49,308 nucleotides of DNA from Chloroflexota bacterium (GCA_016875735.1 VGOW01000024.1:1-49308), one strand, 5' to 3'. Shown: positions 1 to 49,308, counted from the first letter of the stretch. Numbers and translations: made by a program. Notes: a model not told the origin generated them from the letters alone.

Positions 1-115
1 TGCTGGTCACTCGGTCGAAGCCGTCTGTCACCTTCTGGGGCGCTCACCGGCCTGGTTCCACCGTTGGTGGCGGCGCTATCGCGCGTTAGGCCCCAACGGA
101 CTGTTCGACCTGACA
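1..115 (+). mobile_element. Transposase N-terminal fragment (helix-turn-helix), cut at both ends
   Basis: Reading from base 2 gives AGHSVEAVCHLLGRSPAWFH followed by RWWRRYRALGPNGLFDL. This looks like the Homeodomain-like helix-turn-helix at the N-terminus of IS630/IS481-type DDE transposases. The similarity ends near base 115, where the opposite strand becomes clear molybdenum hydroxylase coding sequence. No terminal inverted repeat or target duplication can be judged because the left part is outside the window. It is either a real insertion-sequence junction or an assembly join at a repeated element. Confidence 0.55.
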
Positions 116-1025
116 CCGGGCGATTCACCGCGCGCGCCGCCACCGCAACCAGCGGCTCGTACAACCCGAACTTGCTTCCGAACCCGCCGCCCACCGCCAT
201 GCCCTGCACCCGCACGCTCGTCTCGGGCACGCCCAACACTTCGGCCACTTCGCGGCGCACGCCAAACGGGTTCTGCGTGCAGGCCCAAATGCTCATGCCC
301 CCCCTCTCTGTCCCCCCCGCGAGCGGGGAGGATAGAGGGGGGGCGTTTCCATAAGCCCATTGCGAATCTGTCGTGGGCGCGGCAATCACGCCGCGAGGTT
401 CGACCGCGCTCTGATGCACCATCGGAGTCGTAAACGTCCCTTCGATGATCACATCCGCTTCGGCAAAACCGGCGGCGACATCGCCCCGCTTGAACGAAGC
501 CTCACCCGCGATGTTCCCTTTTTTCCGTTGGGTCGCCGACTCTCCGCCCACATCGCCGCCGTGCGCGCCTGCCTCCTCCGACCCGCCGGGCGCGCCCTCC
601 GACCACACCAACGGCGCGTTCTCGGTCAACGAATCGTCCATCGTGATCGCGGCGGGCAGTGGCTCGTAATCCACCACCACTTTTTGCGCGCCATCTTCGG
701 CGGCGGCTTCGTTCATCGCCAGCACCATCGCCACCGGTTGGCCCATAAAGACGACTCGCCCTCGCGCCAACAGCAATCGGCTTCGAGAGGAGGGGGCAAT
801 ATCGGGCAGGTCTTTGGCCGTGAGCACCGCCGCCACACCCGGCACAGCCATCGCCGCCGAGGAGTCGATGCGGCGCAGATTGGCGTGCGCGTAAATGCTG
901 GTGACGAATCGAGCGTGCAACATTCCCGGCAGTTGCAGATCGGACGTGAAGCGGGTTGCGCCGGTCACTTTGGCGCGGCCATCGGCCAGCGGTGTCGGTC
1001 GCCCGACGGCGGTGAAGTTGGTCAT
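116..1025 (-). CDS. Xanthine dehydrogenase/aldehyde oxidase family, molybdopterin-binding subunit, 3' truncated
   Basis: This is the large catalytic subunit of a molybdenum hydroxylase (XdhB/CoxL-like), which oxidises purines, aldehydes or CO with water as oxygen donor. The start ATG at 1025 follows a good ribosome site (gaggag). The reading begins MTNFTAVGRPTPLADGRAKV and contains GQPVAMVLA, HQSAVEPRGVIA, CTQNPFGVRREVAEVLG and the cofactor-loop motif AVGGGFGSKFG. Only about 300 residues of a normal 750-800 are present. Similarity stops after VNRPV at about base 116, where a transposase-like sequence begins on the other strand. The frame stays open to base 1 but no longer resembles the family. 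Bases about 300-345 add roughly 15 in-frame residues from a GC-rich palindrome. The accessory FAD and [2Fe-2S] subunits are not in the window. Confidence 0.85.
300..346. repeat. GC-rich palindromic element inside the molybdenum hydroxylase frame
   Basis: A run of C-rich sequence (ccccctctctg, tccccccc) is mirrored by gcggggaggatagagggg around a gcgag centre. It resembles the C/G-rich intergenic palindrome at 13890-13915. Here it is read through in frame, as APPLSSPLAGGTERGG, between VIAAPTTDSQWAYGN and MSIWACTQNPFGVR. Relatives in this family usually have only a short connection at this point. Confidence 0.6.
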
Positions 1026-1055
1026 CGGCATCTCCTCTATGTTTTTGGCGCGGGA

Positions 1056-1061
1056 TATAAT
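1056..1061 (+). promoter_or_regulatory. -10 box for the aldo/keto reductase gene
   Basis: A perfect TATAAT lies 30 bases before the ATG at 1091, and a gggag ribosome site sits at 1077-1081. No convincing -35 box is seen. The same 65-base gap also serves the divergent molybdenum hydroxylase gene. Confidence 0.5.
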
Positions 1062-1090
1062 CATCGCATCTTTCACGGGAGAACACAACA

Positions 1091-2059
1091 ATGAACTATC
1101 GACGTTTGGGCAGTGCTGGTCTCAAAGTCAGCGAACTATCTTTCGGATCGTGGGTGTCCTTCCACAATCAATTGGGCGAAGGCGCAGCGGCGGAGTGCAT
1201 GAAGGCCGCCTACGACGCCGGAGTAAACTTTTTCGACAACGCCGAATCGTATGCCAGCGGCAAGTCGGAAGAGATCATGGGTGACGTGTTGAAGAAGACG
1301 GGCTGGCGGCGAGCCAGTTACATCGTCTCCACAAAATTTTATTGGGGGCTGAACAACGGCCCCAACGAAAAGAATACGCTCAATCGCAAGTATCTCATGC
1401 AAGCCATCGACGGCTCGCTCAAGCGATTGCAGATGGATTACGTCGATCTCGTCTTCTGCCACCGACCTGATCCCGAAACGCCCGTCGAAGAAGTGGTGTG
1501 GGCGATGGAGGACATCCTCCGGCAGGGCAAGGCTGTGTATTGGGGCACCTCGGAATGGAGCGCCGGAGACATTATGGCCGCGTGGCACATCGCCGACGAA
1601 CATCACTTGCGCAAGCCGCAAATGGAACAGCCACAGTATCACCTGTTCCATCGGGATCGGGTAGAAAAAGAATACGCCCGGTTGTACAAAGAGATCGGGA
1701 TGGGAGCGACGATTTGGAGTCCGTTGGCAAGCGGCCTGCTCACCGGAAAGTACAACGATGGCGTCCCCGCCGACAGTCGCGCCGCGCTGAAAGGTTTCGA
1801 GTGGATCAAAGAAGAAGTCCTCTTGCCGCAGAGGATCGAGGCGGCGCGAAAGTTGAAAACGGTGGCCGACGATCTCGGCTGCACGATGGCGCAGATGGCT
1901 ATCGCCTGGTGTCTCAAGAATCCCAACGTGAGCACGGTGATCACCGGCGCCAGCCGCGTTTCGCAAGTTCACGAAAACTTGAAGGCCCTCGACGTGGTCT
2001 CGAAACTCACACCGGAGGTGATGGGGAGGATTGAGGGGATTCTGGGGAATGGAAAATGA
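1091..2059 (+). CDS. Aldo/keto reductase, potassium-channel beta-subunit-like subfamily
   Basis: A 322-residue cytosolic NAD(P)H-dependent oxidoreductase of the AKR fold, complete for the family. The catalytic tetrad is visible as D49 and Y54 ([11 protein letters not shown]), K82 (VSTKFYWG) and H124 (FCHRPDP). The SGLLTGKY and C-terminal [17 protein letters not shown] motifs of the cofactor site are also present. The sequence [11 protein letters not shown] and [12 protein letters not shown] are typical of the KvBeta/YghZ group, which reduces aldehydes and methylglyoxal-type carbonyls. The substrate here cannot be deduced. The gene stands alone, divergent from the molybdenum hydroxylase and convergent with lipB. 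Its 3' end runs into a degenerate repeat (2055-2108). Confidence 0.93.
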
Positions 2060-2108
2060 CGAATGGCGGGTAGCGAATGGCGCGCAACAGTCACCAATTA
2101 CTGATTAC
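2055..2108. repeat. Degenerate GAATGGCG / ATTACTGATTACTG repeat between convergent genes
   Basis: The sequence gaatggcgggtagcgaatgg, followed by caccaattactgattactg, belongs to the semi-repetitive elements found in many gaps of this window. It supplies the last codons (VISNW) and the stop of lipB. Confidence 0.5.
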
Positions 2109-2837
2109 TGCCCTCTCCACCATCTCCCGCCCAAATACTTTTCCGAATTCAGCCGCCACCCTCTCCATCACTGTTTCCATCGTCGGGACATCGAGCAGAA
2201 GATCGGCCAGCGATACGACGCCGTGATCGCGGATGCCGCAAGCGATGATGCCGTCAAAGTAATTCATATCGGGGTTGACGTTGAGGGCAAAGCCGTGCTG
2301 GCTGATTCCACGCGCATCCACTTTGATTCCGATGGCGGCGATCTTCGACGGGGCGAGCCGCGCCGAGGGCGGGCAGTGCGGGCAGCGCGAGGCGGCGTCG
2401 GGCTGAACCCACACGCCGGTGAGTTTGCTAATCTGCCCGGCGACGATGCCGAAGCGAGCGACCGTGCGGATGAGCGCTTCTTCGATCCGCCGGACGTAAC
2501 CGATGTAATCGGCTTGCGGGATGCGGCCCTCGTCGCCAGCCGGGACTCCGAGTTTCATGATCGGGTAGCCGACCAATTGCCCCGGCCCGTGATAGGTCAC
2601 GTCGCCGCCGCGATCCACCCACTCCACCGTCGCTCCGCGCCGCGCCAACTCCGATTCGGCCCACAGCAGATTCTCCGAATGCCCCGAACGCCCGAAGGTG
2701 TAGGTGTGCGGATGTTCGAGCAGGAGCAGGGTGTCGGGGATCGAGTCGGCGGCGCGTTCGGCGGCGAGGCGCTGTTGCAGTTCCCACGCTTCGCGGTAGG
2801 GAACGAGTCCGAGTCGGCGCACTTCACAAATCGTCAA
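2091..2837 (-). CDS. lipB: Octanoyltransferase (lipoyl synthesis)
   Basis: LipB moves the octanoyl group from acyl carrier protein to the lipoyl domains of 2-oxoacid dehydrogenases or GcvH, the first step of lipoate synthesis. The 248-residue product has the signature RGGDVTYHGPGQLVGYPI (residues 76-93), the catalytic lysine in SKIAAIGIKVD (K165) and the catalytic cysteine in IIACGIRDHG (C200). Between VW and the lysine lies an extra ~18-residue segment containing CPHCPP (C152, C155), where many homologues have only a few residues. The last residues derive from an intergenic repeat. LipA is not in the window. Identification is firm. Confidence 0.95.
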   Translation of the reverse strand: MTICEVRRLGLVPYREAWELQQRLAAERAADSIPDTLLLLEHPHTYTFGRSGHSENLLWAESELARRGATVEWVDRGGDVTYHGPGQLVGYPIMKLGVPAGDEGRIPQADYIGYVRRIEEALIRTVARFGIVAGQISKLTGVWVQPDAASRCPHCPPSARLAPSKIAAIGIKVDARGISQHGFALNVNPDMNYFDGIIACGIRDHGVVSLADLLLDVPTMETVMERVAAEFGKVFGREMVERAVISNW

Positions 2838-2910
2838 CGGGTCTCACCGCAAAGGCGCAAAGAGCGCGAAGGTTCTGTTGGCCGCCTTCGCGTGCTCCGC
2901 GCCTTCGCGG
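2838..2910. repeat. GCAAAGGCGCAAAGAGCGCGAAGG-type intergenic element
   Basis: The bases ccgcaaaggcgcaaagagcg and the near-mirror ccttcgcgtgctccgcgcc then cggttaa form an imperfect palindrome filling the gap between lipB and the hydrolase. Related sequences occur at about 22531-22611 and 41985-42020. Confidence 0.6.
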
Positions 2911-3579
2911 TTAATTCAAGTTGGTCTTGAAGAACTTCGTTACGCGATCCCACGCATCGGCGGCGGCGGTGGGTTTGTAGGCTTTGGGGTCGGTGTCCCA
3001 AAAGAAGGCGTGCCCGGACTTGGGGTAGATTTTGATCTCGTGCGGGATGTTGAGTCGGGTGAGCAGTTGCTCGAATTGCTCTACCGTGCCCACCGGGATC
3101 GATTGATCTTGATCGCCGAAGAGGCCGAGCACCGGGCAGTGGATGCTTCCCAGTTGATCGAAGAGCGTTTGCATACCGCCACCGTAGAAGGTGCGCACGG
3201 CGTTGAGGCCGGGTTCGAGGATGGCGAGGCTGAGTGATATACGCCCGCCGAAGCAGAAACCCACACTACCCACTTTGCCGGTGCAGCCGAGCCGCTGGCG
3301 GAGGGCTTTATAAATAGCGTGCAGTTTGGGCGGCGCTATCGGCCCATACTTCTGCACGAGCGACATGGCCTTTTCGCCGTCGCCCAATTGAGCGAGCTCG
3401 CCCTCGTACAGATCGGGCGCGAAGGCGAGGTAGCCCACACCGGCGAATCGGTCGGCGATGTTTTTGGTTTGCTGATCGAGTCCCCACCACTCTTGGACGA
3501 CGATGAGCGCGGGCCATGGGCCGGGGGTGGCTGGTGTGGCGAGGTGGCCGGGAATGGGGCCGATGGCTGTGGAGGGCAT
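2911..3579 (-). CDS. Dienelactone hydrolase family protein
   Basis: A 222-residue alpha/beta hydrolase, the usual length for dienelactone hydrolases. The catalytic triad is visible: C109 in GFCFGG, D158 in GDQDQSIP and H190 in KSGHAFF. E30 in VVQEWWGLD holds the resting cysteine in this family. Named members hydrolyse dienelactone in chloroaromatic breakdown, but most chromosomal copies have unknown ester substrates. No aromatic-degradation genes flank it, so the role is open. An aaagga site precedes the ATG. It lies 22 bases after the PHP phosphatase and probably shares its transcript. Confidence 0.9.
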   Translation of the reverse strand: MPSTAIGPIPGHLATPATPGPWPALIVVQEWWGLDQQTKNIADRFAGVGYLAFAPDLYEGELAQLGDGEKAMSLVQKYGPIAPPKLHAIYKALRQRLGCTGKVGSVGFCFGGRISLSLAILEPGLNAVRTFYGGGMQTLFDQLGSIHCPVLGLFGDQDQSIPVGTVEQFEQLLTRLNIPHEIKIYPKSGHAFFWDTDPKAYKPTAAADAWDRVTKFFKTNLN

Positions 3580-3601
3580 GGGCGAGTCCTTTCGAGTGGG
3601 G

Positions 3602-4396
3602 TCACAACGGCAACGTTTTGGCTTGCCGCCTCTCGAACTGCATCACATATTTCAATCCGGCTTCTTTAGCAACTTCGATGGCGCGCGGGATGCCGTTGCC
3701 GATGCGCTGAGGCCGGTGGGCGTCGGAGCCGAGAGTGATGCGCTCGCCGCCCATTTCAACGTACCAGCGCAGGATGTCGAGGCCGGGGGTGAGAACGTTG
3801 GCGGCAATATCGAGCGCGCGAGTATTGATGTCGAGGGCGATGCCGCGTTCGATGCAGTTCCTCAACACCGGGCGGATGCAGTCTTCGTGATCTTTCGGAT
3901 CGTAACGACCGTACACGTCGAACGCGGTGCGCACCGGCACGTCGAAGTGACTCAACACGTCGAAGCCATCGACTCGTGTCATGCGCTCGAGTTCCTCGAA
4001 GTACAACTGGAATGCCTCTTTAGCCGGGCGGTGGAAAAAGCTTTTGTCGAAGATCGTTGCGGAGCCAACCCAATGAAGCGAGCCCAGCACGTAATCGAAA
4101 GGGTAGCGGGCGAGCATCGCCTGCGCCTCAGCGTGAAAGGTGTGCGGCTCGCCGATCTCGATCCCGGCGCGGACGGTGAGTTGGCCGCCGAATACGGCGC
4201 GGCACTTCTCGATCTCAGCTGCCCACGGTTCGAGCCGGAACCAATCACGGTATTCGTCGCCGGGGTGCAAGTCGTAGTGTTCGGTAAAGCCGATCTCCGG
4301 CACGCCGCGCTCAATGGCGCTGCGACACATTTCGGCCATTGTGGCCTTGCCATCGCAGGAGAAGTTGGTGTGGGTGTGATAGTCGTGAGGAATCAT
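3602..4396 (-). CDS. PHP-domain phosphoesterase, histidinol-phosphatase type
   Basis: A 264-residue metal-dependent phosphoesterase of the HisK/PHP class. Metal ligands are seen in DYHTHTNFSCDG (H7, H9, D15), GFTEHYDL (H40), RAGIEIGE, GSLHW, LSHFDV and the terminal LGSDAHRP. The likely reaction is dephosphorylation of L-histidinol phosphate, but no other his genes are nearby and other phosphate esters are possible. The open frame extends 19 codons further to 4453. Those codons lie in a repeat element, so I place the start at the ATG at 4396, directly before IPHDYHTHT. Confidence 0.85.
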   Translation of the reverse strand: MIPHDYHTHTNFSCDGKATMAEMCRSAIERGVPEIGFTEHYDLHPGDEYRDWFRLEPWAAEIEKCRAVFGGQLTVRAGIEIGEPHTFHAEAQAMLARYPFDYVLGSLHWVGSATIFDKSFFHRPAKEAFQLYFEELERMTRVDGFDVLSHFDVPVRTAFDVYGRYDPKDHEDCIRPVLRNCIERGIALDINTRALDIAANVLTPGLDILRWYVEMGGERITLGSDAHRPQRIGNGIPRAIEVAKEAGLKYVMQFERRQAKTLPL

Positions 4397-4463
4397 TGCA
4401 GAACGCGGAAGGATGAAGGCGGAATATGAGTCGAGGGATTCCGCATTCCGCATTCATCATCCA
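4397..4463. repeat. GGATGAAGG / TTCATCATCC repeat between PHP gene and cysS
   Basis: The short gap contains cggaaggatgaaggcgga and the mirror sequence ccgcattcatcatccatc. It is the same style of element as 45404-45468. The cysS coding sequence ends at 4464, directly against it. Confidence 0.5.
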
Positions 4464-5876
4464 TCATTTGGTTTTCGTCCATTCCTGCTTTTCTCTGCCA
4501 TCTTGAACGATGATGCCGAGCGCGGCCAGATCGTCGCGCAGGCGGTCAGATTCGGCCCAGTCTTTGGCGGCGCGGGCGGCGGCGCGGCGGTCGAGCAGGG
4601 AGCGCTGTTCGGGGGTGAGTTCGGGGGCGGGTGCGGCGGCGGCTTCCGCCAATCGGAGGCCCAATACGGAATCCCATTCGAGGAGGAGCAATGCTTTCGC
4701 CGCTGGAGGCAGATCGTTTTTCGCCATTTCCCAGATCATGGGGATGACTTGCGGGAAGGAGAGATCGTCGTTGATGAGTTGATGGAAGCGGGCGCGATAG
4801 TCGAGCAAATGGCGGTTGGGCATTTCCACCGTCACTTGATCGGCGTTCCATTCGGCGAGGTAGCGGCGGAGGCGTTCGAGCGAGGCTTGCGCGGCTTTGA
4901 GCGCATCCCACGTGATGTTCATGTGGCCGCGATAGTAGAGGCCAAGGCAGTGAAGGCGGAAGGCCAGCGGCTCGATGCCCCGCTCTTGCAGGTGAGTGAG
5001 GCGAATGACGTTGCCCACCGAGCGCGACATTTTGCGGCCCTCGGCGAGAAGGTGCGCGCCGTGCATCCAATAGCGGGCAAAGGGTTGGCCGGTGGCGCCT
5101 TCGCTTTGGGCGATCTCGCCTTCGTGATGCGGGAAGACCAAATCTTCGCCGCCGATGTGAAGATCGAGCTGCGGGCCGAGGTAGTGCATAGACATGGCCG
5201 AGCATTCGATGTGCCAGCCGGGGAAGCCGGGGCCCCATTTCGAATCCCATTTCACGAGGCGATGCTCATGGGCAGTGCGCCAGAGGAGGAAGTCGTTGGG
5301 GTCATCTTTGGTTTCATCGATCTCGACGCGATGGATTCCGGCTTTGAGGTCGCCGAGGGCGTGGCCGGAGAGTTTGCCGTAGCCGGGGAACTTGGACACG
5401 TCGAAGAATACGGCGCCACTCTTTTCGTAGGCCAGCCCTTTGCTTTCGAGGGTTTCGATGAGGGCCAGCATTTGAGGAATGTGGTCGGTGGCTTTGGGGT
5501 AATGATGCGCGGGGCGGATGTTCATCGCCGTGAGCGCGTCGAAGAAGTCGGCGGTGTAGTAGTCGGCGATTTCTTTCGGGGTCTTTTGCTCGGCGGCGGC
5601 GGCGGCCAGCACTTTGTCTTCGCCGGGGGCCACGGTGAGCGAATCGTCTTCGGCCATGTGCCCCATGTCGGTGATGTTCATCACTTCGGTGACGCGGTAG
5701 TCGTTGTATTCGAGCACACGGCGGACGAGATCGGAGAGCAGCCACGTGCGCAGGTTACCGATGTGCACGTGGCGGTACACGGTGGGGCCGCAGGCGTACA
5801 TCTTGGCTTGGCCGGGCGCGAGCGGCTCGAACTTTTCTTTTGAGCGGGTGAGGGTGTTGTAAAAAACGATGTCCAT
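4464..5876 (-). CDS. cysS: Cysteine--tRNA ligase
   Basis: Class Ia aminoacyl-tRNA synthetase that charges tRNA-Cys, 470 residues. The N-terminus MDIVFYNTLTRSKEKFEP and the nucleotide motif HVHIGN (36-41) are typical. The zinc ligands C29, C225 (WHIECSAMS), H250 and E254 (FPHHEGE) are all present. The second signature is KMSRS (282-286) rather than KMSKS. A DALR-type helical domain and a short anticodon-binding tail follow. The frame is open to 5951. The ATG at 5876 is preferred because ggaggg lies eight bases upstream and the family begins here. Confidence 0.96.
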   Translation of the reverse strand: MDIVFYNTLTRSKEKFEPLAPGQAKMYACGPTVYRHVHIGNLRTWLLSDLVRRVLEYNDYRVTEVMNITDMGHMAEDDSLTVAPGEDKVLAAAAAEQKTPKEIADYYTADFFDALTAMNIRPAHHYPKATDHIPQMLALIETLESKGLAYEKSGAVFFDVSKFPGYGKLSGHALGDLKAGIHRVEIDETKDDPNDFLLWRTAHEHRLVKWDSKWGPGFPGWHIECSAMSMHYLGPQLDLHIGGEDLVFPHHEGEIAQSEGATGQPFARYWMHGAHLLAEGRKMSRSVGNVIRLTHLQERGIEPLAFRLHCLGLYYRGHMNITWDALKAAQASLERLRRYLAEWNADQVTVEMPNRHLLDYRARFHQLINDDLSFPQVIPMIWEMAKNDLPPAAKALLLLEWDSVLGLRLAEAAAAPAPELTPEQRSLLDRRAAARAAKDWAESDRLRDDLAALGIIVQDGREKQEWTKTK

Positions 5877-5966
5877 CGGCTGGCCCTCCGTTGCGCGGGC
5901 TCGCGGGCACGGGCCGTGAGCGCCGCAACTCAACGCTCGACGATGGAGCAATTGTATCGCAAGATT

Positions 5967-7283
5967 CTATTCTGCGGCCTGCGCCAGCACTTCGCCAAAC
6001 GACTCGGCCTGCCGCCGAAAGGCCTGCACGCCGACGCGCGAGAGCAAATAGATGGAGAGAAGGATGCCCGCGCCCTCGAAGGCAAACACTCCGGCGTAGG
6101 CCTGCGCCGCCTCTGCGCCCGAACGCGCCAGCGCTGTTTGCAGTGCGCCGCCCACAATGGCCGCCGGGCCTTTGGCTATCGCCTGTAGCAGAGTCCACGC
6201 GCCCACGAAAAGGCCGGTGTGTTTGGCGAAGGTCATGTCCATCATCAGCGAGACGCCGCCGACGGTGAAGAAGCCCGCGCCGAGTCCGAGAAACAGAATG
6301 GCCAGCGGCAGCCACGAGGCGAGGCCGCTGAGGCTGGCATAGGCCAGCAAGGCAAAGGCCGCGCCCTGCAGCCAGCACCCCAACGCAGTGACGCGCGGCT
6401 TGCCGAAACGAGGGATGAGCCACAGGCCCCCGGCCAGCATGGCGGCCACAACTCCCACACCCATGTAGGCATTGAATCGAGTCGTGCTGGCCGCGTCGAG
6501 GCCGAACACTTCGCCGCCGAACGGTTCGAGGATGGCATCCTGCATGAAATACGAAAACAGGCTCAAGAGGAGGAATGCGCCGAACCATCGCGATGAGGCA
6601 TTCGCGGTGAGCATCCGAAGCGCATCGGCGAGAGGGGGAGGGGCGGGTGGGCGCGCGGGCCGCGACGCGGCGGCGGCTTCCCGCCGTTCCTGCCCGATCA
6701 GCGCGGCGAGTGAAAGAGTCATTGCAACGATCCCGCCGATCAGAGTCAGAGTCACAAGCGAGTCGAATGAATAGTTCCTCAGCGCAATGCCCGCGCCGAC
6801 GCCGGTGGCGATGATGCCCACCATCAGCATCGTCCAGGCCACGCCGGTCACTTGCCCGCGCTCCGAGTCGGTGGTGAGATCGGCGATGAGGGCGAGGTAG
6901 GCTGTTCCGGCGATGTAAGTGGAGAGGCCTTCGGCGAAGAAAAAGAGAAAGCCGAGCGCGGCGCCGAGCAGAGTCTGATTCTGCGAAAGCCACACGGCTA
7001 CGAACGGAGAGGCGGCGAGGGCGAGGGCGGTGAGCGCCGCGCCGGCCAGCGCATACACCGTGCGGCGGTATCCGCCGAGTCGATGCGTGTCCGAGTAGTG
7101 CCCGAAGGGAACGGCGACGAGCGCGCCGAGATAATGCCCGCCGCCCACCAACACGCTCACGGTGAGCAGATCGATGCCCAGCTCCACGCGCATCACGCGA
7201 TTGACGATGCCGAGAAAAATTACCGAGGCCGCCCCCGCCGCCAACTGAAACAACCCGATCCGCAAAATCTGTGCGCGCTTCAT
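5967..7283 (-). CDS. PUCC/BCD-family major facilitator transporter
   Basis: A 438-residue integral membrane protein with about twelve hydrophobic segments. LGIVNRVMRVELGIDLLTVS, the FGHYSDTHRLGGYRR loop after helix 2 and GGVSLMMDMTFAKHTG in the second half match the PUCC (bacteriochlorophyll delivery, PucC/LhaA) branch of the MFS. Characterised members help assemble light-harvesting complexes. No photosynthesis gene is present here, and related transporters occur in non-phototrophs, so the cargo is unknown. The ATG at 7283 has a strong ggaggag site nine bases upstream, and thirteen additional upstream codons were discarded. Confidence 0.85.
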   Translation of the reverse strand: MKRAQILRIGLFQLAAGAASVIFLGIVNRVMRVELGIDLLTVSVLVGGGHYLGALVAVPFGHYSDTHRLGGYRRTVYALAGAALTALALAASPFVAVWLSQNQTLLGAALGFLFFFAEGLSTYIAGTAYLALIADLTTDSERGQVTGVAWTMLMVGIIATGVGAGIALRNYSFDSLVTLTLIGGIVAMTLSLAALIGQERREAAAASRPARPPAPPPLADALRMLTANASSRWFGAFLLLSLFSYFMQDAILEPFGGEVFGLDAASTTRFNAYMGVGVVAAMLAGGLWLIPRFGKPRVTALGCWLQGAAFALLAYASLSGLASWLPLAILFLGLGAGFFTVGGVSLMMDMTFAKHTGLFVGAWTLLQAIAKGPAAIVGGALQTALARSGAEAAQAYAGVFAFEGAGILLSIYLLSRVGVQAFRRQAESFGEVLAQAAE

Positions 7284-7365
7284 GCGATGCCACTCCTCCG
7301 TGAACGGCGGCGATGCTACCATTGCGCGGCGCGGCTGGCTAGCGCGGTTAAAACTTTTGGCAGTT

Positions 7366-7779
7366 TTATTCCCCCTCGAACGCCTCTATCTTCGTTCGCC
7401 ATTCGGGCGGAATCGGAATCGACTGCCCCGCCGAATAGTCGTAGGCCACTTGCACGGTGCGCCCGGCCGCCACTTCTTCGCCCTCCACCCTCATTTCGTA
7501 TTCCATGATCATGCTTTTGTTGCCCACCCGCGACACGCGCACGCCCACCTCCACCACTTGCCCCAGCATCACCGGGCGCTTGTAAGCGCACGCCGCCTCG
7601 GCCACAATCTGCCCCACCGCATTGAAATCATCGGTGTCGCTCCACAGGCCGAGCGCCAAAATATATTTGAACCGCGCCTGCTCCATGAACGAAAAATACT
7701 TGGCATGATTGAGATGCCCCTGCGCGTCCAAATCTGAATAGCGAACTTCGAGCGGCGTTGAAAATCTAAAATCGGTCAT
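7366..7779 (-). CDS. Acyl-CoA thioesterase, 4-hydroxybenzoyl-CoA thioesterase fold
   Basis: A 137-residue hot-dog-fold enzyme. The N-terminal motif RYSDLDAQGHLNHAKYF contains the catalytic aspartate and the GHLN turn of the YbgC/FadM group, which hydrolyses acyl-CoA thioesters. The chain length preferred here cannot be read from sequence. A TTG three codons upstream (7788) also follows a gaggaa site. I chose the ATG at 7779 because the family usually starts at this point. Confidence 0.88.
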   Translation of the reverse strand: MTDFRFSTPLEVRYSDLDAQGHLNHAKYFSFMEQARFKYILALGLWSDTDDFNAVGQIVAEAACAYKRPVMLGQVVEVGVRVSRVGNKSMIMEYEMRVEGEEVAAGRTVQVAYDYSAGQSIPIPPEWRTKIEAFEGE

Positions 7780-7794
7780 GTTCCTCAATTCCTC

Positions 7795-7823
7795 TTGTTG
7801 ATTGTTGGCGAAGCGAGTATAAC
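7795..7823 (+). promoter_or_regulatory. Promoter for the LVIVD lipoprotein gene, apparently leaderless
   Basis: TTGTTG (7795-7800) and TATAAC (7818-7823) are 17 bases apart. Transcription would begin at about 7830, which is the first base of the ATG, and no ribosome site is present. Confidence 0.55.
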
Positions 7824-7829
7824 AAAACC

Positions 7830-9188
7830 ATGAAACGTTTGATTCTGATCATGGCAATGATTCCACTCCTCGCCTGCAACACGGTGACGCGCGCGCTGAT
7901 GGGCGATCCGTCGGCGACGCCGCCACCCCGCCCCACCCCGCGGCCCGGCGCCGCCGCCACCGAACCCGCCCCGCGCCTCACCGCCACACCCTTCCGGCTC
8001 GGCCTCGAACGAATCGATCCTCTGCCCACGCGCTGTTCCGAATCTCCGTTCGGGCTCCCTGCCGAGAAGATCGTCGAAGTGGCCTATCTGCCCAGCGGCT
8101 TCTGCTTCAACGGCGAGATCGATCTGTTCGAGACGGGCGGGCACGTGTACGCCGTGCAATCGCTCGGCGACGAGGCCGCCTTTTTCATCGCCGATGTCAC
8201 CGAACCGGCGCGGCCATTCATCGTCGGCGCGTGGCAGTGGAACGACTTCACCTACACCGCCGATGTCAAAACATTTCGTCAGGGCAGTCGGCAGTTCATC
8301 ATTCTTTCGATGGAGCCGATGATCAAACTGTGCGGCGTGGCTATCGTGGAAGTGACCGATCCGGCCAACCCGATATTGCTCGAAAACTACACCAGCGAAA
8401 ACACCGGCTCTGCCGACCGATGGTGCGATTCGCACACTACCGAAGTGAGCCGCGACGAAAACGGCAACGGCGCATTCATCTACGTTTCGTCCATCGAAAC
8501 GAACGACCTGCGCTTGCTCGACATCCGCGATCTCGATCAGGTGCGCGAGATCAATCACTACACTCTGCCCGATGCCAACACCGATCGCTTCGTTCACGAC
8601 ACCACCATCGTCGGCGATAGAGTGTACGTGGCTTATTGGTCGGGCGGCGCGATCATTTTGGATCGCAGTGAAATCGAATCGGGCGCGGAGGCGGCGCCCC
8701 TGAATCCGGCGGGCAGTATCGCGCCCGAAGGGTTGCAGATTCATCACACCTTCCCCACCACCGACGGCAAGTTTCTTTTCGTCGAAGATGAGGTGGATTA
8801 CGACGGGGAGCGGAGTCAACTGCGCCTTTACGACATCCGCGATCTCTCGAACCCTAAAGAGGCGCTGGCGATCTCGCTCGACCAGCCGTTTTCGTCGCCG
8901 CACAATTTGCTCGTCGTCGGCGACCTTCTTTTCGTGGGCTGGTACAGCGACGGCGTGCGCGTCTTTCGCTATGATGTGAGCGACCCCGAAAGACCGGTGG
9001 TGGAGCCGTATGCCTTCAAGGCCACTCGCCCGGAAAAGACGGAAGGCGTCTTTGGCAGTGATCTCTACGACTCGATCTACGGTGTGCGGGTGCGCGAGTG
9101 CGATCTCGGCGGCCAACCGATGCTGTGCATCTATGCCAGCGATCTCACGCGAGGGCTGTTAGTGTTGGCAATGGAGCCCCCACCCTGA
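7830..9188 (+). CDS. LVIVD-repeat lipoprotein (beta-propeller-like)
   Basis: A 452-residue exported protein. The signal peptide MKRLILIMAMIPLLAC ends in a lipobox with the acylated cysteine at position 16. A Pro/Thr/Ala-rich linker (about 25-55) follows. The body carries repeated units such as FFIADVTEPARPFIVGAW, VAIVEVTDPANPILLENY, LRLYDIRDLSNPKEAL and FRYDVSDPERPVVEPY. These are LVIVD repeats, which are predicted to form a surface propeller. Members bind or scaffold extracellular material but have no defined enzymatic role. The gene is probably single, with a bidirectional spacer on the left and the csp terminator on the right. Confidence 0.85.
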   Translation: MKRLILIMAMIPLLACNTVTRALMGDPSATPPPRPTPRPGAAATEPAPRLTATPFRLGLERIDPLPTRCSESPFGLPAEKIVEVAYLPSGFCFNGEIDLFETGGHVYAVQSLGDEAAFFIADVTEPARPFIVGAWQWNDFTYTADVKTFRQGSRQFIILSMEPMIKLCGVAIVEVTDPANPILLENYTSENTGSADRWCDSHTTEVSRDENGNGAFIYVSSIETNDLRLLDIRDLDQVREINHYTLPDANTDRFVHDTTIVGDRVYVAYWSGGAIILDRSEIESGAEAAPLNPAGSIAPEGLQIHHTFPTTDGKFLFVEDEVDYDGERSQLRLYDIRDLSNPKEALAISLDQPFSSPHNLLVVGDLLFVGWYSDGVRVFRYDVSDPERPVVEPYAFKATRPEKTEGVFGSDLYDSIYGVRVRECDLGGQPMLCIYASDLTRGLLVLAMEPPP

Positions 9189-9202
9189 CTCTTGAGGGTA
9201 AC

Positions 9203-9231
9203 AAAAAACCCCCGCCGGATTCTGGCGGGGG
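9203..9231 (-). terminator. Rho-independent terminator after csp
   Basis: An eight-base stem (cccccgcc at 9209-9216, ggcggggg at 9224-9231) with a seven-base loop is followed on the minus strand by a U6 tract (9208-9203). Confidence 0.9.
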
Positions 9232-9252
9232 CTTGGGGTTGGTAATGTGAAC

Positions 9253-9462
9253 TTACTTGAGCGTGACGTTCGCCGCCTGCAAACCTTTCGGCCCTTTCTC
9301 GATAGAAAACTCCACCTCTTGCCCTTCTTTCAACTTTCGGTAGCCCTCCATTTGGATGGCCGAGAAGTGGACAAATACGTCTTCGCCGCCATCCTGGGCG
9401 ATGAAGCCGTACCCCTTGGTGGCATTGAACCACTTTACGGTGCCAACAATACGATCAGACAT
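9253..9462 (-). CDS. Cold-shock domain protein
   Basis: A 69-residue single OB-fold protein that binds single-stranded RNA and DNA. RNP1 is KGYGFI (16-21) and RNP2 is VFVHF (29-33). The length and the ending [13 protein letters not shown] are standard for CspA-type proteins. An aggagg site lies 11 bases before the ATG. A long leader of about 129 bases is predicted from the promoter at 9598-9626. It contains an intrinsic terminator (9522-9550), recalling the long structured cspA leaders. CspA proteins can melt such hairpins, so autoregulation is plausible. Confidence 0.96.
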
Positions 9463-9521
9463 TGAACCAGGCCTCCTGTTGCCAGCAAAGTGTTTAGGCG
9501 CCAGCGTTCTTCTCGCCCACT

Positions 9522-9550
9522 AAAAATGCCTGAGCAGACTTCGCTCAGGC
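9522..9550 (-). terminator. Intrinsic terminator inside the predicted csp leader
   Basis: The perfect eight-base stem gcctgagc (9528-9535) / gctcaggc (9543-9550) has a seven-base loop and is followed on the minus strand by ATTTTTAG. It lies between the predicted csp promoter and the csp start, so it may be an attenuator. It could also serve as the sulP terminator. Confidence 0.8.
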
Positions 9551-9597
9551 GTTTATGGTGTGGCTGGCAAGAACCTTGTGCATCCTATTGAGGCGGC

Positions 9598-9626
9598 ATT
9601 TTACACCCCGCAAAAAAAACCGTCAA
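9598..9626 (-). promoter_or_regulatory. Promoter for csp
   Basis: On the minus strand TTGACG (9626-9621) and TAAAAT (9603-9598) are separated by 17 bases. The predicted start of transcription is about 9591, giving a 129-base leader. It lies just after the sulP stop codon. Confidence 0.7.
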
Positions 9627-9632
9627 CCAATT

Positions 9633-11297
9633 TCACCGGCCGTTGCCGCAAAAACTACAGCGATTCTTCTCCGCCGCCACAATCGCCTGATCGGCGCTCC
9701 AAAAGAAGTTCTCTGCCCCAATGGACTCGGCCAGCCCGCCGCGCTCCATCATCCGCCGCACATCGTCGTGCACCCCGGCCAGCATCAGAGTCGCCCCGCG
9801 ATGCTTCAACCGCTCGCACAGAGCCAGCATGGCCTGCATCCCCGACGTGTCGATCAACGGCACGCCGCGCATCGAAAGAATCAGCGCGTGCGTGTCCTCC
9901 AACCGGGCGAAGGCCTCGTTAAAATTTCCGGTGGCGGCAAAGAACAGCGGCCCGGTCACATAAGCCACCCGCACGTGCCGGCACCGCCCCGCGTTCTCAA
10001 TCCCCCTCTGCCGCAATTTCTCCGGGTCAACTTCCTGCACATCAATGGCAATGCTCGCAATCTGATTCAGAAACACCGCGCCCGAAAGGAACGCCCCAAT
10101 GGCAATGGCCTGTGTGAGATCGAGGGTGATCGTCGCCAGCATGGTAATGCCAAAGGTGATCATGGCCGTCTTCAGCCGATGCCGGAAAATGTAGCCGATG
10201 GCCTCCCACTCATTCATCCGCACCGCCGTCATCATCAGCACTCCGGCCAGCGCCGCCAGCGGGATGCGCGACATGACCGGCGCGAGAATGAACATCGAAG
10301 CCAGCAAGGCCAGCGCATGAATGATGCTCACCAGCCGAGTCTGCCCGCCGCTTTTGATCCCAACACTGGAACGGGCAATGGCCGCTGTCGCCGGGACTCC
10401 GCCGAAGAACGGAATCAAAATGTTACCCACGCCCTGCGCCACCAACTCTTGGTTGGCCTGCAACCGGATGCCGGTCATGTTGCTGACCACCGCGCCGCAC
10501 AGCAAACTCTCCACCGCGCCCAATGCCGTGATGGTGATCGTCGGCAAAAGGAAGTCCTGCAAATTCGGCCACGGGATCGCGGCGAAGGTGAGCCGCTCGT
10601 CGAGAATGAGCGTCTGCGGAATCGAGCCGATGATCGCCACCGGCCAATTCGTAATCATCCCGACCGCCGTGGCAATGATAATGCCGAGCAGTGAGGCCGG
10701 GAACCGCGCGTTCCATTTCTTCGGCCAGAAGATCATCGTGGCAATCACGATCAGTCCCAGCACGACGGCATGCCCATCGGGCGCGAAACCGCCGCGAAAA
10801 TAACCGATCAACTTCATGGCCGCCGACTCGGCCCCTTCGGTTTTGACGCCGAGAAAGTTATCGATCTGCCCGATGAAAATGATCAGCGCGATGCCCGACG
10901 TGAATCCGGTGACGACCGGGGCGGGGATGAAAGCGATGAAGCGCCCCAATCGAAAGAGGCCGATGATCAGAATCAAAACGCCCGAGAGCACACCGGCCAC
11001 CCAGATTCCGGTGAGGCCATACTTTTGGGCGAGGATGATCAGCACCGCGCTCATCGCCCCGGTGGGGCCAGAGATTTGATACGGCGCGCCCGACAACCCG
11101 CCGATGACGAGCCCGGCGATGATCGCCGTCACCAGTCCCGCCGCCGCTGTCGCGCCCGAAGCGACGCCGAAGGCCAGCGCCAACGGCAGGGCCACCGCGG
11201 CCACCGTCAGCCCGGCCAGCAAATCCTGCCGGAGATTTCCGGCGTTGTAGTCTTTGAATTCGTCACGATAGAGTTGAGCGAGATTGCGGCGTGGCAT
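9633..11297 (-). CDS. SulP-family inorganic anion transporter with STAS domain
   Basis: A 554-residue inner-membrane transporter. The N-terminal two-thirds hold 10-14 hydrophobic segments with the SulP signatures ALPLALAFGVASGATAAAGL and ISGPTGAMSAVLI. The C-terminus (from about residue 430) is a cytoplasmic STAS domain, with LILSMRGVPLIDTSGMQAML carrying the conserved DTSG motif. Substrates in the family include sulfate, bicarbonate, molybdate and dicarboxylates. No carbonic anhydrase or sulfur gene is adjacent, so the anion is undetermined. The start at 11297 lies in a 59-base tandem duplication that copies the start codon and ribosome site. An in-frame upstream copy (11330) would add MREVGLGENFA. 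Confidence 0.92.
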   Translation of the reverse strand: MPRRNLAQLYRDEFKDYNAGNLRQDLLAGLTVAAVALPLALAFGVASGATAAAGLVTAIIAGLVIGGLSGAPYQISGPTGAMSAVLIILAQKYGLTGIWVAGVLSGVLILIIGLFRLGRFIAFIPAPVVTGFTSGIALIIFIGQIDNFLGVKTEGAESAAMKLIGYFRGGFAPDGHAVVLGLIVIATMIFWPKKWNARFPASLLGIIIATAVGMITNWPVAIIGSIPQTLILDERLTFAAIPWPNLQDFLLPTITITALGAVESLLCGAVVSNMTGIRLQANQELVAQGVGNILIPFFGGVPATAAIARSSVGIKSGGQTRLVSIIHALALLASMFILAPVMSRIPLAALAGVLMMTAVRMNEWEAIGYIFRHRLKTAMITFGITMLATITLDLTQAIAIGAFLSGAVFLNQIASIAIDVQEVDPEKLRQRGIENAGRCRHVRVAYVTGPLFFAATGNFNEAFARLEDTHALILSMRGVPLIDTSGMQAMLALCERLKHRGATLMLAGVHDDVRRMMERGGLAESIGAENFFWSADQAIVAAEKNRCSFCGNGR

Positions 11298-11403
11298 TGC
11301 GAAGTTTTCTCCAAGGCCCACCTCGCGCAAGCACCCTGAGCGAAGCGGCGTGGCATTGCGAAGTTTTCTCCAAGGCCCACCTCACGCAAGCACCCTGAGC
11401 GAA
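11286..11403. repeat. 59-base tandem duplication over the sulP start
   Basis: The unit beginning gcggcgtggcattgcgaag occurs at 11286-11344 and again at 11345-11403 with a single difference (cctcgcgc versus cctcacgc). Each copy carries a ggaga-like site and an ATG on the minus strand. Confidence 0.9.
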
Positions 11404-11470
11404 GCGGCGGGCGTTCTTCGACTTCACTGCGTTTCGCTCAGAACGCCCCGCCGCGCAGTCGAAGGGTGCG
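11390..11470. repeat. CACCCTGAGCGAAG / CGCAGTCGAAGGGTG palindromic element
   Basis: The half gcaccctgagcgaagcggcg is answered by ccgcgcagtcgaagggtgcg, with gttcttcgacttcactgcg and cgctcagaacgcc between. The arms can fold into a long hairpin. The CCTGAGCGAAGTCGAAGGG theme is a familiar intergenic element in environmental genomes. Confidence 0.65.
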
Positions 11471-11493
11471 GTCTCTGCGCGAGGCGAGTCAAC

Positions 11494-11533
11494 AAAAAGC
11501 CCGGCGTCCGTCGTCGGTCAACGCGGGCCGGGC
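11494..11533 (-). terminator. Intrinsic terminator in a short minus-strand cassette before sulP
   Basis: The stem gcccggc (11499-11505) / gccgggc (11527-11533) is followed on the minus strand by UUUUUG. It lies about 37 bases past the start of transcription predicted from 11577-11604, ending an RNA of about 77 bases. Confidence 0.7.
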
Positions 11534-11576
11534 GGGGTTACAGTTTTCGATTCGTCCTTGTGAGGGAGCAACGGGG

Positions 11577-11604
11577 ATTATACGCAGAGAGAGTTTTTGA
11601 TCAA
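11577..11604 (-). promoter_or_regulatory. Strong minus-strand promoter upstream of sulP
   Basis: TTGATC (11604-11599) and a perfect TATAAT (11582-11577) lie 16 bases apart. Transcription would run toward sulP but meets a terminator within about 77 bases, giving a small RNA or an attenuated leader. Confidence 0.65.
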
Positions 11605-11612
11605 GGCCGAAC

Positions 11613-11641
11613 TTTACGCCCCTCCCCCTTCGTGGTATTAT
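11613..11641 (+). promoter_or_regulatory. Promoter for the typA leader
   Basis: TTTACG (11613-11618) and TATTAT (11636-11641) are 17 bases apart. The predicted start is about 11648. It is divergent from the minus-strand promoter just upstream. Confidence 0.55.
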
Positions 11642-11667
11642 CTCCCTCGCAGTAACGTTGTGCCCAA

Positions 11668-11700
11668 CCTCGGCCTGCAACCTTGCCGGGGTTTTTGTTT
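11668..11700 (+). terminator. Intrinsic terminator in the typA leader
   Basis: The stem cctcggc (11668-11674) / gccgggg (11685-11691, one G-U pair) is followed by tttttgttt. No gene precedes it on this strand, so it most likely acts on the leader RNA started at about 11648. Confidence 0.75.
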
Positions 11701-11702
11701 TC

Positions 11703-11776
11703 AGCAGTCAGCCATCGGCGTTCAGCGCCCAGCCAAACGCCCGCCACTGAGTGCTGATCGCTGATTGCTGACCGCT
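11703..11776. repeat. CAGTCAGC/GCTGATCGCTGATTGCTGAC repeat abutting the typA start codon
   Basis: Runs such as gcagtcagccatcggcg and gctgatcgctgattgctgac form an imperfect inverted pair ending directly at the typA ATG. Any ribosome site is replaced by repeat. The same family lies at 16497-16560. Confidence 0.6.
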
Positions 11777-13624
11777 ATGCAAGAACGAACCAACCTCCGC
11801 AACATCGCTATCATCGCTCACGTTGATCACGGCAAGACGACTCTCGTGGACGGCCTGCTCCGGCAGGCGCACACCTTCCGCAACAACCAGCAGATCGCCG
11901 AAAGGGTGATGGATTCCAACGACCTCGAACGCGAGCGCGGCATGACCATCCTCGCCAAGAATACCGCCGTCGTGTACAACGGAATCAAGATCAACATTAT
12001 GGACACGCCCGGTCATGCCGATTTCGGCGGCGAGGTGGAGCGGGTGATGAACATGGTGGACGGAGTGCTGTTGGTGGTGGACGCCGCCGAAGGCCCCATG
12101 CCGCAGACCCGCTTCGTCCTCCGCAAAGCGTTGGAGATGGGCCACAAAGCCATCGTCGTCATCAACAAAGTCGATCGCAAAGACGCCGCGCCCGAAGACA
12201 CGCTCAACAAAACCTTCGACCTCTTCATCGAACTCGGCGCGAGCGACGAGCAGGCCAACTTCCCCATCGTTTACACCAACGCGCTGACTCAGCAAGCCGG
12301 CCTCGCGCCCGACCTCGGCCCCGACTACCAGCCATTGTTCGAGGCCATCCTCCAACACATCCCCCCGCCCCGCGTGGACGCCGACGCGCCGCTGCAAATG
12401 CTCGTGGCCAACCAATCGTACGACGACTACAAAGGCATCATCGCCGTCGGACGCATCTTCGCCGGGCGCATCACGGCCGGGCAGGCCATCGCCCGCATCG
12501 ACGTGCACGGGCAAGTGACGATGACGAAAGCGCGATACCTTTTCGTCTTTCAGGGATTACAGCGCACCGAAGTGGAGGGTGCGGAGGCGGGCGAGATCAT
12601 CGCCCTCGCCGGAATCGAAGACATCAACATCGGCGACACGATGGCCGATCCCGAAACCCCCGTCTCCCTGCCGCCGATTCGCGTGGAAGCGCCCACCGTG
12701 CGCATGACCTTCGGCGTGAACACCTCGCCCTTCGCCGGGCGCGAAGGCACGTGGGGCACGTCGCGCAAAATCCGCGAGCGTCTCTTCGCCGAGCTCAAGA
12801 ACAACGTCGCCCTGCGCGTCGAAGAAACCGACAAAGCCGATTCTTTCCTCGTCTCCGGCCGCGGCGAACTGCATCTGGGCATCCTCATCGAAACCATGCG
12901 CCGCGAGGGATATGAATTCCAGGTTTCAAAACCAGAGGTTATATTCCGTAGGGGCGAAGCGGGGGAAACGCTCGAGCCGTTCGAGGAGGTTCACATCGAG
13001 GTGGCCGAGTCCCACTTGGGCACGGTGATCGAAATGCTCGGCAACCGGCGCGGGCAAATGATCAACATGAACAACGGCGGCGACGGATCCGTTTATCTTA
13101 CCTATCTCGTCCCCACCCGCGGCCTGCTGGGGTTCCGCCAGCAATTTCTCACCGCCACGCAGGGCATGGGCGTGATGAACACCCTGTTCCACGATTACCT
13201 GCCGATGGCCGGGGCGATCCCTGAACGCTCGCAAGGCTCGCTGGTCTCGATGGAAACCGGCTCGGCGACGGCCTACGCCATTCGCAACGCCGAAGAGCGC
13301 GGCTATTTGTTCATCGAGCCTGGCACGGAAGTGTACGAGGGCATGGTCATCGGCCAACACCAGCGCCCCGGCGATCTCACCGTGAACATTGCCAAAAAGA
13401 AACAACTGACCAACGTGCGCGCCGCCGCCGCCGAAAAACTGGTGAGCCTCACCCCGGCGCGCAAGATGAGCCTCGACGAGTGCATCGAATATATTGCCGA
13501 GGATGAATTGCTCGAAGTGACGCCGCAGAGCATTCGCATCCGCAAGCGCGTGCTCAACCACGAGGAGCGGGCGAAGGCGGCCAAGAAGCGCGAAGAGGAA
13601 ATGGAAGAGGCCAAAGCGGCATGA
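11777..13624 (+). CDS. typA: Ribosome-associated GTPase TypA/BipA
   Basis: A 615-residue translational GTPase. The G1 loop is AHVDHGKTT (14-22), G3 is [14 protein letters not shown] and G4 is NKVDR. The elongation-factor domains II, III and V and the BipA C-terminal region follow. BipA binds the 70S ribosome and assists 50S assembly, mainly under cold or stress conditions. A TTG four codons upstream (11765) is possible. I chose the ATG at 11777 because the family begins here. No Shine-Dalgarno sequence is visible because a repeat fills the space. The stop overlaps the next start by four bases (ATGA), so the glutaredoxin-like gene is translationally coupled. Confidence 0.96.
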
Positions 13625-13884
13625 CTCAACCCATCATTATCTTCGGTGCGACCGATTGCGATGACACCGAACGCACGCGCGAGCATTTGACTCGACTCGG
13701 CGTCCCCTTCCGCGAAGTGAATATCGATCACAACGCGGACGCGGAGCGATTCGTCATCTTCATCAACGGCGGCTTTCGCAGCACACCCACCGTCGTCGTT
13801 GGCGAGGGCAAACGCCGACTCATCGTCGTCGAACCCACCGACGACGAGATCGACGCAATGGTGAAAGAGGCGGGTTACCGCTGA
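13621..13884 (+). CDS. Glutaredoxin-like protein with a CxxT active site
   Basis: An 87-residue thioredoxin-fold protein of glutaredoxin length. The redox site reads C13-D-D-T16, keeping only the N-terminal cysteine, so it would act by a monothiol mechanism or as a carrier. The later [12 protein letters not shown] segment contains the conserved cis-proline of the glutathione-binding region. The start overlaps the typA stop (ATGA). The pairing suggests co-expression with TypA, but a functional link is inference. Confidence 0.8.
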
Positions 13885-13889
13885 TCGCT

Positions 13890-13915
13890 CCCTCCCCCGT
13901 CGCCACGGGGGAGGG
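13890..13915. repeat. Perfect 11-base hairpin CCCTCCCCCGT / ACGGGGGAGGG
   Basis: The arms at 13890-13900 and 13905-13915 surround the loop cgcc. It sits between the glutaredoxin-like gene and the transpeptidase. It has no U tract, so it looks like a mobile palindromic element rather than a terminator. Confidence 0.7.
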
Positions 13916-13955
13916 CCGGGGTGGGGGCACAGAACCGGAAGTGTATAATTTCTCC

Positions 13956-15065
13956 GTGCATCGAATCACTCTCTGCGCCATTCTGCTCGGTCTCTTCTTC
14001 AGCACCCCCGCCGCCTTCGCTCACTCCGGCGACCTCTGCGCCGCCGATTACCAAATTGCTCATCGCGGCGAGTGCCCGCCCTACGGCCCCGGCGCATACG
14101 CCGAGCGCCGCCGCCTCTACGACTTGCCCGCCGAACTGCCTCCATTGGCCACCCTGCCCATCGAGCCGCTCTCGCCACTGCTCGTTCACGCCTATGCCAA
14201 AGTCACCACGCCCGATACCCCCGTGTTTGCCGCGCCCGAAGATTCCGCCGCCGGAGCCGTCAAGCGCGCGCTGGGCAAAGGCTTCATTTACGTCAGCATC
14301 GGGCGCGCAGTGGAATACAACGGCGAAGAATTCATCCGCATCAACAACGGCGAATACGTGCGGCGCGGCGATCTTTCCCTCGTCGGCCCCTCCGACTATC
14401 AGGGCATCCGCCTCGCCGCGCAACCGGAGCGCCCCTTCGCGTGGGTCGTGCGCCCGTTCAAACCGCGCCTCACGCCGAACGGCGCAGTGAACACCGACGC
14501 CGCGCCGCTCAAACGATACGACATTGTGCAGATTTACGGCAAAGAGCACGCGGGCAAATACGATTGGTTTCTCGTCGGGCGCGACCAATGGGTGGAACAG
14601 CGCAACCTCGGCATCGTCGAAGTTCAGCCGCCGCCCGAAGGTGTGAGCGGCAAATGGATCGCCGTGAATCTTTACGAGCAGACGATGGCTGTGTACGAAG
14701 ACGAGCGGCTGGTGTACGCCTCGCTCGTGTCGAGCGGACTCGGCGCGTGGCCCACACGCCCCGGCCTCTACCAAATCTACAGCAAACTCGACAACACCAA
14801 AATGAGCGGCGCGTTCGCCGCCGACAAATCCGATTACTACTACCTCGAAGACGTGCCGTGGGTGCTTTACTTCGATCAGGGCATCTCCTTTCACGGCACG
14901 TATTGGCACGACAAGTTCGGCTTTCAGCAATCGCACGGGTGCGTGAATCTCTCGCCCAAAGATTCGCGCTGGCTGTACGAGTGGGCCGATGTCGGGGTCA
15001 CAGTGTACGTTTACGATCCCAGCGGGCGCACGCCCACCACGCCGTGGACGGGCGGCGGCCCGTAG
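13956..15065 (+). CDS. Secreted L,D-transpeptidase (YkuD domain)
   Basis: A 369-residue exported enzyme that forms 3-3 crosslinks or attaches proteins to peptidoglycan. A signal peptide (about residues 1-22, ending TPAAFA) is followed by an unassigned region and a C-terminal YkuD domain. The catalytic motif reads FHGTYWHDKFGFQQ then SHGCVNLSP, with H313, H327 and nucleophile C329. The reading frame also has a GTG at 13941, but that codon overlaps a TATAAT at 13944-13949. The GTG at 13956 is therefore both the better signal-peptide start and the probable transcription start, a leaderless arrangement. The S41 lipoprotein follows 12 bases later, likely in one transcript. Confidence 0.9.
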   Translation: MHRITLCAILLGLFFSTPAAFAHSGDLCAADYQIAHRGECPPYGPGAYAERRRLYDLPAELPPLATLPIEPLSPLLVHAYAKVTTPDTPVFAAPEDSAAGAVKRALGKGFIYVSIGRAVEYNGEEFIRINNGEYVRRGDLSLVGPSDYQGIRLAAQPERPFAWVVRPFKPRLTPNGAVNTDAAPLKRYDIVQIYGKEHAGKYDWFLVGRDQWVEQRNLGIVEVQPPPEGVSGKWIAVNLYEQTMAVYEDERLVYASLVSSGLGAWPTRPGLYQIYSKLDNTKMSGAFAADKSDYYYLEDVPWVLYFDQGISFHGTYWHDKFGFQQSHGCVNLSPKDSRWLYEWADVGVTVYVYDPSGRTPTTPWTGGGP

Positions 15066-15077
15066 AACTGAGCAACT

Positions 15078-16493
15078 GTGAACTCAAAACGAGTCGCGCT
15101 GATCATCCTCTTAGCTTTTTCGATCTCATGCAACACCGTGATGCAGGCTTTCGAGCCGCCCACCGCGACTCCGGTTCCGGTCGCGAGTCCATCGGAGACG
15201 GCCTCCCCGGTGGAGTCAGCCACCCCCTCGCCCGACGCGCCCATCACCGATTCGGTGTACGTTCCCCCGTCGTGCGAAGGCCGCCCGTTGGCCACCGTTC
15301 CCCCGGCCACCACTGTTGCCGAACCTACGCCCTCGCTCGAAACCAATCCGGTCATCTCCACCGACACGCAGTTGCACGTCTTCGACGAACTCACCAGCAC
15401 CATCAACGACGTGTATTTGTATCCCGACTTCAACGGGCTCGATTGGCCGGGCATCGTCGCCGCGTATCGGGCCAAAGTGGAAGGCGGGTTGGACACGGAG
15501 ACGTTTTATATCGAGATGGAGCATCTCGTATCCGAGTTGGGCGACGAACACTCGCACTTCGAGTCGCCTCTGCAAGTGGCCGCCTCGGAGGCCGAGCTGG
15601 CCGGAACGAACGATTACGTCGGGGTCGGCATTCTCGTTCAGCCCTTGCCCGATAGAGGGCGAGTGACTGTGCTGGCCGTCTTCCCTGATTCATCGGCGGA
15701 GCACGGCGGACTGAAGGCGCACGATAGCATTCTCGCCGTGGACGGCTTGCCGATTGTGGAAGACGGCACAGCGTATCCGCATCGCGTGCGCGGCCCCGAA
15801 TGCACCGCTGTCGTGCTCACCGTTCAATCGCCGGGCCAAGAGCCGCGCCAGATGACGTTCGTGCGTTATCGGATCACGGCCTCCCTGCCCATCGATGCCC
15901 GGCTGGTGCCCACCGCCGACGGCTCGCGCATCGGCTACATTTTCATCCCCACCTTTTACGACGAGACCGTGCCCGGCCAAGTGCGGCAGGCGCTCGAAGA
16001 CTTCGGCCCGCTCAACGGCGTGATCCTCGACAACCGAATGAACGGCGGCGGGTCGAGCACGGTGGTGGAGCCGATCCTGAGTTATTTTGTTTCGGGCGCG
16101 TTAGGAAATTTCGTGAGCCGCCATAACTCGCGGCCATTGGAAGTGGCCGCCGATCCCGTTCACAACTCGCAAACCGCGCCGATGGTGATTCTCATCGGCA
16201 CGGACACGGTGAGCTTCGGCGAAATTTTTTCGGGAGCGTTGAAGGATACTGGCCGCGCGCAATTGGTGGGGCAAACCACGCTCGGCAACGTGGAAACCCT
16301 GCACGGTTACTCGTTCGACGACGGCTCGCGGGTGTGGATTGCCGAAGAGCGATTCGATCCGCTCAACTCACACGCCGATTGGGAGAAGGATGGCATTCAT
16401 CCCGACGTGGAGGCCTTCGCCGAGTGGGACGCCTTCACCTTCGAGAGCGACCCGGGAGTGAAAGCGGCGGTGGCGCTGTTGGGTCACAAATAG
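15078..16493 (+). CDS. S41-family peptidase-like lipoprotein with PDZ domain
   Basis: A 471-residue lipoprotein. The signal peptide ends in SISC (C18) and a Pro/Thr/Ser linker covers about 25-90. A helical segment, a PDZ-like domain (about 175-255) and the S41 catalytic domain follow. Visible motifs are DNRMNGGGS and TDTVSFGEIFSGALKD, with the nucleophile at S379, then AQLVGQTTLGN. In C-terminal processing peptidases the last motif is GKG with a catalytic lysine. Here it reads GNV, so the usual Ser-Lys dyad is missing. The start is GTG. Role: probably cell-surface protein processing, or a non-catalytic relative. Confidence 0.85.
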   Translation: MNSKRVALIILLAFSISCNTVMQAFEPPTATPVPVASPSETASPVESATPSPDAPITDSVYVPPSCEGRPLATVPPATTVAEPTPSLETNPVISTDTQLHVFDELTSTINDVYLYPDFNGLDWPGIVAAYRAKVEGGLDTETFYIEMEHLVSELGDEHSHFESPLQVAASEAELAGTNDYVGVGILVQPLPDRGRVTVLAVFPDSSAEHGGLKAHDSILAVDGLPIVEDGTAYPHRVRGPECTAVVLTVQSPGQEPRQMTFVRYRITASLPIDARLVPTADGSRIGYIFIPTFYDETVPGQVRQALEDFGPLNGVILDNRMNGGGSSTVVEPILSYFVSGALGNFVSRHNSRPLEVAADPVHNSQTAPMVILIGTDTVSFGEIFSGALKDTGRAQLVGQTTLGNVETLHGYSFDDGSRVWIAEERFDPLNSHADWEKDGIHPDVEAFAEWDAFTFESDPGVKAAVALLGHK

Positions 16494-16496
16494 CGA

Positions 16497-16560
16497 ACAG
16501 CATTCAGCGGTCAGCGATGAGTCAAACAACCGACCGCTGACCGCTAATCGCTGATTGCCA
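16497..16560. repeat. CAGCGGTCAGCGATGAG / CCGCTGACCGCTAATCGC repeat
   Basis: An inverted pair between convergent genes. It supplies the last residues (QLAISD) and the stop of the lytic transglycosylase. It is the same family as 11703-11776. Confidence 0.6.
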
Positions 16561-17191
16561 ACTGCTTCTTCGCTTTCTCGCACAGACTCGCCCCGCCCGC
16601 ATTCAACCATTCGTTCAGCGTGGGGCTTGAGTCGCCGCCCGCGCTCACCTCGGCGTAGATACCGCTTCCCCAATAGTAGTATCGCTTCGTCTCCGCCGGC
16701 CAATTGCCCCACACTTTTGTAATCTGCGAATGGCCGCCGTTGTATCCGGCCAAAGCCAGCCCCGGCTGATTGTTCGCCAGCGCCAGCCCGCGCGCTAAAT
16801 AGTCGAGGCCTTGTTGGGCGTTGGTGTCGGGGTCGCGCATGGCCTCACCTTCGGCAAAGTGAAACGGCATCACTTGAAACAGCCCTTGCGCGCCCGACGA
16901 CGACACTGCCTCCGGGTTCCCGCACGATTCGATCTGCATCACCGTCGCCACAAGATTCGGATCGAGACTGTGCGCCTCCGACCATCGCGCGATCTCGTCG
17001 GCCCAATACTGCACTTCGGGCGTGAACAACGGCGAGATCGATGGGGCCGCCGATCCCGCGGGAGGCGAAACGGGCGGCAACTCTGCCGCGATCATCGCCC
17101 GCGCCACCGCCCCGCCCACGAAAAAAGTAAACAGCAGAATCGTGAGCGGGATGAGTCGCACAGGTGTTGGGAGAGTCGAATAGGTGTACAT
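16544..17191 (-). CDS. Lytic transglycosylase, SLT domain
   Basis: A 215-residue protein that cleaves the glycan strands of peptidoglycan. One membrane anchor or uncleaved signal (about 13-30) precedes a Pro/Ala linker and the goose-lysozyme-like domain. The catalytic glutamate is E88 in VMQIESCGNPEAV. SSGAQGLFQVMPFHF and the later LALAGYNGG motif complete the signature. The ESCGNP variant has an unusual cysteine after ES. It lies 12 bases after the membrane-protein gene, last in the minus-strand set that starts at the TfoX-like gene. The C-terminus lies in a repeat. Confidence 0.9.
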   Translation of the reverse strand: MYTYSTLPTPVRLIPLTILLFTFFVGGAVARAMIAAELPPVSPPAGSAAPSISPLFTPEVQYWADEIARWSEAHSLDPNLVATVMQIESCGNPEAVSSSGAQGLFQVMPFHFAEGEAMRDPDTNAQQGLDYLARGLALANNQPGLALAGYNGGHSQITKVWGNWPAETKRYYYWGSGIYAEVSAGGDSSPTLNEWLNAGGASLCEKAKKQLAISD

Positions 17192-17203
17192 GCGTCAGTA
17201 TGA

Positions 17204-18061
17204 TTAGGCTTTGCCGTTGCCCGAATCCGATTGCCGCGCGGCCATGGACTGCGCCGGTTGATACGACGGTTTGGGCGCGGGGCGAGTGGCCGGGCGGAAG
17301 GAAGCGGCCGGCGGCGGAGTCGTCGCCGCCACCGGGCGCGGGCGCGAGTCGTTCCGCAGATACGAAGGTTCGTCGAAGTCATCGTCGTTGTGTCCGCCGC
17401 CGATCACTCGCGCCGACTGAGCGGGCTGGGCCGCCGGGCGCGGCGAAGGGGCAGGCGCAGGGCGCGCTCTCGCCGCTTCGTTTCGCACTTCGAGCAACAC
17501 CGCTTCGGCTTGCGAGAAGAGGCGGTCGCCGGCCACGCTGAACGTGCCGATGATGAGGATGCGCGTGAGCCACACCAGCGCGGCCACGAACACCGGCACA
17601 TAGGCCAGCAGCTGCTCGCGGCTGAGAATCTCGTTGCCCACGTTGTGCGTGCCGGTGACCATTGCCAACGACACCGCCCACCAAGTCATCATCGCGTTCA
17701 TCGTCGCGCCGAGAAACCACGCGCCGATGAGATACCACGTTTCGACAGTGTGCCCGCGAGCGCCGCGCTCGGGCGTGAACAGCCGCGCCAGCCCGGCGAA
17801 GTCGATGCCGCAGAAGGCCACAGCAAGGATGGTGGCCCAACGCAATCCGGCGAACCGAAGATCGCCGAGCAAGTCGGTGAGGGCGTAATCGGTGGTCGAG
17901 AAGTTGAAGACCTCGAACGCGCCGAGCGCGATCACCAAAATCAATCCGAAGATCAGCCCGCGCCGGGTGCGGAAGTCGTCCCACAACCGCGTGGCCGCCC
18001 GCCTCCAAATGCTCCACAGGCTCGGCTCGGCCGAGCGCGTGTTGTATGAATAGGTGTCCAT
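17204..18061 (-). CDS. Membrane protein of unknown function with Pro-rich tail
   Basis: I do not recognise this 285-residue protein. About four hydrophobic segments are visible, near residues 38-55, 76-90, 108-128 and 152-175. A long, low-complexity, Pro/Ala/Arg-rich cytoplasmic-like tail follows from about 198 to the end. An aaggaggt ribosome site precedes the ATG. It lies 18 bases after tag and 12 before the lytic transglycosylase, so it is probably co-transcribed. The partner enzyme suggests a cell-envelope role, but nothing in the sequence shows it. Confidence 0.75.
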   Translation of the reverse strand: MDTYSYNTRSAEPSLWSIWRRAATRLWDDFRTRRGLIFGLILVIALGAFEVFNFSTTDYALTDLLGDLRFAGLRWATILAVAFCGIDFAGLARLFTPERGARGHTVETWYLIGAWFLGATMNAMMTWWAVSLAMVTGTHNVGNEILSREQLLAYVPVFVAALVWLTRILIIGTFSVAGDRLFSQAEAVLLEVRNEAARARPAPAPSPRPAAQPAQSARVIGGGHNDDDFDEPSYLRNDSRPRPVAATTPPPAASFRPATRPAPKPSYQPAQSMAARQSDSGNGKA

Positions 18062-18079
18062 TACAACCTCCTTCGCCCC

Positions 18080-18640
18080 CTACTCTTGTTTCCATCGAAA
18101 GCAGTCTATCGTGTGATCGTTGACCATGCCCGTCGCCTGCATGAAGGCATAGCAAATGGTGGAGCCCACAAACTTGAAACCGCGCCTCCGCAAATCTTTG
18201 CTCATCGCGTCGGACTCTTCTGTTGTCGGCGGAATCTCCTTCAGTGAGCGAAAGCCATTCACCTTCGGTTTGCCGCCGACGAATTGCCAAACGTAGGCGT
18301 CGAACGAGCCGAACTCTGCCTGCGTTTCGAGAAAACACTGCGCGTTGGTGATGGAGGCCGCCACTTTGAGCCGGTTGCGCACGATGCCGGGATCGGCCAA
18401 CAACCGCGCCACATCCGTCGGCGTATAGCGGGCAATCTTCGCCGCATCGAAGTTGTGATATGCTTTGCGATAGTTCTCGCGCTTCTTCAGAATCGTCGCC
18501 CAATTCAGCCCGGCTTGCGCGCCTTCGAGCAGAAGAAACTCGAACAGCATCCGGTCATCGTGCTCCGGCGCGCCCCACACGTTGTCGTGATATTCGATCA
18601 TTGCCGGATCGCTCCCGGCCCATTCGCATCGCGTGACCAT
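18080..18640 (-). CDS. tag: DNA-3-methyladenine glycosylase I
   Basis: A 186-residue base-excision enzyme that removes 3-methyladenine from alkylated DNA. The family pattern is clear: RCEWAGSDPAMIEYHDNVWG with zinc ligands C5 and H18, QAGLNWATILKKRENY, and the C-terminal zinc pair in VNDHTIDCFRW. A TTG start at 18661 would add seven residues and overlap the upstream gene, so I prefer the ATG at 18640, 11 bases after that stop. It lies third in a set headed by a LexA-type operator, which would fit DNA-damage control. Confidence 0.95.
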   Translation of the reverse strand: MVTRCEWAGSDPAMIEYHDNVWGAPEHDDRMLFEFLLLEGAQAGLNWATILKKRENYRKAYHNFDAAKIARYTPTDVARLLADPGIVRNRLKVAASITNAQCFLETQAEFGSFDAYVWQFVGGKPKVNGFRSLKEIPPTTEESDAMSKDLRRRGFKFVGSTICYAFMQATGMVNDHTIDCFRWKQE

Positions 18641-18650
18641 TGCGCCGCCG

Positions 18651-19772
18651 TTATCCGTCAATCACCGCCGTCGCCACCGAATAGATCGGCGGCAAATAAT
18701 CGGCCAACAGAGTCCACGTGTCGCCCTCATCACGGCTGAAGAAAAGTTGGCCTGTGCTCGTGCCCACATATACTCCGGCAGGGTCGCACGAGTCGGTCGC
18801 CATCCCTTCGCGCAGAACATTGAGGTACGCGCCCTGCGACGGCAGCCCGCGAGACAAGCGTTCCCAGTCGCGCCCGCCGTTGCGCGACCGCCACACCGCA
18901 AATGCGCCATCGGGCGCGTGCCGGAACTCGTCGCTCATATCCGGCGCAACGTATATCGTTTGCTCCTCACGCGGGTGAATGCCCATCGCAAACCCGAACT
19001 TCGCGGGCAGGCCCTCGGCAAGGCTCGTCCAATCGTCGCCGCCGTTGTCGGTGCGGTACACACCGCAATGGTTTTGCTGGAAGAGCAAATCCGGGTTTGT
19101 CGGACTCATCACGAGATGATGCACACACTGCCCCACGTCGGGCCACTGCTTGCCTTCGGGCATGAAGCACGCCTGCGTGCCGCGATTCTTCGGCAGCCAC
19201 GTTTGCCCGCCATCATCGGTGCGGAACACGCCCGCCGCCGAGATGGCAATGTGCAATCGATTCGGATCGGCGGGGTGCGGCAAGATGCAATGGAGGATGA
19301 GGCCGCCCGCGCCGGGATTCCATTCGGATCGCGTGGGGTGCTTGTTGAGCGACTCGATCGGAGTCCAGGTGTGGCCGCCGTCACTGCTCTTGAACAGGGA
19401 CCCCGGATCCACGCCCGCCCACACTTCATCGGGCCGCGCCGAGTGCCCCGGCTCCACTCGCCACACCCGCGCCACGTTGAGTCCCGAGTCTTTCGGAAAC
19501 GAGGGGCCGTCGGCCATTTGCCACGTCGCGCCGAGATCGAGCGAGCGGTGGACGTTTGCGCCGTACACATCATGATTGAGCGCGGCGAAGATCGCGCCGG
19601 AGCGTTTGTCGAACGAAAGATGGTGCACGCCCCACCCATTGAAGTGCGGCCCGCCCCTTGCCCATTTTTTGCGCGCGCGGTTGCTCTCAAAAATGAAAGC
19701 GCCCTTCCGTGTTCCGACGAGAGCCAGCACGCGAGTCTTATCGCGGCGTTTGGCAGATTTTGATTCGGTCAT
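18651..19772 (-). CDS. Asp-box (BNR) beta-propeller protein
   Basis: A 373-residue predicted propeller of the sialidase/VPS10 type. Asp-box units recur: SLDLGATWQ, SSDGGHTWTP, TDDGGQTWLP, TDNGGDDWTS, SRNGGRDWER and SRDEGDTWTL. No signal peptide is visible, so it is probably cytoplasmic. No catalytic residues of sialidases could be placed. Related proteins are annotated as glycosyl hydrolases or exo-alpha-sialidases without proof. The frame is open to 19886. The ATG at 19772 is chosen because aaggagga lies seven bases upstream. It starts 20 bases after the TfoX-like gene. Confidence 0.85.
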   Translation of the reverse strand: MTESKSAKRRDKTRVLALVGTRKGAFIFESNRARKKWARGGPHFNGWGVHHLSFDKRSGAIFAALNHDVYGANVHRSLDLGATWQMADGPSFPKDSGLNVARVWRVEPGHSARPDEVWAGVDPGSLFKSSDGGHTWTPIESLNKHPTRSEWNPGAGGLILHCILPHPADPNRLHIAISAAGVFRTDDGGQTWLPKNRGTQACFMPEGKQWPDVGQCVHHLVMSPTNPDLLFQQNHCGVYRTDNGGDDWTSLAEGLPAKFGFAMGIHPREEQTIYVAPDMSDEFRHAPDGAFAVWRSRNGGRDWERLSRGLPSQGAYLNVLREGMATDSCDPAGVYVGTSTGQLFFSRDEGDTWTLLADYLPPIYSVATAVIDG

Positions 19773-19792
19773 GCCATCCTCCTTCGGCAAAC

Positions 19793-20119
19793 TCACGAAA
19801 GCGAGGCCACGAATACTTTGGCCTCTTCGGCCAGAGCCAGCCACCTCTCCCGCGCCACCGACTCGGGCGGCTCGATCACCACCCACTCTTTCATCGGTCT
19901 GCCCATCCCCGATGGATCGAACTTCTTGCCCTCCTTCGCCTTGAGCATCTTCTGCACTCTCGACTGGCCGAGTTTCAGCACAATGCTTTCGTTATACAGC
20001 GCGGCGAAGGGTTTGCCATCGAGTTTGGCGCACGGGAAGCCAAACCAATTCGAGAGTTGGACTTGCGGATCATTCGCCAGCCTCTCCACAATCGACGCAA
20101 ACAGCGCATTTTCTGGCAT
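19793..20119 (-). CDS. TfoX N-terminal-domain-like protein, predicted SOS-controlled
   Basis: A 108-residue protein resembling the TfoX/Sxy N-terminal fold. The core is NWFGFPCAKLDGKPFAALYN then ESIVLKLGQ, followed by a MGRPMKEWVVI segment. The full TfoX activates competence in gammaproteobacteria, but stand-alone N-domains have unknown function. aaaggag lies eight bases before the ATG at 20119, and an earlier ATG at 20137 is less likely. The gene is headed by a 22-base palindrome containing GAAC-N4-GTTC and a TTGACA -35 box, so LexA repression is likely. Confidence 0.75.
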   Translation of the reverse strand: MPENALFASIVERLANDPQVQLSNWFGFPCAKLDGKPFAALYNESIVLKLGQSRVQKMLKAKEGKKFDPSGMGRPMKEWVVIEPPESVARERWLALAEEAKVFVASLS

Positions 20120-20136
20120 AGTTTTTGCTCCTTTCA

Positions 20137-20184
20137 TAATTAGAACACTAGTTCTAATTTTAGCACTTCCGTCCTATATGTCAA
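20137..20184 (-). promoter_or_regulatory. LexA-type operator and promoter for the TfoX-like gene set
   Basis: A perfect 22-base palindrome at 20137-20158 (aattagaac, acta, gttctaatt) contains GAAC-N4-GTTC. On the minus strand TTGACA (20184-20179) lies upstream with an A-rich -10 region (about 20162-20157) next to the palindrome. Bound LexA would cover the start of transcription. Confidence 0.8.
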
Positions 20185-20208
20185 GTTCATAAACTTAAAG
20201 TTTGCCAA

Positions 20209-20237
20209 TTGACTTAGAACTTACGTTCGCATATAAT
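20209..20237 (+). promoter_or_regulatory. lexA promoter with embedded LexA-type operator
   Basis: TTGACT (20209-20214) and a perfect TATAAT (20232-20237) are 17 bases apart. The operator gaacttacgttc (GAAC-N4-GTTC, 20217-20228) fills the spacer, which fits autorepression. Confidence 0.88.
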
Positions 20238-20280
20238 CTGGAGAGCAAACTGCAGAAACTTAAGCGGATTGGAGGCGCAC

Positions 20281-20940
20281 ATGGCAAAAGGCAAACTCTC
20301 GGAGCGGCAGAAGGGCATCATCGAATTCATCCGCAACTTCCAGCGCTCGAACGGCTACCCCCCCACTATCCGTGAGATTGGTGAGGCGGTGGGCATTTCA
20401 TCTACTTCGGTCGTCAACTACAACCTCAACAAATTAGAAAAGGATGGATACCTCACTCGCGATCTAAAAGTGTCGCGCGGGCTGAGGCTGTCCGAGGCAG
20501 TGGAGGCCGTCTCCGATGCAGTGGGCAATGTCATCCGCATTCCGCTGGCCGGGCGCATCTTCGCCGCGCAACCCGTCCCCGTGCCCAGCGCGGCCACATC
20601 GTTCGCCCCCGATGAGGCCATCGAAATCACCCGCACGTTGGTGAAGGACCCACTCGATGCATTGTTCGCGCTTCAAGTGCGTGGAGATTCAATGATTGAC
20701 GCGATGGTGAACGACGGCGATATTGTGGTAATGAAGAAGCAAGAACAGGCGCGCAACGGCGAAATGGTGGCCGTGTGGCTGGCCGACCGGGAAGAGACGA
20801 CGCTCAAGCACTTCTATCTTGAGAACGGCCGAGTGCGTTTGCAACCGGCCAACCCAACCATGCAACCCATTTACGCCGATCCGAAGAACGTGCGCATTCA
20901 GGGCAAGGTGGTGCTGGTGGTACGGCAGATGAAACAATGA
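20281..20940 (+). CDS. lexA: LexA repressor
   Basis: A 219-residue SOS repressor with autoprotease activity. The winged helix-turn-helix (residues 1-70) contains NGYPPTIREIGEAVGISSTS. The C-terminal S24 domain has the nucleophile S137 in QVRGDSMIDAMVNDGD and the base K176 in TTLKHFY. The self-cleavage site normally reads Ala-Gly. Here the aligned stretch is LAGRIFAAQPV, so the scissile bond would be A95-A96. The ATG at 20281 has ggagg seven bases upstream, and a TTG four codons earlier is rejected. A terminator follows. The gene controls itself and probably the divergent TfoX-like set. Confidence 0.96.
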   Translation: MAKGKLSERQKGIIEFIRNFQRSNGYPPTIREIGEAVGISSTSVVNYNLNKLEKDGYLTRDLKVSRGLRLSEAVEAVSDAVGNVIRIPLAGRIFAAQPVPVPSAATSFAPDEAIEITRTLVKDPLDALFALQVRGDSMIDAMVNDGDIVVMKKQEQARNGEMVAVWLADREETTLKHFYLENGRVRLQPANPTMQPIYADPKNVRIQGKVVLVVRQMKQ

Positions 20941-20972
20941 GCGATTAGCCGTTGGCGATTGGCTGTTAGCAA
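20941..20972. repeat. GCGATTAGCCGTTGGCGATTGGC repeat after lexA
   Basis: The sequence gcgattagccgttggcgatt then ggctgttagc is of the same type as 38711-38757. It lies between the lexA stop and its terminator. Confidence 0.5.
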
Positions 20973-20973
20973 G

Positions 20974-21008
20974 AGCGCGGAGCCGAAGAGGTTTCGCGCT
21001 TTTTATTT
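20974..21008 (+). terminator. Rho-independent terminator after lexA
   Basis: The stem agcgcg (20974-20979) / cgcgct (20995-21000) is followed by ttttattt. Confidence 0.75.
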
Positions 21009-21016
21009 CGCGCAGG

Positions 21017-21607
21017 TTATCGCAAGGCGGCGATGGCCGCTGGCAGGGCCAGCCGCGCCCACTCGGTGTACATTTTGCCCGAAGGATGCAGTCCGTCGCT
21101 GGCGATCAATGAGGGATCGGCGATGCGTGAGATCGGCGTCACGTCAACGTATCGCGCGCCGAGCCGGGCCGTCTCTTCGCGGTTGATGGCGTTGAAGGCG
21201 TCAATCGCGGCGGCGACGGCGGCGCGGTCGTGTCCCGCCGCAAACGGCGTCATGCCCCAATCGGGGATGGAGAGGACGATGACTCGAGTCGGAGTCCCAC
21301 CGGCAAAGGCGATGGCGCGTCGAAGGAGGGCGGCGAATTGCTGGCGGTATTCTTCCGTGTCGCGTCCCCGATATTGATTGTTGACGCCGATGAGGAGCGA
21401 GGCGAGATCGAATGTTCCTTTCGAGTCCGCGGCGTCGATCCCGGCGGAGAGCTCATCGGTTGTCCATCCGGTGGTGGCGATGATCTGCGGATCATCGATA
21501 GCAACGCTTCTCTCGCGGAGCATGGCCGCCAATTGCATCGGCCATCGTTCGGCGGGCAACACCGCCTCGCCGATGGTGTATGAGTCGCCCAAAGCCAAGA
21601 ATCGCAT
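21017..21607 (-). CDS. SGNH/GDSL-family hydrolase
   Basis: A 196-residue lipase/esterase-like enzyme. Block I is MRFLALGDSYTIGE with the nucleophile S9. Block III is LIGVNNQY and block V is SDGLHPSGKMY, with the aspartate and histidine of the triad. No signal peptide is visible in this reading, so it is probably cytoplasmic. The substrate is unknown, and acyl esters are typical. The frame is open to 21763, but the GDSY motif must be near the start, and the ATG at 21607 lies 10 bases after the GDPD stop, as in an operon. Confidence 0.88.
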   Translation of the reverse strand: MRFLALGDSYTIGEAVLPAERWPMQLAAMLRERSVAIDDPQIIATTGWTTDELSAGIDAADSKGTFDLASLLIGVNNQYRGRDTEEYRQQFAALLRRAIAFAGGTPTRVIVLSIPDWGMTPFAAGHDRAAVAAAIDAFNAINREETARLGARYVDVTPISRIADPSLIASDGLHPSGKMYTEWARLALPAAIAALR

Positions 21608-21617
21608 CGTGTCCTCG

Positions 21618-22361
21618 CTATCGCTTGAGAGCGCGGCAAGTGGTTGCCGGATCGTCGGTGAGTACGGCGTCACAGCCGAGCAGGCGATACAGCCACAGCC
21701 GCGAGTCGGGTGTGGGGTCGAGGGCGCAAACCACCGACCCGCGCGCGTGCGCCCACCACACATAAAACGGGTTGATCAACAGAAGAGGCCAATAGGGGCC
21801 GAGCAGCTGCGCATCCACTGTTGGCAATGGGTTGGAAAGGGTGATGAAGCCAATGGGAATATCGGGGGCGACGGCGCGCACGGCCAACGAGCGCTGAAGG
21901 TTGAACGACACGATCACCGTGCGCGACCGGATGCCGTATCGATCCAATTCGTCCACGAGCTGCCGACACGCATCGGGCTTGAGAAAATCATCGGTCTTGA
22001 GTTCGAGTGCCAATGCAATGTCGGGCGGGAGGAGCGCGGCAGTCTCGGCCAGCGTGGGCATTCGTTCGTCGGCAAACTCGACGCGGCCATAGGAGGCGCT
22101 GAGAGCCTTGAGCTCGGCCAGTGTCATTTCGCCAACTGCGCCGCGCCCGCTTGTCGTGCGGTCAACCGTGCCATCGTGAATGCAAACGAAGACACCATCG
22201 CGCGTGAGATGCAGATCGGTTTCGAGGATGTCGGCGCCATCGGCCAACGCGCGCCGAAAAGCGGCCAATGTGTTCTCGGGGCAAGCCGCGCGGTTGCCGC
22301 GATGAGCCATGATGTACGGCTTCTGCTTTCCGGGCAGGGCGAGAGAATGCAAAGTCATCAT
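21618..22361 (-). CDS. Glycerophosphodiester phosphodiesterase
   Basis: A 247-residue TIM-barrel enzyme that hydrolyses deacylated phospholipids to glycerol 3-phosphate and an alcohol. Conserved residues are H20-R21 (MAHRGNRAACPENT), E47 and D49 (LETDLHLTRDG), H62 (CIHDGTVDRTT) and the later LELKTDD. No signal peptide is seen, so it is probably cytoplasmic (UgpQ type). The downstream SGNH hydrolase may work in the same lipid-salvage path. Its ATG overlaps, as ATGA, the stop of a 45-codon remnant of an unrelated ligase gene. Confidence 0.92.
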   Translation of the reverse strand: MMTLHSLALPGKQKPYIMAHRGNRAACPENTLAAFRRALADGADILETDLHLTRDGVFVCIHDGTVDRTTSGRGAVGEMTLAELKALSASYGRVEFADERMPTLAETAALLPPDIALALELKTDDFLKPDACRQLVDELDRYGIRSRTVIVSFNLQRSLAVRAVAPDIPIGFITLSNPLPTVDAQLLGPYWPLLLINPFYVWWAHARGSVVCALDPTPDSRLWLYRLLGCDAVLTDDPATTCRALKR

Positions 22362-22495
22362 AGGTTCGCCTCGCTTGTGTGGTTGATCGCTTTACCCTCC
22401 AGCGCGCTCACGCTTTCGATCACTATCACTTGAGTTGCGCCGAAGAGCGCGAGCAGTGTCTTGCGCATTCGGCAGTTTAGATTGAGCCGCTTCAT
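22358..22495 (-). pseudogene. C-terminal remnant of a third PaaK-like ligase
   Basis: This 45-codon frame reads MKRLNLNCRMRKTLLALFGA then TQVIVIESVSALEGKAINHT and SEANL. It aligns with the ends of the two ligases at 27527-28858 (LLAHFGATQALLIESVNAFE, GKALNYTSDL) and 30948-32303 (FGVTQTLTIEHVDSFGDKTL). The A10 lysine is kept in EGKAIN. Everything upstream of the last ~35 residues is lost. Its stop overlaps the GDPD start (ATGA), so it may still be translated. It is most likely a relic of a third copy. Confidence 0.75.
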
Positions 22496-22611
22496 AGTAT
22501 ACTGCCCACGACCATAAACTGCGCTCTTCTTTTTTACCGCCGAGAGCGCAAAGACCGCAGAGAAAAGCCGAGAGGCTTTACGAACTCTGCGAACTCCGCG
22601 GCAAACTGTGC
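22496..22611. repeat. Spacer with CGCCGAGAGCGCAAAGACCGCAGAG element
   Basis: The spacer holds gccgagagcgcaaagaccgc and the mirror-like actctgcgaactccgcgg, then ends at the SNF2 start with no ribosome site. A TATACT on the minus strand (22501-22496) directly precedes the remnant frame. Confidence 0.5.
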
Positions 22612-22617
22612 GTGACC

Positions 22618-25600
22618 ATGCCCATCTTCACCTCCCAACTCCTCGAAGACTTCCCCCTTTCCCATTACGCCGACCGGCAGTCCATCCAGCGCGGACGCGA
22701 ATACCACAGACGCGGCCACGTCTGGAATGTGGAACTCGTCAACGATAACGAAGCCCTTTGCTCGGTGGAGGGCAATTCAGGTGAATACGAAGTCACCATC
22801 AAGTTGAATGACAATGGCCAACTGCGCTTCTCCTGCGATTGTCCCTATGCCGACGATGGTAAGTTCTGCAAACACATGGTCGCCTCCGTGTTAGAGCTGA
22901 AGGATTATTTGAAGGAAGAGGAGGATAACGACGAGGATGAGGAGGAAGTGGCGGCTCCCGTTCCCCAGGCGCGGACAAGCATCAACTGGCAGAAGAAACT
23001 CGGTGAAACGCTCGCCCTCCTGCCTCGCAAATCGGCGGGCGGAAACCGCCTGAACCGCTACGCCGTTGCCGTTGTCCTCTCGCGCAGCCGATACAGTCAC
23101 TACAGCTACATGGGCTACCAACATGGTTATGCGCTGTCGCCCTGCGTCATTCGCGAAAACGACTGGAGCCCGCTCCAGGAAGTGGAGGGCTTCGATCCCG
23201 AGCGCGTCAACCGCCTGCTCGAAACCACGACCAACTGGATCAAAGTAAACGAGCCCTATTTTCAAACGCTCAACCCAAAGGGCTGTCTCAATCTCGATTA
23301 CGAAGCCATTTCGTTCATTGACATCATTCGCGGCGTCTCGCGAATATACGGCAACGCCGGCGCCCATTTAGCCAATTTCCTCGTCATGGTCGCCAAGGCG
23401 GGCATTCCCATTTTTCTTGGAAAGACAGACTACCCGCCCAAAGTGGAACGCCGGCTGAAGATTCACCCCGATCCGATTGAACTCCAAATTGACCTGCAAG
23501 CGGACGAGTCCAAACTCAGCCTGTGGGCAGGCTTCGAGCAAAACGGAACCTTTGCCCACATTCGCAAGAAAATTGAAGCCGTCACGAACAACCCCGTCTG
23601 GGTTCTGATGGACGACACACTCGCGCAAATCGAAAACAGCCGCGCCCTGGAAGTCATCTCCGCTTTCCCCATCGAAATCCCCAACGGACAGGTCGAACTT
23701 TTCCGCGAGCAATACTTCCCGCTCATCGCGCAATCGCTGCCCATCAAAAGCGGACTCGTCCACTGGAATGACGTTCACGCCGAGCCCGTTCCGCGCCTCT
23801 ACCTGCGCGACGATGACAAAGATAAAACTTTGCGCGCCGACCTGCGCTTCGGCTACGGCGAACACGAACTCCCGCTCGGCAAGGGCGAAGCCTTCGCCGT
23901 CAAAACCGCCCCCGACTCGTGGGACTTGCTTCGCCTCCATCGTCAACTTGAGCGCGAACAGCACTTCTATCAACTCCTCACCGATCCCATCTATCGCCTC
24001 AAACGCGCGGGCGTCAATCGTCCCTACGGCACACTCGAACTACGCGCCCGCGCCCATCCTTTCAACTTTCTGCTCCATTCGATTCCGCTCCTCACGCAGG
24101 CAGGCTTCGAGATCTACGGCGAGGAGAATCTCAAACTCGGCAAGATCAACCGCGCCACGCCTACCCTGCGCGTCAGCATCACCTCAGGCATTGATTGGTT
24201 CGACCTGCAAACCATCGTCGCATTCGGCGACCAGCAAATTTCCTTCCGCGACGTCCGCAAAGCCCTCAAGCGCGGCGAGCGTTACGTCAAACTCGCCGAC
24301 GGCTCGGTGGGGCAAATCTCCGACGAATGGCTGGAGAAGTACAAGCATCTCTGGAATCTGGCGGAAGAAACCGAGGATGGATTCCGCCTCGCAGACGTTC
24401 ACCTGCCCCTGCTCGATTCCCTGCTCGAAGACAACGCCTCAATTCAGACTCCCCCCGAACTGGCCCAGCGCCGCGAGCGTTTCCGCCATTTCGAGCGCAT
24501 CGAGCCACGCGCCCTCCCCGAGGGTTTCACTGGCGAACTGCGCCCCTACCAAAAACATGGCTTCGACTGGCTCCACTTTTTGCGCGAATACAACTTCGGC
24601 GGTGTCCTCGCAGACGATATGGGACTCGGCAAAACCGTCCAGGTGTTAGCCTTTCTCCAATCGTTGAAGGAGCGGGCCGAAACAAAACTCACATCGTTAC
24701 TCGTCGTCCCGAAAAGTTTAATCGCCAACTGGCAAAGAGAATCCGAAAAGTTCACGCCCAATCTGCGCTTCCTCGAATACATGGGCAACTTCCGCAACAA
24801 GGACACTTCCATCTTCAACGACTACGATGTGATCCTCACCACCTACGGCACAATGCTGCGCGACGTGGAATTGCTGCGCGAGCACAAATTCAATTACGTG
24901 ATCCTCGATGAGTCGCAAGCCATCAAGAATCCGCTGGCGAAGAGCGCCAAAGCCGCGCGCCTGTTGAAAGCGGATCGCCGCCTGGTGATGACAGGCACGC
25001 CCGTCGAGAACAATACCTTCGAGTTGTGGTCGCAGTTCGCGTTCTTGAATCCTGGCTTGCTCGGCAACAGGGACTACTTCAAGAGCGCGTTCGCCAATCC
25101 CATCGAAGCGCGCGGCGACGAAGACGCGGCCAAGACTCTTCGCAAACTGGTCTATCCCTTCATCCTGCGCCGCACGAAGGAACAGGTCGCGCCCGAACTG
25201 CCGCCGCGCACCGAGCGCATCGTCTACACCGACATGGGCGCCGCGCAGAAGAAGTTGTACGTCCAAACCCGCGAACGGTACCGCGCCGAACTGCTCGGCC
25301 TGATCGAGAGCGAAGGCATCAACGACGCGCGCTTCAAGATCCTCGAAGGCTTGTTGCGCCTGCGGCAAATCGCCATCCATCCCGCGTTAGTGGAGAAAAA
25401 CTATCGGGGCGACGCGCCCAAGTTCGAAGTGTTGCTCGAAACGCTGGAAACGTTGCAGGCCGAAAATCACAAGGCGCTGGTCTTCTCGCAATTCGTCGAG
25501 ACGCTCAAACTTGTCCGCCGCGAATTGGACGGGCGCAAGATCAAGTACGTCTATCTCGACGGGCAGACTCAGAATCGGCAATCGCGTGTTGACCAATTCC

Positions 25601-25920
25601 AAAACGACCCCCACTATCCGTTCTTCCTCATCAGCTTGAAAGCGGGCGGCACGGGACTGAACCTGACTGCCGCCGACTACGTCATCCACCTCGACCCGTG
25701 GTGGAATCCCGCCGTCGAAATGCAGGCGAGCGACCGCGCCCATCGCATCGGCCAGAACAAACCTGTCTTCGTCTACAAGATTATCGCCCGCGACACGGTG
25801 GAGGAAAAGATTTTGCAGTTGCAGGAAAGGAAGCGCGCGCTGGTCAGGAGTCTCATCACTACCGAAGCCAGTTTCTTCAAGTCGCTGACGCGGGAGGATG
25901 TGAAGGATTTGTTCAGTTGA
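22618..25920 (+). CDS. SWIM zinc-finger SNF2/Rad54-type DNA translocase
   Basis: A 1100-residue protein. An N-terminal SWIM finger has C73, C75, C84 and H86 (FSCDCPYADDGKFCKH). An acidic stretch (about 98-110) and a long central region without a clear domain come next. The superfamily 2 helicase core begins near residue 640: GVLADDMGLGKTVQ (Walker A), ILDESQAIKNP (DEAH-like box), MTGTPVENN (motif III) and SDRAHRIGQ (motif VI). Such proteins move along duplex DNA and remodel bound proteins. Bacterial members (RapA/HepA relatives) act in transcription recycling or repair. GTG at 22612 is an alternative start. Neither start has a ribosome site. Confidence 0.92.
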   Translation: MPIFTSQLLEDFPLSHYADRQSIQRGREYHRRGHVWNVELVNDNEALCSVEGNSGEYEVTIKLNDNGQLRFSCDCPYADDGKFCKHMVASVLELKDYLKEEEDNDEDEEEVAAPVPQARTSINWQKKLGETLALLPRKSAGGNRLNRYAVAVVLSRSRYSHYSYMGYQHGYALSPCVIRENDWSPLQEVEGFDPERVNRLLETTTNWIKVNEPYFQTLNPKGCLNLDYEAISFIDIIRGVSRIYGNAGAHLANFLVMVAKAGIPIFLGKTDYPPKVERRLKIHPDPIELQIDLQADESKLSLWAGFEQNGTFAHIRKKIEAVTNNPVWVLMDDTLAQIENSRALEVISAFPIEIPNGQVELFREQYFPLIAQSLPIKSGLVHWNDVHAEPVPRLYLRDDDKDKTLRADLRFGYGEHELPLGKGEAFAVKTAPDSWDLLRLHRQLEREQHFYQLLTDPIYRLKRAGVNRPYGTLELRARAHPFNFLLHSIPLLTQAGFEIYGEENLKLGKINRATPTLRVSITSGIDWFDLQTIVAFGDQQISFRDVRKALKRGERYVKLADGSVGQISDEWLEKYKHLWNLAEETEDGFRLADVHLPLLDSLLEDNASIQTPPELAQRRERFRHFERIEPRALPEGFTGELRPYQKHGFDWLHFLREYNFGGVLADDMGLGKTVQVLAFLQSLKERAETKLTSLLVVPKSLIANWQRESEKFTPNLRFLEYMGNFRNKDTSIFNDYDVILTTYGTMLRDVELLREHKFNYVILDESQAIKNPLAKSAKAARLLKADRRLVMTGTPVENNTFELWSQFAFLNPGLLGNRDYFKSAFANPIEARGDEDAAKTLRKLVYPFILRRTKEQVAPELPPRTERIVYTDMGAAQKKLYVQTRERYRAELLGLIESEGINDARFKILEGLLRLRQIAIHPALVEKNYRGDAPKFEVLLETLETLQAENHKALVFSQFVETLKLVRRELDGRKIKYVYLDGQTQNRQSRVDQFQNDPHYPFFLISLKAGGTGLNLTAADYVIHLDPWWNPAVEMQASDRAHRIGQNKPVFVYKIIARDTVEEKILQLQERKRALVRSLITTEASFFKSLTREDVKDLFS

Positions 25921-26047
25921 CCCTGCCCGCCTGCCCCGATCACGTATGCCAAACTCTCGCCCGCGCGCGTGACGAAGGCCGGTGGCGCTACGGGCAAGCA
26001 GGCGCGACTGCAAGGGTGTCAATTGATCTCCAAATCGGGCAAACGTG
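25921..26047. other. Spacer before the DEAD-box gene promoter
   Basis: A 127-base spacer. A minus-strand reading of 25930-25990 gives PPAFVTRAGESLAYVIGAG, which looks protein-like but cannot be assigned. No terminator for the SNF2 gene is obvious. Confidence 0.3.
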
Positions 26048-26056
26048 TGATACAAT
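26048..26056 (+). promoter_or_regulatory. Extended -10 promoter for the DEAD-box helicase
   Basis: The sequence tgatacaat fits TGN plus TACAAT. A TTGATC at 26023-26028 is 22 bases away, too far for a normal -35 box. The predicted start is about 26063, leaving a leader of about 100 bases. Confidence 0.5.
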
Positions 26057-26088
26057 GCGGGCATCCAGTTGTAGTGTTTTGTGCGTTG

Positions 26089-26132
26089 ATTGCCGCCAGA
26101 CCCGCTTGTGGACTGGCGGCAATTTTCTTTTT
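26089..26132 (+). terminator. Intrinsic terminator in the DEAD-box helicase leader
   Basis: A perfect 11-base stem, attgccgccag (26089-26099) / ctggcggcaat (26113-26123), is followed by ttttcttttt. A second small hairpin, cggccaatggccg (26133-26145), comes before the ATG. The terminator lies after the predicted promoter and before the gene. Confidence 0.88.
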
Positions 26133-26162
26133 CGGCCAATGGCCGAGTGATAGGTTTTCAAT

Positions 26163-27503
26163 ATGAGTTTCGATTCTTTCCAATTTGATCCGCGCCTCCT
26201 CGCCGGTATCCGGGAACTCGGCTACAGCACGCCCACCCCGATTCAAGAGCAGGCGATCCCGCCCATACTTGGCGGCCACGATGTTTTGGGGCTGGCCCAA
26301 ACCGGCACCGGCAAAACTGCCGCATTTGTTCTGCCCATTCTGCAACATTTGCTCAACGGCGCGCGAGGCCGCGTGCGCGCTCTCATCGTCACGCCCACGC
26401 GCGAACTGGCCGAACAGATTCACATTGCCATCGGCCAACTGGGGCGGCACACTCGTTTGCGCAGCGCCACCGTGTACGGCGGAGTCAGCATGACCACCCA
26501 AACTCAGACTCTGCGGAACGGCGTCGAAATCGTGGTGGCCTGCCCCGGCCGTTTGCTCGACCATCTCAATCAGGGGCAGATCAATCTCTCACATGTGGAG
26601 ACGCTGGTGCTCGACGAGGCCGACCGCATGTTTGATATGGGCTTCCTTCCCGAAGTGCGGAAGATTATCAAGCATGTCCCGGCCCGGCGGCAAACGTTGT
26701 TCTTTTCGGCCACCATGCCCGACGACGTGCGCCGGTTGGCGCGCGACGTGTTGGGCAATCCTGTTCACGTGCAAATTGGCGACTCTGCTCCAGCCACCAC
26801 AGTCTCGCACGCGCTGTACCCGGTCGCCTCGCATCTCAAAACCGCGCTCCTCCTTGAATTACTGCATCACACCGACACCGACTCGGTGCTGGTGTTCACC
26901 CGCACCAAACACCGCGCCAAACGGCTGGGCGATCAACTGAAACGCGCCGGCCACAGCGCCACCTCCCTGCAAGGCAATCTGTCGCAGAACAAACGGCAGG
27001 CCGCGCTCGACGGTTTCCGCTCGGGCAAGTTTCAAGTCATGGTTGCCACCGACATCGCCGCGCGCGGCATCGACGTATCGAGCATCTCGCATGTGATCAA
27101 CTACGATATGCCCGACACTGCTGAGGCTTACATCCATCGCATTGGCCGCACCGGCCGCGCGGCCAAAACCGGCGATGCTTTCACGCTCGTGATCGACGAA
27201 GACGCCGATATGGTGAAAACCATCGAGCGCGTGCTCGGAACGCAACTGGAGCGTTGCACGGTGCCGGGATTCGATTACAGACAACCCAAAGCCGCGTCCG
27301 CTTTGCCGCCACCCAACCGCCCCGACTATGCCCGCTCTCGCGCGCCAAAACAAAAACCCGCGCCTCAGCCGAGAGTGGGCAACCATGCCCACGCCCAGCC
27401 CTATGTCTCGCGGTTGGCCGCCGATCTGCCCTCACACCAATCGCCCTCGAACCGCCCCAAACCGGCCAAGCCCTTCTCTCGACGGCAGTCTTTCAGGCGC
27501 TGA
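26163..27503 (+). CDS. DEAD-box ATP-dependent RNA helicase (RhlE-like)
   Basis: A 446-residue RNA-unwinding enzyme. The Q motif region (PTPIQEQAIP), Walker A AQTGTGKT (45-52), PTRELAEQ, DEAD box (151-154), SAT (182-184), VATDIAARGIDV and HRIGRTGRA are all present. The C-terminal tail from about 365 is basic and Pro/Arg-rich, a likely RNA-binding extension. Such helicases help ribosome assembly and mRNA turnover, often at low temperature. A strong terminator lies in the leader, so expression may depend on antitermination. The ribosome site is weak (tagg). Confidence 0.95.
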   Translation: MSFDSFQFDPRLLAGIRELGYSTPTPIQEQAIPPILGGHDVLGLAQTGTGKTAAFVLPILQHLLNGARGRVRALIVTPTRELAEQIHIAIGQLGRHTRLRSATVYGGVSMTTQTQTLRNGVEIVVACPGRLLDHLNQGQINLSHVETLVLDEADRMFDMGFLPEVRKIIKHVPARRQTLFFSATMPDDVRRLARDVLGNPVHVQIGDSAPATTVSHALYPVASHLKTALLLELLHHTDTDSVLVFTRTKHRAKRLGDQLKRAGHSATSLQGNLSQNKRQAALDGFRSGKFQVMVATDIAARGIDVSSISHVINYDMPDTAEAYIHRIGRTGRAAKTGDAFTLVIDEDADMVKTIERVLGTQLERCTVPGFDYRQPKAASALPPPNRPDYARSRAPKQKPAPQPRVGNHAHAQPYVSRLAADLPSHQSPSNRPKPAKPFSRRQSFRR

Positions 27504-27526
27504 CATCGAACCCGCGCCGCCAGCGC

Positions 27527-28858
27527 TCATAGATCGCTGGTGTAGTTGAGGGCTTTGCCCTCGAACGCATTCACACTTTCGATCAGTAGCGCCTGAGTTG
27601 CGCCGAAGTGCGCGAGCAGAGCCTCGCGCACTTCGCTTTCCTCTGCGCCCGCACTGCGCCAACGCAGCCGCAGTGAGCCATCGGCAAATTGATGCAAATT
27701 GAATTGCGCGATAGCCAAAGGCCGAAGCGCAATGGAGATGTCAATGTTGTTGAGCGGGCGGCCATCGGCGGCGCGGAAGACGACCGGCGCGCGGCCTTCG
27801 AGTCCGATCAGCGCGGGTTGGCCGCCGATGATTTCGAGCGCGGCGTGATCGCCGGTGCGATAGCGGAGCAATGGCAGAAACGGATTGAAACCGCCACTCA
27901 AGACGATCTCGCCGCGCGCGCCGGGCGGAGTCGGCGCCCCATCGGGATCGAGGATTTCGATGTAGAGGCGCGGCTGCAACGGGATCCATCGATCCCCTGT
28001 GGGAGCCGCCACTGCAATCGGCCCGGATTCATTCATCGAATACAGATCGAGCGCGGGGCAATCGAAGCGCGTTTCGAGTTGGGCGCGCAGGCCGGGGGTG
28101 AGAACCATCGCCGTTGAGACGAGCGCTTTGGGCCGCGCAGTGATGGGCAGGCGCGCAAGTTCGGCGAATGAGATCGGGTCGCCGGTGTAGATTTCGGGAT
28201 CGAGGTCGTCGAGGAACTTGGCGCGATCGCCGGCCTCGCGCCACTCGGCGGGGTTGAGGTTGAGTTTGACGAAGCCCGCTTGATCGAGCGCGGGCATGAC
28301 GGCGGCGTAAGTGTACGTTTGCTTTTGATCGCACACGAGGGCGATGGCGATTCGATCCGGCCCGCCTTCGAGAGCCACGTTTCGCGCGGCGAGCGCGGCG
28401 CGCAAGAGTGGAATGTACAGCGCGAGTGTGTCGGGATGAGTGAGAATGCTGAGGGGGTGGCCGGTGACGCCGGAAGTGTTGTAGATGATCAGATCGTCGA
28501 GCGGCTGAGTGTCGGGGACGAATGACCACGGCTCGCGGTTGAGATCGGAGCGGTCGGTGGTGGGGAGATCGGTAAAGCGCGGCGGAGGCGGCCCCCAACG
28601 GCGATAGAGGGGCACGTGGCGAAAACAGTGAGCAACAAATTCGGCCAACCAGTCCGGCGGTCTTTCATGCTCCCATCGCGGCGGCGATGAGTCGAGCGCG
28701 GCGGCAAAGTCGGCGGCGCGGCGCAAGCCAGCGGGCGTGAGGCGGTTGAATCCGCGATGGGTGTATCGCGGCGCGCGGGGATGCTCTTCGAGCCGCAACA
28801 GCAAACGCCGGCCGCGCTCGTCGATCAGCGGAAAGCGATGGTGAAGATCGTCGGTCAT
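27527..28858 (-). CDS. PaaK-like adenylate-forming enzyme, copy A
   Basis: A 443-residue member of the ANL superfamily nearest to phenylacetate-CoA ligases. The ATP loop reads YNTSGVTGHPLSI, the A5 region YSMNESGPIA and the A7/A8 region LLRYRTGDHAAL. The catalytic A10 lysine is in FEGKALNYTSDL at the very end, so the C-terminal lid is short. It should activate a carboxylic acid as acyl-AMP, but the acid and acceptor are unknown. The ATG overlaps the stop of the frameshifted partner gene (ATGA). Copy B at 30948-32303 is clearly homologous along its whole length. Confidence 0.82.
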   Translation of the reverse strand: MTDDLHHRFPLIDERGRRLLLRLEEHPRAPRYTHRGFNRLTPAGLRRAADFAAALDSSPPRWEHERPPDWLAEFVAHCFRHVPLYRRWGPPPPRFTDLPTTDRSDLNREPWSFVPDTQPLDDLIIYNTSGVTGHPLSILTHPDTLALYIPLLRAALAARNVALEGGPDRIAIALVCDQKQTYTYAAVMPALDQAGFVKLNLNPAEWREAGDRAKFLDDLDPEIYTGDPISFAELARLPITARPKALVSTAMVLTPGLRAQLETRFDCPALDLYSMNESGPIAVAAPTGDRWIPLQPRLYIEILDPDGAPTPPGARGEIVLSGGFNPFLPLLRYRTGDHAALEIIGGQPALIGLEGRAPVVFRAADGRPLNNIDISIALRPLAIAQFNLHQFADGSLRLRWRSAGAEESEVREALLAHFGATQALLIESVNAFEGKALNYTSDL

Positions 28859-29404
28859 TCGCGCATCGCTTTCATTTCGGCTTGGCGCGCGGCCTCTTCG
28901 GCCATTTTGCGCCGTATCTCGCTGGCGCGGGCTTCGGCTTCGCGCGCGGCGCGGATCACGCGCTGGCGTTCGGCGCTGTTCAGCGTAGCGAGTCGATCCT
29001 GCGCCTGCGCTTCGGTTTCGCCCGCCGGGCGCAGGCCGAGCGCTCTGAAGCAGAGGCGCGCAATCTCTTCGCGGCGGTCGGCGTCGGCGATGAACTTCTC
29101 GGCTTGGGCGAGGCTCGCCAATTCGGCCAGATCGTTTCGCAGAAAGTTGAGAGCGCGCGTCGTGCAGAAGCCAGCAGGCAATGAGCGTGAGACGCAGTCG
29201 GTTGCGGTCGCGTTTCGAGTCTCGCGAGACGAAAGACGCGAGTTGATCGAGAGTCGGCACACCGCCGAGATCGCGCAGAAGATCGGCGACGACGGCGGCC
29301 ACGATCACCGCGCCGGCCGGGCCGATGCGCGGCTCGGCCAAAAAATCGGCGGGGCATTCGGCCAGTCGGCGGGTGAGCGATTCGAGGGGCGGGCCTTCGT
29401 TCAT
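28855..29404 (-). pseudogene. Unknown ~196-residue protein, copy A, frameshifted
   Basis: The start MNEGPPLESLTRRLAECPAD and the frame up to LIACWLLHDAR match the intact copy at 32381-32968. The homologous continuation ALNFLRNDLAELA, KFIADADRREEIARLCFRAL and AQAQDRLATLNSAERQR lies in another frame. The switch is at a gcgcgc run at about 29153-29160, where adding one gc pair would restore the frame. The C-terminal half is highly charged and probably helical. The start overlaps the radical SAM stop, and the end overlaps ligase A (both ATGA). It is either a real frameshift or a sequencing error. Confidence 0.75.
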
Positions 29405-30411
29405 TTCGCAGTTTCGCAGTGCGCGAACTTGCCGAACACTTGCGTGCTGGGGCAATCGAAACACGGCGCAAGCATCGCGCGCCGACTCGCGGCGAATCGT
29501 TCCGGCAGGCGATGCACATCATCGGCGGTGCGCAGTTCGTCGAGAGGCGCGCCGTAGCCCTCCACAGTATAACTGCACGGCGAAACCATGCCGCGCTCAT
29601 CCACGAACAAAAATGTTTGCCCGGGCCGGCAATCGGCAACGGGCAACGCCTCCCCGCGCGCAAACGCTTCGAGGCGATCCAAGTATCGCTCACTGCCGAG
29701 TATCGTCAGCCCCAATCGCGCCATGCGCTCGCGCACACCCGGCAGCGATTGGCGAAACTGCGCGACGTCTTCGGGGCGCAGGCAATGCTCCGCGTAAAAC
29801 TCCGGGCGGTCGCGCCCACCGAGCGCGTTGAAGGTCAGTTCGTCGGCGCCCCACCCGGCCACCGCCCGGCACAGCGATTCAAAATCATGGATGTTATCGC
29901 GCATCAGTATTGTATTGACTCGGAGGCGCGGGCTGCGTCCGCGTTCGAGTTTCAACTCGCCAAGTCGCCGAACGTTTTTCTCAAGTTGGGCATACAGCCC
30001 CGTCGTTCGCCGCCACCGATCGTGCCCCGGCCCCACCCCATCAACGCTCACCGTCAACGGATCGAAATCCTCCGCCACACACCGCCGAACGGACTCCGAC
30101 TCGAGCGCGGTTCCGTTCGTCGTCGCGCTCACTCTCAACCCAAACTCGACTCGGAAAACGCGAGAGACATCGAACGCCGGCTTCCATCGCAGAGGCTCGC
30201 CGCCCAGCCAACTCACCAGCACTGCGCGCCCGAACTTCGCCGAATAGTCGCCCAACACCGCGCCGAAGCGCAGAACATCGTCGGGGTTGGCCACTGCGCG
30301 CGAACGCGGAAGCATTCGGCTGTACGCGCAAAAGTCACAACCCAGATCGCAAACTTCGGTAACACGCCAAACGACGATGAGCAAGGGGTAACTCCAAGTT
30401 CCAAACTTCAA
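29401..30411 (-). CDS. Radical SAM enzyme with SPASM-like C-terminus
   Basis: A 336-residue iron-sulfur enzyme. The SAM cluster motif is C21-x3-C25-x2-C28 (CDLGCDFC), followed by SWLGGEPL and TTNGTALE of the TIM barrel. The C-terminal cysteines (CRPGQTFLFVDERGMVSPC, CFDCPSTQVFGKFAHC) suggest auxiliary clusters as in SPASM/twitch proteins, which modify peptides or small metabolites. No ATG start exists. TTG at 30411 falls inside a tandem repeat, and TTG at 30384 (before LIVVWRVTEVC) is an alternative. The stop overlaps the start of the frameshifted gene, so translation is coupled. Confidence 0.85.
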   Translation of the reverse strand: MKFGTWSYPLLIVVWRVTEVCDLGCDFCAYSRMLPRSRAVANPDDVLRFGAVLGDYSAKFGRAVLVSWLGGEPLRWKPAFDVSRVFRVEFGLRVSATTNGTALESESVRRCVAEDFDPLTVSVDGVGPGHDRWRRTTGLYAQLEKNVRRLGELKLERGRSPRLRVNTILMRDNIHDFESLCRAVAGWGADELTFNALGGRDRPEFYAEHCLRPEDVAQFRQSLPGVRERMARLGLTILGSERYLDRLEAFARGEALPVADCRPGQTFLFVDERGMVSPCSYTVEGYGAPLDELRTADDVHRLPERFAASRRAMLAPCFDCPSTQVFGKFAHCETAK

Positions 30412-30470
30412 ATCTCAAACTTCAAATCTCAAACTTCAAATCTCAAACTTCAAATCTCAAACTTCAAAAC
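30391..30470. repeat. 14-base tandem repeat AAACTTCAAATCTC
   Basis: Four perfect units lie at 30403-30416, 30417-30430, 30431-30444 and 30445-30458, with degenerate copies on each side. It separates the truncated NadR-like gene from the radical SAM gene. An inverted relative lies at 32304-32376. Confidence 0.92.
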
Positions 30471-30471
30471 G

Positions 30472-30951
30472 TCAAAGGTTGAGGGGCGAGTTGGAATTGC
30501 TGAAGTAGGTTCGCACGAGGGGCGGCAGGAATTCGGAATGCCGCGCTGGATCGGCGCGGACGGCTGTGCCGGAGACGGGAAACCTGTCGCGGTTGAGATC
30601 AACGCAGAGGTGCTTTGCGCCGAGCAGCCGCGCAAACTCATCGCCGTAAGTTTCGGAGGTGAACACGAAATCAATGACCGGGCAGTGGCAGCGAATGATC
30701 GGAAGCCACAGACTCCAATAGTCGGGATGCTCGCTGGGGTACTGCGGCAGTTCTTCGGCGCAGTGTTGAATGTCGAGATCGGGATACAACTGGCACAGCC
30801 AGCGGTAACGAACTTCGCCGGGGATGGGCTGACTGCGGACGGAGCAGAGGAGCACGGTGAGGCGATCGACTCGCGCTCGCGCGGACTCGATGAGGTGCAT
30901 GTGCCCGCGATGGAGGGGCATGAATTTGCCCCAGAGGAAGCCGGTGGTCAT
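30472..30951 (-). CDS. NadR-like nucleotidyltransferase domain, kinase half missing
   Basis: A 159-residue protein matching the NMN adenylyltransferase domain of NadR. GKFMPLHRGHMHLIESA holds the HxGH ATP motif (H14-RG-H17). SETYGDEFARLLGAKHLCVD and FPVSGTAVRADPARH carry the GTxxR signature. In NadR a ribosylnicotinamide kinase domain follows the PPLVRTYF segment. Here the frame stops eight codons later, exactly where a 14-base tandem repeat begins, so the gene may be truncated. Either it now adenylates another substrate or it is decaying. Its ATG overlaps the ligase B stop (ATGA). Confidence 0.8.
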   Translation of the reverse strand: MTTGFLWGKFMPLHRGHMHLIESARARVDRLTVLLCSVRSQPIPGEVRYRWLCQLYPDLDIQHCAEELPQYPSEHPDYWSLWLPIIRCHCPVIDFVFTSETYGDEFARLLGAKHLCVDLNRDRFPVSGTAVRADPARHSEFLPPLVRTYFSNSNSPLNL

Positions 30952-32303
30952 GGGTTAGGTGGTTGGGTGGTTGGGGAGAGGTCGGTGGTGTAGTTGAGGG
31001 TTTTGTCGCCGAAGGAGTCAACGTGTTCGATGGTGAGTGTTTGTGTTACGCCGAAGAGGGGTGTGAGGGCGGCGCGCAGTTGCGAGTCGTCGGCGGCTGC
31101 GCCGTTACGGAGTCGGAGATGCAGTGCGCCATCGGCGAATTGATGGAGGGCGAATTGCGGGAGGGCAAAAGGTTTGAGCGCGGCGGTCACATCGAGGGTG
31201 CTGATGGCGTGACCGTCGGCGGAGCGGAAGAGGACGGGGCGGCGGCCTTCGAGGCCGATGAGCACAGGCTGATCGCCGCGATAGTCGAGCGCGGCGAAGT
31301 CGTTGGTTCGGTAACGGAGGAGTGGAAGAAACGGATTGAAGCCGCCGGTGAGAGTTACTTCGCCTCGACGCCCTATGGGGCAGGGGTTGCCATCAGAATC
31401 AAGTATCTCAACAAAGAGGCCGGGCTGGAGCAGAGTCCAAGTTTCCATATCGGGATCACGGACGGCAACGGGGCCGGTTTCGTTCATCGAATAAACATCG
31501 ACGACGGGACAACCGAAGTGCGATTCGAGTCGGCGGCGAAGTTCGGGCAGGAGCATCATGGCGGTTGAGATGAGCGCGCGCGGGCGCGAGCGCAGTGGGA
31601 GTTGCAGGAGTTCGGCGAAGGCGATGGGATCGCCGGTGTAGATTTCGGGGTTGCAGTCGTCGAGGAAGGGGGCGCGGTCGTCGGGACGCCGCCAGTCGTC
31701 GGGATGCAGGTTGAGTTTGATGTGCCCGGCGTCGTTTTGTTGCGGAGTAATCGAGGGATAGGTGTATGCGCGTTTCTGCCAGCCGACGAGGATGCAGGCC
31801 ACTTGCCCCGCGCCGCTGGTGAGTTCGACTTTGTGACGGGTGAGGGCGAGTTTGAGCAACGGGGTGTAGCACGCGCCCGCGACCGGATGGGAGAGGATGG
31901 TGAGCGGGTGGCCGGTGGCGCCCGAAGTGGCGTACCAAATGAGATCGTCGAGCGGCTGCGAGTCGGGAACGAATGACCAGATTTCGCGGCTGAGGTCGGC
32001 GCGAGTGGTGGTGGGGAGGTCGGCGAACTGCAGGGGACGATCGCCATAGCGGCGATAGAAGGGCACGTCGCGGAAACACATTTCGACGAAATCATCGAGC
32101 CAGTGGGGAAGCGCGCCGGGCGGCCATCCGCGCGGCGAGGCGCGCAGTTCGGATTCGAAGGCGCGCACGCGGCGGAGGTAGTCGGCGGTGAGGCGGTTGC
32201 CGCACTGCGCGGTGTACTTCGGCGCGCGCGGGTGTTCGCGCAACCGGCGCAATAGACGGCGACCTTCGTCGGTGAGGAGAGGGAAGCGGTCAGAGTCAGT
32301 CAT
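30948..32303 (-). CDS. PaaK-like adenylate-forming enzyme, copy B
   Basis: A 451-residue relative of copy A. The N-terminal FPLLTDEGRRLLRRLREHPR, the ATP loop YATSGATGHPLTI, A5 YSMNETGPVA, RYRTNDFAAL and A10 lysine FGDKTLNYTTDL can be aligned position by position. RYRTND replaces the usual RYRTGD, a possible loss near the ribose-binding aspartate. It presumably activates a carboxylate with ATP. A 77-base repeat-filled spacer separates it from its partner gene, while copy A overlaps its partner. Its stop overlaps the NadR-like start. Confidence 0.82.
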   Translation of the reverse strand: MTDSDRFPLLTDEGRRLLRRLREHPRAPKYTAQCGNRLTADYLRRVRAFESELRASPRGWPPGALPHWLDDFVEMCFRDVPFYRRYGDRPLQFADLPTTTRADLSREIWSFVPDSQPLDDLIWYATSGATGHPLTILSHPVAGACYTPLLKLALTRHKVELTSGAGQVACILVGWQKRAYTYPSITPQQNDAGHIKLNLHPDDWRRPDDRAPFLDDCNPEIYTGDPIAFAELLQLPLRSRPRALISTAMMLLPELRRRLESHFGCPVVDVYSMNETGPVAVRDPDMETWTLLQPGLFVEILDSDGNPCPIGRRGEVTLTGGFNPFLPLLRYRTNDFAALDYRGDQPVLIGLEGRRPVLFRSADGHAISTLDVTAALKPFALPQFALHQFADGALHLRLRNGAAADDSQLRAALTPLFGVTQTLTIEHVDSFGDKTLNYTTDLSPTTQPPNP

Positions 32304-32380
32304 AGGTTAACTTCAAACCACAAATTTCAAATTCCAAGCTTCAAATTTGGGAGTTTGAGATTTGAAGTTTGGAGTTCTTC
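32304..32380. repeat. Inverted relatives of the AAACTTCAAATCTC repeat
   Basis: The sequence caaatttcaaattccaagct and the mirror gtttgagatttgaagtttgg can fold back. Together with 30391-30470 it brackets the ligase B/NadR-like pair in opposite orientation. Confidence 0.75.
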
Positions 32381-32968
32381 TCACTCTCTGCCCCATTTAT
32401 CCGCCGCCTCTTCGGCGGCTTTGCGGGCCATCGCTTCGCGGATTTGCTGAGCGCGGGCTTCGGCTTCGCGCGCGGCGCGGATCACGCGCTGGCGTTCGGC
32501 GGTGTTGAGGGTGGCGAGTCGATCCTGCGCTTGCGCTTCGGATTCTCCGGCGGGGCGCAAACCGAGCGCTCCGAGGCAGAGGCGCGCAAGTTCCTCGCGG
32601 CGGTCGGAGTCGGCGATGAATTTGCTCGCCGGAGTCAGTTCGGCGGATTCGTTGAGGCCGGTGGAAAGCAGCCGAAGCGCAGAGTGGGCAAACGCGCGCC
32701 GCTCGCGAAACCACGAATCGTGCAACATCCAGCAGGCGATGAGGATCAGCCGCAAACGGTTGCGATCTTTGTTGCCCTCGCCCGGCTCGAAGGCATCGGC
32801 CTGCGAGGGCGCGAGCGGCCCCCCGCCGAGCTCGACGAGCAGATCGCCGACGACCGCCGCAACGCTCACCCGCCCCTTTTTGCCGATGCGCGGTTCGTCG
32901 AGAAATTCCGGCGGGCACTCGGCCAATCGGCGGGTGAGGGATTCGAGGGGCGGGCCTTCGGCGTTCAT
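32381..32968 (-). CDS. Unknown ~196-residue protein, copy B (intact)
   Basis: Not recognised. The N-terminal half (PPLESLTRRLAECPPEFLDE, VSVAAVVGDLLVELGGG, NRLRLILIACWMLHD) looks globular and helical. The C-terminal half (KFIADSDRREELARLCLGAL then AERQRVIRAAREAEARAQQI) is rich in Arg, Glu and Ala and is probably a long helix or coiled coil. The same gene occurs, frameshifted, before ligase A, so the protein and the ligase form a conserved pair. An ATG at 32980 is possible. I chose 32968 because copy A begins at the same point. Confidence 0.75.
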   Translation of the reverse strand: MNAEGPPLESLTRRLAECPPEFLDEPRIGKKGRVSVAAVVGDLLVELGGGPLAPSQADAFEPGEGNKDRNRLRLILIACWMLHDSWFRERRAFAHSALRLLSTGLNESAELTPASKFIADSDRREELARLCLGALGLRPAGESEAQAQDRLATLNTAERQRVIRAAREAEARAQQIREAMARKAAEEAADKWGRE

Positions 32969-32984
32969 GGCGTCTTTCATCAAC

Positions 32985-33045
32985 GAATTCAGCGGATTGA
33001 ACGGATCATGTTTGAATCAAATCCGCTGAATCCGTTCAATCCGTT
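32985..33045. repeat. TTCAGCGGATTGAACGGAT inverted repeat
   Basis: The sequence ttcagcggattgaacggatc is answered by aatccgctgaatccgttcaa across an atgtttg centre. It forms the 3' end region of the VWA gene. Confidence 0.75.
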
Positions 33046-34784
33046 GACGAATCTTTCTCTCCGTATTTCAATTTGCTGAACCACCGCGCAAATTCTATCA
33101 ACTCATCCCACGTTCGCACGCGGCGCACGTTCCAGCCTTCGCTCTGCGCTCGAACAAGTTCAGGAATCTTCTCGATGTCGTTCCACAGATTCAAGGCCAT
33201 CGTGCCGCCGCCGCGCGCTTTCTCCAACGCCGTCCGCGAAACATCCCAGCCGCTGTTGCCTTTCTCGTCTTTATCGAACATCGTCGTCACGCCGTCGTCG
33301 GAGATGATCAAAATGTGCGCGGGGCGATCCGACGGCTTGCGTTCGGCGAATGTGTCGCGCAAAATGTGAATGGGAAAGGCGGTCGCCCCGGCGATGTATC
33401 CGGTGATGATGGCGAGCAATCGCTTCTCATCGGTGATGAAGCCGCCTGTGGTGTCGAACTGCCCCGCCCCGCTCCACAGCGTGGCCTGCACCCGCGCCCC
33501 CGCGCGCAGAGCCGAGAGAGTCACAATCGTGCCAGCCAGCGCGAGATACGACACGTTCACTTGCGGGTTGGGCATCGAGCCGGAGCAATCGATATACAAA
33601 TCCAAATCGAGCGGCTCGCGTTTCGGAAGCGTCCCCTCTGTTGTGCCATACACGCGCTGAACGGTGGTCATGCCCGGAATGATGCGCGGGCTGATCATCA
33701 CGCTCTCCGTCCAGTCGGCGGCTTCCAGCGGCGAGCCGATGTCCCACGGTTCGAGTCCTTCGGGCAGGGGTTCGGTCGATTCGGGAGTCTCGCGGGCCGG
33801 GAATCGAATCAGGTAGGGAGTCGATCTCTCTTTGTAATATCGGGCAGTGATTTCGTGATCGCTCAAATCGATCCCCATCGCCCGCAAGAGTTGGCCGTAC
33901 TCGAACGGCTCTCGATGCTGGCCGCCGGGGCGTGACGCGCCCGACTCGGTGGGGCGCCGACTCGGATCGCCGGGCTCCTCGTCCAACCCCGACAACTCCG
34001 GATCGAGCGAGGGGTGCATTGCGCCGCCGATCTCGTCGTCGTCGATCTCGGTGAGGCCGGCGGGCGAGCCGTTGCGCCCGGCGTGCTCGGTGTCGCGCCA
34101 GCCTTTGAGCAATTGCTGAATCTGCTCGCCTTCGTTTTCGAGGAGATACGGCAGACACAACGCGGCGAATCGGCCCGAGCCGTCGAGCCAGTCGCGGGCA
34201 TAGGCGCGAACGAGCCGCGCGCCGAGATGGGCGTCGCCCTCGAGTTGCTCGTCAATGGCTCCTTTCGCCAATGTGCCTTTGGTGAGGCTCCACAGAATTT
34301 CATAGATGCGCATGTAAAACGTCCACATGCGATCCGTCGAGTCGGAGCCGATGGTTTTGTACACATCGGCGATCTTGAGGTTAGCGCCGCGCTGAAGGCG
34401 GTCGTTGATCAGCAAGTCGGTGTAAAGGTTGGCGATGAACGGGGCGAGGTGTTCTTTGGTGGGCAGGCCGCGTCTCATGCGGGCGATCATGCGCCCGTGA
34501 TCGGTGAGGTCGGCGGGAGCATACACGTGGTGGCCGATCTCGTGGGCGAGGATTTCGAGGGCGAACGGTTCGAGTTTCTCATCGGCGATCAAGTGCAGGC
34601 CGATGACGACCGATTGATCGTCGAGGCGGATCATGGCGAACGACGTGGCGAGGCCCTCGCGTTTGGCGTCGTCGGGCGAGAAGCACCACAGCGGGTCGCG
34701 CAGTTTGGTGAACTTGCTCCAGATGGCGAGGGCGGCGGGCCAGTGGGCTTGCCATTGCTCGCGGAGATGGGTGATGGTTGGCAT
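33036..34784 (-). CDS. HExxH metallopeptidase-like plus von Willebrand A protein
   Basis: A 582-residue two-part protein. The N-terminal region has LAHEIGHHVYAP (H81, E82, H85), a zinc-peptidase-like motif. An acidic, low-complexity middle follows (about 240-290). The C-terminal VWA domain has a MIDAS motif in DLYIDCSGSMPNP (about 395-407). This layout resembles DUF2201-type proteins, which pair with MoxR ATPases. Such pairs act as chaperone-like or activation machines. The MoxR gene lies 2.3 kb upstream on the same strand. The frame is open to 34808, but those codons belong to a repeat, so I start at the ATG at 34784. Confidence 0.82.
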   Translation of the reverse strand: MPTITHLREQWQAHWPAALAIWSKFTKLRDPLWCFSPDDAKREGLATSFAMIRLDDQSVVIGLHLIADEKLEPFALEILAHEIGHHVYAPADLTDHGRMIARMRRGLPTKEHLAPFIANLYTDLLINDRLQRGANLKIADVYKTIGSDSTDRMWTFYMRIYEILWSLTKGTLAKGAIDEQLEGDAHLGARLVRAYARDWLDGSGRFAALCLPYLLENEGEQIQQLLKGWRDTEHAGRNGSPAGLTEIDDDEIGGAMHPSLDPELSGLDEEPGDPSRRPTESGASRPGGQHREPFEYGQLLRAMGIDLSDHEITARYYKERSTPYLIRFPARETPESTEPLPEGLEPWDIGSPLEAADWTESVMISPRIIPGMTTVQRVYGTTEGTLPKREPLDLDLYIDCSGSMPNPQVNVSYLALAGTIVTLSALRAGARVQATLWSGAGQFDTTGGFITDEKRLLAIITGYIAGATAFPIHILRDTFAERKPSDRPAHILIISDDGVTTMFDKDEKGNSGWDVSRTALEKARGGGTMALNLWNDIEKIPELVRAQSEGWNVRRVRTWDELIEFARWFSKLKYGEKDSSTD

Positions 34785-34826
34785 GAGATCAGTTTTATCA
34801 GCGTTCATCTGCGTTCCAACTCGCGA
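34785..34826. repeat. ATCAGCGTTCATCTGCGTTCC element
   Basis: The gap between the racemase-family gene and the VWA gene holds atcagcgttcatctgcgttc, the same family as 35905-36003 and 42537-42565. Confidence 0.6.
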
Positions 34827-35879
34827 TCACCAGATGTCGCCGACGGTGAAGCCGTTGGGGAAAGGGTCTTCAGGATCGAGGACGTATTGGGCGATGCCAG
34901 TGATCCACGCTGTGCCGCTGAGGGTGGGCGCGACGGCTCTGTGCGGGCCGACTCGAGTCTCTTCGACGAGGCGGCCAGTGAAGATCGTGCCCAAGATTCC
35001 TTCGTGCCGAAAATCTTGCTGCAGGCCAAGCTGGCCTTTGGCATACAGAGTCGCCATCTTGGCGCATGTGCCTGTGCCGCATGGGGAACGATCGAGCGCG
35101 CCCGTCCACGTAGCGGGCTTGTTCCAATCGAGTTTGCCGGTGGCGATGGTGACGGCGTTTTTGCGGTGGGCATCCGGGCGCGACGGGGGGCCGGAAAGCT
35201 GGGCGATGGTGGGGCCGACGATCTCCGGGTTCTGCGGGTGAACGACGGGCAATTGCTCTTGCGTTGCGGCATTGATCATCGCGCTGATGCGGGTGATGTC
35301 GCGGCCTTCGTCGGGCGTGAGGCGCAGGCCAAACGGCGCGGCGTCGGCGATGACGAAAAACATGCCGCCCCAAGCCACGTCCACAGCCACGGTTCCCAAC
35401 TGCGGCACTTCGACTTTGGCATCGAGATGAACGGCGAAGGCCGGAACGTTTCGGAAGGTCACTTGAGTCACTTTGCCGTTGCGGCACTCGGCGCGCACCG
35501 AAATGAGTCCGGCGGGGGTGTCGAGGTTGAGATCGGTGACGGGCTCCTTCATGGGCAACATGCCGGTTTCGAGAAGCGCCGTCACGGTGCAGATGGTGTT
35601 CGAGCCCGACATGGGCGGATATTCGACCTGCTCCATGATGATGAATCCGGCGTCGCAATCGGGGCGAGTGGGCGGCAGGATGAGATTGCAGCAGGCGGGA
35701 GGATAGCCGCGCGGCTCGCGCAACATGCGCAGGCGGATGTGATCGTGGTGCTGTTCGAAGTGTTTCATCTTCTCGAACATTGTTCTGCCGGGCACGTCGA
35801 GCACGCCGCCGGTGATGACGCGGCCATGTTCGCCGCAGGCGTGCAGGTCAACGGCGGTGATCATGTGGGTGAAACGCAT
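34827..35879 (-). CDS. Proline racemase-family enzyme, Ser/Cys type (hydroxyproline epimerase or dehydratase)
   Basis: A 350-residue enzyme of the proline racemase fold. The first catalytic position, cysteine in racemases (MCGH), is serine here: S91 in PPMSGSNTICT. The second cysteine is kept, C267 in DRSPCGTGTCAKMA. In this family the pair at these positions separates proline racemase and 4-hydroxyproline epimerase (Cys/Cys) from 3-hydroxyproline dehydratases (Thr/Cys). Ser/Cys members have mixed hydroxyproline activities. No hydroxyproline catabolic genes are adjacent. The ATG at 35879 has aggagc seven bases upstream. It sits inside the MoxR/VWA block, which may be coincidental. Confidence 0.88.
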   Translation of the reverse strand: MRFTHMITAVDLHACGEHGRVITGGVLDVPGRTMFEKMKHFEQHHDHIRLRMLREPRGYPPACCNLILPPTRPDCDAGFIIMEQVEYPPMSGSNTICTVTALLETGMLPMKEPVTDLNLDTPAGLISVRAECRNGKVTQVTFRNVPAFAVHLDAKVEVPQLGTVAVDVAWGGMFFVIADAAPFGLRLTPDEGRDITRISAMINAATQEQLPVVHPQNPEIVGPTIAQLSGPPSRPDAHRKNAVTIATGKLDWNKPATWTGALDRSPCGTGTCAKMATLYAKGQLGLQQDFRHEGILGTIFTGRLVEETRVGPHRAVAPTLSGTAWITGIAQYVLDPEDPFPNGFTVGDIW

Positions 35880-35904
35880 GAGGGGCTCCTGTGGGCAATA
35901 GACT

Positions 35905-36003
35905 CGGGGGAACGCAGATGACGCAGATAGGGCGGATGAACGCGGTTTGATTTGAGAAGATAATCTGCGCCCATCCATTTGATCTGCGTTATCCGCGTTC
36001 CGA
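35905..36003. repeat. AACGCAGATGACGCAGATAG / GATCTGCGTTATCCGCGTTC inverted repeat
   Basis: Two oppositely oriented arms with gataatctgcgcccatcc between. The element spans the gap between the unknown 339-residue gene and the racemase-family gene and runs into the 3' end of the former. Confidence 0.8.
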
Positions 36004-37008
36004 ATCCGTTGCCGCGATCAAATGCACGGAGTGCGAGTGGGGGATGGTGACGGCCAGTGTGGTTTCGTTGGCGGCGGCGCTGGTGTATTGGGTGAGTTCG
36101 GGAAACTGCTGCTTACCGTTTGGCCCGCTCACTTCGCCGGAACGATGGATGGTGAACGGTGATTTTGTTTTGCCGGTCGAGGGTTGAGCGTCGGTGCGGT
36201 GAAAGGTTGCGCCGAAGGCGTCGGCGGTGAGCAGCCACGATCCTTCGCCGTCGGTGACGATGAAGTGATCGCCAGAGGTGAAGACGAGCGGCGGGGCGAT
36301 GAAGAGTCCGCCGAAGCCGCGAAAGGCGCCGAGGCGGGCGACGATGCCAAGTTCGGGCGTGGAGCGTGAAGGGTGGAGCGTGGGGCGATGCCACGGGTGG
36401 GCGCGGAGGCGGCGAAGGACGGAGTCGAGGGGTTGGGATGAATCGGCGGGGAAGCCGAGAGTGAGGCGAGCCACTGCGGGGGGTAACGTTTCGCAGAGGT
36501 CGAGGGCGGCGGCGCGGTAATGGGCCAGTCCCGATTTCCAAGAAAGTATTTGACCAACTTTGAGGAGGGTTTCGGAGTCGGGGCAATGATCGGCGAGGGC
36601 GAGCATGTCGCGCATCCATTCGCCGGGGCGGGCGCCGGGCGTGGTGGAGATGTTGTAGAGGGCGTTGGTGATTGCGCCGACGATGGCGCGCGGGTCGGCG
36701 GCGATGTGGCGGGCGAATTTGGGGAGGAGGTGCGCCCAGCCGGAGGCAATGAGGGGGTGGCGCGAACGCGGACCGAGAAAATCTTGGGCGAGGAGGTCGA
36801 GGGTGAGATCGTAGAGGGCGTCGGTGGCGGCGAAGGTTTGATCGGGGGCGAGGGCGTGAACGGCTTCGACGATGGGGGCGACGAGGCCACGGAGGAGATC
36901 GGCGAAGGCATCGCCGTCGAGCGCAGGCTTATAGTGGCGCGCCGCGGCAAATTTGCTGTTGAAGCGTTCGCGGTTGGCGGCGAGAGTGGAGGCGAGAGCG
37001 TTGGGCAT
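35989..37008 (-). CDS. Unknown 339-residue protein in the MoxR/VWA block
   Basis: I do not recognise it. The N-terminal two-thirds is helical and Ala/Leu-rich (DAFADLLRGLVAPIVEAVHA, GWAHLLPKFARHIAADPRA), possibly a repeat scaffold. From about residue 215 the sequence turns beta-rich, with glycines and short hydrophobic strands (LVFTSGDHFIVTDGEGSWLL, TLAVTIPHSHSVHLIA). No signal peptide or membrane segment is visible. It lies between the MoxR ATPase and the VWA protein, 109 bases after the former, so a substrate or adaptor role is a reasonable guess. The spacer on each side is repeat DNA. Confidence 0.7.
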   Translation of the reverse strand: MPNALASTLAANRERFNSKFAAARHYKPALDGDAFADLLRGLVAPIVEAVHALAPDQTFAATDALYDLTLDLLAQDFLGPRSRHPLIASGWAHLLPKFARHIAADPRAIVGAITNALYNISTTPGARPGEWMRDMLALADHCPDSETLLKVGQILSWKSGLAHYRAAALDLCETLPPAVARLTLGFPADSSQPLDSVLRRLRAHPWHRPTLHPSRSTPELGIVARLGAFRGFGGLFIAPPLVFTSGDHFIVTDGEGSWLLTADAFGATFHRTDAQPSTGKTKSPFTIHRSGEVSGPNGKQQFPELTQYTSAAANETTLAVTIPHSHSVHLIAATDSERG

Positions 37009-37117
37009 GAATTGGGGAACGCGGATGACGTGGATGGAGCGGATTTACGCTGATGCCTCTTGCTTCTGCTGACGAACCGTTTCGAAGTTCATCCGCCCGA
37101 CCCGCGTCATCCGCGCG
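37009..37117. repeat. GAACGCGGATGACGTGGATG / CCGCGTCATCCGCGC element
   Basis: The spacer holds gaacgcggatgacgtggatg, gagcggatttacgctgatg and the mirror arm catccgcccgacccgcgtca. It belongs to the same class as 35905-36003. Confidence 0.65.
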
Positions 37118-38701
37118 CTACTTCGTTACCAGCCACCTCAAATAATTCGTGTATCGCTGGTGCAAATACTTCAACTTCAGCACATCGTCGAAGAGGTGAC
37201 CGTAGAGTTTGCGGCCTTTGCTCCACTCGGCGAGAAGACGTTCGATCTTGACCAGTCGAGCGCGGGCTTCCGATTCGGCGACGCCTTCCAGCCCGGCGGC
37301 AAACTCCGCTTCGAGTTTCGTCAACGGGTCGTCGTTGTCGAGGTTGAGGCGGTCGTATTCGGCGCACGAGAGATCGAACAGTTTGCGAATCCAGCCCACG
37401 CGATCCACGCGAAAGACGGCGTTGCCCGGCGCTTCGAAGAAAGGCGCGTCGGGGTCGGGCGCGAGTTTGTCGTGAAGCACGAAGGGAATGATCTGCCGCA
37501 AGTCGTCGAGTTCCACTTCGCGGTTGCCGTGAAAGTAAGTGAGGGCTTTGGCAAAAATCAGAACAGTCATCAGCGCCCGCACCGAGAGCCCGTTTTTGGT
37601 TTGCGCGCCGAGGTCTTTTAGTTTGTCTTTGCCGGTCTCGCCCGCCGAGAGTTGATGAATATCGGCGCTGGCCAGTTTGGCGGTGTCTTTGGTTTTGTAT
37701 TCGAGTTGATCGGCGGCCGGCTCGAGGAACTCGAACTGCGAGGCAAAGAACTCGAGTCGGCGGCGCAAGCCGGGGGGAACGGCCACGTCGCGGATCTCGT
37801 CGCCCATCCGATCGATTTCAGATTCGGCGAAGATGATGGCGGGCGGCACAACTTCGGCCGGCTCGATGCCCTCTTCGATTCGAGTCAGCAGTTCGTTGAG
37901 GAAGCGGGTGTTGAAATGCAGAGTCTTCACCACGATGTCGATGCGGTCGCGCAGGGCTTCGATGACTTGATAGGTGCCGCCGCCCGCATCGTCGTTGGCG
38001 GTGAGATACCACGCCGACTCGGGGCATTCGAAAATGTGATCGAGCAGTTCGGCGTAGTTGTCGCCCATCACCGTGAGCAGAGCCGACTGCGTGCGCGTGG
38101 GAATGCGGTTGTACTCGTCGATGATCTTCACTCTCATGCCCAGCCACTTGCGCCACGAGATTTTGATCTCGTCCATGCTTTTGGCGTTGACCAGATCGGC
38201 GGGGAGCGGGTTGCCGAGCAGATCGGAGATGGTCATCTGCGGCTGGCCGTGCTGCATTCCGCGCCGCACCTCTTTGAGCGAGTATCCGGCCAGCACGCCC
38301 ATGAGAATGGCGCTCGACGTTTTGCCCCGCCCGGGCCCGCCCACAAGCAAACAGCGGCGGCGCACGGCGAAGTTGAGCAGGGGCATGAGAATGAACGACG
38401 AATAACTCTGCGCCGAGGGCAGAGTCAGTTTCGCTTTCGAGTCGCCAAAGGTGTAACTGTGATGGGGGCCGTCGTTGTATTCGATGTCGTAATGCGGGCT
38501 GATGACGGCGTGGTTGACGATCCAAAAATAGGCTTGGCGCAATTTTTCGTCGAGGGGGATGCCGGAATCGATTCCCCGCGCCGAGTCGGCCACCGGGCCT
38601 CTGTAGAGATCGGCCACGTCGAAGGTTTTGGCTTGCGGCTTGAGGCGCGGATTGGTGGGCGCGACGGAGACGTGCTGGAATGTGGATTTGAGGGAGGGCA
38701 T
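37118..38701 (-). CDS. MoxR-type AAA+ ATPase
   Basis: A 527-residue ATPase. Walker A is GGPGRGKT (121-128), Walker B IIDEYNR (193-199) and sensor 1 lies in WYLTANDDAGG (231-241). The C-terminal part (about 330-527) is helical. MoxR proteins remodel client proteins together with VWA-domain partners, as in RavA/ViaA or NorQ/NorD. A VWA protein with a HExxH motif is encoded downstream on the same strand. The ATG at 38701 follows a ggag site. Fourteen further upstream codons are repeat-derived and rejected. Confidence 0.88.
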   Translation of the reverse strand: MPSLKSTFQHVSVAPTNPRLKPQAKTFDVADLYRGPVADSARGIDSGIPLDEKLRQAYFWIVNHAVISPHYDIEYNDGPHHSYTFGDSKAKLTLPSAQSYSSFILMPLLNFAVRRRCLLVGGPGRGKTSSAILMGVLAGYSLKEVRRGMQHGQPQMTISDLLGNPLPADLVNAKSMDEIKISWRKWLGMRVKIIDEYNRIPTRTQSALLTVMGDNYAELLDHIFECPESAWYLTANDDAGGGTYQVIEALRDRIDIVVKTLHFNTRFLNELLTRIEEGIEPAEVVPPAIIFAESEIDRMGDEIRDVAVPPGLRRRLEFFASQFEFLEPAADQLEYKTKDTAKLASADIHQLSAGETGKDKLKDLGAQTKNGLSVRALMTVLIFAKALTYFHGNREVELDDLRQIIPFVLHDKLAPDPDAPFFEAPGNAVFRVDRVGWIRKLFDLSCAEYDRLNLDNDDPLTKLEAEFAAGLEGVAESEARARLVKIERLLAEWSKGRKLYGHLFDDVLKLKYLHQRYTNYLRWLVTK

Positions 38702-38710
38702 GAGGACTCC

Positions 38711-38757
38711 GGAAATAGCAATTAGTGATTGGCTATTAGCCATTGGCTATTAGCGAG
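38711..38757. repeat. ATTAGTGATTGGCTATTAGCC inverted repeat
   Basis: The sequence caattagtgattggctatta, then gccattggctattagc, lies between the divergent MoxR and FmdE-like genes. Confidence 0.65.
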
Positions 38758-38782
38758 ATTATAACGGCGATCCGAATGCAGG

Positions 38783-38811
38783 TTGTCCATCGGCGCGTTT
38801 GAGGCTATCAT
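38783..38811 (+). promoter_or_regulatory. Promoter for the FmdE-like gene, apparently leaderless
   Basis: TTGTCC (38783-38788) and TATCAT (38806-38811) are 17 bases apart. The predicted start is about 38818-38819, the first base of the GTG codon. Confidence 0.5.
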
Positions 38812-38818
38812 CGCTCGC

Positions 38819-39412
38819 GTGCCCACGCTCGAAAAATTTCTGGAAGCCTCTGCCGCCCTGCACCGGCACTTGTGCCCGAGGCAAGTGCTGGGCGTCCGCA
38901 TCGGAATGATGGCCGAAGACGCATTGGGGATCGAACTGCCGCAGAACGACAAACGAGTGTTCGCCGTTGTGGAAACCGACGGCTGCGCGTCGGACGGGAT
39001 CGCGGTAGCGACTCACTGCTGGGTGGGAAGGCGGACAATGCGCGTGGAAGATTACGGCAAAGTGGCGGCCACCTTTGTGGACACGCGCACGGGACTCGCT
39101 GTACGCATCGCGCCGCGCCTCGATGCGCGCGAACGCGCAAGCCGATACGCGCCCGAAGCGCACACTCATTGGGAAGCGATGCTGATCGGTTATCAGCGAA
39201 TGCCGCCGAATGAATTGCTGGCGGCGCGAAAGGTTGTGCTGCGCGCGCCGCTGGATGAATGGATCAGCCGCGCCAACCTCAGAGTGTGCTGTGAACAGTG
39301 CGGCGAGGAAATCATGAATCAGCGCGAAGTGGCCCGCAACGGCTTGGCGCTGTGCCGCTCGTGCGCCGGGCCGAGTTACTATTCGTTCTGCGATTCCCCT
39401 CAACCCGAATGA
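38819..39412 (+). CDS. FmdE-like protein with C-terminal zinc ribbon
   Basis: A 197-residue protein of the FmdE family (formylmethanofuran dehydrogenase subunit E). HRHLCPRQVLGVRIG (near residue 16), ETDGCASDGI and GKVAATFVDTRTG match the core fold, which carries a conserved Cys/His site. A four-cysteine ribbon, CEQCGEE and CRSCAG, ends the protein. Family members in non-methanogens lie near molybdenum enzymes but lack a proven function. The frame is open from TTG at 38783, but that codon is the -35 box, so the GTG at 38819 is chosen. The stop overlaps the permease start (ATGA). Confidence 0.82.
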   Translation: MPTLEKFLEASAALHRHLCPRQVLGVRIGMMAEDALGIELPQNDKRVFAVVETDGCASDGIAVATHCWVGRRTMRVEDYGKVAATFVDTRTGLAVRIAPRLDARERASRYAPEAHTHWEAMLIGYQRMPPNELLAARKVVLRAPLDEWISRANLRVCCEQCGEEIMNQREVARNGLALCRSCAGPSYYSFCDSPQPE

Positions 39413-41817
39413 CCATCGCCTTCCGCAAAGTCTGGCGCGATCTGTGGAATCACAAAGGCCGCACCCTGCTGGTGGTGTTGAGCATTGCTGTGGGCGTGCT
39501 GGCGCTGGGCATGACCGTGACCAGCGACACGATCCTCAAACAGCAAATGGCGGCCTCCCGCGCCGCCCGCCACAAGCCCCATGCCAGCATCGCGCTGGCG
39601 ATTCCCATCGGCGATGACTTCATCGAAGCGATCGCCGCCCTGCCCGACGTGGCCGAAGCCGAAGGGCGCACCACCGCCAACATCCGATGGAAGCCGACAC
39701 TAGAAAGCGAATGGCAAGACGCCATCATCGTCGTGTCGCCGAGTTACGAAGATCAGGTTTTCGATTTGATCGAATTGAAGCGAGGCCACTGGCCGGGCAA
39801 TAACGAAGTGGCGGTTGAGTACAACCACATCGAGTATTACCGCATTCGATTCGGCGAAGCGCTGTATCTGCAAGTGAACGAGCGGCCCCTTCCGCTCAGG
39901 GTGGTCGCCACCGTGCGCGACCCGCTGCAAATGCCGCCCGATTACAACCCGCTCGACCGCGTAGCGCTGTACGTCAATCGCGACACCGCCGAGCGGCTCA
40001 TCGGCACGCGCGGTTTCACTCAACTGCGCTTCACCATCCGCGAATACAGCGAGGCCGGAGTGCAAGAAGCGGTGAAGGAGGTGCAGGATCGGCTGGAGCG
40101 GTTGGGCGCGGTGTCGGCCTTCTCGACGTTTTCGGCAGACATCTTTGATCCATCCGGCGATCAGAATCAAACGGTGATCGACGGGCTCGGCCTCGTGCTG
40201 ATCGTGATGGCATTCTTTTCGCTGGCCCTGAGCGTGACGCTGGTCATCAACACTATCAACGCCATCGTCGCCCAACAAGTCACACAGATCGGAATCATGA
40301 AAACGGTCGGCGGGTTGTATTGGCAGATCGTGTCGCTGTATTTGGCGGGGGTCACGGTGTACGGCGGGTTGAGTCTGTTGTTGGCGGTGCCACTGGGGGC
40401 CATTGCCGGGTATCGGCTGGCGTTGTTCTGGCTGGTGTCACTCAACGCGCCAGTTGCCCCGTTCGAGATTCAGCCGGCGGCATTCACCTATCAATTGGCG
40501 GTGGGAATGATCGCGCCGCTGGCGGCGGCGTTGTGGCCGGTGCTGCGCGGTGTGAGCATTTCGGTGCGCGAAGCCATCGCCTCGTATGGATTGGGGCGCG
40601 GGCATTACGGCGCGGGCCGGTTGGATCAATGGATGGGGCGGGTGCAGGGACTGCCGCGCATGGCGGCGCTTTCACTTCGCAATACGTTTCGACGCGCCGG
40701 GCGGGCCGCCCTCACCGAGATCACTCTGCTGTGCGCCGGAGCGATCTTCATGATGGTGATGGCCACCGGCAATTCGTTCAACCGGACGATAGATAACGTG
40801 TGGGCGAGTTGGGGGTTTGATGTGATCTTCATCTTTCAAGATTTTCAACGAGTGGCCGAGATGGAAGCGCTGTTGAGGGCACAGCCGGGCGTGAACCAAG
40901 TGGAACTGTGGACGTGGGTGCAGGCGCAGGCGCACAAGCCCGGCCTCACCGATCCGGCCAACGCGCACGACATCGAACTGCGCGGCATCCCATATGGCAC
41001 CGAGATGTTCAAGGCCGAACTCATCGAGGGGCGGCGGCTCGATCCCAACGACGATCACGCGATGGCGCTGAATCAAAAACTTGCCGGCGATATGGGCGTG
41101 GGTGTGGGCGACATGGTTGTGGTGGACTACGGCGGCGGCAAAGAAAAAACATGGACGATTGTGGGGCTGGTTTCCGATGTGGGGGTGGGCGGAATTCAAG
41201 ATACGGCCTTCATGTGGCGCGAGGTGCTCGCCGAGGACATCAATCTATCCGGACGGGCTTCGGTGGCGCAGATCGGCGCGACGGAAGATACACGCGCCGC
41301 TCAAGACGCGCTCAAGTTCACGCTTCAACAGTATTTCGCGTCGCACAACATCCGCACCACGCTCACCACCGGGCAGCTGGAAAACAAAGAGCTGGCCAGC
41401 GCGATGTGGGACATCATCGGCGGGCTGCTGCAACTCATGACAATCATGGTGGCGGCGGTGGGCAGCATCGGCCTCTCCGGCACGCTGTCGATCAACGTGA
41501 TGGAGCGGCGGCGCGAGATCGGAGTCATGCGCGCGGTGGGGGCATCGTCTGCCGACGTGGCTTTCATCTTCATGGGCGAGGGTTTGTTGCTGGGGATGAT
41601 TAGTTGGGCGCTGGCGGTGCCCCTCAGCATGATCGGCGCGCAATACTTCGTGACCGCGCTGGGGCGTGCGCTCAACTTCCCGTTCGCCTATCAGTATTCG
41701 TTCGACGGGATGTGGGTGTGGCTGGCGATCATCATTGTGCTCTCAGTGGTGGCGAGTTGGCTGCCCGCGCGCCGGGCGACTCAGATCAGCGTGCGCGAGA
41801 GTCTGGCTTACGAATAG
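39409..41817 (+). CDS. FtsX/MacB-type ABC transporter permease
   Basis: An 802-residue membrane protein with two FtsX-like domains. The N-terminal segment AFRKVWRDLWNHKGRTLLVV leads into helix 1, followed by a large extracellular MacB-like domain. A triple-helix bundle comes at about 260-380 and a second domain at about 430-802, with the terminal helices at VVASWLPARRATQISVRESL. These permeases drive mechanical work in the periplasm or export lipoproteins and peptides, with a separate ATPase. No ATPase gene is adjacent, so the partner must be elsewhere. The start overlaps the FmdE-like stop. Confidence 0.88.
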   Translation: MTIAFRKVWRDLWNHKGRTLLVVLSIAVGVLALGMTVTSDTILKQQMAASRAARHKPHASIALAIPIGDDFIEAIAALPDVAEAEGRTTANIRWKPTLESEWQDAIIVVSPSYEDQVFDLIELKRGHWPGNNEVAVEYNHIEYYRIRFGEALYLQVNERPLPLRVVATVRDPLQMPPDYNPLDRVALYVNRDTAERLIGTRGFTQLRFTIREYSEAGVQEAVKEVQDRLERLGAVSAFSTFSADIFDPSGDQNQTVIDGLGLVLIVMAFFSLALSVTLVINTINAIVAQQVTQIGIMKTVGGLYWQIVSLYLAGVTVYGGLSLLLAVPLGAIAGYRLALFWLVSLNAPVAPFEIQPAAFTYQLAVGMIAPLAAALWPVLRGVSISVREAIASYGLGRGHYGAGRLDQWMGRVQGLPRMAALSLRNTFRRAGRAALTEITLLCAGAIFMMVMATGNSFNRTIDNVWASWGFDVIFIFQDFQRVAEMEALLRAQPGVNQVELWTWVQAQAHKPGLTDPANAHDIELRGIPYGTEMFKAELIEGRRLDPNDDHAMALNQKLAGDMGVGVGDMVVVDYGGGKEKTWTIVGLVSDVGVGGIQDTAFMWREVLAEDINLSGRASVAQIGATEDTRAAQDALKFTLQQYFASHNIRTTLTTGQLENKELASAMWDIIGGLLQLMTIMVAAVGSIGLSGTLSINVMERRREIGVMRAVGASSADVAFIFMGEGLLLGMISWALAVPLSMIGAQYFVTALGRALNFPFAYQYSFDGMWVWLAIIIVLSVVASWLPARRATQISVRESLAYE

Positions 41818-42038
41818 AAACTCACCTTACGCACTCGATGTCATTGCGAGCGATTTGCGCGAAGCAATCTCGCGCGCAAACCGAGATTGATTCGGGCGAA
41901 AACCACCGCCCTATGCGCTCTCTCAATTCGTACCGCAGGGCACGCCGAGATCGCGGAGTCTGTCGTAATCTTTGTTCAAGTTTCTCTGCGCTCTTTGCGT
42001 TCTCGGCGGCGAAAAAAATGGAAGGTGCGCGAGGTGAG
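41818..42038. repeat. Spacer with TGTCATTGCGAGCGA and CTCTTTGCGTTCTCGGCGG elements
   Basis: Bases 41840-41890 hold tgtcattgcgagcgatttgc and gcgaagcaatctcg, with a hairpin between caatctc and gagattg. Bases about 41985-42020 hold a ctctttgcgttctcggcgg element followed by an A run. No gene is seen. Confidence 0.75.
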
Positions 42039-42500
42039 TTATGAGAACGCGCCGGTTTCCACCTCCCCCAACGCGCGGCGCAAATCGTCGGCGCGCATGA
42101 TCACGGTGGTACCCCGCACGCCGGAACCGATTGAAACCTCCTCGTTGGCGAACACGCTCTCGTCCACCAAAATCCTCATCGGCGAGGGCAGGCCGAACGG
42201 CGACACCGCCCCCACCTCGTAGCCAGTCACAGCGACCAGCTCGTCTTCTTTCGCCATCGTGAGACGCGATTGTCCGAGATATTGCCGCAGGGCCGGCCAC
42301 GACACTTGCCGCGCCCCGGCGATCAGCACCATCACATACGCCTCTTTGCCGACGCGAAAGACGATACTGCGAATGACTTGATCGGGGCGCTGGCCGCGCT
42401 CCGCCGCCGCTTGCTCCAGCGAGGCGATGGGGCCGGGATGGGTGAAGGCGCGATGCGGGATGCCGAGCGATTCGAGAAAGAGAGTGACGGGTGTGGGCAC
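42039..42500 (-). CDS. YbaK/ProX-type aminoacyl-tRNA deacylase-like protein
   Basis: A 153-residue editing-domain protein. The sequence LESLGIPHRAFTHPGPIASL, QVIRSIVFRVGKEAYVMVLI and the C-terminal YEVGAVSPFGLPSPMRILVD match the YbaK family. Members hydrolyse mischarged tRNAs, such as Cys-tRNA-Pro. The usual start would be at the GTG at 42500, which follows an aaagg site. An ATG at 42530 is in frame but lies upstream of a TACAAT -10 candidate, so it is less likely. Only 14 codons separate the chosen start from the conserved core. Confidence 0.85.
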   Translation of the reverse strand: MPTPVTLFLESLGIPHRAFTHPGPIASLEQAAAERGQRPDQVIRSIVFRVGKEAYVMVLIAGARQVSWPALRQYLGQSRLTMAKEDELVAVTGYEVGAVSPFGLPSPMRILVDESVFANEEVSIGSGVRGTTVIMRADDLRRALGEVETGAFS

Positions 42501-42536
42501 GAGGGGCCTTTCGGATATTGTATCGCGCATAACTGT

Positions 42537-42625
42537 TGTGAACGCGGATGAACGCTGATCATTTTGATTTGGGGTCGCGCGGTTCGCGCAGACTGCAACC
42601 ACTGATTTCACGGATTGCACGGAGT
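42537..42625. repeat. GAACGCGGATGAACGCTGAT and CACTGATTTCACGGATTGC elements
   Basis: Two repeat types lie side by side between the divergent deacylase and oxidoreductase genes. The second runs into the TATAAT box at 42625-42630. Confidence 0.65.
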
Positions 42626-42660
42626 ATAATCCGCGCATACTTCGGAGAAGGGCAAACACA

Positions 42661-43457
42661 ATGGCAGACTTTGATTTCGATGTGATTGTGATCGGATCGG
42701 GCGCGGGTGGGCTGGCGGCGGCGGCGCCGCTGGCGCAGGCCGGGATGAAGGTGCTGGTGTGCGAACAGCACGAAGTGCCCGGCGGCTGGACTCATTCATT
42801 CACACTGCAAGGCTACCGCTTCAGCCCCGGCGTGCATTACATCGGCGGCGCGCAGCCGGGTGGGCATATGCGCCGGGTGTACGAGGGGTTGGGCGTGTCG
42901 CAAGATTTGGCCTTCTGCGAACTCAACCCCAATGGCTACGATCACGTCTTCATCGGCCAAGAGCGATTCGACTTCCCCAAAGGCAAAGAGAATCTCATTG
43001 CCCGATTGAAAGATCGTTTCCCCCACGAGTCGGCGGGCATCGACGGCTACTTCAACACAATCGCAGAGATGATGGAGAGTCTGCGATCACTGGGGCGAGT
43101 CAAAAACGCAGGTCAGATTCCGCAAGCGGTCGGCCACGCCGGATCGGTTCTGCGTTGGGGTTTGCGCACCGGGCAGGATTTGATCGAGCGCTTCATTTCC
43201 GATCCGACACTATCCAAACGGAGTTCGACGGTTTGCTGATGTGCGGCGCGAGCACCGAGTCGCACGGGGTGGCGGGGGTCACGGCTTCGGGGCTGTCGGC
43301 GGCGCGGCAAATTCTCAACTGCCGCACTTCCGACTTGCTGAGGCAGAACGGCCCCGAACTTCCGATCTATCCGTCGGAAGACGTATCGAAGTGGCCGGAG
43401 CATTTGCGGAAACGGATTGAGCGGAGAGAGGCAGAGGGCGAAGCGAAAGAAGAGTGA
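42661..43457 (+). pseudogene. CrtISO/retinol-saturase-like FAD oxidoreductase with internal deletion
   Basis: The first 187 codons match carotenoid isomerase/phytoene dehydrogenase-like enzymes: FDVIVIGSGAGGLAAAAPLA (Rossmann FAD site), EQHEVPGGWTHSF and FSPGVHYIGG. The frame then ends in SKRSSTVC. The family's C-terminus continues in another frame after about 43212 (FDGLLMCGASTESHGVAGVT, ASGLSAARQIL). Some 200-250 central residues are missing, and the two halves are out of frame. A TATAAT at 42625-42630 and a ggagaaggg site still precede the ATG. The gene is probably dead by internal deletion, unless the join is an assembly fault. Confidence 0.8.
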
Positions 43458-43487
43458 GCGCGATTCGCGGCGGTAATGCGCCGGAGG

Positions 43488-43515
43488 TTGACGAGGGGCT
43501 GTCTCGCGGTATAAT
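43488..43515 (+). promoter_or_regulatory. tRNA-Lys promoter
   Basis: TTGACG (43488-43493) and a perfect TATAAT (43510-43515) are 16 bases apart, ending 21 bases before the tRNA. Confidence 0.8.
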
Positions 43516-43536
43516 TCCGTCCGCGAAGCCTCGAGC

Positions 43537-43609
43537 GGGCCACTAGCTCAACTGGCAGAGCAGCTGACTCTTAATCAGTTGGTTGTAGGTTCGAGTCCTA
43601 CGTGGCTCA
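43537..43609 (+). tRNA. tRNA-Lys, anticodon CTT
   Basis: A 73-base cloverleaf. The acceptor pair is gggccac/gtggctc with one G-U. The anticodon stem ctgac/atcag frames loop tcttaat with anticodon CTT. The T arm holds gtaggttcgagtcctac. The discriminator base is A and CCA is not encoded. A promoter and terminator flank it, so it is a single-gene unit. Confidence 0.95.
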
Positions 43610-43611
43610 CT

Positions 43612-43648
43612 ATTCGGGCGACGATCAGCAACGTCGCCCGAATGTTTT
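43612..43648 (+). terminator. Rho-independent terminator after tRNA-Lys
   Basis: A perfect 12-base stem, attcgggcgacg (43612-43623) / cgtcgcccgaat (43632-43643), is followed by gtttt. Confidence 0.9.
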
Positions 43649-43659
43649 AACCCCACCCT

Positions 43660-45069
43660 TTACGGAAACGCCGTCGTGAACCACTCTTCGGGGTTCACGG
43701 CATTGCCGCCCACCCACATCGTATAATGCAAATGGCTCCCGGTGGAAAGCCCACTGCTCCCCACTTCGCCAATGGCCTCGCCCTGCTTCACCACCTGCCC
43801 CACCGTCACATAAATTTGATATTGATGCCAATAGCCGGTGTACACGCCCCAGCCATGATCGATGATGGTGGTGTTGCCCCGCACCTGCAGCGGCCCGGCA
43901 AAGACCACCGTGCCATTAGCCGGTGCGATGATCGCCGTGCCGCCGGGCGAGCCGTAATCGATGCCGTCGTGATAACTGTCGTACGGGCCGCCATTGTACG
44001 AGCGCCGCCACCCGAACCCGGTGGTGATGCGCTCCGACGGGACGGGCTTGACGAAGAGTCCGTCCCACTGGCGAGTCGGCGTGTACGTCGAAACCGTTTG
44101 CAGCACCATCTCGCGCTCGGGGCCGACGATGTTCGGATCGAGCAACGCGCTCTGATCCGGGCCGACGACCAATTGCTGAAACGGATAATCGCCCGAGGCC
44201 ACCGCCACCCACTGCTCGAACGAAGTCGTCGCGCCATCGGGCGTGGCGGCAGTGAGGGTGAGCGGATACAACGCCGGCTCGGTGAAAACGTGGATGCCCT
44301 GCAAAGCGATGAGCCGCGTCGGATCATTCGGATCGGGAGAGAAGCGCAGAAGCCACGGCCCGAACTGCCCATTCAAAGTGACGCCGCCATTCGCGTGGAC
44401 ATCGAGTTCGACGGCGCCGCCCTGAATCGGACGATCGGGACTCAACGCCAGCGACTCGAATGGCTGAGGCAAGCCTGTGAGTGGTTTCGCTGAGTCGGAG
44501 TCATCGGGGATGACGATGGGTTGGCCGGTGAAAGCCGAGAGCGGAGATTGGAGATCGTTGACGAGGCTCAATGCCCACGGGCTTTGGCCGGAACGCGCGG
44601 CGAGGGCAATGAGCGGATCGTTCGCCATCACCACCGTGCGCCCCGATGGGATTCCGCCTCCGGTGTCGGGATAGATGAGAGGCTGGCCGACGTACAGCGA
44701 ATCGGATCGGGTGAGGCGATTGAGACGGATGAGGGTCCCGGCATCCGCCCCGAATCGTTTGGCGAGGCCGGGCAGGGTTTCGCCCAGCCGAACGCGATAG
44801 GTGGCGAGTGTGCCGTTCACGCCCTCGAAGCCGGGAATGACGAGCCGCTGGCCAATGGCGAGCAGTGACGGATCGGTGATGTTGTTGGCTTGTTGCAGCG
44901 AGTCGATAGAAACGCCGAAAGATTGGGCGATGGAATAGAGCGTGTCGCCTTCTTGCACGACGTATTGGGGGCCGGAAGATTGGGCGCGGGCGGGGGCAGT
45001 GGCGAGGCTGGCGGCCAACCACAGGATCAGCAGGCCGAGTCTGTTTCTATTTTTCCAAAACGAGTTCAT
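43660..45069 (-). CDS. Secreted M23 peptidase with LysM repeats
   Basis: A 469-residue exported peptidoglycan hydrolase or regulator. A signal peptide (to about residue 29) precedes at least two LysM modules: YVVQEGDTLYSIAQSFGVS and YRVRLGETLPGLAKRFGAD. A central beta-rich region without assignment follows. The C-terminal M23 domain has HDGIDYGSPGGT and the HxH motif in TGSHLHYTMWVGG, which carry the zinc ligands. It would cut cross-bridges or act as an EnvC-like activator. The start overlaps the end of the DUF192 gene by about 23 bases. A GTG one codon upstream is possible. Confidence 0.92.
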   Translation of the reverse strand: MNSFWKNRNRLGLLILWLAASLATAPARAQSSGPQYVVQEGDTLYSIAQSFGVSIDSLQQANNITDPSLLAIGQRLVIPGFEGVNGTLATYRVRLGETLPGLAKRFGADAGTLIRLNRLTRSDSLYVGQPLIYPDTGGGIPSGRTVVMANDPLIALAARSGQSPWALSLVNDLQSPLSAFTGQPIVIPDDSDSAKPLTGLPQPFESLALSPDRPIQGGAVELDVHANGGVTLNGQFGPWLLRFSPDPNDPTRLIALQGIHVFTEPALYPLTLTAATPDGATTSFEQWVAVASGDYPFQQLVVGPDQSALLDPNIVGPEREMVLQTVSTYTPTRQWDGLFVKPVPSERITTGFGWRRSYNGGPYDSYHDGIDYGSPGGTAIIAPANGTVVFAGPLQVRGNTTIIDHGWGVYTGYWHQYQIYVTVGQVVKQGEAIGEVGSSGLSTGSHLHYTMWVGGNAVNPEEWFTTAFP

Positions 45070-45403
45070 CACCGATTGAAATCTTTGTCAGCAGTTCGGG
45101 GAAAGTTTCGAGCGTGTATTGCGCGGAGGCGCGCGGCGCATAAAAGGGGCGCCACGGCTCGGCGAGGCAAGTATCCACGACTCGAAAGCGCGCGTCAAGC
45201 CAAATGGCGGCGATGGGGAACGACATGAAAAACATGTGGATGGATGCGCCCACGCGCGACTCGCGCCGCTCGACGAGCAGTAAGCCTTCGCCTTCACCCA
45301 ACTCCGGGCGAAACATCAGCCCGCGCAGACGGCACAAAAAACTATCGCACCATCGAACGCGGGTGAGGAGAACGGCGCCGCTCGGCCTGTGGAGAAGACG
45401 CAT
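45047..45403 (-). CDS. DUF192-family protein
   Basis: A 118-residue member of DUF192. The family pattern is present: CDSFLCRLRGLMFRPEL, MFFMSFPIAAIWLDARFRVV and the C-terminal PFYAPRASAQYTLE. The biochemical role is unknown. No signal peptide is seen in this copy. The last bases overlap the following M23 peptidase start, so the two genes are probably translated together. The ATG directly follows a repeat element and no ribosome site is clear. Confidence 0.85.
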   Translation of the reverse strand: MRLLHRPSGAVLLTRVRWCDSFLCRLRGLMFRPELGEGEGLLLVERRESRVGASIHMFFMSFPIAAIWLDARFRVVDTCLAEPWRPFYAPRASAQYTLETFPELLTKISIGDELVLEK

Positions 45404-45468
45404 GGGAAAAGGATGAAGGATGAATTACGAAGGATAAATCATCCTTCTGCCTTCATCCTTTGTTTGGC
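45404..45468. repeat. GGATGAAGGATGAATTACG / AATCATCCTTCTGCCTTC inverted repeat
   Basis: The arms aaaggatgaaggatgaatta and cttctgccttcatcctttg face each other across gaaggataaatc. It fills the gap between the LysM protein and the DUF192 gene. Confidence 0.75.
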
Positions 45469-46968
45469 TCACGGGATCAACAACGTCTGCCCGACAAAAA
45501 TGGTGTTGGCGTTGGAGATGTTGTTGAGGGCCTGTATGGCCGCGACGGTGACGCCAAACTTGTCGGCGATTTTGCGCAGGGTGTCTCCGGCTTGCACGAC
45601 GTAGGCGCGCGTGGCTTGGGTAGATGGGATGTTGATGACCTGCCCGGCGAAGATGCGGCTGGGATCGAGGCCGGGGTTGACGGCGAGGATGGCGTTGACC
45701 GATGTGTTGAACTTGCGGGCGATATTCGTCAATCGGTCGCCGCGCACAATGGTGTAGGTTGTGCCCTGCCCCAAGTTGGCGGCGGTAGTGGCGGTGGGCG
45801 CAGAGCCGCCCGTTGCGGTCTTTGTGGCAGTGGGCGCGGGCGCAGAGCCGCTGGCGGGAATCTTGATGGCTTGCCCGACGAAGATTCGGCTGGAGTTGCT
45901 GATGGCGTTGACCGCGAGCAGGGTGTTGACGCTCACACCAAACTTACGGGCGATACCGTACAACGTATCGCCGCGCTGAACAGTGTAAGTGGTGAACGAC
46001 GGCGCGGGTGTGGAGGTGGGCGGAACGGAAGTCGGAATTGGAGTGGCGGTGGCCGCCGAGGTAGTGGATCCCTGCCGCCGCCTGGCTATGCTGGGCAGTA
46101 ACGACGAGGTCGGAATTGGAGTGGCGGTGGCCGCCGAGGTAGTGGGGGCCGTCGTGCTGGTGGGAACGGGGGTGGCGGTGGCCGCCGAGGTAGTGGGGGC
46201 CGTCGTGCTGGTGGGAACGGGGGTGGCGGTGGCCGAACTGCCGCTTACGACCACAAGGCTGGCATCGTCCACATAAATATCGTTGTGCTCCATTCCCCAG
46301 CGCGGTTGAGAATGGGTGAACACCGTGACGGTGCTGCTCTGGGCGACGGCTTCCACTGTGTACAGCGCCCAAGTGTCGTAAGTGTTGAACGGGGTGCTCC
46401 ACACAATGCGGCTTGAGAAGGGATCCGTCCCGCCGAATGGATCGATGCCCACCTTCATTTGCATATCGTTATCTTTGGTGGTGGAGATGAGGGAATTGCC
46501 ATTGACAGACCAGGCGTGCATGTAAACGCTGAAGCGCAAACGTTGGCCCGAGGTGATGCCGCTCACTTGCTGATACATCCCGGCCTTGTGGGTGGAGAAG
46601 AAGGTGAAATACTTTTGCGCGTTCGATCCGCTGTGGATGCGATTGGAGAACGGCGCGGCTTCGCGCCATTCGGGGCGATGCCAGGCCATGCAGTTATCGC
46701 AGGTGGGGGGGTAATCGGGGAAGCGCGGCTCGAGCCACCACCCGCGCCAGCCATTGGCAACCTGCACTTCGTCAATGAGCGTGTTCGGGAAATAGACCGA
46801 GAGATCGGTGTGGCAACACTGCTTCGCGTATGGGCTTTCGAAGCCGGGATTGACGAGGAGATTGGGGCCGTCGGCGGCGGGCCGGGCCGCTGCCGGGGGC
46901 ATGGGGGCGGCGCCCCACAACGACGCCAAGACGATGGCGGCGAGAGTGAGTTTCACGATTTTGCTCAT
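45469..46968 (-). CDS. Secreted three-LysM protein with an N-terminal binding-like domain
   Basis: A 499-residue exported protein. A signal peptide (about 1-28) leads to a domain of about 200 residues starting LLVNPGFESPYAKQCC. NPGFE openings are typical of carbohydrate-binding, jelly-roll-like domains. A Thr/Pro/Ala linker follows, with repeated ATATPVPTSTTAPTTSA units. Three LysM modules end the protein: YTVQRGDTLYGIARKFGVS, YTIVRGDRLTNIARKFNTS and YVVQAGDTLRKIADKFGVT. It should bind peptidoglycan and display the N-terminal domain. An aaagga site precedes the ATG. Its function beyond attachment is unknown. Confidence 0.88.
   Translation of the reverse strand: MSKIVKLTLAAIVLASLWGAAPMPPAAARPAADGPNLLVNPGFESPYAKQCCHTDLSVYFPNTLIDEVQVANGWRGWWLEPRFPDYPPTCDNCMAWHRPEWREAAPFSNRIHSGSNAQKYFTFFSTHKAGMYQQVSGITSGQRLRFSVYMHAWSVNGNSLISTTKDNDMQMKVGIDPFGGTDPFSSRIVWSTPFNTYDTWALYTVEAVAQSSTVTVFTHSQPRWGMEHNDIYVDDASLVVVSGSSATATPVPTSTTAPTTSAATATPVPTSTTAPTTSAATATPIPTSSLLPSIARRRQGSTTSAATATPIPTSVPPTSTPAPSFTTYTVQRGDTLYGIARKFGVSVNTLLAVNAISNSSRIFVGQAIKIPASGSAPAPTATKTATGGSAPTATTAANLGQGTTYTIVRGDRLTNIARKFNTSVNAILAVNPGLDPSRIFAGQVINIPSTQATRAYVVQAGDTLRKIADKFGVTVAAIQALNNISNANTIFVGQTLLIP
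46031..46231. repeat. 51-base tandem repeats in the LysM-protein linker
   Basis: Two perfect 51-base units lie at 46130-46180 and 46181-46231. A related block starting gtcggaattggagtggcgg occurs at 46031 and 46109, a period of 78. The longer unit contains an unrelated in-frame stretch coding for SSLLPSIARRRQGS. Confidence 0.85.
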
Positions 46969-47109
46969 TGTGAAATCCTTTCGGAAAAATTACATCCTCC
47001 CCCAACGATGCAATTTATGTGCCGATTGGCGATGCGGGGAATTGCAGAGACGCTGAGTCGCCAGCCTGCGGCGCAGGCAACGCTCTTCTCATCTCTGTCG
47101 AAGAGCGGC
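46969..47109. other. Spacer between the response regulator and the LysM gene
   Basis: A 141-base gap. It has a hairpin on the minus strand, cgctcttc/gaagagcg (about 47083-47109), and gcctgc/gcaggc. Neither has a U tract. No gene is seen. Confidence 0.4.
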
Positions 47110-47505
47110 TCAGGCGTCGGTGCTCTGCCGGGCGAGAATGCGCTCGATGCTGTCGAGCAAGTCTTGGGGGCTGAAAGGTTTGGTAACGTAATCGTCCACT
47201 TTGGCAATATGGAGGCCGAGCACTTTATCGATGGTTTGAGCCTTGGCGGTGATGACGATGACCGGGATGTTTTTCATCATCTCGCTGGCCTTCATCTGCT
47301 GATACACTTCCCAGCCGTCCATATCGGGCATCATCAGATCGAGCAGCACCAGCGACGGTCTTTCGCGCTCGACGGCTTCGAGACCCTCGCGCCCGCCGTT
47401 AGCCCCCACCACATCGTATCCCTTGCGGCTGAGGATTAGCTTGACCAGTTCGATCATGCCCTGATCATCTTCGATGCAAACAACGCGCTTTTTGTCAGTG
47501 GTCAT
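47110..47505 (-). CDS. Single-domain response regulator (CheY-like receiver)
   Basis: A 131-residue receiver domain without an output domain. The phospho-acceptor is D56 in LVLLDLMMPDMDG. The acidic pocket is E12-D13-D14 (CIEDDQG), the switch threonine is in VIVITAKAQ and the conserved lysine is in VTKPFSPQDL. It would relay phosphate or control a partner by binding. No histidine kinase is adjacent. A structured leader of about 80 bases (47506-47585) precedes the ATG. Confidence 0.94.
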   Translation of the reverse strand: MTTDKKRVVCIEDDQGMIELVKLILSRKGYDVVGANGGREGLEAVERERPSLVLLDLMMPDMDGWEVYQQMKASEMMKNIPVIVITAKAQTIDKVLGLHIAKVDDYVTKPFSPQDLLDSIERILARQSTDA

Positions 47506-47585
47506 TTGACAGCAACCCCGCTGTGCTATTGCCCTGCCACGATACTGGTAAGGGAGGCTGTGTCCCGGTCAGGGCAAATTGGGAC
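47506..47585 (-). other. Possible structured leader of the response regulator gene
   Basis: Three pairings are visible. ACAGC (47509-47513) / GCTGT (47520-47524) sits next to the ATG. TTGCCCTG (47529-47536) can pair with CAGGGCAA (47570-47577). GTCCC (47562-47566) / GGGAC (47581-47585) encloses the latter arm, so the last two would form a pseudoknot. Confidence 0.45.
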
Positions 47586-47619
47586 GCTAACCCGCGCGTA
47601 AGTCTACCACATTCGCCAA

Positions 47620-48966
47620 TCAAGCGCAGTAGTCGCTGACCACATCATACAACACTCTCGTGCCCCAGCCCAAACCATCCACCGGCGCGCGTTCGTTGTG
47701 CGCGTGGAAGAGTTCGGTGTATCGGAAGCCGGGCGGCAGTTTGAGCGGCGCGAAGCCATACGATGGCACGCCGATCCGCGCCAGATATTTGGCGTCGGTC
47801 GCGCCGGTCATCATATACGGCGCCGCCACCGCGCCCGGATCGTGAGCCTGCAGCTTCTCGACCATCAGCCGAAACAGCGCCGTGTCGTGGCTCGTCTCTA
47901 ACGGCGGCGACTCCATCGTCACTTCGATTTCTATCGCCTCGCCAAGAACCGCTCGCACTTCGGCCACAAACGACTCGGTGGTGAAACCCGGCAGAGTGCG
48001 GCCATCCACTGTGGCTTCGGCGGCGCTCGGAATCACGTTCGTTTTGTATCCCGCCGCCAAGCCGGTGACGGTGGCTGTATTGTGAAGCATCGCGTTGAGA
48101 AAAGGTTTCAGTTCGTGATCCTTCAGTGTGACATCGAGAACCTGCCGAGCGCTCTGCGGCGATTTGAGCCGTGACAGCGCCTCTCCGAACGGCCCGCCGA
48201 TCCCGGCGGAGGCCGACTCCAAAAATCCAGCGGCGGCATCGCACAGATGATAGGGCAACCCCTCGCTCGCCAAGCGGGCGACTGCGCGGGAAAGATGGAT
48301 CACGCTATTGTCATCGTGCGGCATCGAGGCGTGGCCGGGCCGCCCCTTGGCCCGCACTTTCATCCAGCACGTTCCCTTCTCGGCCACTTGAATGGGATAC
48401 ACCGATTTGCCGCCGACGCTCATGTTATAGCCGCCCACCTCGGTGATGCCAAACTCGGCGCGCAACAAATCGGGGTGATGCTTCACCAGCCACGCCAACC
48501 CAAAACTATCCTCCCCGCCAATTTCCTCGTCGGCGGTGGCGGCAAAAATCACGTCGCGTCGGAGCGGGACGCCGTGCCGTTTGAGCAGAAGGAAAACAGT
48601 CAGCTGTTGAGCGACGGTTCCCTTCATGTCCAAAGCCCCTCGCCCCCACACAAAGCCCTCGGCGATGTTGCCGGAGAACGGCGGGTGAGTCCAATACTGC
48701 GGCTCTGCCGGGACAACATCGGTGTGGCCGTAGAGGAGCAGAGGTGGCTTTTCGCCACTGCCTCGCAAGCGGGCAATCACGTTGCCGCGCGTCGGCGCAG
48801 AAGCGAGCAACAACGGCTCTATATTTTCGCCGCGAAGAATATCAGCGATTGTTTCAGCGGCAACGCTTTCGTTTCCGGGCGGGTTTGTTGTGTCGAGCCG
48901 CAGCAGCATTTGCAAGTATTGCACGGCCTCTACCGAAGCGGTGGGCCAGTTGAGTGATTGAGGCAA
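47620..48966 (-). CDS. M20-family metallopeptidase
   Basis: A 448-residue zinc-dependent amidohydrolase/peptidase. The metal and catalytic motifs are LLYGHTDVVPAE, GRGALDMKGTVA and ATADEEIGGEDS. KGRPGHASMPHDDN marks the dimerisation domain, and ELFHAHNERAPVD supplies the last ligand. The family includes dipeptidases, acetylornithine deacetylases and carboxypeptidases, and the substrate is not clear. The open frame extends to 49059. I prefer the TTG at 48966 because aaagga lies about eight bases upstream and the family begins near here. Confidence 0.92.
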   Translation of the reverse strand: MPQSLNWPTASVEAVQYLQMLLRLDTTNPPGNESVAAETIADILRGENIEPLLLASAPTRGNVIARLRGSGEKPPLLLYGHTDVVPAEPQYWTHPPFSGNIAEGFVWGRGALDMKGTVAQQLTVFLLLKRHGVPLRRDVIFAATADEEIGGEDSFGLAWLVKHHPDLLRAEFGITEVGGYNMSVGGKSVYPIQVAEKGTCWMKVRAKGRPGHASMPHDDNSVIHLSRAVARLASEGLPYHLCDAAAGFLESASAGIGGPFGEALSRLKSPQSARQVLDVTLKDHELKPFLNAMLHNTATVTGLAAGYKTNVIPSAAEATVDGRTLPGFTTESFVAEVRAVLGEAIEIEVTMESPPLETSHDTALFRLMVEKLQAHDPGAVAAPYMMTGATDAKYLARIGVPSYGFAPLKLPPGFRYTELFHAHNERAPVDGLGWGTRVLYDVVSDYCA

Positions 48967-49178
48967 TGGGCTATCCTTTCTGATGCGCAGTGAGTGTGGG
49001 AGGTTGTGAGTTGATCGTAACTGTTCGAGCAGTTTGACGGCTGCGAATCTGCGCACCAAACGACCGTGTGCGGGAGTCTAAGCGCTGAGGAGCTCAGTGT
49101 CAATCATGTGGTACAGAGATCACACCCTCACCGCACATATTCTTTATAGTAACTTTATACTGGACTGGCAATATCTTT
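48967..49178. other. Spacer between the peptidase gene and the right-end insertion sequence
   Basis: No gene is seen. The last part (about 49130-49178) is distinctly AT-rich, with taactttatactgg and atatctttatata, unlike the GC-rich neighbourhood. Confidence 0.5.
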
Positions 49179-49308
49179 ATATACAGGACTTACGCAAAAG
49201 CCATTTGAATAGCTGGAGACCTGAGTTGTTGCCGGAGGTAGTCAGACAACAACCCGCGTTTGATGCGATAGACAGTCTGCTTGGTTTCATTGGCCACTTG
49301 TTTAAGAC
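49179..49308 (-). mobile_element. Right-end insertion sequence fragment with transposase C-terminus
   Basis: The minus strand codes LKQVANETKQTVYRIKRGLL then SDYLRQQLRSPAIQMAFA, ending at 49190. The following gtaagtcctgt looks like the terminal inverted repeat of a DDE-transposase element, which would start near 49183. Only the last 38 residues are visible, so the IS family is not assigned. Confidence 0.65.

Follow-up and report, generated by a model that had tools for sequence, protein, structure and literature searches.

What does a duplicated pair of genes for a small protein and a PaaK-like ligase do in a Chloroflexota bacterium, and which neighbouring genes does it work with? The pair lies at positions 27,527-32,968 of the window, by which we mean the whole 49,308-nucleotide stretch analysed here (contig C24, VGOW01000024.1, of the 4.15 Mb, 150-contig genome GCA_016875735.1). 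An earlier note, made from the sequence, had described two copies of this module with equal gene order and strand, and had proposed that the small protein (S), the ligase (L) and a neighbouring radical SAM enzyme (rSAM) together form a biosynthetic or protein-modifying system. The duplication was borne out, as two tandem paralogous units in direct repeat, and the two S-L units close a cassette of ten genes that all lie on one strand. Positions 27,527-38,743 hold ten minus-strand genes in an unbroken run, in the order MoxR AAA+, X, proline racemase, VWA/HExxH, S1, L1, NadR, rSAM, S2 and L2. Four-nucleotide ATGA overlaps join L1 to NadR, rSAM to S2 and S2 to L2, the first two of which the earlier note had already recognized as tying each unit to its neighbour. 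AT-rich repeats of 14-nt units in the S1/L1 and NadR/rSAM gaps were considered as functional elements and taken as background, since they are spread all over the genome.

The first unit comprises S1 (32381..32968, ~195 residues) and L1 (30948..32303, 451 residues), the second S2 (28855..29404) and L2 (27527..28858, 443 residues, motifs intact). At the DNA level the two units contain repeats in direct orientation, 72-73% identical in L and 86-90% in S, whose spacing stays constant at ~3.45-3.56 kb, so that the units are true duplicates. The ligases share 58% of their residues, and the small proteins 67% (90% DNA identity over 173 nt). Because the S genes are thus closer to each other than the L genes, the comparison suggests that gene conversion may have acted between S1 and S2. 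S2 does not read through in a single frame: a one-base shift near GACGCGCGCTCTC (around position 29150), where one base is missing in a GC-repeat, puts the 5′ half of the gene (to ~29151) out of frame with the 3′ half (from ~29157), and both halves are otherwise intact, with 64-69% match to S1. This frameshift, absent from the first reading of the module, may be a recent lesion, an assembly error or bypassed.

In a ligase tree, one group joins window L1 to the first ligase of another Chloroflexota cassette (L029) and the ligase of genome G011, and another joins window L2 to a truncated G011 ligase and to L029's second ligase (support 85-94). These separate, cross-genome groups show that the S-L duplication predates the divergence of these Chloroflexota. 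In G011, S2 is lost and both L2 and the end of rSAM are damaged; the rSAM-S2-L2 half has therefore decayed twice, once there and once through the frameshift in the window. With S2 frameshifted in one genome and L2 truncated in the other, the second unit is dispensable.

The description of L as a ligase proved correct: L1 scores 38.9 bits against the Pfam AMP-binding model (PF00501, cut-off 29.9), with L2 just under at 28.5. Across 15 L homologues the motifs of the ANL superfamily and its PaaK-like ligases are kept, i.e., the ATP-loop TSGTTG (a P-loop with variations), A5 Y-x-x-x-E (YSMNE) and A7 YRTGD (RYRTxD), and the C-terminal catalytic Lys434 is invariant. The nearest solved relatives are PaaK enzymes. 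Against models that define membership, L1 falls far under the cut-offs both for PaaK (TIGR02155/NF041878; 25.6 vs. 700 bits with NF041878) and for the DVU_1553 family (NF045666; 61.8 vs. 300 bits), the latter being the nearest named model and matched by all 15 L sequences.

The S protein has no family in Pfam, NCBIfam or PADLOC, where single members gave only scattered weak Pfam matches, and homologues from different cassettes are 44-65% identical. Structure prediction agrees with the earlier view of S as helical: the model is all-helical (pLDDT 89), ends in a C-terminal helix of 39 residues, and has no clear relative in the PDB (best Foldseek E-value 1.1; VIA Z 3.6). The helix carries a conserved tail, KAAEEAADKWxRE-COOH, of which a K and the terminal RE are invariant in aligned homologues and, as read from the sequence, kept in S2. 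Two roles for this tail were considered and rejected. As a shared degron or tag it was searched for in 15 cassette genomes, where convincing scores came from S genes only (next best E = 0.004), and a Lys-Trp or similar rSAM-made crosslink was set aside because the S2 copies adjoining rSAM have no Trp.

At the head of the cassette stands a MoxR-type AAA+ ATPase (37118..38743, 541 residues, Pfam AAA_3 and AAA_lid_2), 67-76% identical to cassette MoxR proteins of other classes and phyla and weakly similar to Mg-chelatase; its homologues begin ~12 residues after the start called in the window. The VWA protein (33036..34808), putative partner of MoxR, has an N-terminal HEIGHH (HExxH) and a MIDAS-type D-x-SGSMP, both invariant in 12 homologues that are 46-68% identical; the HEIGHH region matched no Pfam peptidase model (a DUF2201 model was considered). 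Between these two genes X is retained (35989..37008, 339 residues), a core component for which Pfam gave no match, including none to the known third-component families of MoxR systems (VMAP, iSTAND and FtsH type). Its AlphaFold model (pLDDT 93.6) consists of a helical N-terminal part and a small beta C-terminal part; residues 214-336 show a weak, partial similarity to beta-propellers (Z about 9), and no clear PDB relative emerged from a comparison that barely covered the helical part. S and X each represent a conserved protein family with no consistent Pfam match. The proline racemase/3-hydroxyproline dehydratase family gene (34827..35978, PF05544, E = 1e-121) was dismissed as a component, since it was not found in the other cassettes, and is probably a passenger.

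The two remaining genes had been called NadR-like, which holds for one domain only, and radical SAM/SPASM-like, of which the radical SAM part was borne out. The window NadR (30472..30951, 159 residues) matches TIGR01526 with 107 bits over residues 1-152, which covers model positions 1-163 only, and is thus an NMN adenylyltransferase domain without the ribosylnicotinamide kinase domain. NadR homologues adjoin L in other cassettes, and those of L028 (Geobacteraceae) and L086 have both domains, NMN adenylyltransferase and NR kinase (AAA_28), together with a PnuC transporter (PF04973, E 1e-45 to 9e-49); the window cassette has neither PnuC nor the two-domain NadR. The rSAM (29401..30411, 336 residues) matches PF04055 and has the invariant core CxxxCxxC of a radical SAM enzyme, while its SPASM/twitch-like C-terminal cysteines are conserved in 4 of 5 sequences and the sole Pfam SPASM match is sub-threshold (16.8 vs. 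21.5 bits, in L028). In L028, L029 and L086 this gene immediately precedes S.

Homologues of S were found in six further genomes of the window's class, and also in Geobacteraceae, Oxalobacteraceae, Chitinibacteraceae, another Anaerolineales MAG, Myxococcota (one MAG titled Deltaproteobacteria) and two more genomes from the class of Pseudoduganella. Minus the racemase, the cassette is also present in further Chloroflexota and in Geobacteraceae, Myxococcota and Betaproteobacteria. It is nonetheless a rare gene set: 7 of 298 genomes carry it in the window's class, 3 of 369 in that of Pseudoduganella and 1 of 345 in the phylum to which the Geobacteraceae member belongs, each count including the genome on which the search was centred. 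S had no match in plasmids, phages or IMG/VR, L none in plasmids and the cassette MoxR none in phages, and a mobile-element origin was accordingly rejected. Carriers include the cultured Chitinimonas taiwanensis and Pseudoduganella species, so that the function is open to testing.

Wherever downstream DNA could be read, L was the next cassette gene for 17 of 18 S genes (counting one, L026, with an extra ORF in between); L025 is the exception, and L033 stops at a contig edge. The order moxR-X-vwa-(rSAM)-S-L is common to Chloroflexota, Geobacteraceae and Betaproteobacteria, and a fuller operon, moxR-X-vwa-rSAM-S-L-pnuC-nadR, occurs in L028 and in L086, the latter with start/stop overlaps between several of its genes. 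S-L lies downstream of moxR-X-vwa, or parts of it, in every group with readable upstream DNA, the exceptions being genomes G185 and G197.

Of 298 genomes in the window's class, an identical set of 7 encodes S, cassette MoxR (≥72% identity), VWA and full-length L (≥49% identity), with X beside MoxR in all seven. The MoxR hits have 72-76% identity, or 86% for a contig-end fragment, and the full-length L hits 49-59% to L1 (100% in the window's own genome). Other MoxR and PaaK proteins of the class reach at most ~38% identity over partial lengths, and VWA had no match at E ≤ 1e-6 outside these seven among the 298 genomes searched. If genome relatedness is ignored, the chance of two independent sets of 7 in 298 coinciding is about 2.6e-14. 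G197 has the cassette genes on four contigs and G185 on two, with all of them present, and the dependence among the genes is therefore not merely physical linkage. Gene content, order, co-occurrence and motif conservation are direct observations here, and that S, L, MoxR, X and VWA belong to one system is well supported.

These counts bear out the proposed three-part system in part. The earlier note had expected recurrent linkage of the small protein to ligase and radical SAM genes, and had named S and L occurring mostly apart as the contrary outcome. The two adjoin in 17 of 18 cases and co-occur in 7 of 7 genomes, which is strong evidence of recurrent linkage and the opposite of a mostly separate occurrence; rSAM and NadR, however, are optional, a close rSAM being present in 2 of the 7 cassette genomes of the class and NadR in 3 (the cassette type is absent from 4). 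What had been overlooked were the obligatory MoxR, X and VWA, which shift the picture from a ligase with helper and radical SAM enzyme to AAA+-driven remodelling in which an adenylating enzyme takes part.

The reading that we favour, with a confidence somewhat short of even, is that a MoxR-VWA/X remodelling machine would serve a dedicated carboxylate-adenylating S-L enzyme, to which rSAM and NAD salvage would be accessory. The S-L pair would be the chemical unit of this multi-protein system, in which L would adenylate a carboxylate in an ATP-dependent, AMP-forming reaction and S would be its dedicated partner or acceptor. We infer that MoxR, VWA/HExxH and X may form a complex that loads, activates or resets the S-L assembly or its product enzyme, probably gripping S by the conserved C-terminal helix. 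The rSAM genes could contribute accessory radical-SAM chemistry, and PnuC with NadR (transporter, NR kinase and NMN adenylyltransferase) may be dedicated to supplying the system with NAD(+) or a dinucleotide like it. Counting against this reading are the window's own cassette, with neither PnuC nor a two-domain NadR, the 4 of 7 class genomes that have no cassette-type NadR, and the dispensable second unit. In a more specific version, which we regard as unlikely, the MoxR-VWA pair would use S as a helical carrier or adaptor, together with the ligase, to build a nucleotide- or NAD-derived group and install it on a target enzyme, with tailoring by rSAM; this would be a new cofactor or protein-modification pathway. 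More generally, a biosynthetic or protein-modifying role for the cassette, as first proposed, is possible.

Among the alternatives, the NAD genes could instead be central. On this view the cassette would make a cofactor derived from NAD or resembling it: a pyridine nucleotide would be modified by rSAM and L, NadR would form the dinucleotide, and MoxR-VWA would place the product, possibly together with a metal, in a target enzyme, much as chelatases and NorQD do with metals. Metal insertion of the NorQD type is established, the MoxR is weakly Mg-chelatase-like, pnuC-nadR belong to the same gene run as L (with start/stop overlaps in L086) and the nearest named ligase model is DVU_1553, albeit with L1 far under its cut-off; however, cassettes of the class can do without NadR and without rSAM, no target enzyme recurs among the neighbours, and we consider this pathway doubtful. 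Improbable in our estimation is a biological-conflict system of the MoxR-vWA kind, acting in immunity or cell death with S-L or rSAM as effector and NAD metabolism as signal or target. Systems of this type, as presented in passages of Kaur et al. (2020, PMC7159879), share with the cassette a MoxR, a VWA and a third component, a stand-alone rSAM by a small protein and a patchy phyletic spread, and PADLOC models found the rSAM weakly similar to prokaryotic viperin. Beyond that likeness the cassette matched no PADLOC defence model, Pfam showed no known third-component family in X, and the phage, plasmid and viral collections searched gave no matches. Moreover, conflict systems show displaced, hypervariable effectors, whereas the cassette parts are conserved and unswapped (MoxR 67-76%, VWA 46-68%, S 44-65%). 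It is very unlikely that L, despite its PaaK-like sequence, is simply a catabolic aryl- or acyl-CoA ligase, linked to MoxR/VWA by chance on a small transferable island. Of all the readings this one agrees least with the co-occurrence data, in which L strictly accompanies MoxR, X, VWA and S even where the genes are unlinked; in addition, no catabolic genes recur in the neighbourhoods and the PaaK model scores are far under cut-off.

The reading of a remodelling machine serving an adenylating enzyme can be set against several known systems. MoxR-VWA pairs elsewhere are chaperones or metal-insertion machines, NorQD among them, according to passages of PMC9976466 and PMC13036017, and RavA-ViaA is portrayed in parts of PMC3893208 and PMC10585395 as such a pair that remodels or matures enzymes. 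The cassette shares with NorQ/NorD and RavA/ViaA a MoxR-VWA pair as a maturation or remodelling machine. To our knowledge, neither of these comes with S, L, X or NAD genes.

Closer in architecture are the MoxR-vWA ternary systems, for which passages of Kaur et al. (2020, PMC7159879) give VMAP, iSTAND, FtsH and beta-propeller classes, and in which a MoxR AAA+, a MIDAS vWA and a third protein share one operon, with rSAM and a small protein in one subclass. The cassette likewise encodes MoxR and a MIDAS vWA in one operon. It differs in that its X matches no known third component in Pfam, its vWA bears HExxH in an N-terminal domain and lacks effectors at the C-terminus, its partners are constant rather than hypervariable (vWA C-termini and partners, 12-16 homologues) and further genes encode S, an adenylate-forming ligase, PnuC and NadR. 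Group 2.2 jumbo phages, in the part of PMC7824862 concerned with them, have a MoxR beside a vWA protein that carries a metallopeptidase domain at its N-terminus, and the two are proposed to act together as chaperones, but no phage record matched the cassette MoxR or S. The passages found on the ternary systems and jumbo phages (PMC7159879, PMC7824862) contain neither S, L nor NAD salvage genes. Our literature search, with most subscription journals outside it, returned no paper that places MoxR in one gene set together with a PaaK-like ligase, NadR or PnuC, and the cassette appears undescribed so far.

The enzymes within the cassette also have known counterparts. With the AMP-dependent ligases of the PaaK and DVU_1553 families L shares the ANL motifs (and the DVU_1553 model match in 15 of 15), whereas L1 stays far under the family cut-offs and L is here always found with S. 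The proteobacterial cassettes have in common with PnuC-NadR nicotinamide riboside salvage the transporter and the NMN adenylyltransferase/NR kinase, of which the window keeps the adenylyltransferase domain only. MoxR-VWA machines are widespread, and clients have been assigned to a minority of them; in the present case the genes form a compact, all-or-none set of scattered occurrence, which includes an identified enzyme and a supply line from NAD salvage.

At the DNA level, the two copies of the ~195-residue helical protein are 90% identical (S2 28925-29097 vs. S1 32451-32623), as against about 72% for the neighbouring PaaK-like ligases L1 and L2, a disparity in sequence which makes gene conversion between S1 and S2 probable. 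The S2 reading frame is broken by a one-base shift within a GCGCGC run (window 29140-29160), and the segments on either side are otherwise conserved.

Intergenic gaps of the cassette hold AT-rich repeats of 14-nt units (AACTTCAAATCTCA; window 30390-30476 and 32309-32376), matched at dozens of genomic sites in both orientations. The cassette carries an inserted proline racemase / trans-3-hydroxyproline dehydratase gene (window 34827-35978), an insertion seen, among the genomes read, only in the window's genome. In G011, another cassette-bearing genome of the same class, a decayed remnant of the radical SAM–L2 pair persists (L062 16158-17935), the radical SAM enzyme being without its C-terminal cysteines and L2 starting only at about residue 158. 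A zinc-ribbon membrane protein coming after NadR was particular to the Pseudoduganella cassettes (L032 5182-6447, L035 12953-13996).
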